Below are positions 1 through 64,000 of a DNA stretch of 64,000 bases, in pieces. A program made the translations under genes and the position numbers. This DNA comes from Arthrobacter sp. NicSoilB8. Its GTDB lineage: Bacteria; Actinomycetota; Actinomycetes; Actinomycetales; Micrococcaceae. Positions within the stretch are counted from its first letter, which is position 1; every line of letters begins with the position of its first letter. The DNA lies in NCBI RefSeq assembly GCF_019977355.1, contig NZ_AP024655.1, positions 434,001 through 498,000 of the forward strand, given 5' to 3'. The notes beneath the pieces are model-generated. The model was not told the DNA's origin. It did no database searches and saw only the letters and a list, made by a program, of their open reading frames with translations.

Positions 1-432
1 GTCGCGGTGCTCGAGGCTGCGGCCCAGGCCGAACGGCTTTCCGCCCGGCTTCGGCTCGTGTGCGCCGTGCCGCAGTACACCGGCTCGCTGGCCTGGGTAC
101 CCACCCCGATGGACCGCGAGGCCCTGTTCGCCGACATTAAAGTCCAGCTCGACGCCGGCGTGGCCTGGCTGCGGAGCCATTTCCCCACGCTGGAGGTGGA
201 GACGCAGCTCGTGGACGGCTCGCCCGTCGACATCCTCGTCGAGGCCAGCCGGCACGTGGAACTCGTGGTGGTCGGCACCCGCGGGCGCGGCGGCTTCGCC
301 GGAATGCTGCTGGGCTCCACCTCCGACGGCGTCCTCCACCACGCCAAGGGGCCCGTCATGGTGGTCCCGGACCGCGACGACCCCAGGCTGGCGGACCGGC
401 CCAGTTTCGGACCGATGCTCGGCGACTCCTGA
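1..432 (+). CDS. Universal stress protein, C-terminal part (cut by window start)
   Basis: This is the last ~143 residues of a UspA-family protein; the reading frame is open to base 1, so the true start lies outside the window. The C-terminal half shows the family's nucleotide-binding pattern, with VVVGTRGRGGFAGMLLGS followed by GPVMVVP near the end. That is the G-x2-G-x(9)-G-S/T type of ATP-binding loop. Usp proteins are cytoplasmic and help cells survive stress or dormancy. The protein ends 57 bases before a PEP-synthase-like gene on the same strand, so the two may be co-transcribed. Whether this is a single or tandem Usp domain cannot be seen. Confidence 0.85.
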   Translation, partial: VAVLEAAAQAERLSARLRLVCAVPQYTGSLAWVPTPMDREALFADIKVQLDAGVAWLRSHFPTLEVETQLVDGSPVDILVEASRHVELVVVGTRGRGGFAGMLLGSTSDGVLHHAKGPVMVVPDRDDPRLADRPSFGPMLGDS

Positions 433-489
433 CGGACTGAGGCTGATGGACTGAGGCTACGGGCCCGACGACGGAAGGACGATCCGCAG

Positions 490-3264
490 ATGGAGCACCC
501 CCGAAGGCCGGACCCGGCCGTAATGGCCCCGGACGTGCCAGCCGAGGCCATGCCAGCTGAGGCCGTGCCGGTCCTGGCCTTGGAACGCCTCGGCCAGGGC
601 ATGCTGGCCGAGGTCGGCGGCAAGGCGGCCAACCTCGGCGAGCTGGCACGCGCCGGCCTGCCCGTTCCCGACGGCTTCTGCCTGACCACCCGGGCCTACC
701 TTGACGCCACAGCCTCGCCGGCGCTGGCGGATGTGCACAGAGCGCTCGCCGCGACCGCCGCCGATGACCTGCCGGCGCTGGCTGCCCTCGCCGCGAAGGC
801 CCGCGCTCTGGTGCTCGACGCCGAGGTTCCCGCCGGCATCGACGCCGCCGTGCGGGCCGCGTATGCGGCGCTGGGCCCGGACACCGCGGTCGCGGTGCGG
901 TCCTCCGCGACCGCGGAGGACCTGCCGTTCGCAAGTTTCGCCGGCCAGCAGGACACCTTCCTGAACGTGGTGGGCGCCGACGCCGTGCTGGCGGCCGTCC
1001 GCCAGTGCTGGGCCTCGCTGTGGACGGACCGTGCCGTGACGTACCGGGCGGTGCAGGGGATCGGCCCCTCCGCGGTGTCCCTCGCGGTGGTGGTCCAGCG
1101 CATGGTGGACGCGGCCGTGGCGGGGGTTCTGTTCACGGCCAACCCCGTGACCGGGCGGCGGCACGAGGCCGTCATCGACGCCAGCCCGGGGCTGGGGGAG
1201 GCGGTGGTGTCCGGGGCCGTCAACCCGGACCACTTTGTGCTCGACGGCGGTACGGGACGGATCCTGGAACGAAGGATCGGAGACAAGGGCCTGCTCATCC
1301 GTGCCCTGCCCGGCGGCGGAACCGAGCGGCTGGCGCGACCCGGCGCCGGGTCCGCACCAAGCCTGGACGACGCCCAGCTGGCCGCGCTGGAACTCCTGGG
1401 CCGCCGCGCGGAGGTGCACTTCGGCTCGCCGCAGGACCTCGAATGGGCCATCGGCCAGGACGGTGCCGTATGGCTGACGCAGTCCAGGCCCATCACCACG
1501 CTCTACCCGATGCCGGACAGGCCGCCGTCCGGACCGGGGCTGCGCGTCTATTTGTGCTTCAGCCTGGCCCAGGGGCTGACCCGGCCCCTGACGCCGATGG
1601 GCCTGGCCGGGATCCGGCTGATCGCGTCCTCCGTGGCGCGTGCGGCGCAGTTCCCGGTACCGGCGCCCCGGGACGGTCCCCCACCGTACGCGGAGGCCGG
1701 CCAGCGCATCTTCTTCGACCTCACGCCCGTGGTCCGGAGCACGACGGGACGAACGATCGTCCCCCGGGTGTTCGACATCATGGAGGCGCGCTCGGCCGTC
1801 GTGCTGCGCCAACTCTTCACCGATCCCAGGTTCTCGGTCGTTTCAACCTCGCCGTGGCGGCTCCTGCGCCACATAGCCCCGGTGGCGGCGCGGGCGAGGG
1901 TCCCGGAGACGCTGATCCGTGCCCTGGTCCGGCCCGAAGACGCGCTGCGCCGGGCAGAGCTGGTGGGCGAAGAACTCCGGGCCTCACTCACGGTGCCCGC
2001 CGGCGCCACCGCCGGGCAGCGCCTGGACGACGTTGAGCGGATCCTGGGCCGGAGCGTCTTCCCGGTGGTTCCCGCCCTCCTGCCGCTGCCCGCGCTGGGG
2101 TTCGCCCTGCTGGCCGTCGCCGGGAAACTCGCGGGAAGCCCGGGGAACGGGGCGCTGCAGGACGTCCTGCGGGGCCTGCCCAACAATGTGACCACGGAAA
2201 TGGACCTGGAGCTCTGGCGGCTGGCCGCCGCCATCCGGCACGACCCCGCGTCGGCGGCGGTGTTCAGCGAGGCCGCCTTGCCCGAGATGGCACGGCGGTA
2301 CCGGGCGGGGGAGCTTCCCGGCGTCGCGCAGTCCGGACTGTCAGGGTTCCTGAGCCGGTACGGTCACCGAGCCGTGGCGGAGATCGACCTTGGGGTGCCC
2401 CGCTGGTCCGACGATCCAACTCACATCCTGGGGGTCCTTGCCAACTATCTGCGCGTGGAGGATCCGGCTCTCGCCCCGGACCGGCAGTTCGACAAGGCTG
2501 CACGCGAGGCGGATGCACAGGTGGAGCGGCTCGTTGCCGCGGCACGGCAGCGCAGCCGCCTGCATGGAGCACTCGCGCGGGCCGCGCTGAGGCGGACCCG
2601 GATGTTCGCCGGGCTGCGCGAACTGCCCAAGTATCACCTCGTGGAGGCGCTGGGCGCCGTCCGGCGCCAGCTCGCCGCGGTGGGGACCGAACTCGCCGCG
2701 GCCGGGGCCATCGACGCGGCCGACGATGTCTTCTTCCTTGACCTGACCGAGGCGCACGTGGGGCTCCGCGGCGCCGCGCTGCAGGCGGTCGTGCAGCAGC
2801 GCCGGGAGGCGTACCAGGCCGAACTGGGCCGGCGGCACATTCCCCGGGTCCTGCTCTCCGACGGGACCGAGCCCGAAGCAGTGCAGCCCTACGCCGTGCG
2901 GACCGACGTCGGCCGGGGCGGCAGGGCAGGCGCTGACGGCCCTGCCGGGGTGCTCTCCGGGACGCCGGCCTCGGCCGGCACCGTCACCGGCCGGGCCCGC
3001 GTGATCCTGGACCCGCAGGGCGCGCATCTGGAACCGGGCGAGATCCTTGTGGCCCCGTCCACGGATCCCGGCTGGACACCGTTGTTCCTGACGGCCGGCG
3101 GCCTCGTGATGGAAATGGGCGGCCCGAACTCCCACGGCGCCGTCGTCGCGCGGGAATACGGCATCCCCGCGGTGGTGGGTGTCCCGGATGCGACGTCGCG
3201 GATTGCCACTGGCCGCAACGTCACGGTCGACGGCGCCGCCGGCACCGTGACGCCGGCAGGCTGA
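490..3264 (+). CDS. PEP synthase / rifampin phosphotransferase-like protein
   Basis: This 924-residue protein has a PPDK/PEP-synthase ATP-grasp region at its N-terminus (about residues 25-340; VGGKAANLGELARAG, then VRSSATAEDLPFASFAGQQD). A central region of no clear identity follows, and a C-terminal swivelling phosphohistidine domain (about 830-920) contains GGPNSHGAVVAREYGIPA, whose His is the likely phosphoryl carrier. It stops right after the His domain, so the PEP-binding TIM barrel of true PEP synthase is missing. That domain order matches rifampin phosphotransferase-like enzymes. The substrate is unknown. ATG at 490 lies close behind GGAAGGACG. A paralogue lies at 58738-61563 on the other strand. 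Confidence 0.85.
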   Translation: MEHPRRPDPAVMAPDVPAEAMPAEAVPVLALERLGQGMLAEVGGKAANLGELARAGLPVPDGFCLTTRAYLDATASPALADVHRALAATAADDLPALAALAAKARALVLDAEVPAGIDAAVRAAYAALGPDTAVAVRSSATAEDLPFASFAGQQDTFLNVVGADAVLAAVRQCWASLWTDRAVTYRAVQGIGPSAVSLAVVVQRMVDAAVAGVLFTANPVTGRRHEAVIDASPGLGEAVVSGAVNPDHFVLDGGTGRILERRIGDKGLLIRALPGGGTERLARPGAGSAPSLDDAQLAALELLGRRAEVHFGSPQDLEWAIGQDGAVWLTQSRPITTLYPMPDRPPSGPGLRVYLCFSLAQGLTRPLTPMGLAGIRLIASSVARAAQFPVPAPRDGPPPYAEAGQRIFFDLTPVVRSTTGRTIVPRVFDIMEARSAVVLRQLFTDPRFSVVSTSPWRLLRHIAPVAARARVPETLIRALVRPEDALRRAELVGEELRASLTVPAGATAGQRLDDVERILGRSVFPVVPALLPLPALGFALLAVAGKLAGSPGNGALQDVLRGLPNNVTTEMDLELWRLAAAIRHDPASAAVFSEAALPEMARRYRAGELPGVAQSGLSGFLSRYGHRAVAEIDLGVPRWSDDPTHILGVLANYLRVEDPALAPDRQFDKAAREADAQVERLVAAARQRSRLHGALARAALRRTRMFAGLRELPKYHLVEALGAVRRQLAAVGTELAAAGAIDAADDVFFLDLTEAHVGLRGAALQAVVQQRREAYQAELGRRHIPRVLLSDGTEPEAVQPYAVRTDVGRGGRAGADGPAGVLSGTPASAGTVTGRARVILDPQGAHLEPGEILVAPSTDPGWTPLFLTAGGLVMEMGGPNSHGAVVAREYGIPAVVGVPDATSRIATGRNVTVDGAAGTVTPAG

Positions 3265-3389
3265 CGCCGGACGTCAGACGCCTGACGTCCGCCGGATGGA
3301 ACTCGCCCGAGCGCCGCCGGAAGTCCGTCGACGTAACACCGGCCGGTGCCGCGCGCCGGTGCGGGCTGCCGGCTCGCTACAGTGGGGCC

Positions 3390-4133
3390 ATGAGCGAAGT
3401 GCACGGTTCAGACGGCCGGCCGCCCGGATCTGCCGGGCCGGAAGAGCGTGCCCCGGAAACCCCTGGCCCGCGCCGGTCCCTGGACCCGGACCCGGACGCG
3501 TGGCTGCCGCCGTGGCTCGTGGAGCATCCGTTGACGGCCGGATGGGCGTGGGCCGGATTCTGGGCGGCACTGATCGTGGCCGACGAATTCCTGGATCTGG
3601 CCGGCTGGTCCTGGTATGTCCTGGTGGGCATGGCCGCACTGCCGACGCTCCTGGCAAGCATCGCCCTGCTGCACGCCACCCCGCGCCGGTACCTGAAGCC
3701 GCGCCGCGACACCGTGCTGGGCCACTTCTTTGTCCGCTTCCTCGCCCTGATCGCCGCGTTCCTCGTCTGGGGCGTGTCCGTGGTCATGAGCGCCTCCATC
3801 TCCACCACCCTTCAGTCCCTCGTGGGCGCGTCCGAGCGCGAGGTCACCGCCGTGGGCTTCAACCTCCTTCTGGCCGCGATCCCGCTCGTGGTCTCCGTGC
3901 TGTGGCTGGCCTTCATCATCCGCTGCGCCTGGTTTCTGCGGAAGCTCCGGGGCTGGAAACAAACGCCGGAGCCCGGCGCCGTGCCCAAGAAGTTCCTGCG
4001 CGACAGGCCGCAGCTGAGGCGGGTGGTGGTGGGGCTGGCCCATCCCGGGCTTCTGCTCGTGGCGGGCCTGGGCACCTCTGTGCTCGCGCTCCTGCTTGGC
4101 GCGGTAGAACTGACGATTAACGTGCTGAAATAG
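3390..4133 (+). CDS. Multi-pass membrane protein of unknown function
   Basis: This 247-residue protein is not recognised. After a hydrophilic, Pro-rich N-terminus of about 45 residues come hydrophobic segments near residues 52-70 (AWAGFWAALIVADEF), 72-92, 110-132, 152-175 and 215-240, suggesting four or five membrane helices. A basic loop (LRGWKQTPEPGAVPKKF) precedes the last helix. It stands alone between the PEP-synthase-like gene and the LolA-like gene, all on the same strand. The ATG at 3390 is the first usable start after a 125-base gap. Confidence 0.7.
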   Translation: MSEVHGSDGRPPGSAGPEERAPETPGPRRSLDPDPDAWLPPWLVEHPLTAGWAWAGFWAALIVADEFLDLAGWSWYVLVGMAALPTLLASIALLHATPRRYLKPRRDTVLGHFFVRFLALIAAFLVWGVSVVMSASISTTLQSLVGASEREVTAVGFNLLLAAIPLVVSVLWLAFIIRCAWFLRKLRGWKQTPEPGAVPKKFLRDRPQLRRVVVGLAHPGLLLVAGLGTSVLALLLGAVELTINVLK

Positions 4134-4230
4134 GGCAACAAAGGATTGGCGCGGGGCAGTCGCGCGGGCGGCGCCAGGCGTACTGTTGACGTATGAGCTG
4201 CACTGGAGCGCGCATTACTCAGCCGCGGAA

Positions 4231-4290
4231 TTTTGGCACCCCACCTCTTGGGACGCGTATTCTTGGGGCGCGTATTTTTGGGGCTGGGTC
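4231..4290 (+). repeat. Four 15-bp degenerate tandem repeats before the LolA-like gene
   Basis: Four consecutive 15-base units lie at 4231-4245, 4246-4260, 4261-4275 and 4276-4290. Units 2 and 3 (TCTTGGGACGCGTAT and TCTTGGGGCGCGTAT) differ at one base; units 1 and 4 are more diverged but keep the TTTTGG core. In the frame of the downstream gene they read FWHPT, SWDAY, SWGAY, FWGWV. They end three bases before the preferred ATG at 4294. Confidence 0.75.
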
Positions 4291-4293
4291 ACG

Positions 4294-5370
4294 ATGACCC
4301 GCAAGTGGCTGCGCTGGCTGCCGGTCGCGGCCGTTCCTGCGGTCATCGCCGCCGGCGCGCTGGCCGGATCCCTGCCCGCCCGCGCGGGTGATCCGCTGCC
4401 GCCCAAGAGCCCCGAGCAAGTGCTGCAGCTGATCGCGCAGCACCGCGAGCCCGCCCTCTCCGGAACCCTGGAACAGTCCTCCGAGCTCGGTCTTCCCGAA
4501 CTTCCCAAGTCCGGTCCCGGCACGGACTCTTCAAGCACCGCCTGGCTCGAACTGCTGACAGGTCCGCACACCGCGCGGGTCTACCGGGACGGCCCGGACA
4601 ACGCCCGCATCCAGGTGATGGACCGGCTGGCGGAACGGGACGCCATACGCCACGGCAGCGAGGTCTGGTTCTACAACTCGAAGGACAACACAGCCGCGCA
4701 CGTCCAGCTCCCCGCCGAGGCTGCCGGCGACGCCGATCACCACAGCGGCAAGGACGCCACAGCCACCCCGGACCAGCTCGCCGCGATGTTCCTGGCCAAA
4801 ATCGACCCCAGCACGGACGTCAGGGTGGGCGCCGACGTCCAGGTAGCCGGCCGGGCCGCCTACAACCTGGTGCTCACACCGAAAGCCGATGCAACCCTGG
4901 TCGCATCCATCGCAGTTGCCGTTGACGGCCAGACCGGTCTCCCGCTGGCCGTTGAGATCAAGGCCCGCGGACAGGCTGAGCCCGCCTTCCGCGTCGCCTA
5001 CACGAGCCTGACGCTCGAAGCCCCGGACGCCGCCGTCTTCAGCTTCAGCCCGCCGCCGGGCGCCACCGTCAAGGAGATCCCGGTCCCGGATAGGCACGAA
5101 CGAGACACCGGAAACGAGGCACCGTCCAAGGCCGGGATGCACAAGCCCGCCGTCACCGGCTCCGGCTGGGATTCGGTCGTTGAGTTCCCGGCGGGAACGG
5201 CCGGCACGGCGCCGGAGGCCACGTCCCTGCTCCAACAGGCCACCGTCCCGGTCCAAGGCGGCCGGCTCTTGTCCACCGCACTCGTGAACGTGCTAGTGCT
5301 CGACGACGGGCGGGTCTTCGCCGGCTCCGTGCCAACGGAGCGGCTCCAGGCCGCTGCCGCGCAGAAGTGA
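4294..5370 (+). CDS. Secreted LolA-like (outer-membrane lipoprotein carrier-type) protein
   Basis: From the ATG at 4294 this is a 358-residue protein with a clear signal peptide (MTRKWLRWLPVAAVPAVIA, then SLPARAG as probable cleavage site). The mature part resembles actinobacterial LolA-fold proteins: SPEQVLQLIAQ at the start, the VWFYNSKDNTAAHVQLP strand, and VSIAVAVDGQTGLPLAVEI in the second half. In Gram-positives the fold is thought to bind lipids or lipoproteins outside the membrane. An in-frame TTG at 4186 would add 36 Trp-rich residues; this was not chosen because it would bury the signal peptide. The gene lies 40 bases upstream of an ABC-2 type transporter pair and may form an operon with it. 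Confidence 0.75.
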   Translation: MTRKWLRWLPVAAVPAVIAAGALAGSLPARAGDPLPPKSPEQVLQLIAQHREPALSGTLEQSSELGLPELPKSGPGTDSSSTAWLELLTGPHTARVYRDGPDNARIQVMDRLAERDAIRHGSEVWFYNSKDNTAAHVQLPAEAAGDADHHSGKDATATPDQLAAMFLAKIDPSTDVRVGADVQVAGRAAYNLVLTPKADATLVASIAVAVDGQTGLPLAVEIKARGQAEPAFRVAYTSLTLEAPDAAVFSFSPPPGATVKEIPVPDRHERDTGNEAPSKAGMHKPAVTGSGWDSVVEFPAGTAGTAPEATSLLQQATVPVQGGRLLSTALVNVLVLDDGRVFAGSVPTERLQAAAAQK

Positions 5371-5410
5371 TTACCGGCACGATGCCCGGCGGCCGTCCGG
5401 TGACGGCCGC

Positions 5411-6493
5411 GTGAGCGGCCCCGGGCCGGGGGCCGAGCTAAGTATCGAGACCACAGGCCTGACCAAGCGGTTCGGCCATCAACTGGCCGTCGACGGCGTC
5501 GATCTGGCGGTGCCGAGAGGCGCGGTCTTCGGCTTCCTGGGCCCCAACGGCTCCGGGAAGACCACCACCATCCGGCTCCTGCTCGGTCTGGCCTCGGCTA
5601 CGGGCGGTTCCATGCGCGTCCTGGGCGAGGAGATGCCCCGGAAGCTGAAGGACGTGCTGCCTCGGGTCGGCGCCCTGGTCGAGGGGCCGGCTTTTTACCC
5701 GTCCCTCTCCGGCGCCGCCAATCTGCGCCGGATGGACGCCGCGGACCCCTACGCGCCGGCCGCCACGCGGCACGCCCGGGTCCAGTCAGCCCTTGAACGG
5801 GTGGGCTTGACCCACGCCGCGGACAAGAAAGTCCGCGCCTATTCGCTGGGCATGAAGCAGCGGCTGGGAATCGCCAATGCCCTGCTGGCGCAGCGGGACC
5901 TGCTGGTGCTGGACGAGCCGACCAACGGACTGGATCCCCAAGGCACCAGGGAAGTGCGGAGCCTGGTGCGGTCGCTCGCGGCCGACGGCGCCACGGTGTT
6001 CGTCTCCAGCCACCTGCTGGCCGAAGTGGAGCAGATCTGCACCCATGCGGCCATCATGAGCGCGGGTCGGCTGGTGGCGCAGGGGACCCTGACGGAACTG
6101 CGCGGGGCGGGCCAGGCGCGGATCCGCGTGCTGACCCCAGACCCCGGCACCGCGGCGCAGGTGCTGGCCGGCCTCGGCCTCGCCGCCACCGTGAGCCCCG
6201 ACGGCGGCAGTTCTTCCGGCAGCGGTGTTTCCGGCAGCGGTGTTTCCGGCGCTCCGGGAGCCCGCGGCACTGGCTCCGGGACGGACGCGGTCCTATTCGC
6301 GCCGCTGCTCTCGGTTCCGCCTTCCACAGCAAACCGGGACAACACCGGGGCGGGGGATTCGGTGGAGCCGGAGGCCGTGGTGGCTGCCCTCGTGGCGGCG
6401 GGGGTCCGGGTCCGCGGCTTCGCGACCGAGCAGGTCAGCCTCGAAGACCGATTTGTCGCCTTGACGGGGGAGGGGTTCGACGTTGTCCAGTAA
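5411..6493 (+). CDS. ABC transporter ATP-binding protein (ABC-2 export type)
   Basis: This 360-residue ATPase carries Walker A (GPNGSGKTTT, near residue 46), the signature YSLGMKQRLGIANALL, Walker B LLVLDEPTNGLDPQG and the H-loop VFVSSHLLAEVEQ. It is thus a complete nucleotide-binding subunit of the DrrA/CcmA-like class. The C-terminal 120 residues are an accessory domain with a Ser/Gly insert (SGSGVSGSGVSG) encoded by a 15-bp tandem repeat. The start is GTG at 5411. Its end overlaps the permease gene by 11 bases, indicating translational coupling. It should energise export or membrane-remodelling by the following permease; the substrate is unknown. Confidence 0.93.
   Translation: MSGPGPGAELSIETTGLTKRFGHQLAVDGVDLAVPRGAVFGFLGPNGSGKTTTIRLLLGLASATGGSMRVLGEEMPRKLKDVLPRVGALVEGPAFYPSLSGAANLRRMDAADPYAPAATRHARVQSALERVGLTHAADKKVRAYSLGMKQRLGIANALLAQRDLLVLDEPTNGLDPQGTREVRSLVRSLAADGATVFVSSHLLAEVEQICTHAAIMSAGRLVAQGTLTELRGAGQARIRVLTPDPGTAAQVLAGLGLAATVSPDGGSSSGSGVSGSGVSGAPGARGTGSGTDAVLFAPLLSVPPSTANRDNTGAGDSVEPEAVVAALVAAGVRVRGFATEQVSLEDRFVALTGEGFDVVQ
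6215..6244 (+). repeat. 15-bp tandem repeat inside the ABC ATPase gene
   Basis: TCCGGCAGCGGTGTT occurs twice head to tail and continues as TCCGGC. It encodes SGSGV twice in a flexible linker of the ATPase C-terminal domain. The length is a multiple of three, so copy-number change would keep the frame. Confidence 0.9.
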
Positions 6494-7475
6494 CGGCACA
6501 TCCAGGGGCGGGCCATCGGCCGGCCCGTCAGCCGGCCCGTCAGCCGGCACACCGGGCAGCCGCAGCGTGGAAAGTAGAAGCGCGGAAAGTAGCAGCGCCG
6601 ACGGGTCCGGTGACACTGGCGGGGCCGTCACGGCGAGCGGTCAACCGGTTCGGCGCCGGTCCCTGACCGGCGGGCTGCTGGCCTCCGAGCTCGGGGTGCT
6701 GTTCCGACGCCGCCGGACCTGGGCCATGTTGTGCGCACTGGCGGCCATTCCGGTCCTGATCGCGGTGGCGGTGCGGGTTTCCTCGGCCGTTCCTGCCGGC
6801 CGCGGGCCGGCCTTCCTGGACCGGATCAGCCAGAATGGGCTGTTCGTGGGCGTCACGGCCATGGTGGTGTCCGTTCCGCTGTTCCTGCCGCTCACCGTCG
6901 GCGTGGTGGCCGGAGACACGATCGCCGGCGAGGCAGGCCAGGGAACCCTGCGGTACCTGCTGGTGGCGCCGGCCGGGCGGATCCGGCTGCTGTTCGTCAA
7001 ATATGCCGGCGCGGCGCTGTTCGTCGTCGTTGCCCCGCTCGTGGTTGCCCTGGTCGGGGCCGGAATCGGCGCGGCGCTTTTCCCGGTGGGACCGGTGACG
7101 TTGCTTTCCGGCGACACCATCGGGCCGGGCGCGGCCATGATGAGGCTCTTGCTGATCGCCGCTTATCTGGCAGTCTCTCTGCTCGGATTGTCCGCGATCG
7201 GCCTGTTCATCTCCACCCTGACCGACGTTCCCGTGGGGGCCATGGCGGCGACCGTGGTGCTCTCGGTAGTTTCCCAGGTCCTGGACGCCCTGCCCCAGCT
7301 CGAATGGCTGCATCCCTGGCTGTTCAGCCACTACTGGCTGGACTTTGGCGATCTCCTCCGGCAGCCCCTTGCCTGGGACTCCTTTGCCGTCAACGCGGTG
7401 CTGCAGGGCGGCTACATCGCCGTGTTCGGAGCACTGGCCTATGGCAGGTTCATCACCAAGGACGTGCTCTCCTAA
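6483..7475 (+). CDS. ABC-2 type transporter permease
   Basis: This 330-residue permease begins with a disordered, Ser/Gly-rich N-terminus (about 60 residues) and then has six predicted membrane segments: around residues 80-98, 125-145 (VSVPLFLPLTVGVVAGDTI), 172-195, 213-240, 250-275 and 300-322. The pattern is typical of ABC-2 subunits that pair with DrrA-like ATPases. The proposed start is TTG at 6483, overlapping the ATPase stop. An internal start within the disordered region is possible, because the first 55 residues look non-essential and contain a 12-bp repeat. It ends 27 bases from the convergent NlpC/P60 gene. Confidence 0.9.
   Translation: MSSNGTSRGGPSAGPSAGPSAGTPGSRSVESRSAESSSADGSGDTGGAVTASGQPVRRRSLTGGLLASELGVLFRRRRTWAMLCALAAIPVLIAVAVRVSSAVPAGRGPAFLDRISQNGLFVGVTAMVVSVPLFLPLTVGVVAGDTIAGEAGQGTLRYLLVAPAGRIRLLFVKYAGAALFVVVAPLVVALVGAGIGAALFPVGPVTLLSGDTIGPGAAMMRLLLIAAYLAVSLLGLSAIGLFISTLTDVPVGAMAATVVLSVVSQVLDALPQLEWLHPWLFSHYWLDFGDLLRQPLAWDSFAVNAVLQGGYIAVFGALAYGRFITKDVLS
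6510..6545 (+). repeat. 12-bp tandem repeat at the start of the permease gene
   Basis: Two exact copies of GGCCCGTCAGCC (6522-6533, 6534-6545) follow one degenerate copy (6510-6521). They encode GPSA three times in the disordered N-terminus of the ABC-2 permease. Confidence 0.85.
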
Positions 7476-7502
7476 ACTCCGGGTCGGTGCCCGGCGGGGG
7501 CG

Positions 7503-9053
7503 TCAGTAGCGCGCCACGTAGCCGTAGAGCTGCATCCCGGACATGGCGGCAACATCGGTGACCGTGATGCCGGCGTCGGGATTGAGGGCCTGCACCACAC
7601 GGCCGCCGCCGAGGTAGATGGCCACATGGTAGAAGCCCGGGGACGAGCCCCAGACGAGCAAATCGCCCGGACGCGCCTGCGAGAGCGGCACGTGGACGGG
7701 GGCCTGCGCGAACTGCTGGGAGGCAGTGCGGGGCAGGTACTTGCCGGCCGCGGCGAACGCATTCTGCACCAGCCCCGAGCAGTCAAAACCATAGGCCCCG
7801 GTTCCACCGTACTGATAGAAGAACGGCGAGCCGGTCTTGCCGAGCGCAACGGAAATCGCGGTCTGGTTTGACCCGCCCGAAATGGGCGCCGGAACAGGAA
7901 TCGGTGCCGGAACAGGAACGGGAACCGGTATCGGTGCCGGAACAGGAACAGGAACAGGAACGGGAACAGGAACGGGAACAGGTGCCGGAGCTGGGCCAGG
8001 CGCAGGTGCCGGAGCAGGCGCGGGTGCGGACGCCGGTTCGGGCTCAGGAGATGCCGGCTGCTGGACGGCCGGGTCGCCCCCTCCCGGCGAAGCCGGGACA
8101 GGCTGCGAAGCCGGGACAGGCGGCGAAGCCGGGACAGGCTGTGAAGCCGGGACAGGCTGTGAAACCGGGGCAGGCTGGGAGCCCGTGCCCGGCTGCGGCG
8201 CGGCGCCGGCCGCCGCAGTCAGCGCCGCCAGCCGCTCCTGCCGGCGCTGGCGGTCCAGGGCATCAACCCGGGCCGATTCCAGCGCCGCGGTGGTGTTCTT
8301 AAGCGTTGCCAGCTGGTCCACGAGCGCGCTCCGCTGGGCTTTGGCGTCGGCCACGGCCTGGCGCTGGGCCGCGGTGGCGCGGTCGGCGTCTGCCTTGCGG
8401 GCTTCCGCCGTCGCGGCAGCCTCATCGGCGGCTCGGTTGGCCTCCGCTGCGGACTCCGTCAGCGACTGTGCGGCGGCCGCTGCGGTTTCCGCGGACTGGA
8501 AGGCCCGAGCGCGGCCGGCCGTCACGGCCTCCAGGGTCGCGGCAGCTTCGAGCGCGTGGCCCGTGCCGCTGACGAAGCTGCTGAGAGCCGGATTCAGGCC
8601 GCCGTTGCGGTAGAGGTCGCCGGCGAGCTGGCCGAGCTGCTTGCGGGTCTTGGCCTGCTCCGCCTCGGCGGCGGCAGCCCTCGCGGCCGCGACCGTCGCG
8701 GCCTCCCGCCGGGTGGCCAGCTCCACGAGCGCCTCACTGTACGCGTTGTTCGCCTGCAGGGACACGGCCAGGCTGGCTTCCTGCGCGGCCGAGGCATCGG
8801 CCAGGAGCCCGTCAATCCTGGTGACCTCTGCCGCCGTCGCGCTTTCACTGGACTTGGCGGCCGCGATTTCTTCCGGTGAGGGGATCTCCGGCGATGCCGG
8901 AACCCGGCCGGGCGCTGCAGCTAGTGCTGCAGTCAGCGCTGACGGCCGTGCGGAAGGAAGTTGTGCGGCCTTTGCCGGGAGCGCGAGCGTTCCAAGGAGG
9001 ACGACGGCGGTGCAGAGCACAGCCGTCTTTCGACCGGATCCGGTCCAGCTCAT
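7503..9053 (-). CDS. Secreted NlpC/P60 (C40) peptidoglycan peptidase with coiled-coil and Pro-rich repeats
   Basis: Read from ATG at 9053 this is a 516-residue exported protein. It has a signal peptide (MSWTGSGRKTAVLCTAVVLL ending LPAKAA), an Ala-rich coiled coil (about residues 45-275) and a long Pro/Val/Ala linker (about 280-395). The NlpC/P60 domain at the C-terminus has the catalytic Cys in YGFDCSGLVQNAF and His in GFYHVAIYLGGGR. The layout matches RipA/RipC-like endopeptidases that cut cell-wall peptides during division. The linker is encoded by 18-bp tandem units and by a near-microsatellite of GGAACA/GGTGCC hexamers. An upstream in-frame ATG at 9107 would put 18 residues ahead of the signal peptide and was not preferred. 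Confidence 0.92.
   Translation of the reverse strand: MSWTGSGRKTAVLCTAVVLLGTLALPAKAAQLPSARPSALTAALAAAPGRVPASPEIPSPEEIAAAKSSESATAAEVTRIDGLLADASAAQEASLAVSLQANNAYSEALVELATRREAATVAAARAAAAEAEQAKTRKQLGQLAGDLYRNGGLNPALSSFVSGTGHALEAAATLEAVTAGRARAFQSAETAAAAAQSLTESAAEANRAADEAAATAEARKADADRATAAQRQAVADAKAQRSALVDQLATLKNTTAALESARVDALDRQRRQERLAALTAAAGAAPQPGTGSQPAPVSQPVPASQPVPASPPVPASQPVPASPGGGDPAVQQPASPEPEPASAPAPAPAPAPGPAPAPVPVPVPVPVPVPVPAPIPVPVPVPAPIPVPAPISGGSNQTAISVALGKTGSPFFYQYGGTGAYGFDCSGLVQNAFAAAGKYLPRTASQQFAQAPVHVPLSQARPGDLLVWGSSPGFYHVAIYLGGGRVVQALNPDAGITVTDVAAMSGMQLYGYVARY
7880..8030. repeat. Low-complexity hexamer repeat encoding the Pro/Val/Ile linker
   Basis: About 150 bases are built of GGAACAGGAACG-like and GGTGCCGGAACA-like units on the plus strand. 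On the coding (minus) strand they read as PVPVPV and PAPIPVP runs. Hexamers keep the frame of the NlpC/P60 gene, so the linker can change length without frameshift. Confidence 0.85.
8086..8178. repeat. 18-bp tandem repeats in the NlpC/P60 gene
   Basis: Four units of the GGCTGCGAAGCCGGGACA type (8101-8118, 8119-8136, 8137-8154, 8155-8172), with partial copies at each side, encode six-residue PVPASQ/PVPASP repeats on the minus strand. The fourth unit has begun to diverge (GAAACCGGGGCA). Confidence 0.9.
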
Positions 9054-9360
9054 GGGCAAACCTCGCTGAAGTCTCAGGCTGGAATGAGCGAGGTCGGATT
9101 TTGGCACATGAAAAAGCCCCTCTGCGGATCACCCAGCAGGCATGAGGCTACGTGCCAAAGGCCACTTTGGCAACACAAGTCACATCAATAACATAAACAA
9201 CAATGGTGTCATTTGGCCACGTGCGTCACGGGCGTGTCCTGTCGTCGGGCGGGCCGGAAGCAACGCCCAGCGGCGCCGGCAGCGCGACAAGCAGCAGGCC
9301 AGGCAGCCCGGGACGCCCGTGAAGACGCGGGCCGGCCGCGGGTGCGGACGCCGCCGTCGG
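9054..9360. promoter_or_regulatory. Promoter region of the NlpC/P60 gene with an 8-bp inverted repeat
   Basis: This ~300-base region has no gene. It is much more A/T-rich than its surroundings between about 9160 and 9215. It contains a perfect inverted repeat TGCCAAAG-GCCA-CTTTGGCA (9153-9172), a plausible operator or leader hairpin. Next to it, on the minus strand, lies TGTGACTTGTGTTGCC, which loosely resembles the GTCACA-type boxes of the actinobacterial cell-wall regulator MtrA; that link is an inference. No c-di-AMP riboswitch could be recognised. The part from about 9215 to 9360 lies beyond the CDF stop codon and shows nothing else. Confidence 0.45.
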
Positions 9361-10287
9361 TCAGGCGTGCTGGTGGGCCTCGTGCTCCGAGTGCGTGGCG
9401 GGCTCGAGCTGGAAGGTGCAGTGCTCCGTGTCGAAATGGGAGCCCAGGCAGGTGGTGAGCTTGTCCAGGACCCGGTCGGCGCCGCGGGCGCCGAGCGCCG
9501 CGTCCTCCACCACCACGTGGGCGGAGAAGACGGGGACGCCCGAGGTGATGGTCCAGATGTGGATGTCGTGGACGGACACCACTCCATCCACCGCGAGGAT
9601 GTGCTCGCGGATCATCTGGACGTCCACACCCTTGGGCGTGGCCTCGAGGAGCACGTCCACCACGTCGCGCAGCAGGTGCCAGGCCCGGGGCAGGATCATG
9701 AGGGCGATGAGGATCGATGCAATGGTGTCTGCCGACTGGAACCCGGTGACCATGATGACCACGGCCGCCGCGATGACGGCAAAGGATCCCAGCAGGTCGC
9801 CCAGGACTTCCAGGTAGGCGCCGCGGACGTTGAGGCTCTCCTTCTGGGCCCCGCGCAGGATCAGCAGGGACACCAGGTTGGCGACGGCGCCGAGGATCGC
9901 CGCGGAGAGCATGACGTCGGTGTGGACCTCCGGTGCTGAGCCGAGCCGGCGGATCGCCTCGGTGAAGATCACCACGGAAATGACGATCAGGACCAGGGCG
10001 TTTGCCAGTGCGGCCAGGACCTCGGCGCGCAGGTAGCCGTAGGTGCGCAGGTCGCTGGCGGGCCGGGTGGCGATCCAGGCGGCCAGCAGGGCGATGAACA
10101 CCCCGGCGGCGTCGGAGAGCATGTGCCCGGCGTCGGCAAGCAGTGCGAGGGAACCGGAGACGACGGCGCCGATGGTCTGCACCAGCACCACAGCGAGCGT
10201 GATGGCCAGGACGGCGATCAGGCGCTTCCGGTGCTTGGCAGTGCCCGTGGCAGTGATGCCGTGCGCGTGGCTGTGGTCGTGTCCCAT
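9361..10287 (-). CDS. Cation diffusion facilitator (Zn/Co/Cd efflux) transporter
   Basis: This 308-residue protein starts with a His-rich segment (MGHDHSHAHGI) and has six membrane helices. The metal-site motifs of the CDF family are present: LLADAGHMLSDAAGVFIAL in helix 2 (H and D ligands) and GDLLGSFAVIAAAVVI in helix 5. A cytoplasmic C-terminal domain follows (VDVQMIREHILAVDGV, DIHIWTITSG) and ends with a His-containing tail (HSEHEAHQHA). It should export divalent metal, most likely zinc, using proton exchange. ATG at 10287 was chosen because the His-rich leader is typical; an upstream in-frame start would add 22 unrelated residues. The gene sits 10 bases after the zincin gene on the same strand. 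Confidence 0.92.
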   Translation of the reverse strand: MGHDHSHAHGITATGTAKHRKRLIAVLAITLAVVLVQTIGAVVSGSLALLADAGHMLSDAAGVFIALLAAWIATRPASDLRTYGYLRAEVLAALANALVLIVISVVIFTEAIRRLGSAPEVHTDVMLSAAILGAVANLVSLLILRGAQKESLNVRGAYLEVLGDLLGSFAVIAAAVVIMVTGFQSADTIASILIALMILPRAWHLLRDVVDVLLEATPKGVDVQMIREHILAVDGVVSVHDIHIWTITSGVPVFSAHVVVEDAALGARGADRVLDKLTTCLGSHFDTEHCTFQLEPATHSEHEAHQHA

Positions 10288-10297
10288 GCCTATAAGG

Positions 10298-10744
10298 CTA
10301 GCCCCAGCCGAGCTCGTGCAGGCGTTCGTCGCCGATGCCGAAGTGGTGGGCAATCTCGTGCACCACGGTCACGGTGACTTCCTCGATCACGTCCTCCCGG
10401 GACGCGCAGATGTCCAGGATGGGCTGGCGGAAGATCGTGATCCGGTCCGGCAGGGAGCCGGCGTCCCACCAGGAGTCCCGTTCGGTCAGGGGAACCCCTT
10501 CATAGAGCCCCAGCAGCACGGTGTCCGGGTCCTCCCCGGGCTGCGGGGTGTAGTCATCCTCGATGAAGATCGCGACATTGTTCATGGTCTTGGCCAGCTC
10601 CGGCGGGATCCGGTCCAGGGCGTCCCGCACGGCGGCCTCGAAGTCGGCTTCCGACATCGGGAACGGTTCAGCGTCCGCCCCACGGCCTGCACCGTCCCCG
10701 CTGTCAGGAATGATCGGCAGGCCGGGCGGCAGGGACGAAGGCAT
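10298..10744 (-). CDS. Zincin-like metallopeptidase family protein
   Basis: This 148-residue protein belongs to the short actinobacterial zincin family of unknown substrate. The zinc-binding sequence is VVHEIAHHFGIGDERLHELG near the C-terminus, an HExxH helix with a downstream Asp/His/Glu-rich stretch. The central part reads MNNVAIFIEDDYTPQP and LLGLYEGVPL, as usual in this family. No signal peptide or membrane segment is present, so the protein should be cytoplasmic. It is packed between the CDF gene and the EamA gene on the same strand. Confidence 0.85.
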   Translation of the reverse strand: MPSSLPPGLPIIPDSGDGAGRGADAEPFPMSEADFEAAVRDALDRIPPELAKTMNNVAIFIEDDYTPQPGEDPDTVLLGLYEGVPLTERDSWWDAGSLPDRITIFRQPILDICASREDVIEEVTVTVVHEIAHHFGIGDERLHELGWG

Positions 10745-10753
10745 AGGAAAACT

Positions 10754-11734
10754 CTAGCGGGACCGGCGCCGGGTCAGTCCCACGCCCACAAGGCAGATCA
10801 CGCCGCCCACCAGGCCCCAAACGGTGGGAATCTCGCCGAGCACCAGCCAGGAAATCAGGATTGTGGTGCCCGGCACCAGGTAGGTGGTGGCGGCGAGGCG
10901 TCCCGCATCAATCAGGGAAAGGGCGTAGGCCCAGGTGGTGAAGGCGATCGCGGTGGGGAAGATGCCCAGATAGACCAGTCCCAGGGTCGCCGGCAGGGGA
11001 GCTGCCTGCAGCTCTGTGATTAGCTGGCCGCTGAAAGGCAGGCAGCAAATGGCGCCCACCATGATGCCGAACCACGTGGCCTGGGCGGCCGGGAACTTGC
11101 GGAGCACCGGCTTCTGGACAATGACGCTCACCGCGGCCAGCGCGGCCGCGAGCAGGCAGAGCAGCACGCCGGCCACGTCCGCCGTCGACCGCTGGCCGGA
11201 ACCCAGCGCGATCAGGGCGACGCCGCCGAAGGCTATCAGGCTGCCGATGATCAGCCAGCGCGGGAATCCCTCTTTGAGGATCACGCCGGCCATCACGGCG
11301 ACCAGGATGGGGTTGACGTTGATCAGCAGGGCGGCGGTGCCGGCGTCGAGCATGTGCTCTGCCGCGTTGAGGGCCACGTTGTAGCCGCCGAACCACATGA
11401 CGCCGTAGGCGAGGATGGGCCACCATTCGCGGCCCCGGGGCAGCCCCCGCAGCTTCGGCACCACCAGGAGGCCCAGCACGACGGCGGCGACCGCCAGCCG
11501 TCCAAGCGTCAGGGGGCCGGGGGAGAAGCTCGGGCCCACGGCCCGGATGCCGACGAAGGCGGAGGCCCACAGGACCACGGTGACCACGACGGCGGCGATG
11601 CCGAGCCTGCTGATCGGGGCCGGCTGTCCGGGAGGGGCCGGGGCGGGTGCGGGGGCGGGTGCGGGGGAGGCGTGCGGAGACCCTTCGTGGGGGCCTGCGG
11701 ACGGAGTGGGGCCGGATGCGGCGGTGGTAGCCAT
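10754..11734 (-). CDS. EamA/DMT-family transporter
   Basis: This 326-residue protein has an Ala/Pro-rich N-terminus of about 40 residues and then ten hydrophobic segments in two homologous halves, the hallmark of EamA drug/metabolite transporters. Typical stretches are VLWASAFVGIRAVGP in helix 1, WFGGYNVALNAAEHMLDAGTA before helix 4, and GEIPTVWGLVGGVICLVGVGLTRR at the end. Such proteins usually export small metabolites or amino acids. The substrate cannot be told. The gene is 9 bases upstream of the zincin gene, so the three minus-strand genes may form one transcript. Confidence 0.9.
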   Translation of the reverse strand: MATTAASGPTPSAGPHEGSPHASPAPAPAPAPAPPGQPAPISRLGIAAVVVTVVLWASAFVGIRAVGPSFSPGPLTLGRLAVAAVVLGLLVVPKLRGLPRGREWWPILAYGVMWFGGYNVALNAAEHMLDAGTAALLINVNPILVAVMAGVILKEGFPRWLIIGSLIAFGGVALIALGSGQRSTADVAGVLLCLLAAALAAVSVIVQKPVLRKFPAAQATWFGIMVGAICCLPFSGQLITELQAAPLPATLGLVYLGIFPTAIAFTTWAYALSLIDAGRLAATTYLVPGTTILISWLVLGEIPTVWGLVGGVICLVGVGLTRRRSR

Positions 11735-11820
11735 GCTGCCAATCTAGCCGGTGCCCCGACCTCCCGGCTGGCGGGAATCGGTCACGTCTAGTCGAGATCC
11801 TGCCAACATGCCGACTGGCC

Positions 11821-12699
11821 TCAGCGCAGAACGCGCGCCGCCGCCTGGACGGCGTCCGCGACCTCCGTCAACGCCGCCGAGCCGCGTCGCCATTGCTGCC
11901 AGTACAGGGCGACGTCCACGTGAGCGCGGGGCGCGAGGATCTCGAGCGTGCCGTTCGCGAGGTCTTCGCCGATTTCGATCTCGGGCATCATGCCCCAGCC
12001 CATGCCCCAGCGGATGGCATCGCCAAACTCCTGGGAGGCCGGCACGTAGTGCCGCGGCGGCTGCAGCGATACCCGGAGGCGGCGCAGCCAGCGGTCCTGC
12101 AGATCGTCCTTGCGGTCGTAGACCAGCACGGGGGCCGTGGCCAGGGCCGCTGCGGTCACGCCGGGTGCAAACCAGCGGCGGGCGAAATCGGGCGCGCACA
12201 CCGGCAGGTACCGCATGATGCCCAGCTTCCGGGACGAGCATCCGGGCACGGGCGTGGCCGTCTCCGTGATCGCGGCCGCCGCGGCGCCGGCGCGCAGCAG
12301 GTCCAGCGAGTGCTCCTGGTCTTCGCGCAGGATCTCCAGCTGGATGGTGCCGCTGGCCGCCGCAAGACCGGCCAGTGCCCAGGTGTGCAAGGAATCGCTG
12401 TTGATCACCAGGGTCAGGCGCGTTCGCCCGTGGGGTTCGTCCGGCTGCAGTTCCCCGGCGAGGTCCGCGGAGAGCAGCTCCAGCTGCCGGGCGAACCTCA
12501 CCACGGCCTGGCCGGACTCCGTGAGCCCCGCGGGCCGCGCCCGGGTCAGGACCGGCCGGCCGACGGCGGCCTCGAGGGCGCGGATCCGCTGGCTGATCGC
12601 CGAGGGCGTCACGGACAAGTGCGCGGCCGCGGCGTCGAAGCTTCCGTGCGTCACGATTGCGGCCAGCGTCCGGGCTTGCTCGGGGGCGATGTCGATCAT
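11821..12699 (-). CDS. LysR-type regulator, ArgP (IciA)/LysG-like
   Basis: This 292-residue LysR-family regulator has an N-terminal winged helix (LAAIVTHGSFDAAAAHLSVT then SAISQRIRALEAAVGRPVL) and a ligand-binding domain to the C-terminus. It is transcribed divergently from a LysE-type exporter with only 68 bases between them. This is the standard arrangement of lysG-lysE in Corynebacterium and argP-argO in enterics. It probably activates the exporter when lysine, arginine or histidine accumulates. ATG at 12699 is the only good start. Confidence 0.92.
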   Translation of the reverse strand: MIDIAPEQARTLAAIVTHGSFDAAAAHLSVTPSAISQRIRALEAAVGRPVLTRARPAGLTESGQAVVRFARQLELLSADLAGELQPDEPHGRTRLTLVINSDSLHTWALAGLAAASGTIQLEILREDQEHSLDLLRAGAAAAAITETATPVPGCSSRKLGIMRYLPVCAPDFARRWFAPGVTAAALATAPVLVYDRKDDLQDRWLRRLRVSLQPPRHYVPASQEFGDAIRWGMGWGMMPEIEIGEDLANGTLEILAPRAHVDVALYWQQWRRGSAALTEVADAVQAAARVLR

Positions 12700-12767
12700 T
12701 AGCTCATCTTATCTAGCGGAAGAATCTTTAACTGGTTTCATCTGACTCGCGGACCTACCGTGGAACG
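12700..12767. promoter_or_regulatory. Divergent promoter region between the ArgP-like and LysE-like genes
   Basis: This 68-base A/T-enriched spacer must hold both promoters and the regulator's site. TCATCTTATCTAG lies near the regulator start and GAATCTTTAACTGG in the middle. A T-N11-A type LysR box could lie here, but no single box stands out. Confidence 0.5.
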
Positions 12768-13370
12768 GTGATCCTCTCCCTGTTCTCAGGCCTCTCCGCC
12801 GGACTGTCCCTCATTGTCGCCATCGGAGCGCAAAACGCCTTTGTTCTCCGCCAGGGCATCCAGCGTTCGCACGTCGGCCTGGTGGTGGCGGTCTGCGCAG
12901 TGTCGGACCTGGTGCTCATCCTGCTGGGTGTCGCCGGCATCGGCGTCCTCCTGGACCGGGCGCCCGCCGCGCTCGTGGTGATCCGCTGGGCCGGGGCCGC
13001 CTTCCTCTTCGCATACGGGATGCTCGCGGCCCGGCGTGCGGTTCGGGGGCAGCAGATGGGCCACCCGTCCGACATGCCGGCCGGCGGCCGGGCGGCCGTG
13101 CTGGGCACCTGCCTGGCCTTCACCTGGCTGAACCCGCACGTCTATCTGGACACGGTGTTGCTGCTCGGGTCCCTCGCGGCCGCCCAGGGCGAGTCCGGGC
13201 GCTGGTGGTTTGCTGCCGGAGCCGGCTTCGGGAGCATTGCCTGGTTCACCGCCCTTGGCGTGGGAGCGCGTTTCCTTTCGTCGGTGTTCCGGCGGCGGGC
13301 GGCGTGGCGCGTGCTCGACGCCGGGATCGCCGTCGTGATGTTGACGCTGGCGGTGCTGCTGGTCGCCTGA
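12768..13370 (+). CDS. LysE/ArgO-family basic amino acid exporter
   Basis: This 200-residue membrane protein has the LysE family pattern of five to six helices. The N-terminus reads LFSGLSAGLSLIVAIGAQNAF (the GxQN signature), and the central motif is LAFTWLNPHVYLDTVLLLG. The NPH motif is diagnostic for the LysE/ArgO branch. It should export L-arginine or L-lysine driven by ion gradient. The start is GTG at 12768. The divergent ArgP-like neighbour supports the assignment. Confidence 0.93.
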   Translation: MILSLFSGLSAGLSLIVAIGAQNAFVLRQGIQRSHVGLVVAVCAVSDLVLILLGVAGIGVLLDRAPAALVVIRWAGAAFLFAYGMLAARRAVRGQQMGHPSDMPAGGRAAVLGTCLAFTWLNPHVYLDTVLLLGSLAAAQGESGRWWFAAGAGFGSIAWFTALGVGARFLSSVFRRRAAWRVLDAGIAVVMLTLAVLLVA

Positions 13371-13522
13371 GCACCGGGGCTCCCCGCCCCGCCCCGCCTG
13401 GCCGCCGTTCCGCCGATGCAAGGTGCGGGGACGGCGCAATCCGATCCGGATCCGGTTCCCAGCCCGGGGCGGGGGCCGGTAGGCCCTTGTCCGCGCAATG
13501 CGGCAGGTTCACGATTGCTGGC

Positions 13523-14068
13523 ATGACAGCATCCTCAGCTTCTGCCCGCGAAAGAAAGCGGGCAGCCATCGGGACTGCGGTCTTCGCAGCCGCCCCCGCG
13601 ACGGTCGCCGGCGTGGTGCCCTGGCTCCTCACCCGCTGGGACGTGAAGACCCCGGTCCCCGGCGGCGTGCCGGCGCAGATCACCGGCGCGCTGCTGATCG
13701 GTGCGGGCGCGGCGGTGATCGCGAACTCCTTTGTCCATTTCGCCACGGAGGGCGTCGGGACCCCGGCGCCATTTGCCCCGCCCAGGCAACTGGTGGTGGG
13801 CGGGCTCTACCGGTACGTGCGGAATCCGATGTATGTGTCCATCGCGGCGGCTGTCGCCGGGCAGGGGCTCCTGCTTGGCCAGCCGAAGCTCTTCGTGGCA
13901 CTGGGCCTCGGAACCGTCCCCGTGGTGGTGTTCGTCCGGCTGTACGAGGAGCCGGTACTGACCCGGACGTTCGGTGCGGCCTACGAGGAGTACCGCCGTA
14001 ACGTCCCGCGCTGGCTGCCCAGGCTCACGCCGTGGCGGCCCGAAAGTCCGGAGTCGGCCCTGGCCTAG
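13523..14068 (+). CDS. Isoprenylcysteine carboxyl methyltransferase (ICMT/PEMT-like) family membrane protein
   Basis: This 181-residue integral membrane protein has helices at about residues 15-35, 52-75 and 105-135. The signature of the ICMT/phospholipid methyltransferase family is GLYRYVRNPMYVSIAAAVAG, followed by the C-terminal EEPVLTRTFGAAYEEYRRNV. Bacterial members methylate unknown, probably isoprenoid or lipid, substrates using S-adenosylmethionine. ATG at 13523 is preferred because upstream sequence in the same frame is not protein-like. It converges on the PHP gene. Confidence 0.85.
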   Translation: MTASSASARERKRAAIGTAVFAAAPATVAGVVPWLLTRWDVKTPVPGGVPAQITGALLIGAGAAVIANSFVHFATEGVGTPAPFAPPRQLVVGGLYRYVRNPMYVSIAAAVAGQGLLLGQPKLFVALGLGTVPVVVFVRLYEEPVLTRTFGAAYEEYRRNVPRWLPRLTPWRPESPESALA

Positions 14069-14070
14069 GT

Positions 14071-14086
14071 GCCGGGTCTGCCCGGC
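14071..14086. terminator. Short GC-rich hairpin between convergent genes
   Basis: GCCGGG-TCTG-CCCGGC forms a perfect 6-bp stem with a 4-base loop, two bases after the methyltransferase stop. There is no T-run, so it may only assist termination. Confidence 0.4.
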
Positions 14087-14113
14087 CTGCGCCGGGCCGC
14101 GGGCGCGCGGCCC

Positions 14114-15133
14114 CTATCTGCCGCCTCCGGACCACTCCAGCAGCCGATCCAGCGGCCAGGTGGTGACGATCCGCTCGGCGGGGACGCCGTTCGCGGCCGC
14201 GCGTTCGGCGCCGTACTGCAGGAAATCCAGCTGGCCCGGAGCATGGGCGTCACTGTCGATGCTGAAGAGGCAGCCGGCCTCGAGGGCCAGCCGGATCAGC
14301 TCGTCCGGCGGGTCCTGCCGTTCGGGACGCGAATTGATTTCGACGGCGACAGTGTTCTCGGCGCACGCCGCGAACACGCGCTCGGCGTCGAACTCGGACG
14401 GCGGCCGGGTTCCCCGCGAGCCCTGCAGCAGCCGGCCGGTGCAGTGGCCGAGGATGTTCATGTGCGGATCGTTGATGGCGCCCAGCATCCTGTCGGTCAT
14501 GGTGCGCCGGTCGGAGCGGAGCTTCGAATGCACGCTCGCCACCACGATGTCCAGCCGGTCCAGCATGTCCGGGGACTGGTCCAGGGCGCCGTCCTCCAGG
14601 ATATCCACCTCGATCCCGGCCAGGAGGCGGAAGCCACCGCCGTCCCGATTGATGCCCGCAACCACGTCCAGCTGCTCCCGGAGGCGTTCGGCGCTCAGGC
14701 CGTTGGCGATTTTGAGGCTGGGGGAGTGGTCCGTCAGTGCGAGGTAGTCCCGGCCCAGCATCCGGGCGGCGTCGGCCATGAGTCCGATCGGGGACCCGCC
14801 GTCAGACCAGTCGCTGTGGCTGTGCAGGTCCCCACGGAGGTCGGAGCGCAGTTCGGCGCCCCCGGCCGCAAGGGGCTGCTGCCCGCGTTGGCGCAGGTCC
14901 TCAAGGTAGTCGGGTACGCCGCCGTCGACCGCCTGCGCGATGACTTCGAACGTCCTGTCCCCGATCCCCTTCATGCTCTTCAGCCTGCCGCTGCGTGCCC
15001 GCGCAGCGACCTCATCCGGTTCCAGGGCGCCGATAATCACGGCTGCCTTGCGGAACGCCTGAATCTTGAACGTGGGGGCCAGCTCGCGTTCCAGCCAGAA
15101 CGCAATCTCATTGAGGGCATCAACGGCATCCAT
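14114..15133 (-). CDS. PHP-domain phosphoesterase with PolX-like N-terminal HhH region
   Basis: This 339-residue protein begins with the helical domain seen at the N-terminus of bacterial PolX (FKIQAFRKAAVIIGALEPDE), which has a helix-hairpin-helix loop LKSMKGIGDRTFEVIAQAV near residue 58. The polymerase palm is absent, and a complete PHP domain follows directly. Metal-binding motifs are GDLHSHSDWSDGG, LALTDHSP, LLAGIEVDIL, VASVHSKLRSD, ILGHCTGR and SIDSDAHAPGQL. PHP domains are metal-dependent phosphoesterases or nucleases; a DNA-repair role is likely but unproven. ATG at 15133 starts exactly at the PolX-like helix. Confidence 0.85.
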   Translation of the reverse strand: MDAVDALNEIAFWLERELAPTFKIQAFRKAAVIIGALEPDEVAARARSGRLKSMKGIGDRTFEVIAQAVDGGVPDYLEDLRQRGQQPLAAGGAELRSDLRGDLHSHSDWSDGGSPIGLMADAARMLGRDYLALTDHSPSLKIANGLSAERLREQLDVVAGINRDGGGFRLLAGIEVDILEDGALDQSPDMLDRLDIVVASVHSKLRSDRRTMTDRMLGAINDPHMNILGHCTGRLLQGSRGTRPPSEFDAERVFAACAENTVAVEINSRPERQDPPDELIRLALEAGCLFSIDSDAHAPGQLDFLQYGAERAAANGVPAERIVTTWPLDRLLEWSGGGR

Positions 15134-15220
15134 CCGTCCATCTTGCACCCACCTTGGGCCCGCGATGCAGCCACCATGCACCGGTCTTGCCCCTGTCTTG
15201 CCCCTGCGGGGCGGCCGATT

Positions 15221-15250
15221 TTGGATAATCCGGGGGTGTGCCCTTATAGT
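15221..15250 (+). promoter_or_regulatory. Candidate promoter of the tRNA cluster
   Basis: TTGGAT (15221-15226) and TATAGT (15245-15250) are 18 bases apart, about 95 bases before tRNA-Glu. The leader contains a small GGC-TTCG-GCC hairpin near 15296. This is read by eye only. Confidence 0.45.
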
Positions 15251-15344
15251 TTTATAGTCCCGTTCGGAGGAACCTGCGAGGACAAAAACGAAAGGCTTCG
15301 GCCCTTAATTTTTGCCCTGATGAGTTAAACCGGATGGCGTTCTG

Positions 15345-15417
15345 GCCCCCATCGTCTAGCGGCCTAGGACACCGCCCTTTCACGGCGGCGGCACGGGTTC
15401 GAATCCCGTTGGGGGTA
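15345..15417 (+). tRNA. tRNA-Glu (anticodon UUC)
   Basis: A full cloverleaf can be drawn by hand. The acceptor stem is GCCCCCA with TGGGGGT and the discriminator is A. The anticodon stem is CCGCC/GGCGG with loop CTTTCAC, giving anticodon UUC. The T-arm contains GGGTTCGAATCCC. CCA is not encoded. It is the first gene of a three-tRNA cluster. Confidence 0.97.
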
Positions 15418-15531
15418 CGCAAGGAACTGGTCAAACCGGATGAAAAAGTCTGGTAGGCTAAAGGCCTTGAAAAATTGCAGTAGCGATACTGCAGACAGCA
15501 AGAAATATGCAGTACAAGCAGTAACAAGCAA

Positions 15532-15605
15532 GGCCCTGTAGCGCAGTTGGTTAGCGCGCCGCCCTGTCACGGCGGAGGTCGCGGGTTCAAGTCCCGTCAG
15601 GGTCG
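15532..15605 (+). tRNA. tRNA-Asp (anticodon GUC)
   Basis: The acceptor stem is GGCCCTG with CAGGGTC and the discriminator is G. The anticodon stem is CCGCC/GGCGG with loop CTGTCAC, giving GUC. The T-arm contains GGGTTCAAGTCCC. It lies about 115 bases after tRNA-Glu. Confidence 0.97.
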
Positions 15606-15653
15606 CTCTGATTGCCGGAAGAAATTCCGGCCGTCAAGGTGACGTGTCACCTA

Positions 15654-15729
15654 GGCTCTGTAGCTCAGTTGGTAGAGCGTTCGACTGAAAATCGAAAGGT
15701 CACCGGATCGACGCCGGTCGGAGCCACCA
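15654..15729 (+). tRNA. tRNA-Phe (anticodon GAA)
   Basis: The acceptor stem is GGCTCTG with CGGAGCC, including one T-G pair, and the discriminator is A. The anticodon loop is CTGAAAA, giving GAA. The bases following the discriminator spell CCA, so the 3' CCA appears to be encoded here, unlike in the two neighbours. Confidence 0.97.
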
Positions 15730-15734
15730 CTGAG

Positions 15735-15770
15735 AAGCATCAGTTCTTTCAGAACTGGTGCTTTTCTTCT
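15735..15770 (+). terminator. Rho-independent terminator after the tRNA cluster
   Basis: AAGCATCAGTTCT, loop TTC, AGAACTGGTGCTT form a 13-bp stem with one T-G pair, followed by TTCTTCTTT. It closes the tRNA-Glu/Asp/Phe transcript. Confidence 0.9.
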
Positions 15771-15875
15771 TTAACGCTGTCGGGTGTCCGGTCCGGGGTT
15801 CTGCGGACCGGGGAGGGACTAGGCGCCCCCGTAGCTGTCGCCCGGGCGAAAACTCCTGTCCCGTAGGATGCATGG

Positions 15876-16028
15876 ATGGGACTAATAATTGCGCTTCTTG
15901 TCATTTGGCTCGTTCTTTCTATTGTCGGTTTTGCCGTGAAGGGCCTGCTCTGGCTGGCACTGATTGCACTTGTCCTCTTTGTCGCCACCGGCGTTTGGGG
16001 ATGGGTGAAGCGCAAGGCCAGGGCCTGA
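15876..16028 (+). CDS. Small hydrophobic membrane protein (50 aa)
   Basis: From ATG at 15876 the frame gives 50 residues: MGLIIALLVIWLVLSIVGFA, then KGLLWLALIALVLFVATGVW, ending in a basic tail WVKRKARA. It has two hydrophobic segments with a Lys at the turn and a positively charged cytoplasmic end. No homologous function can be named. The gene is flanked by the tRNA terminator upstream and its own strong terminator downstream, which argues that it is a real, independently transcribed gene. Confidence 0.75.
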   Translation: MGLIIALLVIWLVLSIVGFAVKGLLWLALIALVLFVATGVWGWVKRKARA

Positions 16029-16050
16029 TTCTTCGCTTCGTCCTTGCCGG

Positions 16051-16090
16051 CGGCGGTTTGCATCAGAGGGTGCAGGCCGCCGCTTTTTTC
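16051..16090 (+). terminator. Rho-independent terminator after the small hydrophobic protein
   Basis: CGGCGGTTTGCA (16051-16062) pairs with TGCAGGCCGCCG (16071-16082) over 12 bp, with two T-G pairs and an 8-base loop. The stem is followed by CTTTTTTC. Confidence 0.9.
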
Positions 16091-16234
16091 TTGTTGCCTT
16101 AGGGCCGGCGGCGCCCGGTTGGGGGCCGGGCGGCCGGCCGGGCTAGACTCGCACGCTGGGGAAAGAACAGCAAGGCCGCCGGCAGCCCGGACCGGGCGGG
16201 CGGCGCAATCTCAACCGAAAAGTGATTCTGCAAC

Positions 16235-16693
16235 GTGATTTCGAAGAATATTGCCCGTCCTCTCGCCGCAACCGCCCTCCTCGCCGCGCTGGCCCTCACG
16301 GGCTGTTCGGCCCCACAGGCCGGCAGTGCGCCGTCGTCGGACGCGGCCCCCGCCACTGCTTCCGCTTCCGGCACGCCGAGCCCCAGCGCAACGTCCGGAC
16401 CGTTCGGCGGCTTCACCAGCGCCGCAGAGGCGTGCGCCAAGATCTCGGAGCAGGCCACCGGGGCCACTCTCCTTCCGCTCTCGGCGGCCCAGGGCAAGAC
16501 TGTGGAACTGGAGCAGTTCAAGACGGACTTGGCCGAGACAGCCGAGCGTGTTCCGGACAGCCTCAAGGCAGATTTCGCCCACCTCAATGAGGTTGCGGTG
16601 GCCGGCATCACCGACCAGACGGTGTTCTCCAGCGGAAAGCTCCAGGCCGCCATGGCGCCCGTCACCACCTGGATCGCCACGAACTGCAAGTAG
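16235..16693 (+). CDS. Small lipoprotein, first of a tandem paralogous pair
   Basis: This 152-residue protein has a lipoprotein signal (ATALLAALALTGCSAP, lipobox LTGC), a disordered Ser/Ala/Pro linker to about residue 55, and a helical domain. It is not a recognised family. Its core has a Cys in SAAEACAKISEQ and a second Cys as the penultimate residue (WIATNCK), so a disulfide between the first and last helix is likely. The start is GTG at 16235. The next gene encodes a longer paralogue with the same Cys pair and a similar C-terminus (WMQSHC). Confidence 0.8.
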   Translation: MISKNIARPLAATALLAALALTGCSAPQAGSAPSSDAAPATASASGTPSPSATSGPFGGFTSAAEACAKISEQATGATLLPLSAAQGKTVELEQFKTDLAETAERVPDSLKADFAHLNEVAVAGITDQTVFSSGKLQAAMAPVTTWIATNCK

Positions 16694-16784
16694 GTCCACC
16701 GGTCCTTCGGCACTGTTCCGAGCGGGTGTTCCGGTACTATTCTCGGGCTGCCGGAATACCTTGGATCTTGCCCGGAGGGCAATC

Positions 16785-17465
16785 ATGCGACAGACAGTCA
16801 TGGGACAGAACACGGGCCAGCAAACCCTCCCGTACGCACCTTGGTCTGAACGCACCGTGCGTCGCCGACCCCACGAGCACCTTGTCCCACGCGACCGGCC
16901 CCGCGGGGCCGTGGCGGCCGCCGCCAGCTCCGCCCTGGCCGTTTCCCTGGCGCTGGCGGGCTGTTCAGGACCGGCGGGACCGGCGGCCTCCTCCGGTCCG
17001 CCATCCCAGGCTCCTGCCAGCCCGAACAGCACTGCGTCCGGCGCCCCGACAAGCCCCCCGACCAGCACCTCGACCAGCCTCCCGTCCGACTTCCCGTCCG
17101 ACTTCCCATCCGACTTCCCGTCCGGCGGCGAGGCGGGCACGGCGCCTGGCAGCCCCGACGCATCCGGCGGAGCCCTGGGCGGATTCGGGAGCATCACGGA
17201 GGCCTGCGCCGCCGTGAGCGCCACCGTGCTCTCCGTCCTGGCCCTGCCCATGGCCGCGGCAACGGGACACGACACCGCGGAGGCGGAGAAGGCCCGGGCC
17301 GAACTGGAGAAACTGCAGGCCAAGGTGCCGGCCGACATCAAGGACTCCATCGACAGGCTGAAGTCCGTAGCCGACGACGCCGGCAACGACCTCTCCAAGT
17401 TCAACAGCGAGGAGTTTGACAAGGCCATCGGCCCGATCGACGCATGGATGCAGTCCCACTGCTGA
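16785..17465 (+). CDS. Small lipoprotein, second of a tandem paralogous pair
   Basis: ATG at 16785 follows a good ribosome site (GGAGGG, six bases away) and gives 226 residues. The N-terminus is unusually long and basic (RRRPHEHLVPRDRPRGAV) before the hydrophobic stretch and lipobox LAGCSG, so an internal GTG near 16911 may be the real start. A disordered linker with PSDF repeats follows. The folded domain has ITEACAAVSATV, a charged helix AEKARAELEKLQAKVPADIK and the C-terminal Cys in IDAWMQSHC. It matches the preceding lipoprotein in layout and spacing of both Cys residues. Its function is unknown; it is probably anchored outside the membrane. Confidence 0.75.
   Translation: MRQTVMGQNTGQQTLPYAPWSERTVRRRPHEHLVPRDRPRGAVAAAASSALAVSLALAGCSGPAGPAASSGPPSQAPASPNSTASGAPTSPPTSTSTSLPSDFPSDFPSDFPSGGEAGTAPGSPDASGGALGGFGSITEACAAVSATVLSVLALPMAAATGHDTAEAEKARAELEKLQAKVPADIKDSIDRLKSVADDAGNDLSKFNSEEFDKAIGPIDAWMQSHC
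17081..17125 (+). repeat. 12-bp tandem repeat in the second lipoprotein gene
   Basis: CCCGTCCGACTT is present at 17081-17092 and 17093-17104, with a one-base variant at 17105-17116 and a partial fourth copy. It encodes PSDF repeated in the linker behind the lipid anchor. Confidence 0.9.
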
Positions 17466-17625
17466 GAACCGGACGCAGATTCTGGCGCCTCTTTTCGGAC
17501 TCCGCTGACTTCACGCACCCCGCGGCCGGCGCCGGCATGAGCCGTGGGGAACGGGCACGGCAAGATTCCCCCGCGCGGCCCGAGGCAGGGACTAGGGTTG
17601 TGTCAAAGAGAAGGGGGAGTGGCTC

Positions 17626-18105
17626 ATGGAATACCAGAATTCTCAACCCGTTGCGGGTGCTGTTGCCGGTGCAGCGCCCGGTCCTATGGACGGGCTGCCC
17701 GCGCCGGCGGGCATCGGCCGCACCGTCATTTCGGAAGCCGCCATCGCCAAGGTCGCAGGCATTGCCGCCCGATCGGTGCCGGGTGTCTACTCGCTGGGAT
17801 CGGGTCCGTCGCGGGCCCTGGGGGCCATTCGCGACGCCGTCGGCAGCGCCGACCATGCGGCGGGAGTCCGTGTAGAAGTCGGCGAAACCCAGGCCGCCGT
17901 GGACATCGACCTCGTTGCCGTCTACGGCACCCACTTGCAGGCCCTCGCGGACCAGGTCCGTGCCGCCGTCTACGCCGCCGTGGAAGAGCTGGTGGGGCTC
18001 GAAGTGATCGAGGTAAATATTGAGATCAATGATGTCTATGTGCCCGGCCCGGCCAAACCCGCCGCGTCCGGCGAGGTCCGGCCGGTAAGGGAGGCAATCC
18101 AATGA
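17626..18105 (+). CDS. Asp23/Gls24-family envelope stress protein
   Basis: This 159-residue protein has the Asp23 core: GRTVISEAAIAKVAGIAARS, VPGVYSLG, AAVDIDLVAVYGTHLQALAD and VEVNIEINDVYVP. Asp23-type proteins are abundant, cytoplasmic and tethered to the membrane by AmaP; they help with cell-envelope stress. ATG at 17626 follows AAGGGGGAGTGGCTC. It is the first gene of a five-gene unit in which each following gene overlaps its predecessor by four bases, ending with AmaP at 19326-19937. Confidence 0.93.
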   Translation: MEYQNSQPVAGAVAGAAPGPMDGLPAPAGIGRTVISEAAIAKVAGIAARSVPGVYSLGSGPSRALGAIRDAVGSADHAAGVRVEVGETQAAVDIDLVAVYGTHLQALADQVRAAVYAAVEELVGLEVIEVNIEINDVYVPGPAKPAASGEVRPVREAIQ

Positions 18106-18293
18106 ATCTGACGGTTGTCGGAATCTTCGCAGGGGCCTTCGTGGCTTTCATGTCCTTCCAGTTTGGCGCCTGGGGATTCCTCGGGGCCCTGTTCTTCATG
18201 GGCATTGGCGCTCTCTTTGGCCGGGCCGCGGAGGGGAAGCTGGACCTGCGTAGCGTGTTTGATGCCCTCACTGGCAGGCGTTCCTCCTCATGA
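18102..18293 (+). CDS. Small membrane protein, DUF2273-like, of the Asp23 operon
   Basis: This 63-residue protein has two hydrophobic segments (VGIFAGAFVAFMSFQFGAWG and FLGALFFMGIGALFGR) and a short basic tail. Its size, place and shape match the DUF2273 proteins found in Asp23/AmaP operons of Firmicutes and actinobacteria. Its start overlaps the stop of the Asp23 gene by four bases (ATGA), and its own stop overlaps the next start the same way. It probably helps anchor or scaffold Asp23 at the membrane. Confidence 0.85.
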   Translation: MNLTVVGIFAGAFVAFMSFQFGAWGFLGALFFMGIGALFGRAAEGKLDLRSVFDALTGRRSSS

Positions 18294-18673
18294 GCGTCTC
18301 GGCTGGGGCGCCCGTCCGCGGCGTCGCGATGGCCGGGCACAACCGCATCAGCACCCAGGCCCTGACTAGCGTGGCGCGGGGGGCTGCGGGCGAGGCCTTG
18401 GGCGTGCCGCCGCAGGATGTCCGGGCCGAGTGGTCGGACGATGACGGGCTGCTGGCGCTCTCGCTTGTCACGCACCTCGGGATCCCGCCCCTGACGGTAG
18501 TCCGCCGGGATCCCGCGCGCGTGGCGGGGTTTGGCGGTTCCATCTGGGAGCGCACCGTCGCCGCCAAGGCCCAGATCCTGCACCGCGTGACCGAACTGAC
18601 CGGGGCGCAGCTCAGCCGGGTGGACATCCGCATCAGCGGGGCCACCGTGCGCGGGGGAGGTCGGGTGCATTGA
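18290..18673 (+). CDS. Asp23-like small protein of the envelope-stress operon
   Basis: This 127-residue soluble protein shows a degenerate Asp23-type pattern: an N-terminal helix (ISTQALTSVARGAAGEALGV), a strand (LLALSLVTHLGIPPLTVVRR) and a C-terminal strand (SRVDIRISGATVRG). No motif gives a separate function. Four-base overlaps on both sides make co-translation with the membrane components likely. It may form mixed assemblies with the canonical Asp23 protein encoded upstream. Confidence 0.7.
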   Translation: MSVSAGAPVRGVAMAGHNRISTQALTSVARGAAGEALGVPPQDVRAEWSDDDGLLALSLVTHLGIPPLTVVRRDPARVAGFGGSIWERTVAAKAQILHRVTELTGAQLSRVDIRISGATVRGGGRVH

Positions 18674-19329
18674 GCCAGGACACCCAGAACGCCGGGATCG
18701 GTCCCGGCCCGTACGACGCCGGTCCAGTGCCGGGGAGCGCGCCGCCAGTTTCCGGCGCGGCCGGCATGGGACGGATCCTCAAGCGGGAGACGCACTCATC
18801 ACGGGCCGTCGTCTCCGTCATCGCGGCCACCCTGGTCGCTGTGGTGTGCGGTTACGCGCTGCTGGAGACTGGAGTCCGCGCGATCGGGCAGCCGCCGTGG
18901 ATTGTCGATCCGCTGACGGCGGCCGAGCGTGTTGTCGCGCTCCCGGCCGGCATGCCGCCGCTTCTGCTGGTCGTCACCGGCGTCGTGGTGGCCGTGGCGG
19001 GACTGTTCTTCTTCCTCAACGCCGTGCTGCCGGGGCGGCGCGCCCGCCACCTGCTGGCGGACCGCCGGGCCGCCGTCGTGGTGGACGATGAAGTGATCGC
19101 CGCCGCCCTGGCGCGCCGGGCGCGGCTGGCCGCCAACGTGACCCAGGAACAGGTGATGGTGATCGTGTCGCGGGACCGGGTCGACATCAACGTCCGGCCT
19201 ACCTCCGGCGTGCCGCTGCGGCCGGACACCGTCCTGGAGGCCGTGCGGCGGGAGCTGGCGGAGATGGGCCCCGCACCCATGCCGGACGTGCGGATCCACG
19301 TGGCCACGGCAGGAGTGGTGGGGGCATGA
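18670..19329 (+). CDS. DUF6286-like membrane protein of the Asp23/AmaP operon
   Basis: This 219-residue protein has a disordered N-terminus, two membrane helices (about 38-60 VVSVIAATLVAVVCGYALLE and 98-120 LLVVTGVVVAVAGLFFFLNA) and a cytoplasmic alpha/beta domain. That domain (VVVDDEVIAAALARRARLA, VSRDRVDINVRPTSG) recalls the Asp23/AmaP C-terminal fold. The family assignment as DUF6286 is from memory of similar operons and is not certain. The start TTG at 18670 overlaps the previous stop. Confidence 0.7.
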   Translation: MSQDTQNAGIGPGPYDAGPVPGSAPPVSGAAGMGRILKRETHSSRAVVSVIAATLVAVVCGYALLETGVRAIGQPPWIVDPLTAAERVVALPAGMPPLLLVVTGVVVAVAGLFFFLNAVLPGRRARHLLADRRAAVVVDDEVIAAALARRARLAANVTQEQVMVIVSRDRVDINVRPTSGVPLRPDTVLEAVRRELAEMGPAPMPDVRIHVATAGVVGA

Positions 19330-19937
19330 ACAACACCCCGCGGGTCCTGAACCGCGTCCTGATCGGCATCCTCGGCATCACGCTTCTCGCCATCGGCGTC
19401 CTGCTGGTGCTGCTGGCGACCGTCCCCGCGGTCGGCTTCTGGTGGCATGAGTGGGCTGGTGGCGTGTTGAACTTCTGGCTCGATTTGTTCGAACGGACGC
19501 AGTTCCCCGGCCGCCAGGAGAGCTGGCTGTGGCTGGTGATCTGCCTTGCGCTGGTGTTGGTGCTGGGCCTGATGATCGCCTGGGTTGCCCAGCAGGGCAA
19601 GGGCCGGACCAGCCTGATCGTGGCCGAGGAGGACCCTGGCGGCGTGCCGGGCAATGTCGGGATAAGCGGCGGCGTGGCAGAGCAGGCGCTTCGTGCGGCC
19701 CTCGCGGACCGGCCCGACCTGGCCGGAGTCACCGTTGCCGTCTACGAAATCCGGGGGGTGCCGGCACTGAAGATCCGTGTGGAGCCGCGTCAGGGCGTCG
19801 CCCCGCACACGCTGGCGGCCGACGTCTCCTCGCTCGTGGAGGCGCTCGACGCCGTGATGGGCAAGCGCACCCCGGTCCTGATCCACATCGGATCCGGGGC
19901 GCGGTCGCGCTTCGGCAGGGCCGAGCGCGTCCGCTGA
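19326..19937 (+). CDS. amaP: Alkaline shock response membrane anchor protein AmaP
   Basis: This 203-residue protein has two N-terminal membrane helices (VLIGILGITLLAIGVLLVLL and WLWLVICLALVLVLGLMIAW) with an extracytoplasmic loop between them. A cytoplasmic domain follows (VAEQALRAALADRPDLAGVT and LKIRVEPRQGV). This is the AmaP layout. In Staphylococcus AmaP holds Asp23 at the membrane; here it closes the operon and should do the same for the Asp23 protein at 17626. Confidence 0.85.
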   Translation: MNNTPRVLNRVLIGILGITLLAIGVLLVLLATVPAVGFWWHEWAGGVLNFWLDLFERTQFPGRQESWLWLVICLALVLVLGLMIAWVAQQGKGRTSLIVAEEDPGGVPGNVGISGGVAEQALRAALADRPDLAGVTVAVYEIRGVPALKIRVEPRQGVAPHTLAADVSSLVEALDAVMGKRTPVLIHIGSGARSRFGRAERVR

Positions 19938-20023
19938 AGCGGCGGTGAGATTGAGGCAACATTCACGCCAGGCGCGTCGCCGGACCGGCAGGCCCGCCGG
20001 GTCTCCTTTGCATAAAGGATTCA

Positions 20024-20037
20024 TGTAAACGCTTGCA
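20024..20037. promoter_or_regulatory. LacI-family operator upstream of the sugar ABC operon
   Basis: TGTAAACGCTTGCA fits the LacI-family consensus TGNAANCGNTTNCA at every fixed position. It lies 87 bases before the substrate-binding protein gene, between a downstream region that should hold the leader and an upstream TTTGCATAAAGGATT stretch that could be part of the promoter. The LacI regulator encoded at 23730 is the obvious ligand-responsive binder. Confidence 0.85.
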
Positions 20038-20124
20038 TTCCTCACCGGGTGTTGATTACTGTGATGGTCGGCACATCAACTGCACGGCCGGCCTTCACCG
20101 GTACTCAGCGAGGAGCACTCCAGT

Positions 20125-21408
20125 ATGAAAACCCGCAACTTCCTACTTCCCATCGCCACAGCAGGCATTTTGGCCATGACCCTTTCGGCCTGCGGCGGCG
20201 GGGGTGGCGGCACCTCCGGCGGCAGCGATGCCGCCTCGCAGGGCCTGGACGGGCGCGGCCCCATCACCTATGTCCAGGGCAAGGACAACAGCAACGTGGT
20301 CCGTCCGCTGATCGAGAAGTGGAACGCCGCGCACCCGAATGAGAAGGTCACCTTCAAGGAGCAGACCGACCAGGCCGACCAGCAGCACGACGACCTCGTC
20401 CAGCACTTCCAGGCCAAGGACCCCGGCTACGACGTCGCGAGCGTCGACGTCGTCTGGACCGCCGAATTTGCCGCCAAGGGCTGGCTGCAGCCGCTCAAGG
20501 ACAAGATGGCGCTGGATACTTCGGCCATGCTGAAGCCGACCGTCACGGCCGCCTCCTACAAGGGCACGCTGTACGCGGCACCGGAATCGTCCGACGGCGG
20601 CATCCTCTACTACCGCAAGGATCTGGTTCCCACGCCCCCGAAGACCTGGGACGAGATGATGGGCATGTGCTCCATCGCCAAGGCGAACAACATCGGCTGC
20701 TACTCGGGCCAGTTCAAGAAGTACGAGGGTCTGACCGTCAACGCCTCTGAAGCGATCAACTCCGCCGGCGGGGCCGTGCTGGACGCGGACGGCAAGCCCA
20801 ACCTGCTCACGCCTGAGGCAAAGGCGGGAATGGCGAACCTGACCAAGGCCTACGCAGACGGCCAGATCCCTAAGGAAGCCATCACGTTCCAGGAAGAGGA
20901 AAGCCGCCAGGCCTTCCAGGACGGCAAGCTGCTGTTCCTGCGTAACTGGCCTTACGTCTACAACCTGGCCACCACTGAAGGCTCCTCGAAGGTCAAGGAT
21001 GTCCTGGGCATGACCGCCCTGCCGGGCAAGGACGGCCCGGGCGCCTCCTCCCTCGGCGGCCACAGCGCAGCGGTCAGCGTCTATTCGAAGAACAAGGCCA
21101 CGGCCCTGGACTTCCTGAAGTTCCTCACCACGGAAGAGACCCAGAAGTTCTTCGCCACGCAGGGCTCGCTCGCCCCGGTGATCGGCAAGCTCTATGACGA
21201 CCAGGAGCTCGTCGCCAAGCTGCCGTACCTGCCGGTGCTGAAGACCTCGATCGAGAACGCCGTGCCCCGTCCGGTCACCCCGTTCTACCCGGCCGTCACC
21301 AAGGCCATCCAGGAAAACGCGTACTCGGCCATCAAGGGCGAGAAGACCGTAGACGCGGCCCTGTCTGACATGCAGAAGTCCATCGAATCCGCTAGCGCGG
21401 GACAGTAG
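20125..21408 (+). CDS. Sugar ABC transporter substrate-binding lipoprotein (LpqY/ThuE-like)
   Basis: This 427-residue lipoprotein has a signal and lipobox LSAC followed by a Gly/Ser linker (CGGGGGGTSGGS). The body is a family 1 solute-binding protein: ITYVQGKDNSNVVRPLIEKW, VASVDVVWTAEFAAKGWLQP, YAAPESSDGGILYYRKDLV and a C-terminal SLAPVIGKLYDDQEL. It most resembles binding proteins for trehalose, maltose or related disaccharides. ATG at 20125 lies nine bases behind AGGAG. The gene leads an operon with two permeases but no ATPase, which must come from elsewhere. Confidence 0.9.
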   Translation: MKTRNFLLPIATAGILAMTLSACGGGGGGTSGGSDAASQGLDGRGPITYVQGKDNSNVVRPLIEKWNAAHPNEKVTFKEQTDQADQQHDDLVQHFQAKDPGYDVASVDVVWTAEFAAKGWLQPLKDKMALDTSAMLKPTVTAASYKGTLYAAPESSDGGILYYRKDLVPTPPKTWDEMMGMCSIAKANNIGCYSGQFKKYEGLTVNASEAINSAGGAVLDADGKPNLLTPEAKAGMANLTKAYADGQIPKEAITFQEEESRQAFQDGKLLFLRNWPYVYNLATTEGSSKVKDVLGMTALPGKDGPGASSLGGHSAAVSVYSKNKATALDFLKFLTTEETQKFFATQGSLAPVIGKLYDDQELVAKLPYLPVLKTSIENAVPRPVTPFYPAVTKAIQENAYSAIKGEKTVDAALSDMQKSIESASAGQ

Positions 21409-21415
21409 GTCCATC

Positions 21416-22453
21416 ATGGCAACTGAAGTAGGCCCGACGTCGGTCAAGGCACCGGCGTCGGGCGGGGCACCGATCCACCACGCACCCAAGGGTGTCGGGG
21501 AGGACAACCGCATCGCGACGCAGGGGCGCTGGGCAGCCTGGCTCCTGGCGCCAACCATCCTCGCACTGTCAGTGGTGATCGTGTACCCGATCATCACCGC
21601 CATTGTGATGTCATTCCAAAAGGATGCCGGCCTAGACCCCGCCACGGGTCTCTTCACCGAGGGTGGCCCGGCCGGTTTCTCGAACTACGTGAACTGGATT
21701 TTCCAGCAGTGCCCGGCCCCGGGCGGCGGAACCGTTGACTGCCCGCCGGGTACCCTCGGTGCACAGTTCTGGTCCGCCACCGGAACCACCTTCTTCTTCA
21801 CCATCGTCACTGTGGCACTGGAGACGGTGCTCGGCTTCTGGATGGCCGTCATCATGGCACGGGCCTTCAAGGGCCGCAGCCTGGTCCGCGCAGCGGTCCT
21901 GGTGCCGTGGGCCATCCCCACCGCCGTGACGGCCAAGCTGTGGCTGTTCATCTTCGCTTTCGAAGGCATCGGCAACAAGCTTTTCAACACCACCGTCCTG
22001 TGGACCGGCAGCGAATGGCCGGCGAGGTGGGCCGTGATCATCGCGGACGTCTGGAAGACCACGCCCTTCATGGCGCTGTTGATTCTTGCCGGCCTGCAGA
22101 TGATCCCCGCGGAAGTCTATGAGGCGGCGAAGGTCGACGGCGCCAGTGCCTGGCAGCGGTTCCGGATGATCACCCTGCCGCTGGTGAAGCCGGCGCTCAT
22201 GGTGGCCATCCTCTTCCGCACCCTGGACGCGCTGCGCATGTTCGACCTCCCGTACATCCTGACGGGCGGGGCCAACAACACCACGACGCTCTCCATCCTG
22301 GTAATCAACCAGATCAGGCAGGGCTTCAACGCGGCGGCGGCTTTGTCCACCATCACGTTCATCATCATCTTTCTGGTGGCTTTCATCTTCGTACGCTTCC
22401 TTGGAGCGAACGTGGTGGAGCAGCAGACCGGCGCAGGTAAGGGGAAGAAATGA
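21416..22453 (+). CDS. Sugar ABC transporter permease (MalF/SugA-like)
   Basis: This 345-residue permease has six or seven membrane helices and the binding-protein-dependent transport signature EAAKVDGASAWQRFRMITLP (the EAA loop), which docks on the ATPase. A periplasmic loop with two Cys (WIFQQCPAPGGGTVDCPPG) near residue 90 may form a disulfide. It begins seven bases after the binding protein gene and overlaps the second permease by four bases. The pair should form the channel of a carbohydrate importer. Confidence 0.92.
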   Translation: MATEVGPTSVKAPASGGAPIHHAPKGVGEDNRIATQGRWAAWLLAPTILALSVVIVYPIITAIVMSFQKDAGLDPATGLFTEGGPAGFSNYVNWIFQQCPAPGGGTVDCPPGTLGAQFWSATGTTFFFTIVTVALETVLGFWMAVIMARAFKGRSLVRAAVLVPWAIPTAVTAKLWLFIFAFEGIGNKLFNTTVLWTGSEWPARWAVIIADVWKTTPFMALLILAGLQMIPAEVYEAAKVDGASAWQRFRMITLPLVKPALMVAILFRTLDALRMFDLPYILTGGANNTTTLSILVINQIRQGFNAAAALSTITFIIIFLVAFIFVRFLGANVVEQQTGAGKGKK

Positions 22454-23349
22454 CCGCCGCGACGAGCGCCGCAACCGAGCTGCGCGCAGAGCAGGACCGG
22501 GGGCGGAAGGTCGCACAGAACCGCGAGAAGTGGGCCAGCGCCCGCACCTATATCAGTGCGGTCGTGATCCTCTTCTGGTGCCTGGCACCGGCCTACTGGA
22601 TGGTGGTGACGGCGTTCCGCGACGTCGGCTACACCTACGACACCTCGATCCTGCCGACCCACGTGACGCTGGACAACTTCAAGACCGCGTTCGACACGTC
22701 CTTCGGCAACCACTTCGGCCAGGCCCTGCTCAACAGCTTGTTCATCGGCACCGTCGTGACCCTGGTGTCGCTGCTGATCGGCGTGTTTGCGGCCTACGCA
22801 CTGGCCCGTTTGAACTTCAAGTTCAAGTACCTCGTGCTGGGCTTTATCCTGGGGGCTTCCATGTTCCCCGGCGTCGCCCTCATCACGCCGCTGTTCCAGC
22901 TCTTCACGAACATCGGCTGGATGGGCACCTACCAGGCCCTGATCATCCCGAATATCTCGTTCGTGCTGCCGCTGACCGTCTACACCATGACGTCCTTCTT
23001 CCGGGAGATGCCGTGGGAGCTGGAGGAATCGGCGCGGGTGGACGGCTGCACGCAGGGACAGGCCTTCAGGAAGGTCATCATGCCGCTGGCCGCTCCGGCC
23101 ATCTTCACGACGGCGATCCTCGCCTTCATTTCCTCGTGGAATGAATTCCTGATCGCCAGCCAGCTCTCCAGCGACGCCACGCAGCCGGTCACGGTGGCCA
23201 TTGCCAGCTTCGCCGGTGCGCAGCCCAACCAGATCCCGTACACCGCGATCATGGCTGCGGGCACCATCGTGACCATTCCCTTGGTCATCCTGGTGCTGGT
23301 GTTCCAGCGCAAGATCGTGGCCGGCCTCACCGCCGGCGCCGTCAAGTGA
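22450..23349 (+). CDS. Sugar ABC transporter permease (MalG/SugB-like)
   Basis: This 299-residue permease has six membrane helices and an EAA loop (WELEESARVDGCTQGQAFRK), then the second-permease ending VFQRKIVAGLTAGAVK, typical of MalG-class proteins. It partners the preceding gene. The start codon ATG overlaps the previous stop. Confidence 0.92.
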   Translation: MTAATSAATELRAEQDRGRKVAQNREKWASARTYISAVVILFWCLAPAYWMVVTAFRDVGYTYDTSILPTHVTLDNFKTAFDTSFGNHFGQALLNSLFIGTVVTLVSLLIGVFAAYALARLNFKFKYLVLGFILGASMFPGVALITPLFQLFTNIGWMGTYQALIIPNISFVLPLTVYTMTSFFREMPWELEESARVDGCTQGQAFRKVIMPLAAPAIFTTAILAFISSWNEFLIASQLSSDATQPVTVAIASFAGAQPNQIPYTAIMAAGTIVTIPLVILVLVFQRKIVAGLTAGAVK

Positions 23350-23359
23350 CGGTGCGATC

Positions 23360-23614
23360 ATGACCGACGAGCAGAACCAGGGCCATGTGCCGGCATCGCG
23401 TCGAAAGGTGCGCTCCGGCGAGGACTTTGACATCATCATCGGGTTCCTCGGCTTCTGGGCCGTGGTGCTCCTGGTGGTCACCGTCTGGATGGAGGTGACC
23501 GCCCAGGATGCCCTCGGCTGGGCTTTGGGCCTGCTCGTCATGCTACTGGCCCTCTACGGGATGATCCGGCTGCGCCGGCGGCTGCCGAACCGGACGGCCA
23601 GCCGGCGCGGCTAG
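23360..23614 (+). CDS. Small two-helix membrane protein in the sugar ABC operon
   Basis: This 84-residue protein has two hydrophobic segments (IIIGFLGFWAVVLLVVTVWM and LGWALGLLVMLLALYGMIRL) between charged ends. It is not a known transport subunit. It starts 10 bases after the second permease, so it is very likely co-transcribed with it and precedes the LacI regulator gene. Its role is unknown; it may be an accessory membrane protein of the importer. Confidence 0.65.
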   Translation: MTDEQNQGHVPASRRKVRSGEDFDIIIGFLGFWAVVLLVVTVWMEVTAQDALGWALGLLVMLLALYGMIRLRRRLPNRTASRRG

Positions 23615-23729
23615 GCGCCCGGCAGCCAAGAGCGGGCCAGGCCATTCGACTGCCGCGGGGGTGGCGGGGCACAACAACGTCTGCGGACTGCCGTCAGGCA
23701 TCTGCGGACCGTCAACAAGGGGACAAAAA

Positions 23730-24779
23730 GTGGCACGGACAGAAAGGGCGCAGCGCGGCGGCCACTCCGGCGTCAGCATTGAGGATGTCGCCGCCGCAGC
23801 CGGCGTATCCACGGCCACCGTGTCCCGGGCCGTCCGCGGACTGCCCCGCGTCTCCCCGGCAACGCGGGAGAAGATCCTCGGCATTGCCGAATCCTTGGGC
23901 TACGTCGCTTCGTCCTCCGCGTCCGGCCTGGCAACGGGCCGGACCAAAACCATCGGCGTCCTGGCCCCGTTCGTCAGCCGCTGGTTCTTTTCCAAGGCCA
24001 TTGAGGGCGCGGACCGGGAGCTGCATGCCCGCCAGTACAACCTCTCCCTCTTCAATCTCGGCGGCCACGGCAGCAACCGGGAGCGGCTCTTCAGCAAGAC
24101 CATGGTCTACAAGCAGATCGACGCCCTGCTGGTCCTCTGTATGGCCCTCAGCCACGAGGAAATCGAGCACCTCCAGAAGATCGACATTCCGCTGGTGGTC
24201 GTGGGAGGCCACGTCGAGGAGTGCCCCTACATCGGCATCGACGACTACGCCGCGGCCGCCACCGCGGTCCGCCACCTGATCGGGCTGGGCCACACCGACA
24301 TTGCGCTCCTGCACGGCGACGACGAAACCGACCTCAACTTCGACGTCCCCCGGGTCCGGATCCAGGCCTTCCAGGACATCATGCGGGAAGCGGGGCTGCC
24401 GGTCCGGCCGGAATGGGACCAGTGGGGGGACTTCACCGTCCGCAGCGGACAGGAGGCGTTCCGCCGCCTGTGGGCCTGGGGCGGTCCCAAGCCCACGGCC
24501 ATCTTCTGCGCCTCCGATGAGATGGCCATGGGTGTGATCTTCGAGGCCAACAGGGCCGGGGTGCGGGTGCCGGAGGATCTGTCGGTCATCGGGATCGACG
24601 ATCACGACTTCGCCGACGCCATGGGGCTCACGACGGTAGGCCAGCGGCCGGACGAACAAGCCGAACTCGGCACCAAGATGCTGCTGGACGAACTCGACGG
24701 AATTGCCGGGGCCGTGCAGTCCTCCGTGGCGCCGCACCGGCTGATCGTTCGCAGGACGACGGCACCGCCGCGGCACTGA
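23730..24779 (+). CDS. LacI-family transcriptional regulator of the sugar ABC operon
   Basis: From GTG at 23730, behind AAGGGG, the protein has 349 residues. The N-terminal LacI helix-turn-helix reads IEDVAAAAGVSTATVSRAVR with the hinge helix region PATREKILGIAESLGYV. The ligand domain includes TKTIGVLAPFVSRWFFSKAI, LLVLCMALSHEEIEHL and AIFCASDEMAMGVIFEANRA with SVIGIDDHDFADAMGLTTV. It should repress the importer in the absence of its sugar by binding the TGTAAACGCTTGCA site at 20024. It sits downstream of its target operon. Confidence 0.93.
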   Translation: MARTERAQRGGHSGVSIEDVAAAAGVSTATVSRAVRGLPRVSPATREKILGIAESLGYVASSSASGLATGRTKTIGVLAPFVSRWFFSKAIEGADRELHARQYNLSLFNLGGHGSNRERLFSKTMVYKQIDALLVLCMALSHEEIEHLQKIDIPLVVVGGHVEECPYIGIDDYAAAATAVRHLIGLGHTDIALLHGDDETDLNFDVPRVRIQAFQDIMREAGLPVRPEWDQWGDFTVRSGQEAFRRLWAWGGPKPTAIFCASDEMAMGVIFEANRAGVRVPEDLSVIGIDDHDFADAMGLTTVGQRPDEQAELGTKMLLDELDGIAGAVQSSVAPHRLIVRRTTAPPRH

Positions 24780-24789
24780 ACAACCCGAC

Positions 24790-24841
24790 TAATCCGCCCG
24801 GCTAATCCGCCCGGCTAGACCGCCCGACTAGCCCGTCCGGC
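24790..24841. repeat. 13-bp tandem repeat downstream of the lacI-type gene
   Basis: TAATCCGCCCGGC occurs exactly twice (24790-24802, 24803-24815). Variants TAGACCGCCCGAC and TAGCCCGTCCGGC follow (24816-24828, 24829-24841). A very degenerate copy containing the lacI stop codon may precede them (24777-24789). Each unit begins with a stop triplet on the plus strand. Confidence 0.85.
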
Positions 24842-24858
24842 TCGTGCCGAGCGGGCGC

Positions 24859-24888
24859 AGGAAGCGTGGGCCTAGGAAGCGCGGGCCA
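24859..24888. repeat. 15-bp tandem duplication over the 3' end of the unknown minus-strand gene
   Basis: AGGAAGCGTGGGCCT and AGGAAGCGCGGGCCA lie head to tail. The second copy contains the last codons of the gene at 24872-25789, and its stop codon (CTA at 24872-24874 on the plus strand) straddles the junction of the copies. Confidence 0.8.
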
Positions 24889-25789
24889 GCTGCCGGATCG
24901 GCACCCAGCGCGAGGCCAGCCGCCGGTAGGCCGCCGCCGCCCCGGTCATGTCGCCCTCCGCCAGGCACTCGATGCCGAGGCGGACGTCCAGCGGCGAATC
25001 GTCCGGATAGACCTTGTCCGCCACCGCGCCGTAGTCGAGCTCCACGGCCGAATCCGGATGGAACAGCTCAAGCCACTCCGTGAGCTGCGTCAGGTCCTCG
25101 AGCATGTCGAGATCGGGAGCGGCCATGGCCAGGTGCGCCACCGCATAGCTCACGCGCTCAAGCGCCTCGGCGATGCTCGTGCGGATGCGGACCGTGACGA
25201 TCCGGCCCTCGGATTCCACGACGTCGGTGGGGTCCGATTCCTTGAAGAGGCAGAACCAGCTGAAGGGGATGCCCCACGTGGAGGCACGGGTGTGGACCCT
25301 GCTGACGCCCTCGTGGGCGCGCACCTCATCAATGCGCTCCTGGTGCTTGTCCCGCTGTTCCTCCGGGATCAGGAGCTGGGCCAGGGGCCCGTGGATGCCT
25401 TCCATCAGGGCATTGGCGGCCAGCCCGGCGCGGAGGACCAGCTGGCTGGGACAATACAGCAGCCGGTCGGCCGGCCGCGCGGCGGCAGCGCCGGGACCGG
25501 GCTCGGCGGCGTCGGGCGTGGCGCCGGCGGACGTCTGCTTGGCCGGTGCGGGGACCACCCGCACGAGGTCGGTCCGGCCGGTGGGAAACGGGTCCCCGTC
25601 CTGGCGCGTGATGCGGCCCAGGGACGCCAGGAGTTCTGCGTTCTCCACGGCCGCGCGGGACTTCAGTCCGGCGCCCGCGGCCCGCAGGGCCTCCTGCTGC
25701 TGCTCGGGGAACGCCTCCAGGGGCTCGTAGATCCGGAGCGCGGAGGAGAACGGCAGGCCGACCTGTCCGCGGTAGATGTTCCCCGTCAT
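24872..25789 (-). CDS. Conserved-looking protein of unknown function (305 aa)
   Basis: ATG at 25789 gives 305 residues with no signal peptide or membrane helix. It is not recognised. Readable stretches are YRGQVGLPFSSALRIYEPLE at the N-terminus, RLLYCPSQLVLRAGLAANAL in the middle, and STWGIPFSWFCLFKESDPTD followed by RIVTVRIRTSIAEALERVSY. The C-terminal part (LTEWLELFHPDSAVELDYGA) suggests an alpha/beta fold with no catalytic motif that can be named. It is probably cytoplasmic and acts alone. It overlaps nothing and lies 31 bases after the end of the exonuclease III gene on the same strand. Confidence 0.75.
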   Translation of the reverse strand: MTGNIYRGQVGLPFSSALRIYEPLEAFPEQQQEALRAAGAGLKSRAAVENAELLASLGRITRQDGDPFPTGRTDLVRVVPAPAKQTSAGATPDAAEPGPGAAAARPADRLLYCPSQLVLRAGLAANALMEGIHGPLAQLLIPEEQRDKHQERIDEVRAHEGVSRVHTRASTWGIPFSWFCLFKESDPTDVVESEGRIVTVRIRTSIAEALERVSYAVAHLAMAAPDLDMLEDLTQLTEWLELFHPDSAVELDYGAVADKVYPDDSPLDVRLGIECLAEGDMTGAAAAYRRLASRWVPIRQLARAS

Positions 25790-25820
25790 TGGATCACGAC
25801 GCTTCCCTGGGCGGCAGCCA

Positions 25821-26627
25821 CTAGTCCGCCAGTTCCGCAATCACCGGGGCATGGTCTGAGGCGCCCTTGCCCTTGCGCTCCTCGCGGTCGATCGTCGCCC
25901 CGGTCACCCGCGCCGCCAGGGCGGGGGAGGCCAGAATGAAGTCGATCCTCATGCCTTCCTTCTTCGGGAAGCGGAGCTGCGTGTAGTCCCAGTAGGTGTA
26001 GACGCCGGGCCCCGGCGTGTGCGGGCGGACCACGTCCTGGAAGCCGGCCTCCTCAAAGGCCCGGAAGGCGGCGCGCTCGGGCTCGCTGACGTGCGTGAGG
26101 CCCTCGGAGCGGAAGTAGTCGATGTCCCAGACGTCCTCGTCCAGGGGCGCGATGTTGAAATCACCCATCAGCGCAATCTGCGCCTGGGGGTCCTCCTTGA
26201 CCCAGCTGCCGGCGTGGCCTTTCAGGATATCCAGCCAGCTGAGCTTGTAGGGCATGTGCTCGTCGTCGAGGGCGCGGCCGTTGGGAACGTAGAGGCTCCA
26301 GACCCGGATGCCGCCGCAGGTGGCGCCGATGGCACGGGCCTCCTGCACGGCATCCTTGCCGTTCTTGCCGAACACGGGCTGGTCCAGGAACGTGCGTTCG
26401 ACGTCGTCGAGCCCCACCCGGGAGGCGATCGCGACGCCGTTCCACTGGCTCAGGCCGAAGTGCGCCACCTCGTAGCCCAGATTCTCGAACAGCTCCCACG
26501 GGAAGTTCTCGTCCTTGCACTTCGTTTCCTGGATGGCCAGGACGTCACAGTCGGTGCGCTGAAGCCACGCCTCGACGCGGTCGGCACGGGCGCGGAGCGA
26601 ATTCACATTCCAGGTAGCAATCTTCAC
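25821..26627 (-). CDS. xth: Exodeoxyribonuclease III
   Basis: This 268-residue EEP-fold nuclease has the ordered motifs of exonuclease III: KIATWNVNSLRAR, LAIQETKCKDENFP (metal-binding Glu), WSLYVPNGR, ALMGDFNIAPLDEDVWD, MRIDFILASPALA and the C-terminal GASDHAPVIAEL with the catalytic Asp-His pair. It removes 3' blocked ends and cuts at abasic sites during base excision repair. The GTG at 26627 starts the protein at the first conserved strand. Confidence 0.95.
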   Translation of the reverse strand: MKIATWNVNSLRARADRVEAWLQRTDCDVLAIQETKCKDENFPWELFENLGYEVAHFGLSQWNGVAIASRVGLDDVERTFLDQPVFGKNGKDAVQEARAIGATCGGIRVWSLYVPNGRALDDEHMPYKLSWLDILKGHAGSWVKEDPQAQIALMGDFNIAPLDEDVWDIDYFRSEGLTHVSEPERAAFRAFEEAGFQDVVRPHTPGPGVYTYWDYTQLRFPKKEGMRIDFILASPALAARVTGATIDREERKGKGASDHAPVIAELAD

Positions 26628-26703
26628 AGTCCCTAACTTACCGAACTTGGCCCCCGGACGAAGCGGCCGGACCATACCCGTCCTCTGGAAATTAGTAGGA
26701 AGT

Positions 26704-26717
26704 CCGAGTATATTCGG
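26704..26717. promoter_or_regulatory. Near-palindrome upstream of mmsA
   Basis: CCGAGTATATTCGG is symmetric except for its two positions flanking TATA, and lies 43 bases before the mmsA start. It could be an operator or part of the promoter of the valine operon. No regulator gene is adjacent. Confidence 0.3.
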
Positions 26718-26759
26718 GTGCAGAGATGATCTAGGTCACATGCAAAGGAGCATTCGGTC

Positions 26760-28258
<1,499 letters not shown>

Positions 28259-28259
<1 letters not shown>

Positions 28260-29332
28260 TGGCGGATCAGGAGGCCGACGAGACCGCCGACGTCCTGTTC
28301 GAGCGCCGCGGCCGCCTCGGCGTCGTGACGCTGAACCGGCCCAAGGCCGTCAACGCGCTCACCGCCGGAATGGCTGCCGCGATGCTGGACCAGCTCAGGC
28401 TCTGGGCCGACGACGACGCCGTCGCGGCGGTACTGGTCCGCGGCGCCGGCGACCGCGGCCTGTGCGCGGGGGGCGATATCGTGGCCATCTACCGGGACAT
28501 GCTCGACGGCGGGGACGCCACCGCGGACTTCTGGGCGATCGAGTACCGGCTGAACCTGCTCATCTCCGAGTACCCCAAGCCCTACGTCGCCTTCATGGAC
28601 GGGCTGGTCCTGGGCGGCGGGGTGGGCATCTCCGCGCACGGCTCGGTGCGGATCGTCACCGAACGCACCCGCTCGGGCATGCCGGAAACGACCATCGGGT
28701 TCGTGCCCGACGTCGGCGGGACGCTCCTGCTGTCCCGCTCGCCCGGGGAGACCGGCACGCACGCGGCCCTGACCGGCGCCCACCTGAGCGGGGCGGACGC
28801 GCTGTTCCTGGGCCTCGCCGATTACTTTGTGCCCTCGGGCCGGCTGCCGGAATTGGCGGCAGCGCTCGAAACCGAACCTGCGGACGCCGCCGTCGCACGG
28901 TTCGCCGAACCCGCGCCGCCGTCAGGTCTCGCCGGACAGCGCGAGTGGATCGACGTCTGCTACTCCAGTGATGACGCCGGGGAGATCGTTCGCCGGCTGC
29001 GCACTATTGGGGGAGAAGCAGCCGCCGAGGCCGCGGACACGATCACCGCCAAATCACCGACGGCCGTGAAAGTGGCGCTGGCATCCCTGCACCGGGTCCG
29101 CGGACTGAGTTTGGCGGAGGCCCTGGAACAGGAGTACAGGGTGGGCCTGAGGTTCCTTGCCGGCCCCGACTTCCGCGAGGGCATCCGGGCGCAGGTGGTG
29201 GACAAGGACCGCACGCCACACTGGCAGCCCGCCATCCTCGCAGACGTGACGAACGAGGACGTCGAGTCCTACTTTGCGCCGCTGGGCGACCGTGAACTGC
29301 GGCTCTCTTCAAAGGAGAAGAACAATGCCTGA
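28259..29332 (+). CDS. 3-hydroxyisobutyryl-CoA hydrolase (enoyl-CoA hydratase family)
   Basis: This 357-residue crotonase-fold protein has RLGVVTLNRPKAVNALTAGM at the start, the oxyanion-hole segments RGLCAGGDIVAIYRDML and FMDGLVLGGGVGISAHGSVR, and MPETTIGFVPDVGGTLLLSR with the acidic residue typical of HIBYL-CoA hydrolases. The length (about 100 residues more than plain enoyl-CoA hydratases) and the C-terminal extension (SYFAPLGDRELRL) fit that enzyme. It frees 3-hydroxyisobutyrate, the substrate of the next gene product, in valine degradation. Confidence 0.92.
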
Positions 29333-30281
29333 GACCACACCACAGGAAGGCCGCATCGCTTTCCTCGGGCTCGGCCACATGGGCGGCCCGATGGCCGTCA
29401 ACCTGGTCAAGGCCGGGTACAGCGTGACCGGGTTCGACGTCGTGCCGGCGGCGCTGGACGCCGCCCGGGAGCACGGCATCCCGACCGCCGGGACGGCAGC
29501 GGAGGCCGCGGCGGGCGCCGGGGTCGTGCTGACGATGCTGCCCAGCGGCAAGCACCTCCTCGATGCCTACCGCGGCACCGACGGCCAGCCCGGCCTGCTG
29601 GCCGCTGCGGCGCCGGGCACCATGTTCCTCGACTGTTCCACGATCAACGTGGACGAGGCCCGCGAGGCCGCGGAACTCGCGGTGGCGGCAGGCCACCGTG
29701 CCGTCGACGCTCCGGTGTCCGGAGGCGTGGTGGGGGCCGAGGCGGGGACGCTGACGTTCATGGTCGGCGCGCTCCCGGAGGATTTCGAGGCGGTCAGGCC
29801 GCTGCTGGACGTCATGGGTAAGCGGGTGGTCCAATGCGGCGGGCACGGCGCGGGCCAGGCGGCCAAGATCTGCAACAACATGATCCTGGGCGTCTCGATG
29901 ATCGCCGTCAGCGAGGCGTTCGTGCTCGGCGAGAAGCTCGGGCTGACCCACCAGGCGCTGTTCGACGTCGCCTCCGCGGCGTCGGGGCAGTGCTGGGCGC
30001 TGACCACCAACTGTCCCGTGCCGGGGCCGGTCCCGACCAGCCCCGCCAACCGCGATTACCAGCCCGGCTTCGCCGGGGCGCTCATGGCCAAGGACCTCAA
30101 GCTGGCGCTCAACGCGCTCCAGAGCACCGGCGTCGCGGCCCGGCTCGGCCCGCTCGCATCCGAAATTTACGATACCTTTGCCGCGGAAGGCGGTGCCGGC
30201 CGGGACTTCTCCGGCATCATCACCGACATCCGGGAAAAGTCGGAATCCGGCACATCGGAAGCCGGCACGCACGGGCACTAG
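29325..30281 (+). CDS. mmsB: 3-hydroxyisobutyrate dehydrogenase
   Basis: This 318-residue protein has a Rossmann start ([20 protein letters not shown]), the substrate signature [20 protein letters not shown], and the catalytic Lys region [19 protein letters not shown]. It oxidises 3-hydroxyisobutyrate to methylmalonate semialdehyde using NAD, feeding MmsA. ATG at 29325 overlaps the end of the hydrolase gene and follows AAAGGAG, so the genes are translationally coupled. Confidence 0.95.
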
Positions 30282-30331
30282 TCCCGGGCCCGCGCTACAC
30301 CAAGACCCAGAACCAGCTAAGGGGAACATTC

Positions 30332-31111
30332 ATGACGGAACAGTACGCGAACATCCTGGTGGAGCGCCGCGGCCGTGTGGGCCTCGTGACGCTCAATCGG
30401 CCCGAGGCCCTGAATGCTCTGAACAAGGCCACGATGGAGGAACTCGTGCAGGCCGTCACCGCGATGGACGCGGACCCGGCGGTGGGTGCGGTGGTGGTAA
30501 CCGGTTCGGCGAAGGCCTTCGCCGCCGGCGCGGACATCAAGGAAATGCAGTCCAAGGGCTACATGGACATGTACGCGGCGGACTGGTTCCGCGGCTGGGA
30601 GGACTTCACCCGGCTGCGCATCCCCGTTGTGGCGGCCGTGTCCGGGTTCGCGCTGGGCGGCGGCTGCGAGCTGGCGATGATGTGCGATTTCATCATCGCC
30701 GGGGACACCGCCAAGTTCGGCCAGCCGGAAATCAATCTCGGCGTGCTCCCGGGCATGGGCGGCTCGCAGCGGCTCACCCGCGCGGTGGGCAAAGCCAAAG
30801 CGATGGACATGATCCTGACCGGCCGCTTCATGGACGCCGATGAAGCCGAGCGGGCGGGCCTGGTGTCCCGTGTGGTTCCGGCGGCCGACGTCGTCGAGGA
30901 GGCGCTGAAGGCTGCCGCGGTGATCGCGTCCAAATCCAAACCCGTGGCGATGGTGGCCAAGGAGGCCGTGAACGCGGCGTTCGAGACCGGTCTTGCCCAG
31001 GGCGTGCTGTTTGAGCGGCGGGTGTTCCACTCGCTGTTTGCCACCGAGGACCAGAAGGAAGGCATGGCCGCCTTCACCGAGAAGCGGCAGCCGGAGTTCA
31101 ACCACCGCTGA
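30332..31111 (+). CDS. Enoyl-CoA hydratase
   Basis: This 259-residue crotonase-family enzyme has [20 protein letters not shown], the oxyanion-hole region [10 protein letters not shown], and [19 protein letters not shown] with the two catalytic Glu positions preserved in GGCELAMM and [20 protein letters not shown]. The last motif is the classic short-chain hydratase type. In this operon it should hydrate methacrylyl-CoA to 3-hydroxyisobutyryl-CoA, completing the valine branch; it may also serve general fatty-acid oxidation. ATG at 30332 follows AAGGGGAAC. Confidence 0.93.
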
Positions 31112-31148
31112 TATTAGCCAGCTAGGCGGCATCGGCGGGAAGGCACGC

Positions 31149-31715
31149 ATGAATACCGGATTCCTGGGAGTCGGTCCGTTCCCGGACGAGGTCCGGGCCC
31201 TTGTTCCAGGCGATGCGCTGGTCCCCGCCCCGGACGTGGTGATGGACCGCGGCTTCGACCTGCCTGCCCCTCCCGAGGCCGTCTGGCCGTGGATCGCCCA
31301 GCTGGGCAAGGAACGCTCCGGCTGGTACCTGCCCGGCTGGGCCGAAGCGCTGATCCCGGCCAGGCGCCGGGCCCTCCGGACCATTGACCCGGAGCTGCAG
31401 GGCCTCAGGGCGGGAGATGTCATTGCCGACTGGGGCAGCCCCGGGGCCACCTTCGAGATCATGGCCGTGGACCCGCCACGGGTCCTGGTGCACCGCTCGC
31501 GACGCGGCGCGCTGGCTGTCAGCTGGGCGATCGTGCTGAGGCCTGCGCCGGACGCCGGGACGGGTGCCGGGACCGGGACCCGGGTACATCTCCGGCTCCG
31601 GCTTGCCGGGGTCAAGCGCCGCCGTCTCGTGAAAATCGGCGGCGGACTGTTCGACCTCCTGACCATAGCCGGACTCGCGGCCGGGCTGCGGGAGCGGCTG
31701 GGCGTTATCAGGTGA
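31149..31715 (+). CDS. SRPBCC-like protein of unknown function
   Basis: ATG at 31149 gives 188 residues without membrane segments or signal peptide. The pattern RGFDLPAPPEAVWPWIAQLG near the start, then LPGWAEALIPARRRALRTID and LVHRSRRGALAVSWAIVL, resembles START/SRPBCC ligand-binding proteins (PEAVWPWIAQLG is a familiar opening of that fold). The ligand is unknown. It lies 37 bases after the valine operon on the same strand, and its last eight bases overlap the end of the convergent P450 gene. Confidence 0.65.
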   Translation: MNTGFLGVGPFPDEVRALVPGDALVPAPDVVMDRGFDLPAPPEAVWPWIAQLGKERSGWYLPGWAEALIPARRRALRTIDPELQGLRAGDVIADWGSPGATFEIMAVDPPRVLVHRSRRGALAVSWAIVLRPAPDAGTGAGTGTRVHLRLRLAGVKRRRLVKIGGGLFDLLTIAGLAAGLRERLGVIR

Positions 31716-34700
31716 AGATGTCGGCCACGTACCTGCCGTGGGTGCGTTCCACCTCATCCATCCACGCCTCGGCGTCCGCCTTGGAGGCGCCGGTCGCCTC
31801 CTGGTAGATGAGCGCGCATGTTTCGCGCACCTGAGGAGCCATGTGCTTGCCGTCGCCGCAGACGTAGACCGTGGCGCCCTGCTTGACCAGCTCGACGACG
31901 TCCGCCCGGTCTGCCCAGAGCCGTTCCTGGACGTACTTCATGCCGTCTTCGGGTGCGGTGGAAAAGACCGGCCGGAGGTCCAGGTTCGCTTCGTCCGCCC
32001 AGGCCGCGAGTTCGTCGTGATACAGGAAATCGGTGTCCGGGGCGCGGCAGCCGAAGAACAGCAGTGCTGGTGCCGGCGCCAACCCGTCGGCCTGGGCCCG
32101 CAGCGCCCGGTCCTGGATGAAGCCACGGAACGGCGCCAGCCCGGTTCCGGCGCAGACCATGATGAGCGGGACCGCCAAGGATGCGGGCGGGTGGAAGGCC
32201 GCATTCGAGGGGCGCACGGTCACCGCGATCCGTGATCCCGGCCTGGCCTGGGCAAGATAGGTCGACGAGGCCCCTTCGAAGATGCCGCGGCCCGACCACG
32301 CCGGTGCCTGGACGACGGCGAACGTCAAGGTTGCGTGGTCAGGGCTCCACAGCGGGGACGAGGAAATGGAATACCGCCGGGGCGTCAGCTGGGTCAGCAG
32401 CTGCAGGAACGAGGTGAACGACAGCTGGCACGAAGGATACGTTTCCAGCAGATCCAGGAGGGAGACGCGCTTGTCGAGGATCTCGGCCGCGTGACGCTCG
32501 CGGTCCCGCGCCAGGGCCTCAAGGTCCCTCCGGTGTGCGGGATCCGCCGCGACATCGGCCAGGTCCTCGAGCTGCGTGCGCGTCGCCGGGACGGCGAGCT
32601 CGACGTAGCTGCTCAGCAGTTCGCCCACGGCCACAGGCGCGCCGGTGGGCAGGAACGTGTCTCCGCGCTCCATGCTCAGCAGGACGTGCGAGTCGTAGTC
32701 GAGGTTGAAGCGGGCCAGGGCGCGCTGGACGAGTCCGCTGGGATTCAGCGGCAGGACGGCCAGATAGTCGCCGGTCCGGTAGCTCATCCCTTCGGGCAGG
32801 GCGATTTCGACATGCCGTTTGGACCGGGCGCCCGGCTTGGCCAGATCGACAAGTTCCCGGTTGGCGACGACGGTGCCGAGGGCCAGGCCGTTTTGGCGCA
32901 GCAGCGGATCCCGGACGTTGCCCACGAACTGAAGTTCAAGCTGGGGCTGCGCGGCCGGCGGGCTGGTCTTCTGCCCGAGGGCGGCGTCGACGGCAGACCA
33001 GAATCCCGCGTACCACTCATCGAAATCGCCGAAGAAGTCGCCGCGGGCGTTGGCCTCGCCCCGGGGATAGATCCGTCCGGCGCCGGCGGCCTCGAGCCGG
33101 GCATCGATTGCCTTGGGCACCTGCTGGTACGTTCGCGCCCAGTCCTTGTTGCCGTTGCCGAAAACCGTGTACCGCACCCCGGTGAGGCTGCCCGGCGGCA
33201 GGCCTTCGGTCCAGGCCATGAATTTTCGGGCGTTGTCCGGCGGCTGCCCCTCGTAGGAGGAGGCCACGATCGCGACGAGCCCCTCCGTCGGCAGCCCGCC
33301 GGCCGCCTCGTCGAGCGGGCCGATGGTGGGGCTGTAACCGCGCCGTCCGGCGTCGTTGGCAATGCGCTGGGCGAAGTCCTGGGACGTGCCGGCGTTGGAG
33401 CCGTAGAGCACCCGGATCGGGATGCCGTTGGGGGCGGCGCTCGGCGTTTCCGCCTGCCGGGCATGGTCGGCGGCGGCATCACTGGCGGCGGCGATCCGGA
33501 CGTCCCGCCGGCGCACATGGATGAACAGTCCTTCCGGTTTCATCGTCAGCGTGTGCTTGATCTGCAGTTCATAGCCCGGGTCCGCCGGGGTGATGTCGAA
33601 GCGCTGCAGGAGCTTGGCCAGGAAGAGCATGGCCTCCTGCAGGGCAAAGCCCCGGCCGATGCAGGAGCGCTGCCCGTTGCCGAAGGGCTTCCACGCATTC
33701 GCGGGGATCGCCGCGGCCCGCTCGGGCGAGAACCGCTCCGGGTCGAAGATGCCGGCGTCCTCGCCCCACGCCGCCTTGTCCCGGTGCAGCCGCGGGAGCA
33801 GGACCATGATGGGCTGGCCCGCGGGAACTTCATAGCGGCCGCCCAGCGTCGTGTCCTCGAACGGAGCCACGTTGAACGCGGGGGCGGTGGGCCAGAGCCG
33901 GAGCGTTTCCTTGAGGATCTGGTCCAGGTATCCCAGTCGGGGCAGGTGCTCGAACCTGGCGCTTTCGGTGCCCAGGACCTCGTCCACCACGGCGTGCGCC
34001 TTGGCAAGAACCGCCGGATGCCGCATCAGCTCGTAGAGGGTGAAGGACAGCAGGCCGCTCGTGGTCTCATGCCCGGCGATCAGGAAGGTGACCATCTGAT
34101 AGCGGATGTTCTCATCCGACAGCCGCTCGCCGGTCACCGGGTCCGCCGCGTTGAGCATGGTGTCGAGGATGTCCTCGCTGCCCGCCGGGCTGGGATTGCG
34201 CCGCCGGTCGCTGATCATCTGCTCGGCGACCTCGAACATCAGGGCGTTGTCTTCCTCGAGCTGGTGACGCCGGCGCAGCATGATCTTGTTCTGCACCGGG
34301 AGCCTGCGGGCCCGGTCCCCGGATTCGACCAGGGCGCGGACCATGGCCCCGACGAAGGGATGCATCTCCTCCCGGTAGAGACTGTTGAACCGGTATTTGA
34401 ACGAGCACAGGGCGATCGTGTCCAGCGTCAGGCGGGTGGTGTTGTCCGGAACGTCGATCCGGGCAGTGGGGCCAAGCCTTTCCCACTTCAGCAGCAGTTG
34501 CTCGACGATGTCGTCCATGCCCACGAACATCCGCTTTAGCGCCGCTGGCCCAAACGCCGGCATGAGGATCCGGTGCGCCTTTTGCCAGTTGGGCTCCTGT
34601 GTTTCCGCGGTGAACAGGCCATCGCCGGCGAATTGCCGCACCTCCCGGAGGGCGACGCCGAGCACCTTGCCAAAGCGGGATTCGTCGCACACCTCGTTGA

Positions 34701-34881
34701 CGAGCTCCTGGGAGGAGAGGGCGACGATGCTGCGGTTGAAAAACTGAATTCGGACGATGGGGCCGTACTGCTCGGCCACTTCGACCAGCCCCAGAATGCC
34801 CTTGCTCGAGTCGATGTCGGGCAAGTTGCCCACTACCGGCCGCGGGGGAGGCTGCGGTATGGGGACGGTGGCTGAAGGCAT
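31708..34881 (-). CDS. Self-sufficient cytochrome P450/NADPH-P450 reductase fusion (CYP102, P450 BM3 type)
   Basis: From ATG at 34881 (behind AGGAGGG) the protein has 1057 residues, like P450 BM3. Residues 1-460 are the P450: I-helix FLIAGHETTSGLLSFTLYEL, ExxR as ETLRLWPTAPAF, and heme loop KPFGNGQRSCIGRGFALQEA with the Cys ligand. Next comes a flavodoxin domain (RVLYGSNAGTSQDFAQRIA, about 490-640), then the FAD/NADPH reductase domain (YSISSSP, VCAGTGLAPFRGFIQ, LFFGCRAP). By eye alignment to BM3 the F87 and R47 positions are kept but the Y51 position is Ala. It should hydroxylate long-chain fatty acids or related lipids near the chain end. No regulator gene is adjacent. Confidence 0.95.
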   Translation of the reverse strand: MPSATVPIPQPPPRPVVGNLPDIDSSKGILGLVEVAEQYGPIVRIQFFNRSIVALSSQELVNEVCDESRFGKVLGVALREVRQFAGDGLFTAETQEPNWQKAHRILMPAFGPAALKRMFVGMDDIVEQLLLKWERLGPTARIDVPDNTTRLTLDTIALCSFKYRFNSLYREEMHPFVGAMVRALVESGDRARRLPVQNKIMLRRRHQLEEDNALMFEVAEQMISDRRRNPSPAGSEDILDTMLNAADPVTGERLSDENIRYQMVTFLIAGHETTSGLLSFTLYELMRHPAVLAKAHAVVDEVLGTESARFEHLPRLGYLDQILKETLRLWPTAPAFNVAPFEDTTLGGRYEVPAGQPIMVLLPRLHRDKAAWGEDAGIFDPERFSPERAAAIPANAWKPFGNGQRSCIGRGFALQEAMLFLAKLLQRFDITPADPGYELQIKHTLTMKPEGLFIHVRRRDVRIAAASDAAADHARQAETPSAAPNGIPIRVLYGSNAGTSQDFAQRIANDAGRRGYSPTIGPLDEAAGGLPTEGLVAIVASSYEGQPPDNARKFMAWTEGLPPGSLTGVRYTVFGNGNKDWARTYQQVPKAIDARLEAAGAGRIYPRGEANARGDFFGDFDEWYAGFWSAVDAALGQKTSPPAAQPQLELQFVGNVRDPLLRQNGLALGTVVANRELVDLAKPGARSKRHVEIALPEGMSYRTGDYLAVLPLNPSGLVQRALARFNLDYDSHVLLSMERGDTFLPTGAPVAVGELLSSYVELAVPATRTQLEDLADVAADPAHRRDLEALARDRERHAAEILDKRVSLLDLLETYPSCQLSFTSFLQLLTQLTPRRYSISSSPLWSPDHATLTFAVVQAPAWSGRGIFEGASSTYLAQARPGSRIAVTVRPSNAAFHPPASLAVPLIMVCAGTGLAPFRGFIQDRALRAQADGLAPAPALLFFGCRAPDTDFLYHDELAAWADEANLDLRPVFSTAPEDGMKYVQERLWADRADVVELVKQGATVYVCGDGKHMAPQVRETCALIYQEATGASKADAEAWMDEVERTHGRYVADIFT

Positions 34882-34968
34882 GGGCCCTCCTAAGCAGTCG
34901 CCGATATGACGCTTGGAAGCACTGAGCACTGAACACTGCTCGCAGCCGGACCGGACGAGACCGTCCTG

Positions 34969-35000
34969 CCGGGATCCACGATACTCCGCTCGGATCCCGG
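34969..35000. promoter_or_regulatory. 9-bp inverted repeat upstream of the P450 gene
   Basis: CCGGGATCC (34969-34977) and GGATCCCGG (34992-35000) form a perfect inverted repeat with 14 bases between arms. It lies about 90 bases before the P450 start, in the 250-base gap shared with the divergent glycosyltransferase gene. A dimeric repressor, as known for other CYP102 genes, could bind here; the regulator would have to come from outside the window. The rest of this gap shows no gene. Confidence 0.45.
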
Positions 35001-35131
35001 GCAGAATAGCTGCCTGCGGCTCCTTCGTGCCGTCTGGTGCCGGCGGCGCTACAGCAACGGCCCGGCCGATTCGTGACGGGTGATGTCCACGTGGCGGGTG
35101 GGGCTAATGATTCCCTGCTATCATCCGGTCG

Positions 35132-36571
35132 ATGGGCAGAGGTCAACTCCACCGGACAGTAGGTCTGGTCATTGCAGCCATCGCCGGCACTGCGGCGGCG
35201 CTTCTGTGGGCCGCTGTCGCCGCGGGCGGCCATGCGCAGGCTGAAGGTCCGCCGCAGGGCATCATCCTGGGCGTGTGGAACGTGCTTTACAGCACCAACG
35301 CTCCCGGCACACGGATCCTGGGCGCGGCGGTCGCCCTCGCGGTGTTCCTTGCCGCCGGCGTCGCGCTGCTGGAGCGCCGGATCACCACCCGGTCCAGGAG
35401 GTCAGCCAACCTGCGGATTGCACCGCTGGCCCCCAAAATCGTGATGGCCGCCACGCGCGGGCTCTACGCGGGGCCCGTCACCGTCACCGTGCTCATCCCG
35501 GCCCACAACGAAGAGGTCTCGCTGCCGTCCACGATCGCCTCGCTGCGGGCGCAGTCCCGCAGCCCGGAACGAATCATCGTGGTGGCGGACAACTGCACCG
35601 ACGGCACCGCCGGCATCGCCCGCGGTGCCGGCGTCGAGGTCTACGAATCGGTCGGCAACACAAAGAAGAAGGCCGGGGCGCTCAACCAGGTGCTCAAGGA
35701 AATCCTCCCCTCGCTCGGAACCAACGATGTGGTGATGGTGATGGACGCCGACACCCGGCTCGACGACGGCTTCCTCGGCACGGCCGTGGAACGCTTCGTG
35801 GACGACCGGGCTTTGATGGCGGTGGGCGGGCTGTTCTACGGGGAGGAAGGCCACGGCGTCCTCGGCCAGTTCCAGCGCAACGAATACCTCCGCTACGGCC
35901 GGGAGATCAAGCGCCGGCAGGGCAGGGTCTTCGTGCTCACCGGCACCGCTTCGCTTTTCGGCCCGATCGCCCTGCGCACCATTGCGGAGCAACGCGGCAA
36001 ATCGCTTCCCGGGGCTCGGGGCGACGTCTATGACACGGCGGCCCTGACCGAGGACAACGAACTGACCATCGCGCTCAAGTCCCTCGGCGCGCTCATGATC
36101 TCACCGGCAGCCTGCACCGTGGTCACCGAGCTCATGCCCACCTGGTCGACTCTCTGGTCCCAGCGGCTGCGGTGGCAGCGGGGAGCACTCGAGAACATTG
36201 GCGCGTACGGGGTCACGTCCCAGACAATGCGCTACTGGGCGCAGCAGCTCGGCATCGGCTATGGCGTGATCGCCCTCAGCGCCTACCTGCTGCTGATCTT
36301 CCTCATGGTGTTCTCCCTCGACGTCTGGATCTGGTTCCCGTTCTGGCTGGGACTCGGCGGGGTGTTCATGATCGAACGCGTAGCCACGGTCTGGAAGGGC
36401 GGCTGGCGGGCCCGGCTCCTGGCCGTCACCCTCTTCCCGGAACTCTTCTTCGACATGTTCCTGAACATCGTCTACGTCAAGGGCATCATCGACATTTCGC
36501 TGGGCCGGACCGCGAACTGGAAGCACGTAACCCACACCAGCGCGGCAGATTCGATCAAGGAGTCCGCATGA
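35132..36571 (+). CDS. Processive family 2 glycosyltransferase
   Basis: This 479-residue membrane enzyme has one N-terminal helix or signal anchor (HRTVGLVIAAIAGTAAALLW), a second helix near 60-80, and a GT-A domain: VTVLIPAHNEEVSLPSTIAS, IIVVADNCTDGT, VVMVMDADTRLDDGF (DAD metal motif), AALTEDNELTIAL (TED) and SQRLRWQRG (Q-x-x-R-W). Three C-terminal helices follow. This set marks processive synthases of the hyaluronan/cellulose/PNAG class, which polymerise and export a polysaccharide. The product cannot be told. A small membrane protein gene overlaps its stop by four bases. Confidence 0.88.
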   Translation: MGRGQLHRTVGLVIAAIAGTAAALLWAAVAAGGHAQAEGPPQGIILGVWNVLYSTNAPGTRILGAAVALAVFLAAGVALLERRITTRSRRSANLRIAPLAPKIVMAATRGLYAGPVTVTVLIPAHNEEVSLPSTIASLRAQSRSPERIIVVADNCTDGTAGIARGAGVEVYESVGNTKKKAGALNQVLKEILPSLGTNDVVMVMDADTRLDDGFLGTAVERFVDDRALMAVGGLFYGEEGHGVLGQFQRNEYLRYGREIKRRQGRVFVLTGTASLFGPIALRTIAEQRGKSLPGARGDVYDTAALTEDNELTIALKSLGALMISPAACTVVTELMPTWSTLWSQRLRWQRGALENIGAYGVTSQTMRYWAQQLGIGYGVIALSAYLLLIFLMVFSLDVWIWFPFWLGLGGVFMIERVATVWKGGWRARLLAVTLFPELFFDMFLNIVYVKGIIDISLGRTANWKHVTHTSAADSIKESA

Positions 36572-36792
36572 GCCTCACCGGCGTGTCCGTCCCCACGGGG
36601 ATTCTCTTTCCGCAGTCGCTCCTTGACTCGGAGTGGTTCGCCATCCTGGCGACGTTTGTCGCGATCAATACCGTGATGTACGCAGCCTTGGCGGCCGTGA
36701 AGGTGCTGCCGAAGCTTCACCGTCCCGGCTGGCTCCGCACCCGGCAGGAACGCGGCGAAACCCGCAGCATCCACCCCGACGCGCCCCGCTGA
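36568..36792 (+). CDS. Small membrane protein coupled to the glycosyltransferase
   Basis: ATG at 36568 overlaps the glycosyltransferase stop (ATGA) and gives 74 residues. It has one hydrophobic helix (WFAILATFVAINTVMYAALA) and a basic C-terminal tail (LPKLHRPGWLRTRQERG). It is not recognised. The coupling suggests an accessory subunit of the polysaccharide synthase. Confidence 0.7.
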   Translation: MSLTGVSVPTGILFPQSLLDSEWFAILATFVAINTVMYAALAAVKVLPKLHRPGWLRTRQERGETRSIHPDAPR

Positions 36793-36818
36793 CACCAGCT
36801 GAGCACGATCACTGACCG

Positions 36819-36865
36819 GGAACCGCACCTTCTAGTGGAAAAGTCGCAAAATATGGAACCGCACC
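36819..36865. promoter_or_regulatory. Direct repeat before the Lrp/AsnC-type gene
   Basis: GGAACCGCACC is present exactly at 36819-36829 and 36855-36865, 36 bases apart, ending eight bases before the regulator's start codon. The intervening sequence (TCTAGTGGAAAAGTCGCAAAAT) is A/T-enriched and should include promoter elements. Autoregulation by the downstream Lrp-type protein is a natural guess. Confidence 0.45.
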
Positions 36866-36872
36866 ATACATT

Positions 36873-37310
36873 GTGACAATGACCGCCCTCGATGACCTTG
36901 ACCGCCGGCTCCTCTCCGCCCTCCGTGAGGACGGCCGCGCCTCGGTGGCGAGCCTGGCACGGCGGCTCAAGGTCGCCCGGGCCACGGTCAACAGCCGGCT
37001 GGAGCGCCTGGTGGCGTCCGGGACCATCGTCGGATTCACGGTCCGGGTGCGTGATGAGCTCGATCCGCTGGCGATCCGCGCCATTGCCCTGATCGCCGTG
37101 GAGGGCAGGACGACGGACCGGGTTATCCGCCAGCTCAGGGGCTTTCCGGAAATCACGGCACTGCATACCACCAACGGAGGGTGGGACCTTGTGGCCGAAC
37201 TCCGCACCGAGAGCCTTCCTGACTTCGACCAGGTCCTTGGCCGGATCCGGGGAGTCGATGGCGTTGTCAACAGCGAAACGAGCCTCTTGCTCAGCTCCGT
37301 GCTGCGCTAG
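36873..37310 (+). CDS. Lrp/AsnC-family transcriptional regulator
   Basis: This 145-residue regulator has an N-terminal winged helix (LDDLDRRLLSALREDGRASV then RRLKVARATVNSRLERLVAS) and a C-terminal RAM/ligand domain (IRAIALIAVEGRTTDRVIRQ, then SETSLLLSSVL). Such proteins sense amino acids. It lies directly upstream of, and on the same strand as, an ornithine cyclodeaminase gene; this pairing is common and suggests that it responds to ornithine or arginine. Confidence 0.92.
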   Translation: MTMTALDDLDRRLLSALREDGRASVASLARRLKVARATVNSRLERLVASGTIVGFTVRVRDELDPLAIRAIALIAVEGRTTDRVIRQLRGFPEITALHTTNGGWDLVAELRTESLPDFDQVLGRIRGVDGVVNSETSLLLSSVLR

Positions 37311-37331
37311 GGGCAGGGCGCCGAAAGGCCC

Positions 37332-37361
37332 CAGTCAACATAATGTCAGTCAACATAATGT
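37332..37361. repeat. Exact 15-bp tandem duplication in front of the ornithine cyclodeaminase gene
   Basis: CAGTCAACATAATGT occurs twice, head to tail, with no mismatch. It lies about 125 bases before the cyclodeaminase ATG and shortly after the Lrp-type gene. The unit is A/T-rich, as expected for an Lrp-type binding site. The following stretch to 37445 is also A/T-rich and probably includes the promoter. Confidence 0.85.
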
Positions 37362-37484
37362 GCAGAATGAGTCATCACTATGCTCAGTTGTGCAATAAAA
37401 AGCTTGCTCTTTGGCAATTGAGACTGCATATCGCCGAACTCTAGAGTTGTGGCATCAGCAGCTAACGAGAGAATGAGGGGCGCA

Positions 37485-38516
37485 ATGACGCGCTTTGTCG
37501 ATGTCCACAACATGGTGCGCTGGGCTGCCGGCCGCGGGCCGGAGGCCATCATTTCCGGCATGATCGACTACGTCGAGGATGACTTCCGCCGCTGGGAATC
37601 GTTCGACAAGACTCCCCGGGTCGCCAGCCACACGCCGTTCGGCGTCATCGAACTCATGCCCACCAGCGATCACGAGACCTACGGTTTCAAGTACGTCAAC
37701 GGCCACCCGTCCAACCCGGCGCGCGGATTCCAGACCGTGACGGCGTTTGGCGTCCTGGCCGACGTTCACAACGGCTATCCCACGTTCCTCACCGAGATGA
37801 CAGTGCTCACTGCGCTGCGCACCGCGGCGACGTCCGGCATGGTGGCGAAGAAGCTCGCCCGTGCCGGCTCGCGCGTCATGGCGATGATCGGCAGCGGAAG
37901 CCAGTCCGAGTTCCAGGCCCTCGCCTTCCGCAGTGCCCTGGGCATTTCCACGCTCCGGGTATGGGACACGGATCCTGCCGCGCTCAGGAAGTTCGTGGCC
38001 AACATGGCGCCGCTGGGCTTCGACATCACAGTCGCCACCTCCGCCGCGGATGCGGTGCGTGGAGCCGATGTCATCACCACGTGCACCGCGGACAAGGCCA
38101 ATGCCACCATCCTCACGGCGGATCTGATTGAACCGGGCGTCCACATCAATGCCATCGGCGGGGACTGCCCCGGGAAGACCGAGCTTGAACCAGCAATTCT
38201 GGGACTCGGCGACGTGTTCGTCGAGTACGCCCCCCAAACCCGGATCGAAGGGGAGATCCAGCACATGCCGGCCGACTTTGGCGTCACGGAGTTCTGGCAG
38301 GTGCTGGCCGGCAAGGCACCAGGACGAACCGGGGATGCGCAGATCACCATCTTCGATTCAGTGGGCTTTGCCATTGAGGACTTCTCCGCGCTGCGGTTCG
38401 TGCGCGACGCCGTCGCCGGCACCGATTTCTATGTGGAGATCGACCTCGTGGCCAGCCCCGAGGACCCGAAGAACCTGTTCGGCCTCGTCGGCGCCCTTTC
38501 CCCGGTCGGCTCGTAA
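37485..38516 (+). CDS. Ornithine cyclodeaminase
   Basis: From ATG at 37485 (behind GAGGGG) the protein has 343 residues. It belongs to the ornithine cyclodeaminase/mu-crystallin family: LMPTSDHETYGFKYVNGHP (substrate-binding Lys), LTEMTVLTALRTAATSGMVA, MAMIGSGSQSEFQALAFRSA (NAD-binding), and VHINAIGGDCPGKTELEP with the catalytic Asp. The GGDCPGKTEL version is typical of true ornithine cyclodeaminases rather than alanine dehydrogenases. It turns ornithine into proline and ammonia. An alternative start at 37449 would add 12 residues. Confidence 0.93.
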   Translation: MTRFVDVHNMVRWAAGRGPEAIISGMIDYVEDDFRRWESFDKTPRVASHTPFGVIELMPTSDHETYGFKYVNGHPSNPARGFQTVTAFGVLADVHNGYPTFLTEMTVLTALRTAATSGMVAKKLARAGSRVMAMIGSGSQSEFQALAFRSALGISTLRVWDTDPAALRKFVANMAPLGFDITVATSAADAVRGADVITTCTADKANATILTADLIEPGVHINAIGGDCPGKTELEPAILGLGDVFVEYAPQTRIEGEIQHMPADFGVTEFWQVLAGKAPGRTGDAQITIFDSVGFAIEDFSALRFVRDAVAGTDFYVEIDLVASPEDPKNLFGLVGALSPVGS

Positions 38517-38544
38517 GCCTGCGACGGCCGTTCGGGTCTGTGTG

Positions 38545-38682
38545 CCGGCGTCGGAGGCTGAACCGGTACCCCTCAGCCGCTAAAGTCCCCGGCGTCGGAG
38601 GCTGAACCGGGACCCCTCAGCCGCTAAAGTCCCCGGCGTCGGAGGCTGAACCGGGACCCCTCAGCCGCTAAAGTCCCCGGCG
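38545..38682. repeat. Three 44-bp tandem repeats at the end of the MarR-type gene
   Basis: Units run 38545-38588, 38589-38632 and 38633-38676, with the first bases of a fourth (CCGGCG) at 38677. Copies 2 and 3 look identical; copy 1 has one visible change (CCGGTACCC for CCGGGACCC). Each unit holds the hairpin GGCTGA-N11-TCAGCC. The third unit includes the last codons and the stop of the MarR-type gene (38661), so the units upstream of it on the plus strand are copies of a coding 3' end. Confidence 0.95.
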
Positions 38683-39167
38683 TTCCGGCGGAACGTGCCC
38701 AGGATCCGGATCAGCTGGTCCACGTCCTGCTCCCCGAAGCCCGACTGGCCGAAGACCTCGGAGTTCAGCACCGCCGTCGCCCGTTTGGCCAGGGCGCGGC
38801 CCTCCGGGGTTAGCTCGATCAGCGTGGTGCGCCCGTCCGTGGGGTGCGGGGAGCGGATCACCAGCCCGGCCTCCTGGAGCCGGTCCACGGCGTTGGTGAC
38901 CGAGGTGGGATGAACCTGCAGGAGCGCGCTGGCCTTGTTCATGGGCAGCGCGCCGCTGCGGGCGAAACTGAGCAGCGCCAGCAGCTCGTACCGGGCGAAG
39001 GTGAGCCCGAACGGCTTGAGGACCGCTTCGATCCGGCCCAGCAGAATCTGCTGGGTCCGCATGATCGCGGTGATGGCGGCCATCGGGGCGGCGACGTCGG
39101 ACCAGCCGTGGCGCTCCCAGTTCAGCCGGGCATCGGCGATCGGATCGCGCGGCAGCGGTGTTCCCAC
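38661..39167 (-). CDS. MarR-family transcriptional regulator
   Basis: GTG at 39167, six bases behind GAAGGG, gives 168 residues. It has the MarR winged helix: LTFARYELLALLSFARSGAL, MNKASALLQVHPTSVTNAVD (recognition helix) and the wing HPTDGRTTLIELTPEGRALA. It starts three bases after the acyl-CoA ligase stop on the same strand, so it probably regulates that gene and perhaps the divergent acyl-CoA dehydrogenase. Many MarR proteins of this context sense aromatic acids or their CoA esters. Its 3' end lies in a tandem repeat. Confidence 0.92.
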   Translation of the reverse strand: MGTPLPRDPIADARLNWERHGWSDVAAPMAAITAIMRTQQILLGRIEAVLKPFGLTFARYELLALLSFARSGALPMNKASALLQVHPTSVTNAVDRLQEAGLVIRSPHPTDGRTTLIELTPEGRALAKRATAVLNSEVFGQSGFGEQDVDQLIRILGTFRRNAGDFSG

Positions 39168-39169
39168 GA

Positions 39170-40900
39170 TCAGCCCTTCAACCCGGGAAAATCGGCGTCG
39201 GAATACTCGATGCCGAAACCGTCCGGAACCGGCCCGCCGCCGTGCCGCACTTCCTCGCTGCGCCGCAGCTCCACGCGCCGGATCTTGCCCGAAATCGTCT
39301 TGGGGAGGTCGGCGAACTCCAGCCGGCGGATCCGCTTGAACGGGGCCAAATGCTCGCGGCAGTACCGCAGGATGTCCTCGGCGAGCTCCGGGCCGGGCTG
39401 GTGGCCGGCCGCCAGGACCACGAACGCCTTCGGCACGGACAGCCTGAGCGGGTCCGGGGAGGGGACGACGGCGGCCTCCGCCACCGCCGGGTGCTCGATC
39501 AGCACGCTCTCCAGTTCGAACGGGGACAACCGGTAATCCGAAGACTTGAAGACGTCGTCGCCGCGACCCACGTACGTGATGATGCCGCGCTCGTCCCGGC
39601 TCGCCATGTCCCCCGTGTGGTAGTAGCCGTCGCGGAAGGCCTCCGCCGTCTTCTCCGGATCGCCGTAGTACGCCTTCATGAGCCCCACGGGGCGGGGGTC
39701 CAGGCGCAGGCAGAGCTCGCCGTCGTCGGACTCCGCACCCGTGGCGGGGTCCACGAGCACCACGTCGTAGCCGGGCAGCGGCTTGCCCATGGCGCCGATC
39801 TTGACCGGCTGGCCAGGGGTGTTCGCGATCTGCACTGTCGACTCGGTCTGCCCGAAGCCGTCGCGGATGGTCTGGCCCCAGGCGCGGTGGACCTGGTCGA
39901 TCACCTCGGCGTTCAGCGGTTCGCCGGCGGACACCACCTTGGTGGGCGGGTTTTTCAGCAGGTTGAGATCGGCCTGGATCAGCATCCGCCACACCGTGGG
40001 CGGGGCGCAGAAACTGGTCACGGATTCGCGGTCCATCTGCTCCATGAGGGCCTTCGCGTCGAAACGTTCGTAATTGTAGATGAACACGCAGGCCTCGGCG
40101 ATCCAGGGCGTGAACACATTCGACCAGGCGTGCTTGGCCCAGCCCGGCGAGGCCACGTTGAGGTGCACGTCGCCCGGTTCCATCCCGATCCAGAACATCG
40201 TGGACAGGTGCCCCACCGGGTAGGAGGTGTGCGTGTGCTCCACCAGTTTGGCCTTGGACGTGGTGCCGGAGGTGAAGTAGAGCAGGAGTGTCTCGTCGGC
40301 CGGGGTGGGTGCGTCCGGGGTGAAGTCCGCGCCGGCCGCCGCAGCGTCCGCATACTGCAGGGCCCCGTCCCGGACCGCGGCGGGGCGGCGGTCCCCGCCG
40401 ATTTCGATCAGCGTGTAGTCACCCGCGACGTCGGCGAACTTGGCGATGTTGGCATGCCCGACGGCGGCCCAGGCCGCGCCGCCGCGCTCCACCCGGTCCT
40501 GGAGGTCGGCGGGTCCCATCAGGGTGGTGGTGGGGATCATGACGATGCCCAGCTTGATGCCGGCCAGCATGAGCTCCCAGAGCTCCACCTGGTTGCCGAG
40601 CATGATGATCATCCGGTCCCCGCGCCGGACGCCCTGCGCCCGCAGCCAGTTGGCCACCTGGGACGAGCGCCGGGAGAGATCCGCGAAACTGCGCCGCGTC
40701 GCGGATCCGTCCTGCTCCACGATCACCAGTGCCCGCTTGTCCGCCTTGGCGGGGTCTGCCGCCAGCTGGTCGAACCAGTCCAGGGCAAAGTTGAATTCCT
40801 CGAAGCGCGGCCACTGGAATTCGTTGCGGGCGGCCTCGTAGTCCCCGCGCAGGGCCAGCAGCCGGTCCCTCGCGGCCCGGAATTCCTCAGTCACGCTCAT
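39170..40900 (-). CDS. Acyl-CoA/aromatic-acid CoA ligase (AMP-binding)
   Basis: This 576-residue adenylate-forming enzyme has the P-loop-like A3 motif LLLYFTSGTTSKAKLVEHTH, the A5 region VRDGFGQTEST-like (RDGFGQTESTVQIANTPG), A7 as YYHTGDMASRD, the hinge VGRGDDVFKSSDYRLSPFEL, and the catalytic Lys in LPKTISGKIRRVELR. The overall sequence is closest to medium-chain or benzoate-type ligases (ACSM-like), not to acetyl-CoA synthetase. It would activate a carboxylic acid for degradation, together with the divergent acyl-CoA dehydrogenase. Substrate is unknown. Confidence 0.9.
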   Translation of the reverse strand: MSVTEEFRAARDRLLALRGDYEAARNEFQWPRFEEFNFALDWFDQLAADPAKADKRALVIVEQDGSATRRSFADLSRRSSQVANWLRAQGVRRGDRMIIMLGNQVELWELMLAGIKLGIVMIPTTTLMGPADLQDRVERGGAAWAAVGHANIAKFADVAGDYTLIEIGGDRRPAAVRDGALQYADAAAAGADFTPDAPTPADETLLLYFTSGTTSKAKLVEHTHTSYPVGHLSTMFWIGMEPGDVHLNVASPGWAKHAWSNVFTPWIAEACVFIYNYERFDAKALMEQMDRESVTSFCAPPTVWRMLIQADLNLLKNPPTKVVSAGEPLNAEVIDQVHRAWGQTIRDGFGQTESTVQIANTPGQPVKIGAMGKPLPGYDVVLVDPATGAESDDGELCLRLDPRPVGLMKAYYGDPEKTAEAFRDGYYHTGDMASRDERGIITYVGRGDDVFKSSDYRLSPFELESVLIEHPAVAEAAVVPSPDPLRLSVPKAFVVLAAGHQPGPELAEDILRYCREHLAPFKRIRRLEFADLPKTISGKIRRVELRRSEEVRHGGGPVPDGFGIEYSDADFPGLKG

Positions 40901-41063
40901 GGTGCACCTTTCGACAGTCCTCTGGCGCAGCCGCTCCGGGCCCGGCGCCGTTGCCCGGGATCGTGCAGGCCCGGCGCGATGCCTGCCTAGTGATCCCCGT
41001 CACTCTGCAATATACTAGGACATCCAAGGGTTTGGAAGAGCGGCGCTGCTCTACAAGCGGCGC
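40901..41063. promoter_or_regulatory. Divergent promoter region between acyl-CoA ligase and acyl-CoA dehydrogenase
   Basis: This 163-base gap holds a TATACT hexamer at 41011-41016 on the plus strand, a good -10 element, with a weak -35 (TAGTGA) 17 bases upstream. The TGCAATATACTAGGACATCC stretch is the only A/T-rich segment and is a natural site for the MarR-type regulator. Confidence 0.4.
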
Positions 41064-42440
41064 ATGACGAAGGGATACGTGCCCGTGCAGCCACAAGGAC
41101 GTGCAGGCGGACAACGAGCGGTAGCGGAATCAGACACAGCAGAACCAGCGATAGCGGCCCCAGAGGCGGCAGAACCAGCTACAGCGGACCCAGCGACAGC
41201 GGAACCGGACGCCGGAACCCGGGCAGTTGCCGCGGCCCCCGCAACGGGCGCAGACACAGTTGCCGCGGCTGCTGCGGCCCAGCCGCCGTTTCCCGACGCG
41301 GACCTCATGTACATCGTGGACCTGCTGCCGCCGGACGAACAGCTCCGGTACCAGGAGGTCCGGGAATTCCTGCAGTCCCGGATCCGGGCCGCGTCGATCG
41401 ACTACTGGAACCGCGAGGAGTTCCCTTTCGGCCTGCTCGCGGAACTCGGCAAATATGGCCTGGGCGGGTTGCAGACGGACGGCACGTCCAAGCTCTTCAA
41501 GGGACTTATGTATGTGGAGGTGGCGCGCGCCGATGTCTCCCTCTCCGCGCTCGTGGGCATCCACAACGAGCTGATTGTCGGCATGATCGACGAGCTCGGC
41601 TCCGAGGAACAGAAGGCCCGCTGGCTCCCCGGCCTGACCGCTTTCACCCAGCTCGGAGCGTTCGCCCTGACCGAGCCGGACCACGGCTCGGACATCGCCG
41701 GGGGCCTGGCGACCACCGCGCGGCTGGAGGGCGGCGAGTGGGTCATCAGCGGTGCCAAGCGCTGGATCGGCGCCGGCACCATCGCGGACTTCGCCCTCGT
41801 CTGGGCCCGGGACGTCGCCGACCAGCAGATCAAGGGCTTCATCGTCGAGACGGACCGGCCCGGGTACACGGCGACGAAGATCGCCAACAAGATCGGCCTG
41901 CGCATCATGCAGAACGCGGACATCGTCCTGGACGAGGTCCGCATCCCGGAATCCAACCTGCTGCCCGGCGCCACCGACTTCTCCAAGGCCAACGCGCTTC
42001 TGCGGGATTCGCGCGCCTGGGTGGGCTGGCAAGGGGCCGGCATCCAGCTGGCCGCGTTCGACGTCGCGCGTTCCTATTCGCTGCAGCGCCGCCAGTTCGG
42101 CAAGGAATTGGCCCGCTTCCAGCTCATCGCGCAACAGCTCGCCGAGATCCTGGGCAACGCCACCGCCTCGCTGGCACTGATGGCCCAGCTGGCGAGGATC
42201 CAGGAAGAGGGCAAGCTCGAGATGGTCCAGGCCGCGATGGCCAAATCCACCACCACGCGGCTGGCGCGGGCCTCGGTGGCCATGGGCCGGTCCCTCATGG
42301 GCGGCAACGGAATCAGCAGCGACTACGAGATGGGCAAGCTCTTCGGCGACGCCGAAATCCTCTACACCTATGAGGGCAGCTACGAGATCAACTCCCTGAT
42401 CGTGGCGCGGGCCGTGACGGGGAAGTCGGCCTTCGTTTAA
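41064..42440 (+). CDS. Acyl-CoA dehydrogenase (glutaryl-CoA dehydrogenase-like) with a repetitive N-terminus
   Basis: This 458-residue protein begins with about 75 low-complexity residues (AEPAIAAPEAAEPATADPAT). A normal acyl-CoA dehydrogenase follows: GAFALTEPDHGSDIAGGLAT (FAD-binding), WVISGAKRWIGAGTIADFAL, ARSYSLQRRQFGKELARFQL, and ILYTYEGSYEINSLIVARAV. The Glu in YEG is the position of the catalytic base in glutaryl-CoA dehydrogenase. It oxidises an acyl-CoA with FAD and is divergent from the CoA ligase gene. The real start may be internal, at the ATG of LMYIVDLLPPDEQ (near 41308). Confidence 0.88.
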   Translation: MTKGYVPVQPQGRAGGQRAVAESDTAEPAIAAPEAAEPATADPATAEPDAGTRAVAAAPATGADTVAAAAAAQPPFPDADLMYIVDLLPPDEQLRYQEVREFLQSRIRAASIDYWNREEFPFGLLAELGKYGLGGLQTDGTSKLFKGLMYVEVARADVSLSALVGIHNELIVGMIDELGSEEQKARWLPGLTAFTQLGAFALTEPDHGSDIAGGLATTARLEGGEWVISGAKRWIGAGTIADFALVWARDVADQQIKGFIVETDRPGYTATKIANKIGLRIMQNADIVLDEVRIPESNLLPGATDFSKANALLRDSRAWVGWQGAGIQLAAFDVARSYSLQRRQFGKELARFQLIAQQLAEILGNATASLALMAQLARIQEEGKLEMVQAAMAKSTTTRLARASVAMGRSLMGGNGISSDYEMGKLFGDAEILYTYEGSYEINSLIVARAVTGKSAFV

Positions 42441-42453
42441 GCCGCTGTTCGTT

Positions 42454-42508
42454 TACGGCGCTGGGGTGCAGGCCGGGAGGCGATCCCGGCCGGCACCCCA
42501 GCGCCGTA
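42454..42508. terminator. Large bidirectional hairpin terminator
   Basis: TACGGCGCTGGGGTGC (42454-42469) pairs perfectly with GCACCCCAGCGCCGTA (42493-42508). Inside, after one mismatch, seven further pairs (GGCCGGG with CCCGGCC) leave a 7-base loop. It stands between the convergent acyl-CoA dehydrogenase and SDR genes and should stop transcription both ways. Confidence 0.88.
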
Positions 42509-42522
42509 CTTCCTCTCCTGGC

Positions 42523-43305
42523 TCAGTCGATCGGCGTGACGTACGCGCCGGAAATCCCGCCGTCCACCAGGAAGGTGGATGCCGTGATGAAGGAGGCGTC
42601 GTCGCTGGCCAGGAACGTGACGGCGGCCGCGAGTTCCTCGGGCTCGGCAAAGCGTCCCAGCGGAACGTGGATCAGCCGGCGGGCGGCCTTTTCCGGGTCC
42701 TTCGCGAAGAGTTCCTTCAGCAGCGGGGTGTTCACAGGGCCGGGGCAGAGGGCATTGATCCGGATGCCCTGCCGGGCGAATTCGACGCCGAGTTCACGGC
42801 TCATGGAAAGCACCCCGCCTTTTGAGGCGCTGTAGGAGATCTGGGAGGTCGCCGCGCCCATGACCGCCACGAACGAGGCCGTGTTGATGATGGAGCCCTT
42901 GCCCTGTTCCTGCATGTAGGGGATGGCGTACTTGCAGCAGTAGTAAACGGATGTCAGGTTTACTTCCTGGACCTTGCGCCAGGCATCGATGCCGGTGTCG
43001 AGGATTGAGCCGTCGCTGGCGGGGGAGATCCCGGCGTTGTTGAACGCGATATCAACGCTGCCGTAGGTTTCTTTGGTCTGGGCGTAGAGGTTCCGGACGT
43101 CGTCTTCGCTCGTGACGTCGACCTTGACGAACAGGCCGCCGACCTCGGTGGCCGCGGCGAGGCCGGAGGTGGGTTCGATGTCGGCGATGACGACGTTGGC
43201 GCCTTCCGCCGCCATCCGGCGGGCGGTGGCCAGCCCGATGCCGCTGGCGCCACCAGTGATGACTGCGCTGCGTCCGGCGAGGCGGTTGGATACTACTGTC
43301 TGCAT
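42523..43305 (-). CDS. Short-chain dehydrogenase/reductase, last gene of the ethanolamine-type cluster
   Basis: This 260-residue SDR has GRSAVITGGASGIGLATARR (NAD(P)-binding), the IAFNNAGISPASDG strand, catalytic YSASKGGVLSMSRELGVEFA (Tyr-x3-Lys) and a C-terminal SFITASTFLVDGGISGAY. Alone it would be called a 3-oxoacyl-ACP reductase-like enzyme. Here it follows the aldehyde dehydrogenase, amidohydrolase, ligase and permease genes on the same strand. It could therefore act as the alcohol dehydrogenase that oxidises gamma-glutamylethanolamide to the aldehyde; this role is inferred from context only. Confidence 0.88.
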   Translation of the reverse strand: MQTVVSNRLAGRSAVITGGASGIGLATARRMAAEGANVVIADIEPTSGLAAATEVGGLFVKVDVTSEDDVRNLYAQTKETYGSVDIAFNNAGISPASDGSILDTGIDAWRKVQEVNLTSVYYCCKYAIPYMQEQGKGSIINTASFVAVMGAATSQISYSASKGGVLSMSRELGVEFARQGIRINALCPGPVNTPLLKELFAKDPEKAARRLIHVPLGRFAEPEELAAAVTFLASDDASFITASTFLVDGGISGAYVTPID

Positions 43306-43360
43306 GGGAACTCCTTAGTGCGGGGTATAGGTCGGGTCGATGTTGCGAGTCAGGGACAGT

Positions 43361-44734
43361 TCAGCCCAGAGACGGCGTGGAAATGAAGACGTTCTTGGTT
43401 TCGGTGAAGGAATCGAGGGCATCGGGTCCGAGCTCCCGGCCCAGTCCGGACTGCTTGAAACCGCCGAACGGGGTGGAGTACCGGACGGAGGAGTGGGAGT
43501 TCACGGACAGGTTGCCGGACTCGACGCCGCGCGCCACGCGCAGGGCGCGGTCCACGCTGGAGGTCCAGATGGAACCGGACAGTCCGTAGTCGGTGTCGTT
43601 CGCGATCCGGATAGCGTCCGCCTCGTCGGTGAAGGGCACCACGGTCACGACCGGGCCGAAAATTTCCTCGGTGAACGACCGCGCGTCCAGTCCGGGCGTC
43701 AGCACTGTCGGCGGGAACCAGAAGCCGGCTCCGGACGGGGCCAGGCCCTGGAAGGCAATCGGGGCGTTGTCCGGCACGAAACCGGCGACCGTCCGGCGTT
43801 GCTGGGCGGAGATCAGAGGACCCATGGTGGTTGCCTCATCCGCGGGATCACCGACGGTGATGGCCTTGACGGCGGGCTCAAGCAACTCCATGAAGCGGTC
43901 ATAGACGTTGTGCTGAACCAGGATGCGCGAGCGCGCACAACAGTCCTGGCCGGCGTTGTCGAATGCTCCACCGGGGGCGGCGGCGGCGGCCATCTCGAGG
44001 TCGGCGTCGTCGAAGACGATGTTGGCGCTCTTGCCGCCGAGTTCGAGGGTCACCCGCTTCACCTGTTCCGCGCAGCCGGCCATGATCTTCTTGCCGACGC
44101 CGGTCGAGCCGGTGAAGACCACTTTGCGGACGGCGGGATGGGTGACGAACCGCTCGCCCACCACCGAACCCTTGCCCGGGATCACCTGGAAGACGCCCTC
44201 CGGGATGCCGGCTTCACGGGCCAGTTCGGCCAGCCGCAGCGCGGTCAGGGGGGTCATCTCGGCAGGTTTGAGAACCACTGTGTTGCCGGCGGCCAGGGCG
44301 GGGGCAAAACCCCAGGCCGCGATCGGCATCGGGAAGTTCCACGGAACGATGACCCCCACAACGCCGAGCGGCTCGTGAAAGGTGATGTTGACGCCACCGG
44401 CGACCGGGATCTGCTTGCCGAAGTGGCGTTCCGGCGCGGCGGAGTAGTAAGCGAGGACGTCCCGGACGTTCCCGGCTTCCCAGCGGGCATTCCCGATCGT
44501 GTGGCCTGCGTTGCGGACTTCGAGCCGGGCCAGGTTTTCCAGATCCGCGTCCACGGCCGAGGCGAAGCGCCTCAGCAGCAGCGCGCGGTCTGCCGGGGCG
44601 ACGGCCCGCCAGGAATCAAATGCACCGGCCGCGCGGGCGATGGCATCATCGACCTCGGCCAGTCCGGCCAGCGCTACCGTCTCGATGACTTCCTCGGTGG
44701 AGGGGTTGATGACGTCGAAGGTTGTTGCTGTCAT
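43361..44734 (-). CDS. Aldehyde dehydrogenase (gamma-glutamyl-aminoaldehyde type)
   Basis: From ATG at 44734 the protein has 457 residues. NAD-dependent ALDH motifs are VGVIVPWNFPMPIAAWGFAP, VLKPAEMTPLTALRLAELAR, FTGSTGVGKKIMAGCAEQVK, the catalytic Glu in LELGGKSANIVF, and the catalytic Cys in NAGQDCCARSRILV. The C-terminus reads YSTPFGGFKQSGLGRELGPD. In the context of a glutamine-synthetase-like ligase and a gamma-glutamyl amidohydrolase it should oxidise a gamma-glutamylated aldehyde to the acid. Its start overlaps the end of the amidohydrolase gene by four bases. Confidence 0.92.
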   Translation of the reverse strand: MTATTFDVINPSTEEVIETVALAGLAEVDDAIARAAGAFDSWRAVAPADRALLLRRFASAVDADLENLARLEVRNAGHTIGNARWEAGNVRDVLAYYSAAPERHFGKQIPVAGGVNITFHEPLGVVGVIVPWNFPMPIAAWGFAPALAAGNTVVLKPAEMTPLTALRLAELAREAGIPEGVFQVIPGKGSVVGERFVTHPAVRKVVFTGSTGVGKKIMAGCAEQVKRVTLELGGKSANIVFDDADLEMAAAAAPGGAFDNAGQDCCARSRILVQHNVYDRFMELLEPAVKAITVGDPADEATTMGPLISAQQRRTVAGFVPDNAPIAFQGLAPSGAGFWFPPTVLTPGLDARSFTEEIFGPVVTVVPFTDEADAIRIANDTDYGLSGSIWTSSVDRALRVARGVESGNLSVNSHSSVRYSTPFGGFKQSGLGRELGPDALDSFTETKNVFISTPSLG

Positions 44735-45480
44735 ATCGTGGACATCTCTTTTCGGTTGGCACGGTAACTGCCCGCGGCCTGGACGAAGCCGCGGAACAGC
44801 CGCAGGTCTTCCGGGTTTTGTTCCGGGTGGAATTGCACGCCCAGCACCCAGCCGGGGGTGTCTTCGGCCTCCAGAGCCTGGACGGTTCCATCCTCGGAGG
44901 ACGCGGTGACGCGCAGCCCCGGCGGCACAGTGTCCATGGCCTGGTGGTGATAGCACGGCGCCCCGGCGGCGTCGCCGAGCAGTGACTGGATCAGGCTTCC
45001 CGGGACCGTGGTGAATGCGGCTTCGCCGAACACTCCCGGGGCCGGCTGGTAGTCGGCCGTGGGGTTGATGTCGGGCAGGTGCTGGGTCAGGCTGCCGTCA
45101 AAGGCCACGTTGAGGATCTGGGCCCCGCGGCAGATGGCAAACAACGGCAGACCGCGCTCCACCGCCGCCCGCGTCAGGATCGTATCGTGCTCATCCCGGA
45201 GCGGCTGCGAGGCGGTCCTGGGATGTGCGGCGGCACCGTAGCGGGCGGGATCCACGTCGGGTCCTCCCACCACGATGAGTCCGTCCATCAGGTCCAGCAC
45301 GGTTTCGTCCGTGCCCAGCGGCGGCAGCAGGATGGGAGTTCCGCCAGCGGCGACCACGGCCTCGACGTAGGTTCCCGGGACGATGGCGGCCTTGGCGTTC
45401 CAAACTCCCCAGGCCGCATCCTGGTAGTAGCTGGTCAGGGCGATCCGGGGGCGGTATGCCTTAGAGTCGTTCGAAGCCAC
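44731..45480 (-). CDS. Gamma-glutamyl amide hydrolase (PuuD-like class I amidotransferase)
   Basis: This 249-residue protein has the PuuD layout: RIALTSYYQDAAWG, GLIVVGGPDVDPARYGA, catalytic Cys in LPLFAICRGAQILNVAFDG, and the His-Glu of the triad in VLGVQFHPEQNPEDLRLF. HHQAMDTVPPGL is also typical. It cleaves the gamma-glutamyl bond of a modified amine to release glutamate. GTG at 45480 overlaps the end of the upstream ligase gene by 20 bases, so the two are tightly coupled. Confidence 0.92.
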   Translation of the reverse strand: MASNDSKAYRPRIALTSYYQDAAWGVWNAKAAIVPGTYVEAVVAAGGTPILLPPLGTDETVLDLMDGLIVVGGPDVDPARYGAAAHPRTASQPLRDEHDTILTRAAVERGLPLFAICRGAQILNVAFDGSLTQHLPDINPTADYQPAPGVFGEAAFTTVPGSLIQSLLGDAAGAPCYHHQAMDTVPPGLRVTASSEDGTVQALEAEDTPGWVLGVQFHPEQNPEDLRLFRGFVQAAGSYRANRKEMSTI

Positions 45481-46843
45481 GGATGCGCTCCCAGTCGGTG
45501 ACGGCGCCCTCGTAGGCGCGGAGTTCGATGCCGGCGGCGTGGACGTAGTGGTCCACGACGGAGTCGCCGAACGCCTTGCGTGCGATGCTGCTTTCCGCGA
45601 GAAGGTCCCGGGAATCGCGCAGGTTGGTCGGAAGCCGGTCGGCGTCGGAGGCGTAGGCGCTGCCCTGGATGGCGGGTCCCAGGGGCAGCCGGTTCTCCAG
45701 CCCGTGGATTACGGCGGCGATCAGCGCGGCCGCCGCGAGATACGGGTTGAGGTCCCCGCCGCCGACGCGCATTTCGGTGCGCAGGCCCCGTCCGTGGCCC
45801 ACCACCCGGAGGGCGCAGCTGCGGTTGTCCATGCCCCAGGCGATGGCGGTGGGCGCGAAGCTGCCTTCAACGAACCTCTTGTAGGAGTTGACGTTCGGGG
45901 CCAGGAAATAGGTGAGTTCCTTCAGGGCGTCCAGCTGTCCGGCCATGAAGTGCTCCATCACCGGGCTGAAGCCGTGCTCGCCGTCGCCGGGCAGCACGGG
46001 GTTGCCGTCCAGGTCGGTCAGGCTGAAGTGGATGTGGCAGGAGTTGCCCTCGCGCTGGTCGTACTTGGCCATGAAGCTGATGCTCTTGCCGTGCTGGTCC
46101 GCGATTTCCTTCGCGCCGCTCTTGTAGAACGTGTGCTTGTCGCATGCCTTGAGGGCTTCATCGAAGCGGAAGGTGATTTCCTGCTGGCCGAGGTTGCACT
46201 CGCCCTTGGAGGATTCGACCACCAGGCCGGCCGCCTCCATGTTGGTGCGGATCGACCGGATGACCGGTTCCAGGCGGGCCGTGGCGAGCAGCGAGTAGTC
46301 CACGTTGTACTGGGTCGAGGCATTCAGCCCGTGGTAGTTCTTCTGCCAGGCCTCACGGTAGGAGTCGTCGAACATCAAGAACTCGAGCTCGGTGCCCATG
46401 TGGGCGCGGTAGCCGAGTTTTTCGAGCCGTTCCACCTGGGCGCGCAGGATTTGGCGCGGGGACGCGACGACCGGCGACTTGTCTGCCCACATGATGTCGC
46501 AAAGAACCAGGGCCGTTCCCTGCTGCCACGGGACCCGGCGCAGGGTCGAGACATCGGGCAGCATCATCATGTCGCCGTAGCCGGTCTCCCAGGATGACAT
46601 GGCGTAGCCGTCGATGGTGTTCATCTCGACGTCGACGGCGAGGAGGTAGTTGCAGCCTTCCGCGCCGTGTTCCAGGACATCCTCGAGGAAAGAGCGGGCG
46701 CCGCAGCGCTTGCCCTGGAGCCTGCCGAGGGAGTCGGTGATGGCCACGATGACAGTGTCGATCGCTCCGGAGGCGACGTCTGCCCGCAGTTCATCGAGGG
46801 TGAGCTGGGTGTTCAGGGCGTGGGCTGTGGATGCTTCATTCAT
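45461..46843 (-). CDS. Glutamine synthetase-like gamma-glutamylamide ligase (GlnA4/PuuA-like)
   Basis: This 460-residue protein has the glutamine synthetase fold: LGYRAHMGTELEFLMFDDSY (metal-binding Glu), NLGQQEITFRFDEALKACDK, NSCHIHFSLTDLDGNPVLPG, GSFAPTAIAWGMDNRSCALR (ATP/phosphate loop), and MRVGGGDLNPYLAAAALIAA. Its neighbours are a gamma-glutamyl hydrolase, an aldehyde dehydrogenase and an ethanolamine-type permease. The best fit is gamma-glutamylethanolamide synthetase as described for Streptomyces GlnA4; gamma-glutamylputrescine synthetase is the alternative. It consumes ATP and glutamate. Confidence 0.9.
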   Translation of the reverse strand: MNEASTAHALNTQLTLDELRADVASGAIDTVIVAITDSLGRLQGKRCGARSFLEDVLEHGAEGCNYLLAVDVEMNTIDGYAMSSWETGYGDMMMLPDVSTLRRVPWQQGTALVLCDIMWADKSPVVASPRQILRAQVERLEKLGYRAHMGTELEFLMFDDSYREAWQKNYHGLNASTQYNVDYSLLATARLEPVIRSIRTNMEAAGLVVESSKGECNLGQQEITFRFDEALKACDKHTFYKSGAKEIADQHGKSISFMAKYDQREGNSCHIHFSLTDLDGNPVLPGDGEHGFSPVMEHFMAGQLDALKELTYFLAPNVNSYKRFVEGSFAPTAIAWGMDNRSCALRVVGHGRGLRTEMRVGGGDLNPYLAAAALIAAVIHGLENRLPLGPAIQGSAYASDADRLPTNLRDSRDLLAESSIARKAFGDSVVDHYVHAAGIELRAYEGAVTDWERIRGFERL

Positions 46844-46900
46844 GGTTGCTCCGCAATGTTGTTCTCTGCAAATGGGGTGGTGGGTGGTGGCCGGGGTCAG

Positions 46901-48352
46901 CTACTGCTTCAGTTCGGCCTCGGCCAGGGCCAGCCGGGCGAATTCCTCATCCGGGGACCCGGTGACGATGCGGTGCCGGCTGTAGAACCAGTAGTACGCA
47001 ATGGCGGCGGCGAAGATGGCCGCTGTGATGGATGCCGCGTAGACGTCCACCACAAAAGTGGCGACGACGGCGACCGCGGACAGGACGAGCGCGACGGAGG
47101 TGGTGGCGATGCCTCCAGGGGTGCGGTAGCCGCGCTCCAGTTCCGGCTCTTTGATCCGGAGCACAATGTGGGACAGGTTGAGCAGGACGTAGGAGACCGT
47201 GGCGCCGAAGACGGCGATGTTGATCAGCAGGGCGCCGTCCTGGGTGATGGCTGCCAGCAGGAAGCCGATCGTGCCCGGAACGATGAGGGCCCAGTAGGGT
47301 GTCCGGCGAGCCCCGGTGAGTGACAGCCATTTGGGCAGGTAGCCGGCGCGGGAGAGCGCGAAAAGCTGGCGTGAGTAGGCATAGATGATGGAGAAGAAGC
47401 TGGCCACCAGGCCGGCGAGGCCCGCGTAGTTGATGAAATCGGCAAGCAGCGTGTTTCCACCGTAGGCCAGCCGGATGGCGGCCGGAAGCGGGTTGTCTGA
47501 GGTGCTCATGGCCTGGGATCCGGCCGCTCCCGGCACGAGGACCAGCATCAGGCCCCCGAAGATGACCAGGATGAGGACTGCGACGATGATGCCTTTGGGC
47601 ATGTCCTTCTTGGGATCCGCGGATTCCTCCGCGGCCAGCGGGACGCCTTCGACGGCCAGGAAGAACCAGATGCCGTAGACCAGTGCCGCCAGGATTCCTC
47701 CGACGCCCATGGGCAGGAACGCGCTGGAACCGGCGGATCCGTCCGGGACGATGTCGAACAGTTTGGCCGGGTCGAACATCGGCACGAGGCCGACGACGGC
47801 GGCAATGAGCGCGACGACGGCAAAGGCGGTGATCGCAAACATGATCTTCAGCGCCTCACCCACGCCGCGGAGATGGATCCCGATGAAGATCATGTAGGTG
47901 ACCAGGTAGACCGGCCAGGAGTTGGTGAGCCCGAACAGGCCCAGTGCCTCGATGTAGCCGCCGATGAAGGTGGCGATGGCGGCGGGTGCGACGGCGTATT
48001 CGATCAGCACCGCTATGCCGGTGGCGAAGCCGCCCAACGGGCCGAGGGCCCGCCGCGCGAAAGCGTAACCTGCACCCGCCGTCGGAAGCGACGACGAGAG
48101 TTCGGCCAGGCCGAAGACCATGCAGGTGTACATGACGCCCATCAGGAGGAAAGCAATGAGCAGGCCGCCCCATCCTCCCTGGGCGAGACCAAGATTCCAT
48201 CCGGCGAAGTCGCCGGAAATGACGTAGGCGACACCCAGCCCCGCGAGGAGCACCCACCCGGCGGCGCCGCGCTTGAGCCGGCGGTGCTGAAGGTACTCCG
48301 TTTCACTGCCGTCTGCGTTTGTCGCAGCGGCGACATGATCTACTGATTTCAT
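46901..48352 (-). CDS. APC-family permease, ethanolamine permease (Eat)-like
   Basis: This 483-residue protein has 12 hydrophobic segments. Its opening GAAGWVLLAGLGVAYVISGD followed by FAGWNLGLAQGGWGGLLIAF is the one I know from ethanolamine permeases of the Eat type. Further signals are FGLAELSSSLPTAGAGYAFA and LAVEGVPLAAEESADPKKDM. It imports the substrate of the ligase encoded next to it. It is divergent from a FadR-type regulator, with a 229-base gap that holds operator-like repeats. Confidence 0.9.
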   Translation of the reverse strand: MKSVDHVAAATNADGSETEYLQHRRLKRGAAGWVLLAGLGVAYVISGDFAGWNLGLAQGGWGGLLIAFLLMGVMYTCMVFGLAELSSSLPTAGAGYAFARRALGPLGGFATGIAVLIEYAVAPAAIATFIGGYIEALGLFGLTNSWPVYLVTYMIFIGIHLRGVGEALKIMFAITAFAVVALIAAVVGLVPMFDPAKLFDIVPDGSAGSSAFLPMGVGGILAALVYGIWFFLAVEGVPLAAEESADPKKDMPKGIIVAVLILVIFGGLMLVLVPGAAGSQAMSTSDNPLPAAIRLAYGGNTLLADFINYAGLAGLVASFFSIIYAYSRQLFALSRAGYLPKWLSLTGARRTPYWALIVPGTIGFLLAAITQDGALLINIAVFGATVSYVLLNLSHIVLRIKEPELERGYRTPGGIATTSVALVLSAVAVVATFVVDVYAASITAAIFAAAIAYYWFYSRHRIVTGSPDEEFARLALAEAELKQ

Positions 48353-48393
48353 GCGATTCCCTTGATAAGAGGAGTGTCGCCCAGATTCCTAAA

Positions 48394-48409
48394 GGACTGT
48401 TTTCAGTCC
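48394..48409. promoter_or_regulatory. Palindrome near the permease start
   Basis: GGACTG-TTTT-CAGTCC is a perfect 6-bp inverted repeat with a 4-base spacer, 42 bases before the permease start codon. It is a good candidate operator for the divergent FadR-type regulator. Confidence 0.55.
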
Positions 48410-48500
48410 AAGGGCACGCCTCCCAGTGTGGTGGCGCAACTCACATTCGTCAAGGACTTCGGGTGAGAACATAGGAAATATCGCTCGGACTTCGGTCAAT

Positions 48501-48521
48501 TGGTCTTTTAGCTGGTCTTTT
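48501..48521. promoter_or_regulatory. Direct repeat upstream of the FadR-type regulator gene
   Basis: TGGTCTTTT is repeated exactly at 48501-48509 and 48513-48521, a 12-base period that places both on one face of the helix. It lies about 60 bases before the regulator's start, in an A/T-rich stretch with TATATATAGG further downstream that may include the promoter. Confidence 0.45.
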
Positions 48522-48581
48522 CCGGTTCCCTAAATGTATGCTCGCGGTATATATAGGGTCGCCTAGTTTTGGGAGCTGGCC

Positions 48582-49301
48582 TTGGCCGATTTCTTGTTGC
48601 AGCAGCCGTACTCAATGTTGCGCCCGGTGCGGGGCGGAAATGCTTTCGAAGAGACCATCGAGCACATCCTCCAGACGATCAAGCTCGGCATCTTTGCCCC
48701 TGCTGACAAGCTGCCGCCGGAACGCGAACTCGCCGAACGCCTGGGTGTTTCCCGGGCGACCCTTCGCGAGGCGCTGGGCGAATTGCAGGCTGCCGGATAT
48801 CTGGACGTCAGGCGCGGCCGCTACGGCGGCACGTATGTCTCCGAAAACCCGGTGCGGTCAGAACCGCGCGGAATCCGCCCACTGGATCCAGCCGAGGTGC
48901 AAGACGTGCTCCTGTTCCGCGGGGTCATTGAACCGGCGGCGAGCGCCCTGGCGGCCAGTTCCAATCTGTCTGCTGCCGCCCGGAGCCACCTGAGGAACTG
49001 CCTGTCGGAGGTGTCCAACGCCACGGAGGCCTCGTACAGGCCCCGCGACGCCCGCTTTCACATCGCGATCGCCGAGCTCACCGGCTCGCCCAGCCTTGTG
49101 GCGGCCGTGGCGGAAACCAGATCCAGGGTCAACGAACTCCTGGACAGGATCCCGTTCCTGGGGACCAACCTGGAGCATTCCAACGCGCAGCACGCGCAAA
49201 TGGCGGACGCCATTCTGTCCGGCGACGCGGCGGCGGCGGAGCGCGCCACCATTGAACACCTGGAAGGGACCGCGGCCCTGCTGCGCGGCTTCCTGTCCTG
49301 A
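48582..49301 (+). CDS. FadR/GntR-family transcriptional regulator of the ethanolamine-type cluster
   Basis: This 239-residue regulator has the GntR winged helix (FEETIEHILQTIKLGIFAPA then RELAERLGVSRATLREALGE) and the FCD/FadR-type C-terminal helical domain (VQDVLLFRGVIEPAASALAA, HIAIAELTGSPSLVAAVAET, and HAQMADAILSGDAAAAERAT). The His residues in this domain usually bind a metal that holds the ligand. It is divergent from the permease and should control it. TTG at 48582 is the proposed start; ATG at 48615 is the alternative. Confidence 0.92.
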   Translation: MADFLLQQPYSMLRPVRGGNAFEETIEHILQTIKLGIFAPADKLPPERELAERLGVSRATLREALGELQAAGYLDVRRGRYGGTYVSENPVRSEPRGIRPLDPAEVQDVLLFRGVIEPAASALAASSNLSAAARSHLRNCLSEVSNATEASYRPRDARFHIAIAELTGSPSLVAAVAETRSRVNELLDRIPFLGTNLEHSNAQHAQMADAILSGDAAAAERATIEHLEGTAALLRGFLS

Positions 49302-49373
49302 GACCTTTCCCCCGCCCCGAGTGACGTCGGCGCCGCCGGGACCTGTCGTTCCCGCGGCGTCCCCGGAGTACTT

Positions 49374-51179
49374 CTAGGCCGGGTGTCCGTCCGCCGCGGG
49401 CCGGGCGTGCCCTTGGCCGGGCGGGGTGGCGTGGCCGTACCGGGAAGTGCGGTTGCGGCCGGCGTTCTTGGCCTCGTACAGGGCCCGGTCCGCGCAGTCC
49501 AGCAGGCTGCCGGCCGCGGCGTCGCGCTGATCGCAGACGCCGGCGGAGATGGTCAGGAACCCGACGTCGCCGAACGGTTCGGACGCGATGGCCTCCCGGG
49601 CCCGTTCCGCCGCCTGGAGTGCCTCGGCGCCGTCGGTCTCCGGCAGCAGCCACACGAACTCTTCGCCGCCGAACCGGGCCACGATCTCCGTGGCCCGGGC
49701 CACCGTCCGGAGCCTTGCCGCGACCGCCGCCAGCACCACATCGCCCGTCAGGTGGCCGTGGGTGTCGTTGACCCTCTTGAAGTGGTCGATATCCAGGACG
49801 ACCGCGCTCAGGCTCGTCCCGCGGCTCCCGGCCAGCGCGACCTGTTCTGCGAGGTGCCGTTCCAGGGCCCGCCGGTTGGGCAGGCCGCTCAGGGGGTCCG
49901 TAGTGGCCTGCAGCTCCAGGTCAGTCCGCGCCTCCGTGTTGCCGATGGCGATCTCGACAAGCTCCGCGAACTGGGCCAACCGCTCCATCATGGCTTCCGT
50001 GACACCCGTGCGGGACTTTGAGGTCAGGGTCACGACGCCCCACAGGCTTCCCCGGACCCGGACCGGCGCCGCCGCCGCGGACTGGAAACCGCCGGCGCGC
50101 ATCTGCTCCGCGGCCGGTCCGCCCTCCGGGCCGTAGACAACGAGGGCCGGCTTGCCGGTCAGAGCCACCCGGACGGTGGCGGACTCGTCGGTCGGGGCGA
50201 AGATGTGCCGGCGGCTCAGCGTCGGCGGCAGGGCCGGCGCCATGGCGATAATTTCTGCCGATGACGCTCCCGTGAAACGGACGACGGCGGCGGAGTCGAC
50301 GTTGAACAGCTCGCGGACGATTGCGGCGACCCGCTCGGAGATGTCGGCGGGGGCGGCGTTGCGGGCGACGGCGGTCGCGATCTCGTGCAGGGCCTCCCAC
50401 ACCTGCTGCTGCTGCAGGCGCTCGGTGACGTCAACCGCCACGACCATCCCGGCCGCGGCCGCGTCGTCGGAGTAGACCGGCCCGGCCTTGAGCCGGTAGG
50501 TGCGGTGGCCGATCTGCCGGTTCCAGGAGACCTCCCGGCCGGCGAGGGCGGCCCGGTACCGCGGCTCGAGCTCGCTGGCGAGGTCGCCTTTGAGCACGTC
50601 CTGGATGCGCCGGCCTTCGAGCTCTTCCGTGCGGTAGCCGAAGGTCTCCAGCTCTTGGCCTTCGGCGATCAGGTAGCGCAGCTCGGCGTCGAAGAGGAGC
50701 ACGAAGACGCCGGGGACGCTCCGCGCCAGGGCACGGTACCGGTCCATGTCCCGCTGCCGGCGCCGGTCGGCCAGCACCCGCTCGGTGACGTCAGTGACCA
50801 GGACAAAGAAGCCCTGCACGGAGCCGTCCCGGGTGTCGGGCGTGTAGGTCACCTCGGTGAAACGTGACTCGCCCGCGGCATCCACGAGGATCCGGTCAAA
50901 CTGTTGCGGTTCTCCGGCGAGCACCCGCTCGACGTGCTGCCGGTTCGCCTCGAACACGGCCTCCCCGAGCACGTCCCGGATATGCATGCCATGCAGCTGC
51001 TGGGGTTCGACGCCGAACCACTCGCAGTAAGCGTCATTGGCCAGCCGGCTGCGGAGTCCTGTGTCCCAATAGCCCACCATGGCCGGAATCCCGTTGAGGA
51101 CGGCCTGCAGCTGTGCCGGGATCGCCGGCAGCGGCGACGCGCCGGCATCATCCCTGTTGAGCGGGCTGCGATTTGTCAT
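49374..51179 (-). CDS. Diguanylate cyclase with PAS-PAS-GAF sensors
   Basis: From ATG at 51179 (a GTG/ATG-like alternative at 51194) this is a 601-residue cytoplasmic protein. Two PAS domains (about 25-135: MVGYWDTGLRSRLANDAYCE; 145-255: VFVLLFDAELRYLIAEGQEL) are followed by a GAF domain (about 270-415) and a GGDEF domain (about 425-580). The active-site motif is ARFGGEEFVWLLPETD, i.e. GGEEF, and LDIDHFKRVNDTHGHLTGDV binds metal and substrate. It should make cyclic di-GMP in response to signals. No EAL domain is present and no membrane segment is seen. Confidence 0.92.
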   Translation of the reverse strand: MTNRSPLNRDDAGASPLPAIPAQLQAVLNGIPAMVGYWDTGLRSRLANDAYCEWFGVEPQQLHGMHIRDVLGEAVFEANRQHVERVLAGEPQQFDRILVDAAGESRFTEVTYTPDTRDGSVQGFFVLVTDVTERVLADRRRQRDMDRYRALARSVPGVFVLLFDAELRYLIAEGQELETFGYRTEELEGRRIQDVLKGDLASELEPRYRAALAGREVSWNRQIGHRTYRLKAGPVYSDDAAAAGMVVAVDVTERLQQQQVWEALHEIATAVARNAAPADISERVAAIVRELFNVDSAAVVRFTGASSAEIIAMAPALPPTLSRRHIFAPTDESATVRVALTGKPALVVYGPEGGPAAEQMRAGGFQSAAAAPVRVRGSLWGVVTLTSKSRTGVTEAMMERLAQFAELVEIAIGNTEARTDLELQATTDPLSGLPNRRALERHLAEQVALAGSRGTSLSAVVLDIDHFKRVNDTHGHLTGDVVLAAVAARLRTVARATEIVARFGGEEFVWLLPETDGAEALQAAERAREAIASEPFGDVGFLTISAGVCDQRDAAAGSLLDCADRALYEAKNAGRNRTSRYGHATPPGQGHARPAADGHPA

Positions 51180-51355
51180 TGCCCCAGTATCCATGTCAGG
51201 CCGCGGCAGGAAAAACCGCCAGCAAGTCCGTCAGGTTTGACAGGCATGAACAACCAGCCGCACCAGCGGCCGCCCAAAAGGGTGCGATGCACCTGGCTCC
51301 TCAGGAGGGCTCCATTCACATCTTCGGAGAGTGATCGGTAAGGATGGGGCAGAAT

Positions 51356-51751
51356 TCAGGGGCCTGCTGGGCTGCGACGCGGCGGGAAGAAGACGCGGAC
51401 AGGGAGCACGAGCCCGATCAACGAGAGGGCGAGGAAGCCGACCTGGTGGATGTGATCCGTGCCCGGCGGGAGGTTTCCAAACAGGTGGGCCAGCCAGAAA
51501 ACGGGGTAGAACCAGAGCGCGCACCACGCCCACCGCTCGATGCGCCGATACGGCACCAGCACGATCAGCGCCCCGAAAAGGCCGAGTCCGGTCGAGGCGA
51601 GACCGTCCGCACGATACAAGGCAGCGTCCCCTCCCATTGGAACGACCGCGACCACGACACCAAACACGAGGATGGCCAGGCTAACCACCGCGAGGCAGAT
51701 CCAGCCGATCTGCACCGTCAGCTTCGTCGCGAGCACGACGTCACCGTACAC
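51356..51751 (-). CDS. Small four-helix membrane protein upstream-adjacent to kdpE
   Basis: The frame gives about 131 residues from GTG at 51751, or about 126 from GTG at 51736; the start is uncertain. Four hydrophobic segments are visible (VQIGWICLAVVSLAILVFGV, LGLFGALIVLVPYRRIERW, CALWFYPVFWLAHLFGNLPP, and VGFLALSLIGLVLPVRVFF). No family is recognised. It lies 31 bases after the end of kdpE on the same strand, so it may be co-transcribed with kdpDE. Confidence 0.6.
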   Translation of the reverse strand: MYGDVVLATKLTVQIGWICLAVVSLAILVFGVVVAVVPMGGDAALYRADGLASTGLGLFGALIVLVPYRRIERWAWCALWFYPVFWLAHLFGNLPPGTDHIHQVGFLALSLIGLVLPVRVFFPPRRSPAGP

Positions 51752-51782
51752 CCCACGGAATTTGACGACTATGGGAGCATCG

Positions 51783-52457
51783 TCAGGGCATAAACCGGTA
51801 GCCGATGCCTGCCTCGGTGAGCAGGTGGCGCGGGTTGGCGGTGTCCGGCTCGAGCTTGCGGCGCAGCTGGGCCATGTAGACCCGCAGGTAGTTGGTCTCC
51901 TTGGCGTACGCCGGGCCCCAGACCGCGGAGAGCAACTGCTGCTGGGTGATGAGCTTTTCCGGATTCCGCACCAACACGTCAAGCATTTTCCACTCCGTGG
52001 GGGTCAGCCGGACGTCCTGTCCCTCGCGGATCACCCTGCGCTTGGCCAGGTCCACGGTGAAGTTCGCCGTGCTGACCACCGCTTCGTGGTCCGGTTCGAT
52101 GCTCCGGCGCAGCACAGCGCGGAGCCGGGCCAGGAGCTCGTCCAGGCCGAACGGTTTGGTGATGTAGTCGTCCGCGCCGGCGTCGAGGGCCTGGACCTTG
52201 TCCTCGGAGCCGTGGCGGGCGGACAGCACCAGGACCGGTACGCTGCTCCAGCCGCGCAGCTCCCGGATCACCGCCGTGCCGTCCAGATCCGGCAGGCCGA
52301 GGTCCAGGATCACCACCGCCGGCGGCTCCTGCCTGGCCTTAAGCAGTGCTGACCTGCCGTCCGCCGCTGTCGAGACCGCGTAGCCGTGGGCCTGCAGGGT
52401 GATGCGCAGGGCCCGCAACAGGTGGGGATCGTCGTCGACCACCAGGACCGCGCTCAT
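51783..52457 (-). CDS. kdpE: KdpE-like response regulator
   Basis: This 224-residue OmpR-family regulator has a receiver domain (phospho-acceptor Asp in AVVILDLGLPDLDGTAVI; LSARHGSEDKVQALDAGADDYITKPFG) and a winged-helix DNA-binding domain (LTPTEWKMLDVLVRNPEKLI, TNYLRVYMAQLRRKLE). It is translated with the KdpD gene through a four-base overlap. It should control K+ uptake; no kdpFABC genes are in this window. Confidence 0.95.
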   Translation of the reverse strand: MSAVLVVDDDPHLLRALRITLQAHGYAVSTAADGRSALLKARQEPPAVVILDLGLPDLDGTAVIRELRGWSSVPVLVLSARHGSEDKVQALDAGADDYITKPFGLDELLARLRAVLRRSIEPDHEAVVSTANFTVDLAKRRVIREGQDVRLTPTEWKMLDVLVRNPEKLITQQQLLSAVWGPAYAKETNYLRVYMAQLRRKLEPDTANPRHLLTEAGIGYRFMP

Positions 52458-55144
52458 GGCGTGTCCTGCCTGGCATCCTGGCCGGTTTCCTGGCCGATGA
52501 CAGAAAGCGGGGGCCGGTGGCGGCGGCCGGTCAGCGCCGATTGCGGTTCCAGCGGGGCACGGCCGGGGCGAGCATCAAAGGGCACGCCGGTGGAGAGCGG
52601 CAGGGTGATCACCATGGTCAGGCCGCCGCCCGGCGTTGCCTCCGCCGCCAGCCGTCCGCCCATCGCCTCGGTGAATCCCTTCGCCACGGCCAGGCCGAGG
52701 CCGATGCCGGCGCCCCGGGCGTCGTCGTCGAGGCGCTGGAACGGGCGGAACATGTCCAGGACCCGTTCCGCCGGGACGCCCCGGCCGTGGTCGATGATGC
52801 GCAGCTCGCCCGCGGGACGCCCGCGCAGCGTGGCCGGACTGAGACCGCCCGCCGTTCCGACCACCACGATGTCCGAGTCCGGGGCGTACTTGACGGCGTT
52901 CTCGACGATGTTTGCGATCACGCGCTCCAGCATGCCCTGGTCGGCATCGATCTCGGGCATGTTGGCTGGCAGTTCCACCCGCACCCGGCCCGGCGGGACG
53001 CCGTGCAGCGCGCCGGGGATCACCTCGTACCAGCGGAGCGGGCGCAGCCGGGGGCTGACCGAATCGGAGGTGATGCGGGACATGTCCAGCAGGTTGCCGA
53101 CCAGCAGGTCGAGCCGGTCGGAGCATTCCTCGATCGTGGCCAACAGCTCCTGCTCCTCCTGCGGGGTGTACCGGACACCGGTCCGCCGGAGGCCGCCGAC
53201 GGCGAGCTTGATCCCGGCCAGCGGTGTCCGCAGGTCGTGGGAGACCGCGCGGAGGATGGACGTGCGCATGGTGTTGCTCTCGGCCAGGCGCATCATCTCG
53301 CGCCGGCTGGCCACGAGCTGCTGGCGCTCCAGCTGGGCGGCCAGGTGCACGCCGAAGGCTGCCAGGAGCCGCCGGTCGCTGGCCGGCAGGATCCGGCCAT
53401 AGAGGACCAGCCGGGTGGTGGGGTTGATCTCCTCGACGTTCTCGCCGTCGGGAGCGTGGTTAGCCGGTACGTCGCCGGCGGAGGCCAGGAGCCGCCAGGC
53501 TCCGCCGCCGTGGGTGCCCTGGCTGAAGAGAGCCGTGCCGCGGACCTGGAAGACGGTCCTGGCCTGCTCGAGCAGGGACTGGACGGTGTCCTCCGAACCG
53601 GCGGCCCCGCGGGTGAGATCACTGAGTGTGGCGGCCTCCGCCCTGGCCCGGGCGGCCTCCTTGGACCGGCGGGCGGACAGGTCCACCACCACGGCGACGG
53701 CCGCCGACACTCCTACAAAGACGAAGAGGGCCAGGTAGTTCTGTGGATCGCTGATGAACAGGTTGCCGGTCGGGGGAGTGGAGAAGTAGTTCACCAGCAG
53801 GCTGCTCCACAGGGCCGCCAGGACCGCCGGCCACAGCCCGCCCACCAGGGCCACCGCCACCGAGCCGCTGAGCTGGACCAGCATGGCGGTGGCCACGTTC
53901 TGCTGCGGATTCAGGAACGCCAGGAGCAGCTGCAGGAGCGCCGGAAGGAGCACCGCGAGGACCAGGCCCACCGCCACCCGGGCCCGGCCGAGGTCGCGGG
54001 GTCGCGGCACCCCCGTGCCCTGCCCGCCGAGCGGATGGGAGACCATGTGGACGTCGATGTCCCCGGAACCGCGCACCACCCGGGTGCCCACGCCGCTGCC
54101 CAGGAGACGGCCCAGCACGCCCGCGATGTTCTTGTGGCGCGAGATCCCGACCACGATCTGGGTGGCGTTGACGCTGCGGGCGAAGTCCAGCAGCGCGGCC
54201 GCCGGGTCCTCTCCGGCGACGATATGGTAGCTGCCGCCCATGTCCTGGACCAGCCGCCGTTGCCGTTCGAGCGCCTGCGGTGACTCCGAAGCGACGCCGC
54301 CAGCGGCCCGCACATGGACGGCCAGGAGGTCTCCGCCGCTGACCCGGGTCAGGATGCGTGCCCCGCGCCGGATGAGCGCCTCGCCCTCAGGGCCGCCGGT
54401 CAGTCCGACGACGATGCGCTCGCGGGCAGGCCAGCTGTCCTGGATCCCGTGCTCGGCACGGTACTTCGCCAGCCCCTCGTCCACCCGGTCGGCCAGCCAC
54501 AGCAGGGCGAGTTCGCGCAGCGCGCTGAGGTTGCCCAGCCGGAAGTAGTCGGAGAGTGCCGCATCAATCTGGTCCGCGGGGTAGATCTTGCCGTCGCTGA
54601 GCCGCTGGCGCAGCAGTTCAGGGGGGATATCGACCAAATCGATCTGGTCGGCGCGGCGCACGACGTCATCCGGAACCACTTCATCCGGCTCAACTTCGGC
54701 CGGCACCGTCTCCGCCTGGCGGACGCCGGTGATGGCACTGACAACGTCGCCCAGGGACGCCAGGTGTGCAATGTTGAGCGTGGACAGGACATTGATCCCG
54801 GCGTCGAGGAGTTCGTCCACGTCCTGCCAGCGCTTCGGGTTGCGGCTGCCCGGGACGTTGGTGTGGGCGTAGTCATCCACCACCACGGTCTCGGGGGCAC
54901 GGGCCAGGACCGCGTCCAGGTCCATTTCCTCGGCCTCCGCGCCTCGGTGGCCTAACCGCCGGGGCGGAATGACCTCCAGGCCCGCCATCAGGGCCCTCGT
55001 GTCGGGCCGGCCGTGATCGAGCGCGAACGCTACCGCAACGTCCTCGCCGCGCTCGCCGAGGCGGTGGGCTTCCTCCAGCATCTCGTAGGTCTTGCCCACA
55101 CCGGGCGCGGCCCCCAGGAAGATCCGCAGCGTTCCACGTGCCAT
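52454..55144 (-). CDS. kdpD: KdpD-like sensor histidine kinase
   Basis: This 896-residue protein has the full KdpD order. An N-terminal KdpD domain carries Walker A FLGAAPGVGKTYEMLEEAHR (1-210), then a universal-stress-like domain (about 245-370; RIVVGLTGGPEGEALIRR). Four membrane helices of the DUF4118 type follow (about 395-500), then a GAF-like region, the HisKA site RAVSHDLRTPLAGIKLAVGG, and the ATPase domain (IVENAVKYAPDSD, GRGVPAERVLDMFRPFQRLD). It senses K+ limitation or turgor and phosphorylates KdpE. Start ATG at 55144. Confidence 0.95.
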   Translation of the reverse strand: MARGTLRIFLGAAPGVGKTYEMLEEAHRLGERGEDVAVAFALDHGRPDTRALMAGLEVIPPRRLGHRGAEAEEMDLDAVLARAPETVVVDDYAHTNVPGSRNPKRWQDVDELLDAGINVLSTLNIAHLASLGDVVSAITGVRQAETVPAEVEPDEVVPDDVVRRADQIDLVDIPPELLRQRLSDGKIYPADQIDAALSDYFRLGNLSALRELALLWLADRVDEGLAKYRAEHGIQDSWPARERIVVGLTGGPEGEALIRRGARILTRVSGGDLLAVHVRAAGGVASESPQALERQRRLVQDMGGSYHIVAGEDPAAALLDFARSVNATQIVVGISRHKNIAGVLGRLLGSGVGTRVVRGSGDIDVHMVSHPLGGQGTGVPRPRDLGRARVAVGLVLAVLLPALLQLLLAFLNPQQNVATAMLVQLSGSVAVALVGGLWPAVLAALWSSLLVNYFSTPPTGNLFISDPQNYLALFVFVGVSAAVAVVVDLSARRSKEAARARAEAATLSDLTRGAAGSEDTVQSLLEQARTVFQVRGTALFSQGTHGGGAWRLLASAGDVPANHAPDGENVEEINPTTRLVLYGRILPASDRRLLAAFGVHLAAQLERQQLVASRREMMRLAESNTMRTSILRAVSHDLRTPLAGIKLAVGGLRRTGVRYTPQEEQELLATIEECSDRLDLLVGNLLDMSRITSDSVSPRLRPLRWYEVIPGALHGVPPGRVRVELPANMPEIDADQGMLERVIANIVENAVKYAPDSDIVVVGTAGGLSPATLRGRPAGELRIIDHGRGVPAERVLDMFRPFQRLDDDARGAGIGLGLAVAKGFTEAMGGRLAAEATPGGGLTMVITLPLSTGVPFDARPGRAPLEPQSALTGRRHRPPLSVIGQETGQDARQDTP

Positions 55145-55208
55145 GTCGTCATTCTGTCACTTGGAGGCGGACCCGGGCGACGCGGCCGCGGGCCCACGGA
55201 AGCCCGCG

Positions 55209-55273
55209 TTAAGGAACCGTCAGGATTGTCCGCCGGACAGTTGCCGCGGCTGCCGCGACTGATACTGTCGCGG
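55209..55273. promoter_or_regulatory. Intergenic KdpE-type repeats and inverted repeat before the APC transporter
   Basis: Two related heptamers, TTAAGGA (55209-55215) and GTCAGGA (55219-55225), are offset by 10 bases as is usual for OmpR-family direct repeats. Downstream a perfect inverted repeat CCGCGAC-TGATACT-GTCGCGG (55253-55273) surrounds GATACT, a possible -10 hexamer. Both are on the 166-base gap between kdpD and the transporter. Confidence 0.45.
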
Positions 55274-55310
55274 ACGGAAGCGGCGCGGTGCGTCGCGTGG
55301 AAAGGACGTT

Positions 55311-57287
<1,977 letters not shown>

Positions 57288-57300
57288 CACCGGGAACACA

Positions 57301-57335
57301 AACGCCCCTCCGGAGGAATCCTCCGGAGGGGCGTT
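57301..57335. terminator. Perfect 16-bp-stem bidirectional terminator
   Basis: AACGCCCCTCCGGAGG pairs without mismatch with CCTCCGGAGGGGCGTT around the loop AAT. It lies between the convergent transporter and cold shock genes and should terminate both. Confidence 0.93.
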
Positions 57336-57389
57336 GTGATCTTCGGGGAAAGTGCCCCGGCCGGGCGGCCGGGACATTATCCGGAGTAC

Positions 57390-57593
57390 TTAGAGCGGGC
57401 GGATGTTCTCAGCCTGCGGGCCCTTCGGGCCCTGCGTGACGTCGAATTCAACCTTCTGGTTCTCGTCCAGCGAGCGGTAGCCGCTGGTGGCGATTGCCGA
57501 GTAGTGGGCGAAAACGTCGGCCGACCCGTCATCCGGGGCAATGAAGCCAAAACCCTTTTCGGCGTTGAACCATTTAACTGTGCCTGTAGCCAT
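57390..57593 (-). CDS. cspA: Cold shock protein (CspA family)
   Basis: From ATG at 57593 this is a 67-residue cold shock protein with both RNA-binding motifs: [19 protein letters not shown] (RNP1) and DVFAHYSAI (RNP2). It keeps the small beta-barrel ending [14 protein letters not shown]. It acts as an RNA chaperone. The long untranslated stretch upstream (57594 to about 57720) may be a temperature-responsive leader, as in other csp genes; no structure was worked out. Confidence 0.97.
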
Positions 57594-57741
57594 GCCTTTA
57601 TCCTTCTGAAATGCTGCTGATCTCCGGCGGCCATAAGGCCAACGGCTGCGGAGACATTCGTCCGCTGTCCCCCAACGTACGGGGCGACGGCCCCCTGTGC
57701 AAGGGTCTGACGGGGGTCTTCGCATCTGCATGGCACTTCAG

Positions 57742-58695
57742 TCAATCCGAAACGGGGCCGTCGAAGAGCGCAATCAGGTCGCGGCTGATCTGGTACGGCG
57801 ACGTCTCGCTCGGGCTGTGACCGCCCCGGTAGACGGAAATTTTCGCCCCGATCGACTGCGCGAAGCGCCGGTGCAGCCCCAGCGGCCAGAGATCGTGTTC
57901 CCCGACGGCGACAAACTTCGGCAGCGTCGCCGCCGCCAGCAGTTGCCGCAGATCGGGGGTGTGCTTCATGAGGCCGATGATGTCGACCACCGAGGCGCGG
58001 CGCGTGTACGCGAACCTGCTTTTCACGAACCGCAACCGCATGGGCGCCACCCTGGCGACATTGCTGCGGATGCCCCAGATCATCAAGGCGGCGCCGGCCC
58101 GGCTGTTGACCAGGCCGCTGAACCAGCCGACGAAGGGCAGCCCGCGGAAACACTGGCCAGGCTCCGGCGGGCAACTGATCAGGGTCAGGCTCCGGAACAT
58201 CTCGGGCCGCTGTTGAAAGGCCAGCTGGGCGACGGTGGCCGCGAAGGAGTACCCCACGACGTGTGCCGCGCCGTCCCCGGCGTCGAGCATCGCGATGAGG
58301 TCGTCACGGAAGAGCTCGTAGTCATAGTGGGTCCGCGGCGGGGCGAGGTTTTCCGGCCCGGCCCGGGCTGATTCGTACTGGCCCGCTATGTCGCAACTGA
58401 GCACGAAATAGCCGGCCGCGGCTAGCTCGGGCAGCATGAGGATGAAGTCTTCCTTGGAGCCGGTAGCGCCCGGAATGAGCAGGACGCGCGGGTTGCCCGG
58501 ATCCCCGGACGTGATGGTCGCGAGGGTGCCGCTGGGCGCCTCGAACTCGCCGCGCAGCACACCTTCCGGCAGGGCGGACCAGTCGAAGTCCGGCAGCGCT
58601 GCATCCCGGCGGGCGGCATCATCCACCAGCCCTGAACCGAAGCCTTCGGGTTCGGGAACCGGCGTGTCCTGTGCGTTGCGGCCAACAGACACCAT
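57742..58695 (-). CDS. Alpha/beta hydrolase
   Basis: This 317-residue protein has the alpha/beta hydrolase pattern: oxyanion region VLLIPGATGSKEDFILMLP, nucleophile elbow AHVVGYSFAATVAQLAF (G-x-S-x-A), acid region FVAVGEHDLWPLGLHRRF, and His in YRGGHSPSETSPYQISRDLI. No signal peptide is present. The substrate is unknown; esters or lactones are plausible. It is separated from the neighbouring PEP-synthase-like gene by 42 bases on the same strand. Confidence 0.88.
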   Translation of the reverse strand: MVSVGRNAQDTPVPEPEGFGSGLVDDAARRDAALPDFDWSALPEGVLRGEFEAPSGTLATITSGDPGNPRVLLIPGATGSKEDFILMLPELAAAGYFVLSCDIAGQYESARAGPENLAPPRTHYDYELFRDDLIAMLDAGDGAAHVVGYSFAATVAQLAFQQRPEMFRSLTLISCPPEPGQCFRGLPFVGWFSGLVNSRAGAALMIWGIRSNVARVAPMRLRFVKSRFAYTRRASVVDIIGLMKHTPDLRQLLAAATLPKFVAVGEHDLWPLGLHRRFAQSIGAKISVYRGGHSPSETSPYQISRDLIALFDGPVSD

Positions 58696-58737
58696 GCTCC
58701 TAACATAGCCCCTTGGCCCTCGGCAGAGGACCGCGGC

Positions 58738-61563
58738 TCAGCCGGCCATTGTGCTGGCGGCCTTCGCGGGGGAGACCGGGGCGTCCGCTGGCCGCACCGT
58801 TCCGGCTGAGCCGTCCACGGTCACGCGCTGGCCGGTCCGCAGCAGGGTGGTCGCGTCCGGCACGCCCACCACGGCGGGGATGCCGTATTCGCGGGCCACC
58901 ACGGCCCCGTGCGAGATCACTCCGCCCATCTCCATCACCAGGGCGCCGGCGGTCATGAACAACGGGGTCCAGCCCGGGTCGGTGGATGGTGCCACGAGGA
59001 TTTCCCCGGGCTCCAGGTGGGCGCCCACCGGGTCCAGGATGACCCGCACCGTTCCGGTAGCGGTGCCGGCCGACGCCGGTGTCCCGGCGAGGGCATCGGA
59101 AGCGGGGGACTTCGCCATCACCGCGGCCTCCACATCCGTGCCGTCGGAGAGCAGGATCCGTGGAATCCGGCGGCGGCGCAGTTCGACGTCGTAAAGCCGG
59201 CGGCGGGCCGCCACGATGTCTTTGAGGTCGGCACCCCGCAACCCCACGCGGACTTCGTCGAATTCGAGGAAATACACATCATCCGCTACGGCGATCGAAC
59301 CGGACCGGGCCAGTTCGCCGCCGATGACATTGAACTGGCGGCGCATCTCCGCGAGCGTGAGGATGATGTAGAACTTCGGCAGTTCGCGCAGTCCCGACAA
59401 CTGCCGGGTCCGGCGCAGGCAGAACTCCACCGCCCGGGCCCTGAGCTGGCCGCGGGCCCGGGTCCGTTCCACGAGATCGCGGATCCTGGCCTCGGCGTGT
59501 TCCTCCGCGCGGGCGAACTGCCGGTCGGGGGCTTGCTCGGGGTCCTCCACGTGGAGGTAGTTCGAGATCATGCCGAGGATGTGGTCCGGCTTCTCCGACC
59601 ACCGCGGCATGCCAAGGTCGATCTCGGCCACGGCGCGGTGGCCGTAGTGATCCAGGAACCCGTGCAGTCCGGTCTGCGCCACCGTGGGCAGCGTGCCGGC
59701 CGCGTACATGGCGGCCAGTTCTCCCGGGCCGTGGGCCAGGAACGCCTCGCGGGACGCGGCATTCGCGCCGATGGTGACGGCCAGCTGCCAGAGCTCAAGA
59801 TCCATCTCGGTGGTGACGTTGTTCGGCAGCCCCCGCAGCACCGCCTCGAGTTCCCGCGGCTGCGCGATGCCGCGCAACAGCCTGCGGGCGGCGGCCAGCA
59901 TGAGGTAACCCACGGACGGTGCCGGCAGCGTCGCCAGGATCAGCCCGTCCACGGTGCGCTCCAGGATGCGCTCGGCGTGATCGAGCCGGCCAAATGCGGT
60001 GGCCGGCTCCGGCAGGACCAGCTCCGCCTCGAGGCGCTTTCCGTAGTCGAAGGCGCGGCGCAGTTCTGTTGCCGGCCGCACTGTGGCCCGCAACATGGCT
60101 GGAACCAGCCGGACTATCATCGCAAGGCTGTCCATGCCTTCGGCGCTGCGTGTTTGCGGGCTGCCTGAGCCGGGCTTCCGCGCGGCAGGCGTCTCCGCGG
60201 CGCGGGGGCGGGTCCGCCGCGGCGTCCGTGCGCGCAAGCCGAATCGGGGGTCCTCCAGGAGCGTCGGGAAGACGGCGCCTGACCTTCCGTCCGCGAGCGG
60301 GAGCATCCGCAACAGGTAGCGGCGGCCGTACTTATTGTGAACGAAGGGCGTCATGTCCACGTACATGCGCAGGCCCGGGTTGATGAACTGCCACAGTCCC
60401 CTGCGGTTCCGCATGGAGCCCAGCACGTAGAGTCCGATGGGGGTGAGCGGACGGGTCAGGCCCTGGAGCAGGGTGCCGCACAGGTACACACGGGTGTCAG
60501 TGGCGGGCCTCGACTCCGCGCCAACAGGCTCGGCGGCAGCCGGGTCCGGCAACGGATACAAAGTAGTGATGGGCCGCGACTGCGTCACCCAGATCTTGCC
60601 GCCAGCGTCGATCACCCATTCCACATCCTGCGGGGCCCCGAACAGCCGCTGGATGGTATGGCCCAGCGCCGTCAGTTCATGGATACGGGCGTCATCCAGG
60701 GCCGACGGCCGGCCGGCCGGAGGCTGCCCCGGGGAGCGGAGCAGGACACGTCCCGTCGCCGTATCCACGACGAAATGGTCCGGGTTCACGCTGCCGGAGA
60801 CCACCGCCTGGCCCGGCCCGGCGCTCGCATCGATGACCGTTTCGGTCCGGGTGCCCGTGACGGGATTGGCAGTGAACAGCACACCGGCCGTGGTGGCGGC
60901 GACGACGTCCTGGACGACGACGGCGAGTCCGACCTCGCGGTGGCTGATCCCGTTGGTGGAGCGGTAGGCCACTGCGCGCTCAGTCCAGAGCGAGGCCCAG
61001 CAGCGGCGGACCGACTCGACCACTGCATCGGCCCCGGAGATGTCGAGGAAGGAATCCTGCAGCCCGGCGAAGCTGGCGAACGGCAGGTCCTCGGCGGTCG
61101 CGGAGGACCTGACCGCCACTGCGGCACCGGGGCCGAGCGCGGCATACGCGGCGCGGACGGCGGAATCCACATCGGCGGGAATCGGCGCGGTCACAATCAT
61201 TTCCCGTGCCTGCCTCGCCAGTTCGCGCAGGTCCAGTGGGGGATGCTGTTCCTCGGTGCGGGCCAAGGCGGGGTGGGCGGCGTCGGGGGATGGGCCCGGC
61301 CGTCCAGATCCGGGCTGCGCTATTCCGTAGTGGGCTGTTCCGTAGGGCGCGTCCAGCCGGGCCGCCAGTGCCGCCAAACCGGCCGGGGCGGCCTTCCGGT
61401 AGGCGGCCGTGGTGAGACAGAAGCCGCGCGGCACGGGGAACCCGGCCGCCATGAGCTTGCCAAGGTTCATGGCCTTGCCGCCCACGAGCGGCAGGGGAGC
61501 GGAACCCAGTTCACTGAGATCCACGACGAGACTTTCCGGCGCCCTGCCCTCTGCAGAACCCAT
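58738..61563 (-). CDS. PEP synthase / rifampin phosphotransferase-like protein (second copy)
   Basis: ATG at 61563, seven bases behind GGGAG, gives 941 residues; GTG at 61575 is an alternative. The layout is the same as in the gene at 490: ATP-grasp region (LVGGKAMNLGKLMAAGFPVP, VRSSATAEDLPFASFAGLQD), a central part with shared words (GLPNNVTTEMDLELWQLAVT, YGHRAVAEIDLGMPRWSEKP), and a C-terminal His domain GGVISHGAVVAREYGIPAVV. It ends soon after that domain, so it lacks a PEP-binding barrel. The target of phosphorylation is unknown. Confidence 0.85.
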   Translation of the reverse strand: MGSAEGRAPESLVVDLSELGSAPLPLVGGKAMNLGKLMAAGFPVPRGFCLTTAAYRKAAPAGLAALAARLDAPYGTAHYGIAQPGSGRPGPSPDAAHPALARTEEQHPPLDLRELARQAREMIVTAPIPADVDSAVRAAYAALGPGAAVAVRSSATAEDLPFASFAGLQDSFLDISGADAVVESVRRCWASLWTERAVAYRSTNGISHREVGLAVVVQDVVAATTAGVLFTANPVTGTRTETVIDASAGPGQAVVSGSVNPDHFVVDTATGRVLLRSPGQPPAGRPSALDDARIHELTALGHTIQRLFGAPQDVEWVIDAGGKIWVTQSRPITTLYPLPDPAAAEPVGAESRPATDTRVYLCGTLLQGLTRPLTPIGLYVLGSMRNRRGLWQFINPGLRMYVDMTPFVHNKYGRRYLLRMLPLADGRSGAVFPTLLEDPRFGLRARTPRRTRPRAAETPAARKPGSGSPQTRSAEGMDSLAMIVRLVPAMLRATVRPATELRRAFDYGKRLEAELVLPEPATAFGRLDHAERILERTVDGLILATLPAPSVGYLMLAAARRLLRGIAQPRELEAVLRGLPNNVTTEMDLELWQLAVTIGANAASREAFLAHGPGELAAMYAAGTLPTVAQTGLHGFLDHYGHRAVAEIDLGMPRWSEKPDHILGMISNYLHVEDPEQAPDRQFARAEEHAEARIRDLVERTRARGQLRARAVEFCLRRTRQLSGLRELPKFYIILTLAEMRRQFNVIGGELARSGSIAVADDVYFLEFDEVRVGLRGADLKDIVAARRRLYDVELRRRRIPRILLSDGTDVEAAVMAKSPASDALAGTPASAGTATGTVRVILDPVGAHLEPGEILVAPSTDPGWTPLFMTAGALVMEMGGVISHGAVVAREYGIPAVVGVPDATTLLRTGQRVTVDGSAGTVRPADAPVSPAKAASTMAG

Positions 61564-61657
61564 TTCTGCTCCCACGTCCTGTCCGCGTATTCAACTACGG
61601 CCGCGTGCGGGCTTTGCGCCCGGCGGCGGGGCCACTCTGTCAAGCGTTGCTGCAGAG

Positions 61658-61975
61658 CTACTGCCCGGCGTCGGCCTCGCCGGTGTCCTCCCAGATCACA
61701 TCCAGGTTGCGGAAGACCGGCGGACCGTCGCAGAGGGCGGCCATCTTGGCGGCGAACTCGGAGGTCTCGGGCCGGTTGGAGTTCTCCATGGCCGACTCGT
61801 AGGAGTCGAACTCAACGATTGTGAGGTATGTTCCGGGGCGGTCACGGTCGGCGGTGGCCGCGATGCGGCGGAACGTCGGGGTCGTGGACCCTTCCGTTCT
61901 CGACGGGCGGCCGAGTTGCTCGATCTCCTCGATGCGGGACGTCTGGAATTCGATGATCTGCACAAACCTGGCCAT
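61658..61975 (-). CDS. Small ABM-like (dimeric alpha/beta barrel) protein
   Basis: From ATG at 61975, behind GAGGAG, this is 105 residues with the pattern of antibiotic-biosynthesis-monooxygenase-like proteins: MARFVQIIEFQTSRIEEIEQ, then GTYLTIVEFDSYESAMENSN, followed by a helix (SEFAAKMAALCDGPPVFRNL). Such proteins form dimeric barrels, and their roles range from monooxygenases to ligand binders. No catalytic residue identifies it. It lies upstream of the PEP-synthase-like gene on the same strand, 94 bases away. Confidence 0.7.
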   Translation of the reverse strand: MARFVQIIEFQTSRIEEIEQLGRPSRTEGSTTPTFRRIAATADRDRPGTYLTIVEFDSYESAMENSNRPETSEFAAKMAALCDGPPVFRNLDVIWEDTGEADAGQ

Positions 61976-62121
61976 GACGGCTCCTCGACGGCGGCGGATG
62001 CTGATGCGCTTCACGCTAGACCCTCGTACTTGCGGGTGCAAGGGCAGGCGGACGGGGCACGGGTAGGAGGCAGGGGCAGGCGCCCGCGCGTGATCCGGCG
62101 CCGCCGCCGTCGGGAGTCCTG

Positions 62122-63177
62122 CTAGGGAGTCAGCAGGACCTTGATGGCGCGCCGTTCGTCCATGGCGCGGTAGGCCTCGGGGGCCTCCTCAAGGGGCATG
62201 ACCGAATCGAACACCCGGCCCGGATTGATAGTGCCGTCGAGCACGTCGGCCAGCAGTTCCGGGATGTACGTCCGGGCCGGGGCCATGCCGCCGGCGATCG
62301 AGATGTTGGTGTCGAACAGGAAACGCAGCGGGGCCTCAGCGCCGCCGGTGGGAACGCCGACAAAGCCCAGGGCGCCGCCCGGGCGGACGCTGTGCAGCGC
62401 CTGGTCCATGGACTCCTTGGTCCCCACGCATTCCAGCACGGAGTCGGCCAGTACGCCGCCGAGCAGTTCGCGGACCTTGGCCACGCCGTCGTCTCCGCGT
62501 TCGGCGACGATGTCCGTGGCCCCGAATTCGCGGGCGATCGCTTGGCGGTCGGCGTGCCGTGACATGGCGATGATCCGCTCCGCGCCGAGGCGCTTGGCGG
62601 CGAGCACGCCGCAGAGCCCGACGGCGCCGTCGCCCACCACAACCACGGTCCGGCCGGGGCCGGCCTTGGCGGCGAGCGCAGCGTGGTGGCCGGTGGCCAT
62701 GACGTCGGAGAGCGTGAGCAGGCTGGCGCGGAGGGCGTCGTCCGGATCGGTGACGCCCGGAACCTTGACCAGCGTGGACTCGGCGAGCGGCACGCGGACA
62801 GCCTGGCCCTGGCCGCCGTCGATGCCCAAACCGGTGTCGTCCTGGCCGCCCCAGCCGGCCAGGCGGTCGCAGGCCACCGTGACGCCGTTGCGGCACTGGG
62901 GGCACTCGCCGCAGCTGACCACGAAGGGCGCGATCACGAAATCGCCGACAGCGAGCCCGGTCACGTCCCCGCCGATGCTTTCGACCGTCCCGACGAACTC
63001 GTGTCCGATTGCGGACGGTTTGTGGGTGGGCTTGACCCCGCGGTAGGGCCACAGATCCGAGCCGCAGACGCAGGAGGCGGTAACCTTCACGACGACGTCG
63101 GTGGGCAGCTGGACCGTGGGGTAGTCGCGGTCTTCGACTCGGATGTCGCCGGGACCGTGGATGATGGTGGCGCGCAT
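62122..63177 (-). CDS. Zinc-dependent alcohol dehydrogenase family protein
   Basis: From ATG at 63177, behind CGAGGAG, this is 351 residues. The medium-chain dehydrogenase motifs are catalytic zinc site SCVCGSDLWPYRG with GHEFVGTVESIGGDVTGLAV, structural zinc loop CGECPQCRNGVTVACDRLA with four Cys, and Rossmann GDGAVGLCGVLAAKRLGAER. It should oxidise an alcohol with NAD(P). The sequence is typical of broad-substrate enzymes of soil actinobacteria. It stands alone. Confidence 0.92.
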   Translation of the reverse strand: MRATIIHGPGDIRVEDRDYPTVQLPTDVVVKVTASCVCGSDLWPYRGVKPTHKPSAIGHEFVGTVESIGGDVTGLAVGDFVIAPFVVSCGECPQCRNGVTVACDRLAGWGGQDDTGLGIDGGQGQAVRVPLAESTLVKVPGVTDPDDALRASLLTLSDVMATGHHAALAAKAGPGRTVVVVGDGAVGLCGVLAAKRLGAERIIAMSRHADRQAIAREFGATDIVAERGDDGVAKVRELLGGVLADSVLECVGTKESMDQALHSVRPGGALGFVGVPTGGAEAPLRFLFDTNISIAGGMAPARTYIPELLADVLDGTINPGRVFDSVMPLEEAPEAYRAMDERRAIKVLLTP

Positions 63178-63392
63178 GGGGGCTCCTCGCATGGTGGTGG
63201 GTGGGCTGGGACCGAGTTTAGTCGGCCCGGCCCGCTGCGGTCCCCTCGGAGCCGAGCAGCCGGGCGATCGGGGGCCGGCCGCCCCGGGCCCCGGCGATCC
63301 GGGCCCGGCCGCCCCCGGGCCCCGGCGATCCGGGCCGGCCTCTGAACCGGACGCTGAACCGGGCAGCGGGCCTGCAGGTGCCGGCCGCCGAT
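63178..63392. other. GC-rich intergenic region with imperfect direct repeat
   Basis: No gene was found in this 215-base stretch. Between about 63271 and 63340 a segment of about 31 bases built around GGGCCCCGGCGATCCGGGC occurs twice in slightly altered form. It also contains several CCCGGG palindromes. It lies between divergent genes and may hold both promoters. Confidence 0.6.
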
Positions 63393-63521
63393 ATGAAGAA
63401 CACCACACTGATCTACGGTTCGGCCCTTGTGCTGGCCGCCGTTGGTGCCCTTGTATTGATCGCCAAGGGCACCCGCACGAACCGCTCTAGCCTGGCTGTC
63501 GTATCGCCGGCAGCCTCCTGA
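63393..63521 (+). CDS. Possible small membrane protein (42 aa)
   Basis: ATG at 63393 opens a 42-residue frame ending in TGA 12 bases before the next gene's start: MKNTTLIYGSALVLAAVGAL, then VLIAKGTRTNRSSLAVVSPA. It has one clear hydrophobic helix and a basic flank. No strong ribosome site precedes it. It may be a real small membrane protein or chance reading of the leader; conservation would decide. Confidence 0.4.
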   Translation: MKNTTLIYGSALVLAAVGALVLIAKGTRTNRSSLAVVSPAAS

Positions 63522-63532
63522 AAGGAATCGAC

Positions 63533-64000
63533 ATGACCTACACGCTCCCCGACAACATCGCGGACCGGCCCATCACCATTGTGGGCGGCGGAACCCTGGG
63601 CCGCCGCATCGCCTTGATGCTGTCGCTCCAGGGCGCCGAGGTGCGCGTCTACGACACGGACCTCGCCATTGCCAAGGCGGCCATCGAGTACGTCGCAACA
63701 CAGCGCCACCGCGCCGTGGAGGAGCTTGGGGGCAGCCCGGCGGTCCGGCTGGCGGCCAAGGACGATCTCGCGGAGGCCCTCCGGGATTCGTGGCTCGTGG
63801 TCGAGGCGGTTCCCGAGAAGCTTGGCCTCAAGCAGGCTCTCTTCGCTGACCTGGACCACCTGGCAGCCGAAGACGCCGTGCTGGCCAGCAACTCCTCCTC
63901 GTTTTCCTCGGCCGAATTCATCGGCGGCGTGAGCAGCCCGGAGCGTGTGCTGAACATGCACTTCTACATGCCGCCGGCGGTCCGTTCGGTGGAGCTGATG
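63533..64000 (+). CDS. 3-hydroxyacyl-CoA dehydrogenase, N-terminal part (cut by window end)
   Basis: The first 156 residues of a 3-hydroxyacyl-CoA dehydrogenase are present, starting at ATG 63533, three bases after AAAGGAATCG. The Rossmann motif ITIVGGGTLGRRIALMLSLQ, SWLVVEAVPEKLGLKQALF, LASNSSSFSSAEFIG and VLNMHFYMPPAVRSVELM fit the NAD-binding domain; the His in MHFYMPP is in the family's catalytic region. It oxidises 3-hydroxyacyl-CoA to 3-oxoacyl-CoA. The frame runs open off the window. Confidence 0.88.
   Translation, partial: MTYTLPDNIADRPITIVGGGTLGRRIALMLSLQGAEVRVYDTDLAIAKAAIEYVATQRHRAVEELGGSPAVRLAAKDDLAEALRDSWLVVEAVPEKLGLKQALFADLDHLAAEDAVLASNSSSFSSAEFIGGVSSPERVLNMHFYMPPAVRSVELM

Follow-up and report, generated by a model that had tools for sequence, protein, structure and literature searches.

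A GlnA4-type operon, very probably for ethanolamine use, in Arthrobacter sp. NicSoilB8

Introduction

Ethanolamine is a common constituent of membrane lipids. In the Streptomyces work, the glnA4 ligase was shown to make gamma-glutamylethanolamide (Krysenko 2019), glnA4 was needed on ethanolamine and EpuRI acted as a repressor. GlnA4 was called ethanolamine-specific, and a glnA4 mutant grew on putrescine (Krysenko 2019, mBio). The cluster described there includes a short-chain dehydrogenase (SDR), an aldehyde dehydrogenase (ALDH), a putative permease, an amidotransferase and a divergent regulator, the step order proposed is that considered below, and ethanolamine use by Arthrobacter is stated (mBio 2019). 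In the available portion, the reactions assigned to SDR, ALDH and hydrolase are themselves predicted (Krysenko 2019, mBio). According to a 2009 paper, distant actinobacteria preserve the order of genes surrounding glnA4.

The proteobacterial route of Chromohalobacter salexigens and Phaeobacter MED193 shares a ligase, a gamma-glutamylethanolamide dehydrogenase, an ALDH and an amidohydrolase with the locus studied here, but has a TRAP transporter and an RpiR regulator in place of an Eat permease and a FadR-type regulator. The Puu pathway of Escherichia coli follows the same logic of ligase, ALDH and hydrolase, but uses the PuuB oxidase instead of an SDR, together with PuuP and PuuR. In Mycobacterium tuberculosis the four corresponding enzyme genes presumably stand side by side (Rv2857c–Rv2860c, including GlnA4), and at other Mycobacteriaceae loci the ligase was 55–64% identical to that of the window, the 64,000-nucleotide stretch of DNA of the soil bacterium Arthrobacter sp. 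NicSoilB8 analysed here.

The gene set and its Streptomyces counterpart

All six reading frames reported in the preliminary description were found, and Pfam and NCBIfam agreed with the names given to them (Table 1). The overlaps of 20 bases between ligase and hydrolase genes (45461–45480) and of 4 bases between hydrolase and ALDH genes (44731–44734) were likewise recovered.

Table 1. Features of the putative ethanolamine locus (positions in the window)
Feature	Position	Strand	Basis or remark
SDR dehydrogenase (counterpart of SCO1611)	42523..43305	-	NF004713, 491.7 bits
Aldehyde dehydrogenase (counterpart of SCO1612)	43361..44734	-	PF00171, 533.9 bits; ATG at 44734
PuuD-like class-I amidotransferase-type (peptidase C26) hydrolase (counterpart of SCO1615)	44731..45480	-	PF07722, 185.8 bits
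Probable GlnA4-type gamma-glutamylethanolamide synthetase (GS-like ligase)	45461..46843	-	Orthology, clade, residues
Eat-type ethanolamine permease, predicted	46901..48352	-	TIGR00908, 511.4 bits (cut-off 381.75)
16-base palindrome GGACTGTTTTCAGTCC, candidate operator of FadR-type regulator	48394..48409	unstranded	Alignment of congeners
Promoter-like elements TTGACG (48448–48453) and CACACT (48425–48430), 17-base spacer	48425..48453	-	Read by eye
FadR-type (GntR/FCD) regulator, divergent, counterpart of EpuRI (SCO1614)	48582..49301	+	PF00392 and PF07729; putative TTG start

A published glnA4 primer was used to locate Streptomyces glnA4 independently of gene names, and did so in 11 of 295 genomes. 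Of the ten loci returned, nine also contained the second glnA4 primer (up to 2 mismatches) and both EpuRI primers (up to 4), the exception being L123, which failed this filter. In each of the six Streptomyces regions fetched, the ligase, ALDH, SDR, FadR-type regulator and hydrolase were found together. The window ligase was 60–61% identical to the primer-identified GlnA4 (6/6 regions), the SDR 72–75% identical to its counterpart (6/6), the ALDH 67–70%, the regulator 49–50% and the hydrolase 42–44%. Ligase, SDR, ALDH, amidotransferase and the divergent FadR-type repressor EpuRI of S. coelicolor SCO1610–SCO1615 match the window one to one, a comparison made through relatives of that species identified by the primers. 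In other Streptomyces the cluster is adjoined by a permease, as it is here. The arrangements differ in that the hydrolase gene of the window is part of the operon, with the ligase and ALDH genes on either side, but lies beyond the regulator in Streptomyces, and in that Eat heads the operon and faces the regulator in the window, whereas the ligase does so in the Streptomyces regions.

The locus is very probably an actinobacterial GlnA4-type ethanolamine operon. The preliminary description had proposed this pathway, with Eat, ligase, SDR, ALDH, hydrolase and FadR-type regulator, and orthology to the Streptomyces glnA4 cluster indicates that the reading is very probably right; its claim to novelty did not survive. 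It had presented the SDR, Eat and the regulator as parts that would extend the pathway. The published Streptomyces set (Krysenko 2019) already includes an SDR and EpuRI as divergently encoded repressor, and a permease is present in other Streptomyces, so this extension is not new. The locus is largely an ordinary Arthrobacter version of a known gene set, and the original finding is of minor weight because pathway and gene set had been published in Streptomyces.

Identity of the ligase and of the downstream enzymes

In a quick tree with long outgroup branches, the ligase fell within the clade of Streptomyces GlnA4, the next sequences out being those of PDB entries 5dm3 and 11zs, which were also the closest solved chains; 5dm3 is, we assume, the Chromohalobacter enzyme. 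Beyond these came a 42% identical paralogue, PuuA and glutamine synthetase (GS). By its sequence, the ligase belongs with GlnA4 and apart from PuuA and true GS, which is the outcome of the comparison against GlnA4, PuuA and GlnA suggested earlier. The metal, glutamate and ATP residues tested were all retained (E152, E154, E215, E222, G266, H270, H272, R323, R346, E357 and R359). Of the residue numbers published for SCO1613, 14 of 16 were fitted by the Streptomyces proteins of loci L130 and L131; D69 and D81 fit neither these proteins nor the window ligase, published V189 corresponds to leucine 185 in the window ligase, and published E269 was left out of the comparison.

In the SDR, N90, S144, Y158, K162 and D42 were each kept in 102 of 102 relatives. 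In this family, Asp at such a position goes with a preference for NAD and the direction of oxidation; Asp42 therefore points to NAD, hence to oxidation. C265 of the ALDH, which we take to be catalytic from its GQxC motif, and E231 were kept in 105 of 105 relatives, and in the hydrolase C117 was conserved in 98/98, H218 in 97/98 and E220 in 97/98.

What the proteins of this copy do is inferred, as are the reactions given to SDR, ALDH and hydrolase, the operator and the inducer. Ethanolamine would be imported by Eat and coupled by the ligase, at the expense of ATP, to the gamma-carboxyl group of glutamate. The SDR would oxidise the alcohol of gamma-glutamylethanolamide to the aldehyde with NAD, the ALDH would convert the aldehyde to gamma-glutamylglycine, and the hydrolase would release glycine and glutamate.

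Alternative substrates and functions

Putrescine, catabolised through gamma-glutamylated intermediates as in the Puu pathway, had been named as the main alternative. The hydrolase and ALDH belong to families common to PuuD and PuuC, and the ligase gives a weak match to the PuuA model, at 194.6 bits far below the equivalog cut-off of 650. PuuA, however, lies far outside the ligase clade, and the ligase is the counterpart of an enzyme that the accessible text describes as ethanolamine-specific and whose mutant grows on putrescine. A search limited to the cluster found an SDR, an alcohol oxidiser, instead of a PuuB-type oxidase. Putrescine is very unlikely because the ligase falls with GlnA4 rather than PuuA, the Eat-type permease passes TIGR00908 and the set is without a putrescine oxidase. 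The view of the ligase as an ordinary glutamine synthetase belonging to a nitrogen cluster is almost certainly wrong. It has the Pfam GS catalytic domain, but scored 223.5 bits on the GlnA model (cut-off 429.15) and 234.1 on GS III (cut-off 469.6), carries F329 at the position of the ammonium-site flap where true GS has E327, and shares its genome with four further GS-family genes.

The SDR and ALDH chemistry would suit any primary amino alcohol, for example 3-aminopropanol or alaninol (2-aminopropanol), and the isopropylamine/alaninol (Ipu) route of Pseudomonas uses such chemistry. We give such a substrate a small probability: the ligase is orthologous to an enzyme described, in the text accessible, as ethanolamine-specific, and the linked permease is an ethanolamine-permease equivalog. 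Moreover, in five congeners that lack the ligase, an Eat permease 70–72% identical to that of the window adjoins an ethanolamine-phosphate-lyase-like protein. Some observations count against the ethanolamine reading: the hydrolase shares no more than 42–44% with its Streptomyces counterpart, relatives of Eat occur in just 28 of the 80 ligase loci surveyed below, and of nine such permeases scanned with TIGR00908, five were below the cut-off.

Regulator and candidate operator

The palindrome GGACTGTTTTCAGTCC lies between the regulator and permease genes in aligned congeners also, and the 18-base form of it matches exactly at a single place across the genome. Promoter-like elements were recognised by eye just upstream of it, in the sequence and the congener alignment; a sigma-70 consensus scan of 48340–48640 found no promoter. 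The palindrome is likely the operator of the FadR-type regulator, a candidate that provides a concrete sequence to test for the repressor. The regulator would repress the operon through this site just downstream of the permease promoter, and ethanolamine or a gamma-glutamyl intermediate would lift repression.

For other lineages, top-ranked promoter-region sites of an operator matrix were counted per group and compared with 300 shuffled matrices, the shuffle counts not being probabilities because the sequences are kin. Such sites were found in 14 of 18 cases in Mycobacterium, Gordonia and N. iriomotensis (count reached by 1/300 shuffles), 4/10 in Nocardioides, Microbacterium and their order (11/300), and, weakly, 4/16 in Solirubrobacterales (19/300) and 3/10 in Streptomyces (29/300). 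Over all groups 25 were observed against 24 for the best shuffle. A top-ranked promoter site was found in none of seven members of a second, 54% identical ligase lineage and none of five Saccharothrix.

EpuRI binds glnA4 and epuRI promoter fragments in vitro, and binding at glnA4 is supported since gel shifts were published on promoter fragments, eight promoters in all (PMC8998196, accessible part). The regulon in Streptomyces is, on that account, wider than the single exact palindrome match suggests here. In the literature searched, as far as its text was accessible, binding was described for whole promoter fragments and no EpuRI motif was found.

Distribution and variation

Across the genus, 52 of 206 genomes carried the ligase, while EutB was detected neither in the genome itself (0/1) nor in any of the 206, the positive control being found in E. 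coli; the Eut (ethanolamine ammonia-lyase) pathway was set aside. One in four of the genomes sampled from this Arthrobacter-like genus would thus have an ethanolamine route without ammonia-lyase. Among 80 named ligase-bearing loci, counting a gene anywhere in the fetched stretch and with several loci shortened by contig ends, relatives of the ALDH were present in 73, the SDR in 73, the hydrolase in 66, the FadR-type regulator in 66 and Eat in 28. This linkage is not due to chance. The SDR, whose conservation had been raised as a point on which the proposal could fail, accompanies the ligase as regularly as the ALDH, and the comparison of neighbours suggested earlier bears out the grouping of SDR, ALDH, hydrolase and regulator with the ligase in most loci.

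A close Eat was present in 38 of 41 genus genomes with the near ligase lineage. The second lineage occurred in 11 genus relatives; in the seven of them that were examined, the permease–regulator–ligase half seems to have been swapped. As far as our searches go, the 52/206 ligase and 0/206 EutB counts, the candidate operator, the second lineage with its exchanged front half and the Eat beside an ethanolamine-phosphate-lyase-like protein are apparently new. With chances a little short of even, we tentatively suggest that actinobacterial ethanolamine use is a plug-in with interchangeable front ends. From Arthrobacter to Mycobacterium and Streptomyces, a FadR-type, EpuRI-like regulator would read one common palindrome, approximately TTGGTCTG-N4-CAGACCAA with variants, at the promoter of the operon. 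Within one genus the front block of permease, regulator and ligase could be swapped and the genes for hydrolase, ALDH and SDR left in place, and the same Eat could alternatively work with a kinase and an ethanolamine-phosphate lyase.

Where reading frames had to be chosen in flanks, a simple length and codon-position rule was used. An acyl-CoA dehydrogenase and a CoA ligase flank the gene set. They were not counted in the set because, among 20 congener regions fetched, the pair occurred in no more than the two closest (L151 and L167); L136 has the CoA ligase without the acyl-CoA dehydrogenase.

Gene content and published counterparts

The six genes were found in the sequence with the order, strands and overlaps that the preliminary description had claimed. 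In family scans, the SDR matched NF004713 (491.7 bits), the aldehyde dehydrogenase (ALDH) PF00171, the hydrolase the class-I amidotransferase/peptidase C26 family (PF07722) and the ligase the glutamine-synthetase catalytic domain (PF00120). The permease was recognized by the ethanolamine permease model TIGR00908 (511.4 bits against a cut-off of 381.75), and the regulator was of the GntR/FCD type. The host genome is 5.17 Mb in two contigs.

In Streptomyces coelicolor, GlnA4 forms gamma-glutamylethanolamide in vitro with a Km for ethanolamine of 0.47 mM, a glnA4 mutant does not grow with ethanolamine in liquid medium, and glnA4 is repressed by the product of the divergent epuRI (Krysenko et al. 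2019, PMC6529630). A figure legend in that paper includes a short-chain dehydrogenase, aldehyde dehydrogenase, glnA4, regulator, putative ethanolamine transporter and glutamine amidotransferase in the cluster, and its discussion proposes SCO1611, SCO1612 and SCO1615 as the enzymes for the post-ligase steps. The SDR, Eat and FadR-type regulator, which had been put forward as new parts of the pathway, have counterparts in this legend and are not new. From the legend, the proposed steps and the other papers cited here, the gene set is one already published and, judged from its sequence, the predicted cluster is a new host member of a known pathway.

The glnA4 neighbourhood is arranged identically in Mycobacterium tuberculosis and K. 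radiotolerans (PMC2667176). A TRAP transporter belongs to the proteobacterial set (PMC10132767). Arthrobacter has been listed among the ethanolamine-using genera (PMC6529630), as it is in a 2022 review (PMC9397018). No paper on a cluster of this type in Arthrobacter was found among the open-licence papers searched, judged by title and start of abstract; the Arthrobacter paper PMC5023230 deals with methylamine. Elsewhere in the host genome (L144, C1:104000-117000), a GS type III gene adjoins genes for an ammonium transporter and glutamine-amidotransferase-like and glutamate-synthase-like proteins, a set that resembles the methylamine type.

Orthology to the Streptomyces glnA4 cluster

Streptomyces glnA4 was located using an exact match to a published glnA4 primer, which was present in 11 of the 295 genomes searched (the Streptomyces genus of locus L037). 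Ten loci were obtained from these, and nine, all except L123, also contained the second glnA4 primer (up to 2 mismatches) and both primers for EpuRI (up to 4). In all six of the Streptomyces regions compared with the window, the ligase, ALDH, SDR, FadR-type regulator and hydrolase genes were clustered (see table for identities).

Seven Streptomyces ligases were checked, without gaps, at 16 published residue numbers of SCO1613 (GlnA4). Those of L130 and L131 matched at 14 with zero offset, differing at D69 and D81, and that of L135 matched at 14 with an offset of 3. The lower fits of L132-L134 (10 of 16 at a single offset) and L149 (below 10) arise because gaps were disallowed. In the alignment, the window ligase retains the metal, glutamate and ATP residues that were tested, and F329 replaces the flap glutamate of true glutamine synthetase.

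The comparison with GlnA4, PuuA and GlnA that had been suggested earlier placed the ligase with GlnA4. In a tree of 107 rows, built by a quick method and midpoint rooted, with long outgroup branches, the window ligase and the Streptomyces GlnA4 proteins formed a single clade, and the closest named relatives were from Arthrobacter. Outside this clade lay, in order, the PDB chains 5dm3 and 11zs (separated by a fork with support of 91), a 42% identical Streptomyces paralogue, and then Escherichia coli PuuA and the glutamine synthetases. A PDB search with the window ligase gave as its best matches 11zs (429.9 bits) and 5dm3 (410.6 bits), the latter presumably the Chromohalobacter enzyme, with the next chain at 157.4 bits.

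The paralogue is a second GS-like ligase in two Streptomyces loci (L100 and L101), placed between the GlnA4/5dm3 group and PuuA. The ligases of two metagenome bins labelled Chlamydiae (L045) and Acidobacteria (L022) nest within actinobacterial rows, and these contigs are probably misbinned. The ligase match is split into two pieces in L167 (G374) and L078 (Arthrobacter sp. ATA002), where the gene may be broken or misassembled.

Conservation and distribution in the genus

At 80 named ligase loci, relatives were found of the ALDH in 73, the hydrolase in 66, the regulator in 66 and Eat in 28. An SDR relative was present in 73, and the SDR is kept with the cluster, as the earlier reading required. 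Residues that are catalytic in these protein families were almost invariant, namely SDR N90, S144, Y158, K162 and D42 (NAD-type; each 102/102), ALDH C265 and E231 (105/105), and hydrolase C117 (98/98), H218 and E220 (both 97/98).

Of 206 genomes surveyed in the genus, 52 contained the ligase: 41 with an identity of at least 76% (the near lineage) and 11 at 53-54% (the 54% lineage). This patchy distribution agrees with a published table in which the GlnA4 match in Arthrobacter sp. FB24 is only 31% (PMC2667176). EutB was found in 0/206, with a positive control detected in E. coli. Close Eat relatives (at least 84%) were present in 38 of the 41 near-lineage genomes, and in 0/11 of the 54% lineage did an Eat reach the search threshold. 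More distant Eat (57-72%) was found in 8 of the 154 ligase-free genomes. The best seven candidates per genome were scored in this survey, so that absence is less certain than presence.

The 54% lineage looks to be a mosaic, as though a front block of permease, regulator and ligase had been swapped. In seven of its 11 genomes (L161-L166 and L143), the ligase (52-54%) and regulator (42-47%) are divergent from those of the window, and the hydrolase (64-68%), ALDH (81-83%) and SDR (82-84%) are window-like. In gene trees, which cover L143 only, the ligase and regulator grouped with Microbacterium (100/99 and 99/98), the ALDH and hydrolase grouped with Arthrobacter rows, and the SDR placement was unresolved. 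In three loci of this lineage, the ORF immediately upstream of the regulator, standing in place of Eat, resembles the permease model TIGR00907 (420.9 to 435.6 bits, under the cut-off of 598.3).

The permease and a second setting for Eat

Four of nine scanned permeases from ligase loci passed the TIGR00908 cut-off; the other five, 38-41% identical to that of the window, scored 335.7 to 380.1 bits. The Streptomyces permease was reported to be without similarity to Eat (PMC6529630). At L018 and L082, both from Streptomyces, the permeases adjoining the GlnA4 cluster scored 461.5 and 483.4 bits, over the cut-off, and share 59% identity with the window Eat. On these scores the published statement would need correcting, although the proteins in these loci may differ from that in the paper.

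Five ligase-free genomes (G020, G379, G385, G400 and G508) have an Eat of 70-72% identity no more than 1.5 kb away from a class-III aminotransferase-type protein, and the copies of this protein share 92% identity or more with that of G020. The top PDB matches of the G020 protein were 6tor (ethanolamine-phosphate phospho-lyase, 354.4 bits) and 5g4i (phospholyase, 341.7 bits), and this proximity gives independent support for carriage of ethanolamine by the permease family. The lyase-like family and a UTRA regulator were found in 3/3 regions scanned (L174-L176, from G508, G020 and G379), and a kinase-family (APH) protein in both where such an ORF was supplied to the scan. These regions represent a possible alternative ethanolamine route within the genus. 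The lyase/ligase split is not clean, as eight of 20 further genomes with lyase relatives at 49-56% also have the ligase. A fourth ligase-free Eat region (L177) contained an acyl-CoA dehydrogenase and no lyase match nearby.

A candidate operator

Gel shifts with EpuRI have been reported for eight promoter fragments, including those of glnA4 and epuRI itself (PMC8998196). No mention of a binding motif or palindrome for EpuRI was found in the available text of that paper, and EMSA, operator, palindrome and DNA-binding are absent from the available main text of the 2019 paper (PMC6529630); a site may have been published elsewhere.

Between regulator and permease, the congeners (other genomes of the genus) have in common a block that resembles a promoter and, after it, a palindrome (see table). 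The 22-base form from the window was matched with up to 3 mismatches in nine of 19 other congener loci and with 5 to 8 in nine; in L167 the palindrome was missed by the mismatch scan and is visible in the alignment. In the host genome, the 18-base form had one exact match and two with 3 mismatches.

Candidate operator, matrix sites by group and identities of Streptomyces proteins to those of the window
Feature	Position in window	Value	Place, sample or basis
Palindrome GGACTGTTTTCAGTCC (candidate operator)	48394-48409		Regulator-permease gap; alignment of congeners
Mycobacterium/Gordonia/N. iriomotensis		14/18	Top site in promoter region
Nocardioides/Microbacterium/order		4/10	Top site in promoter region
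Streptomyces		3/10	Top site in promoter region
Solirubrobacterales		4/16	Top site in promoter region
Streptomyces ligase		60-61% identity	6 regions
Streptomyces ALDH		67-70% identity	6 regions
Streptomyces SDR		72-75% identity	6 regions
Streptomyces FadR-type regulator		49-50% identity	6 regions
Streptomyces hydrolase		42-44% identity	6 regions

A symmetric matrix built from seven sites of this kind was applied to 66 other loci. The top score for the whole locus fell in a ligase, regulator or permease promoter region in 25/66, a count reached by none of 300 column-shuffled matrices (mean 7, maximum 24). Such a placement was seen in 0/5 Saccharothrix loci and 0/7 loci of the 54% lineage, and the group counts indicate that the signal comes mainly from the mycobacterial group.
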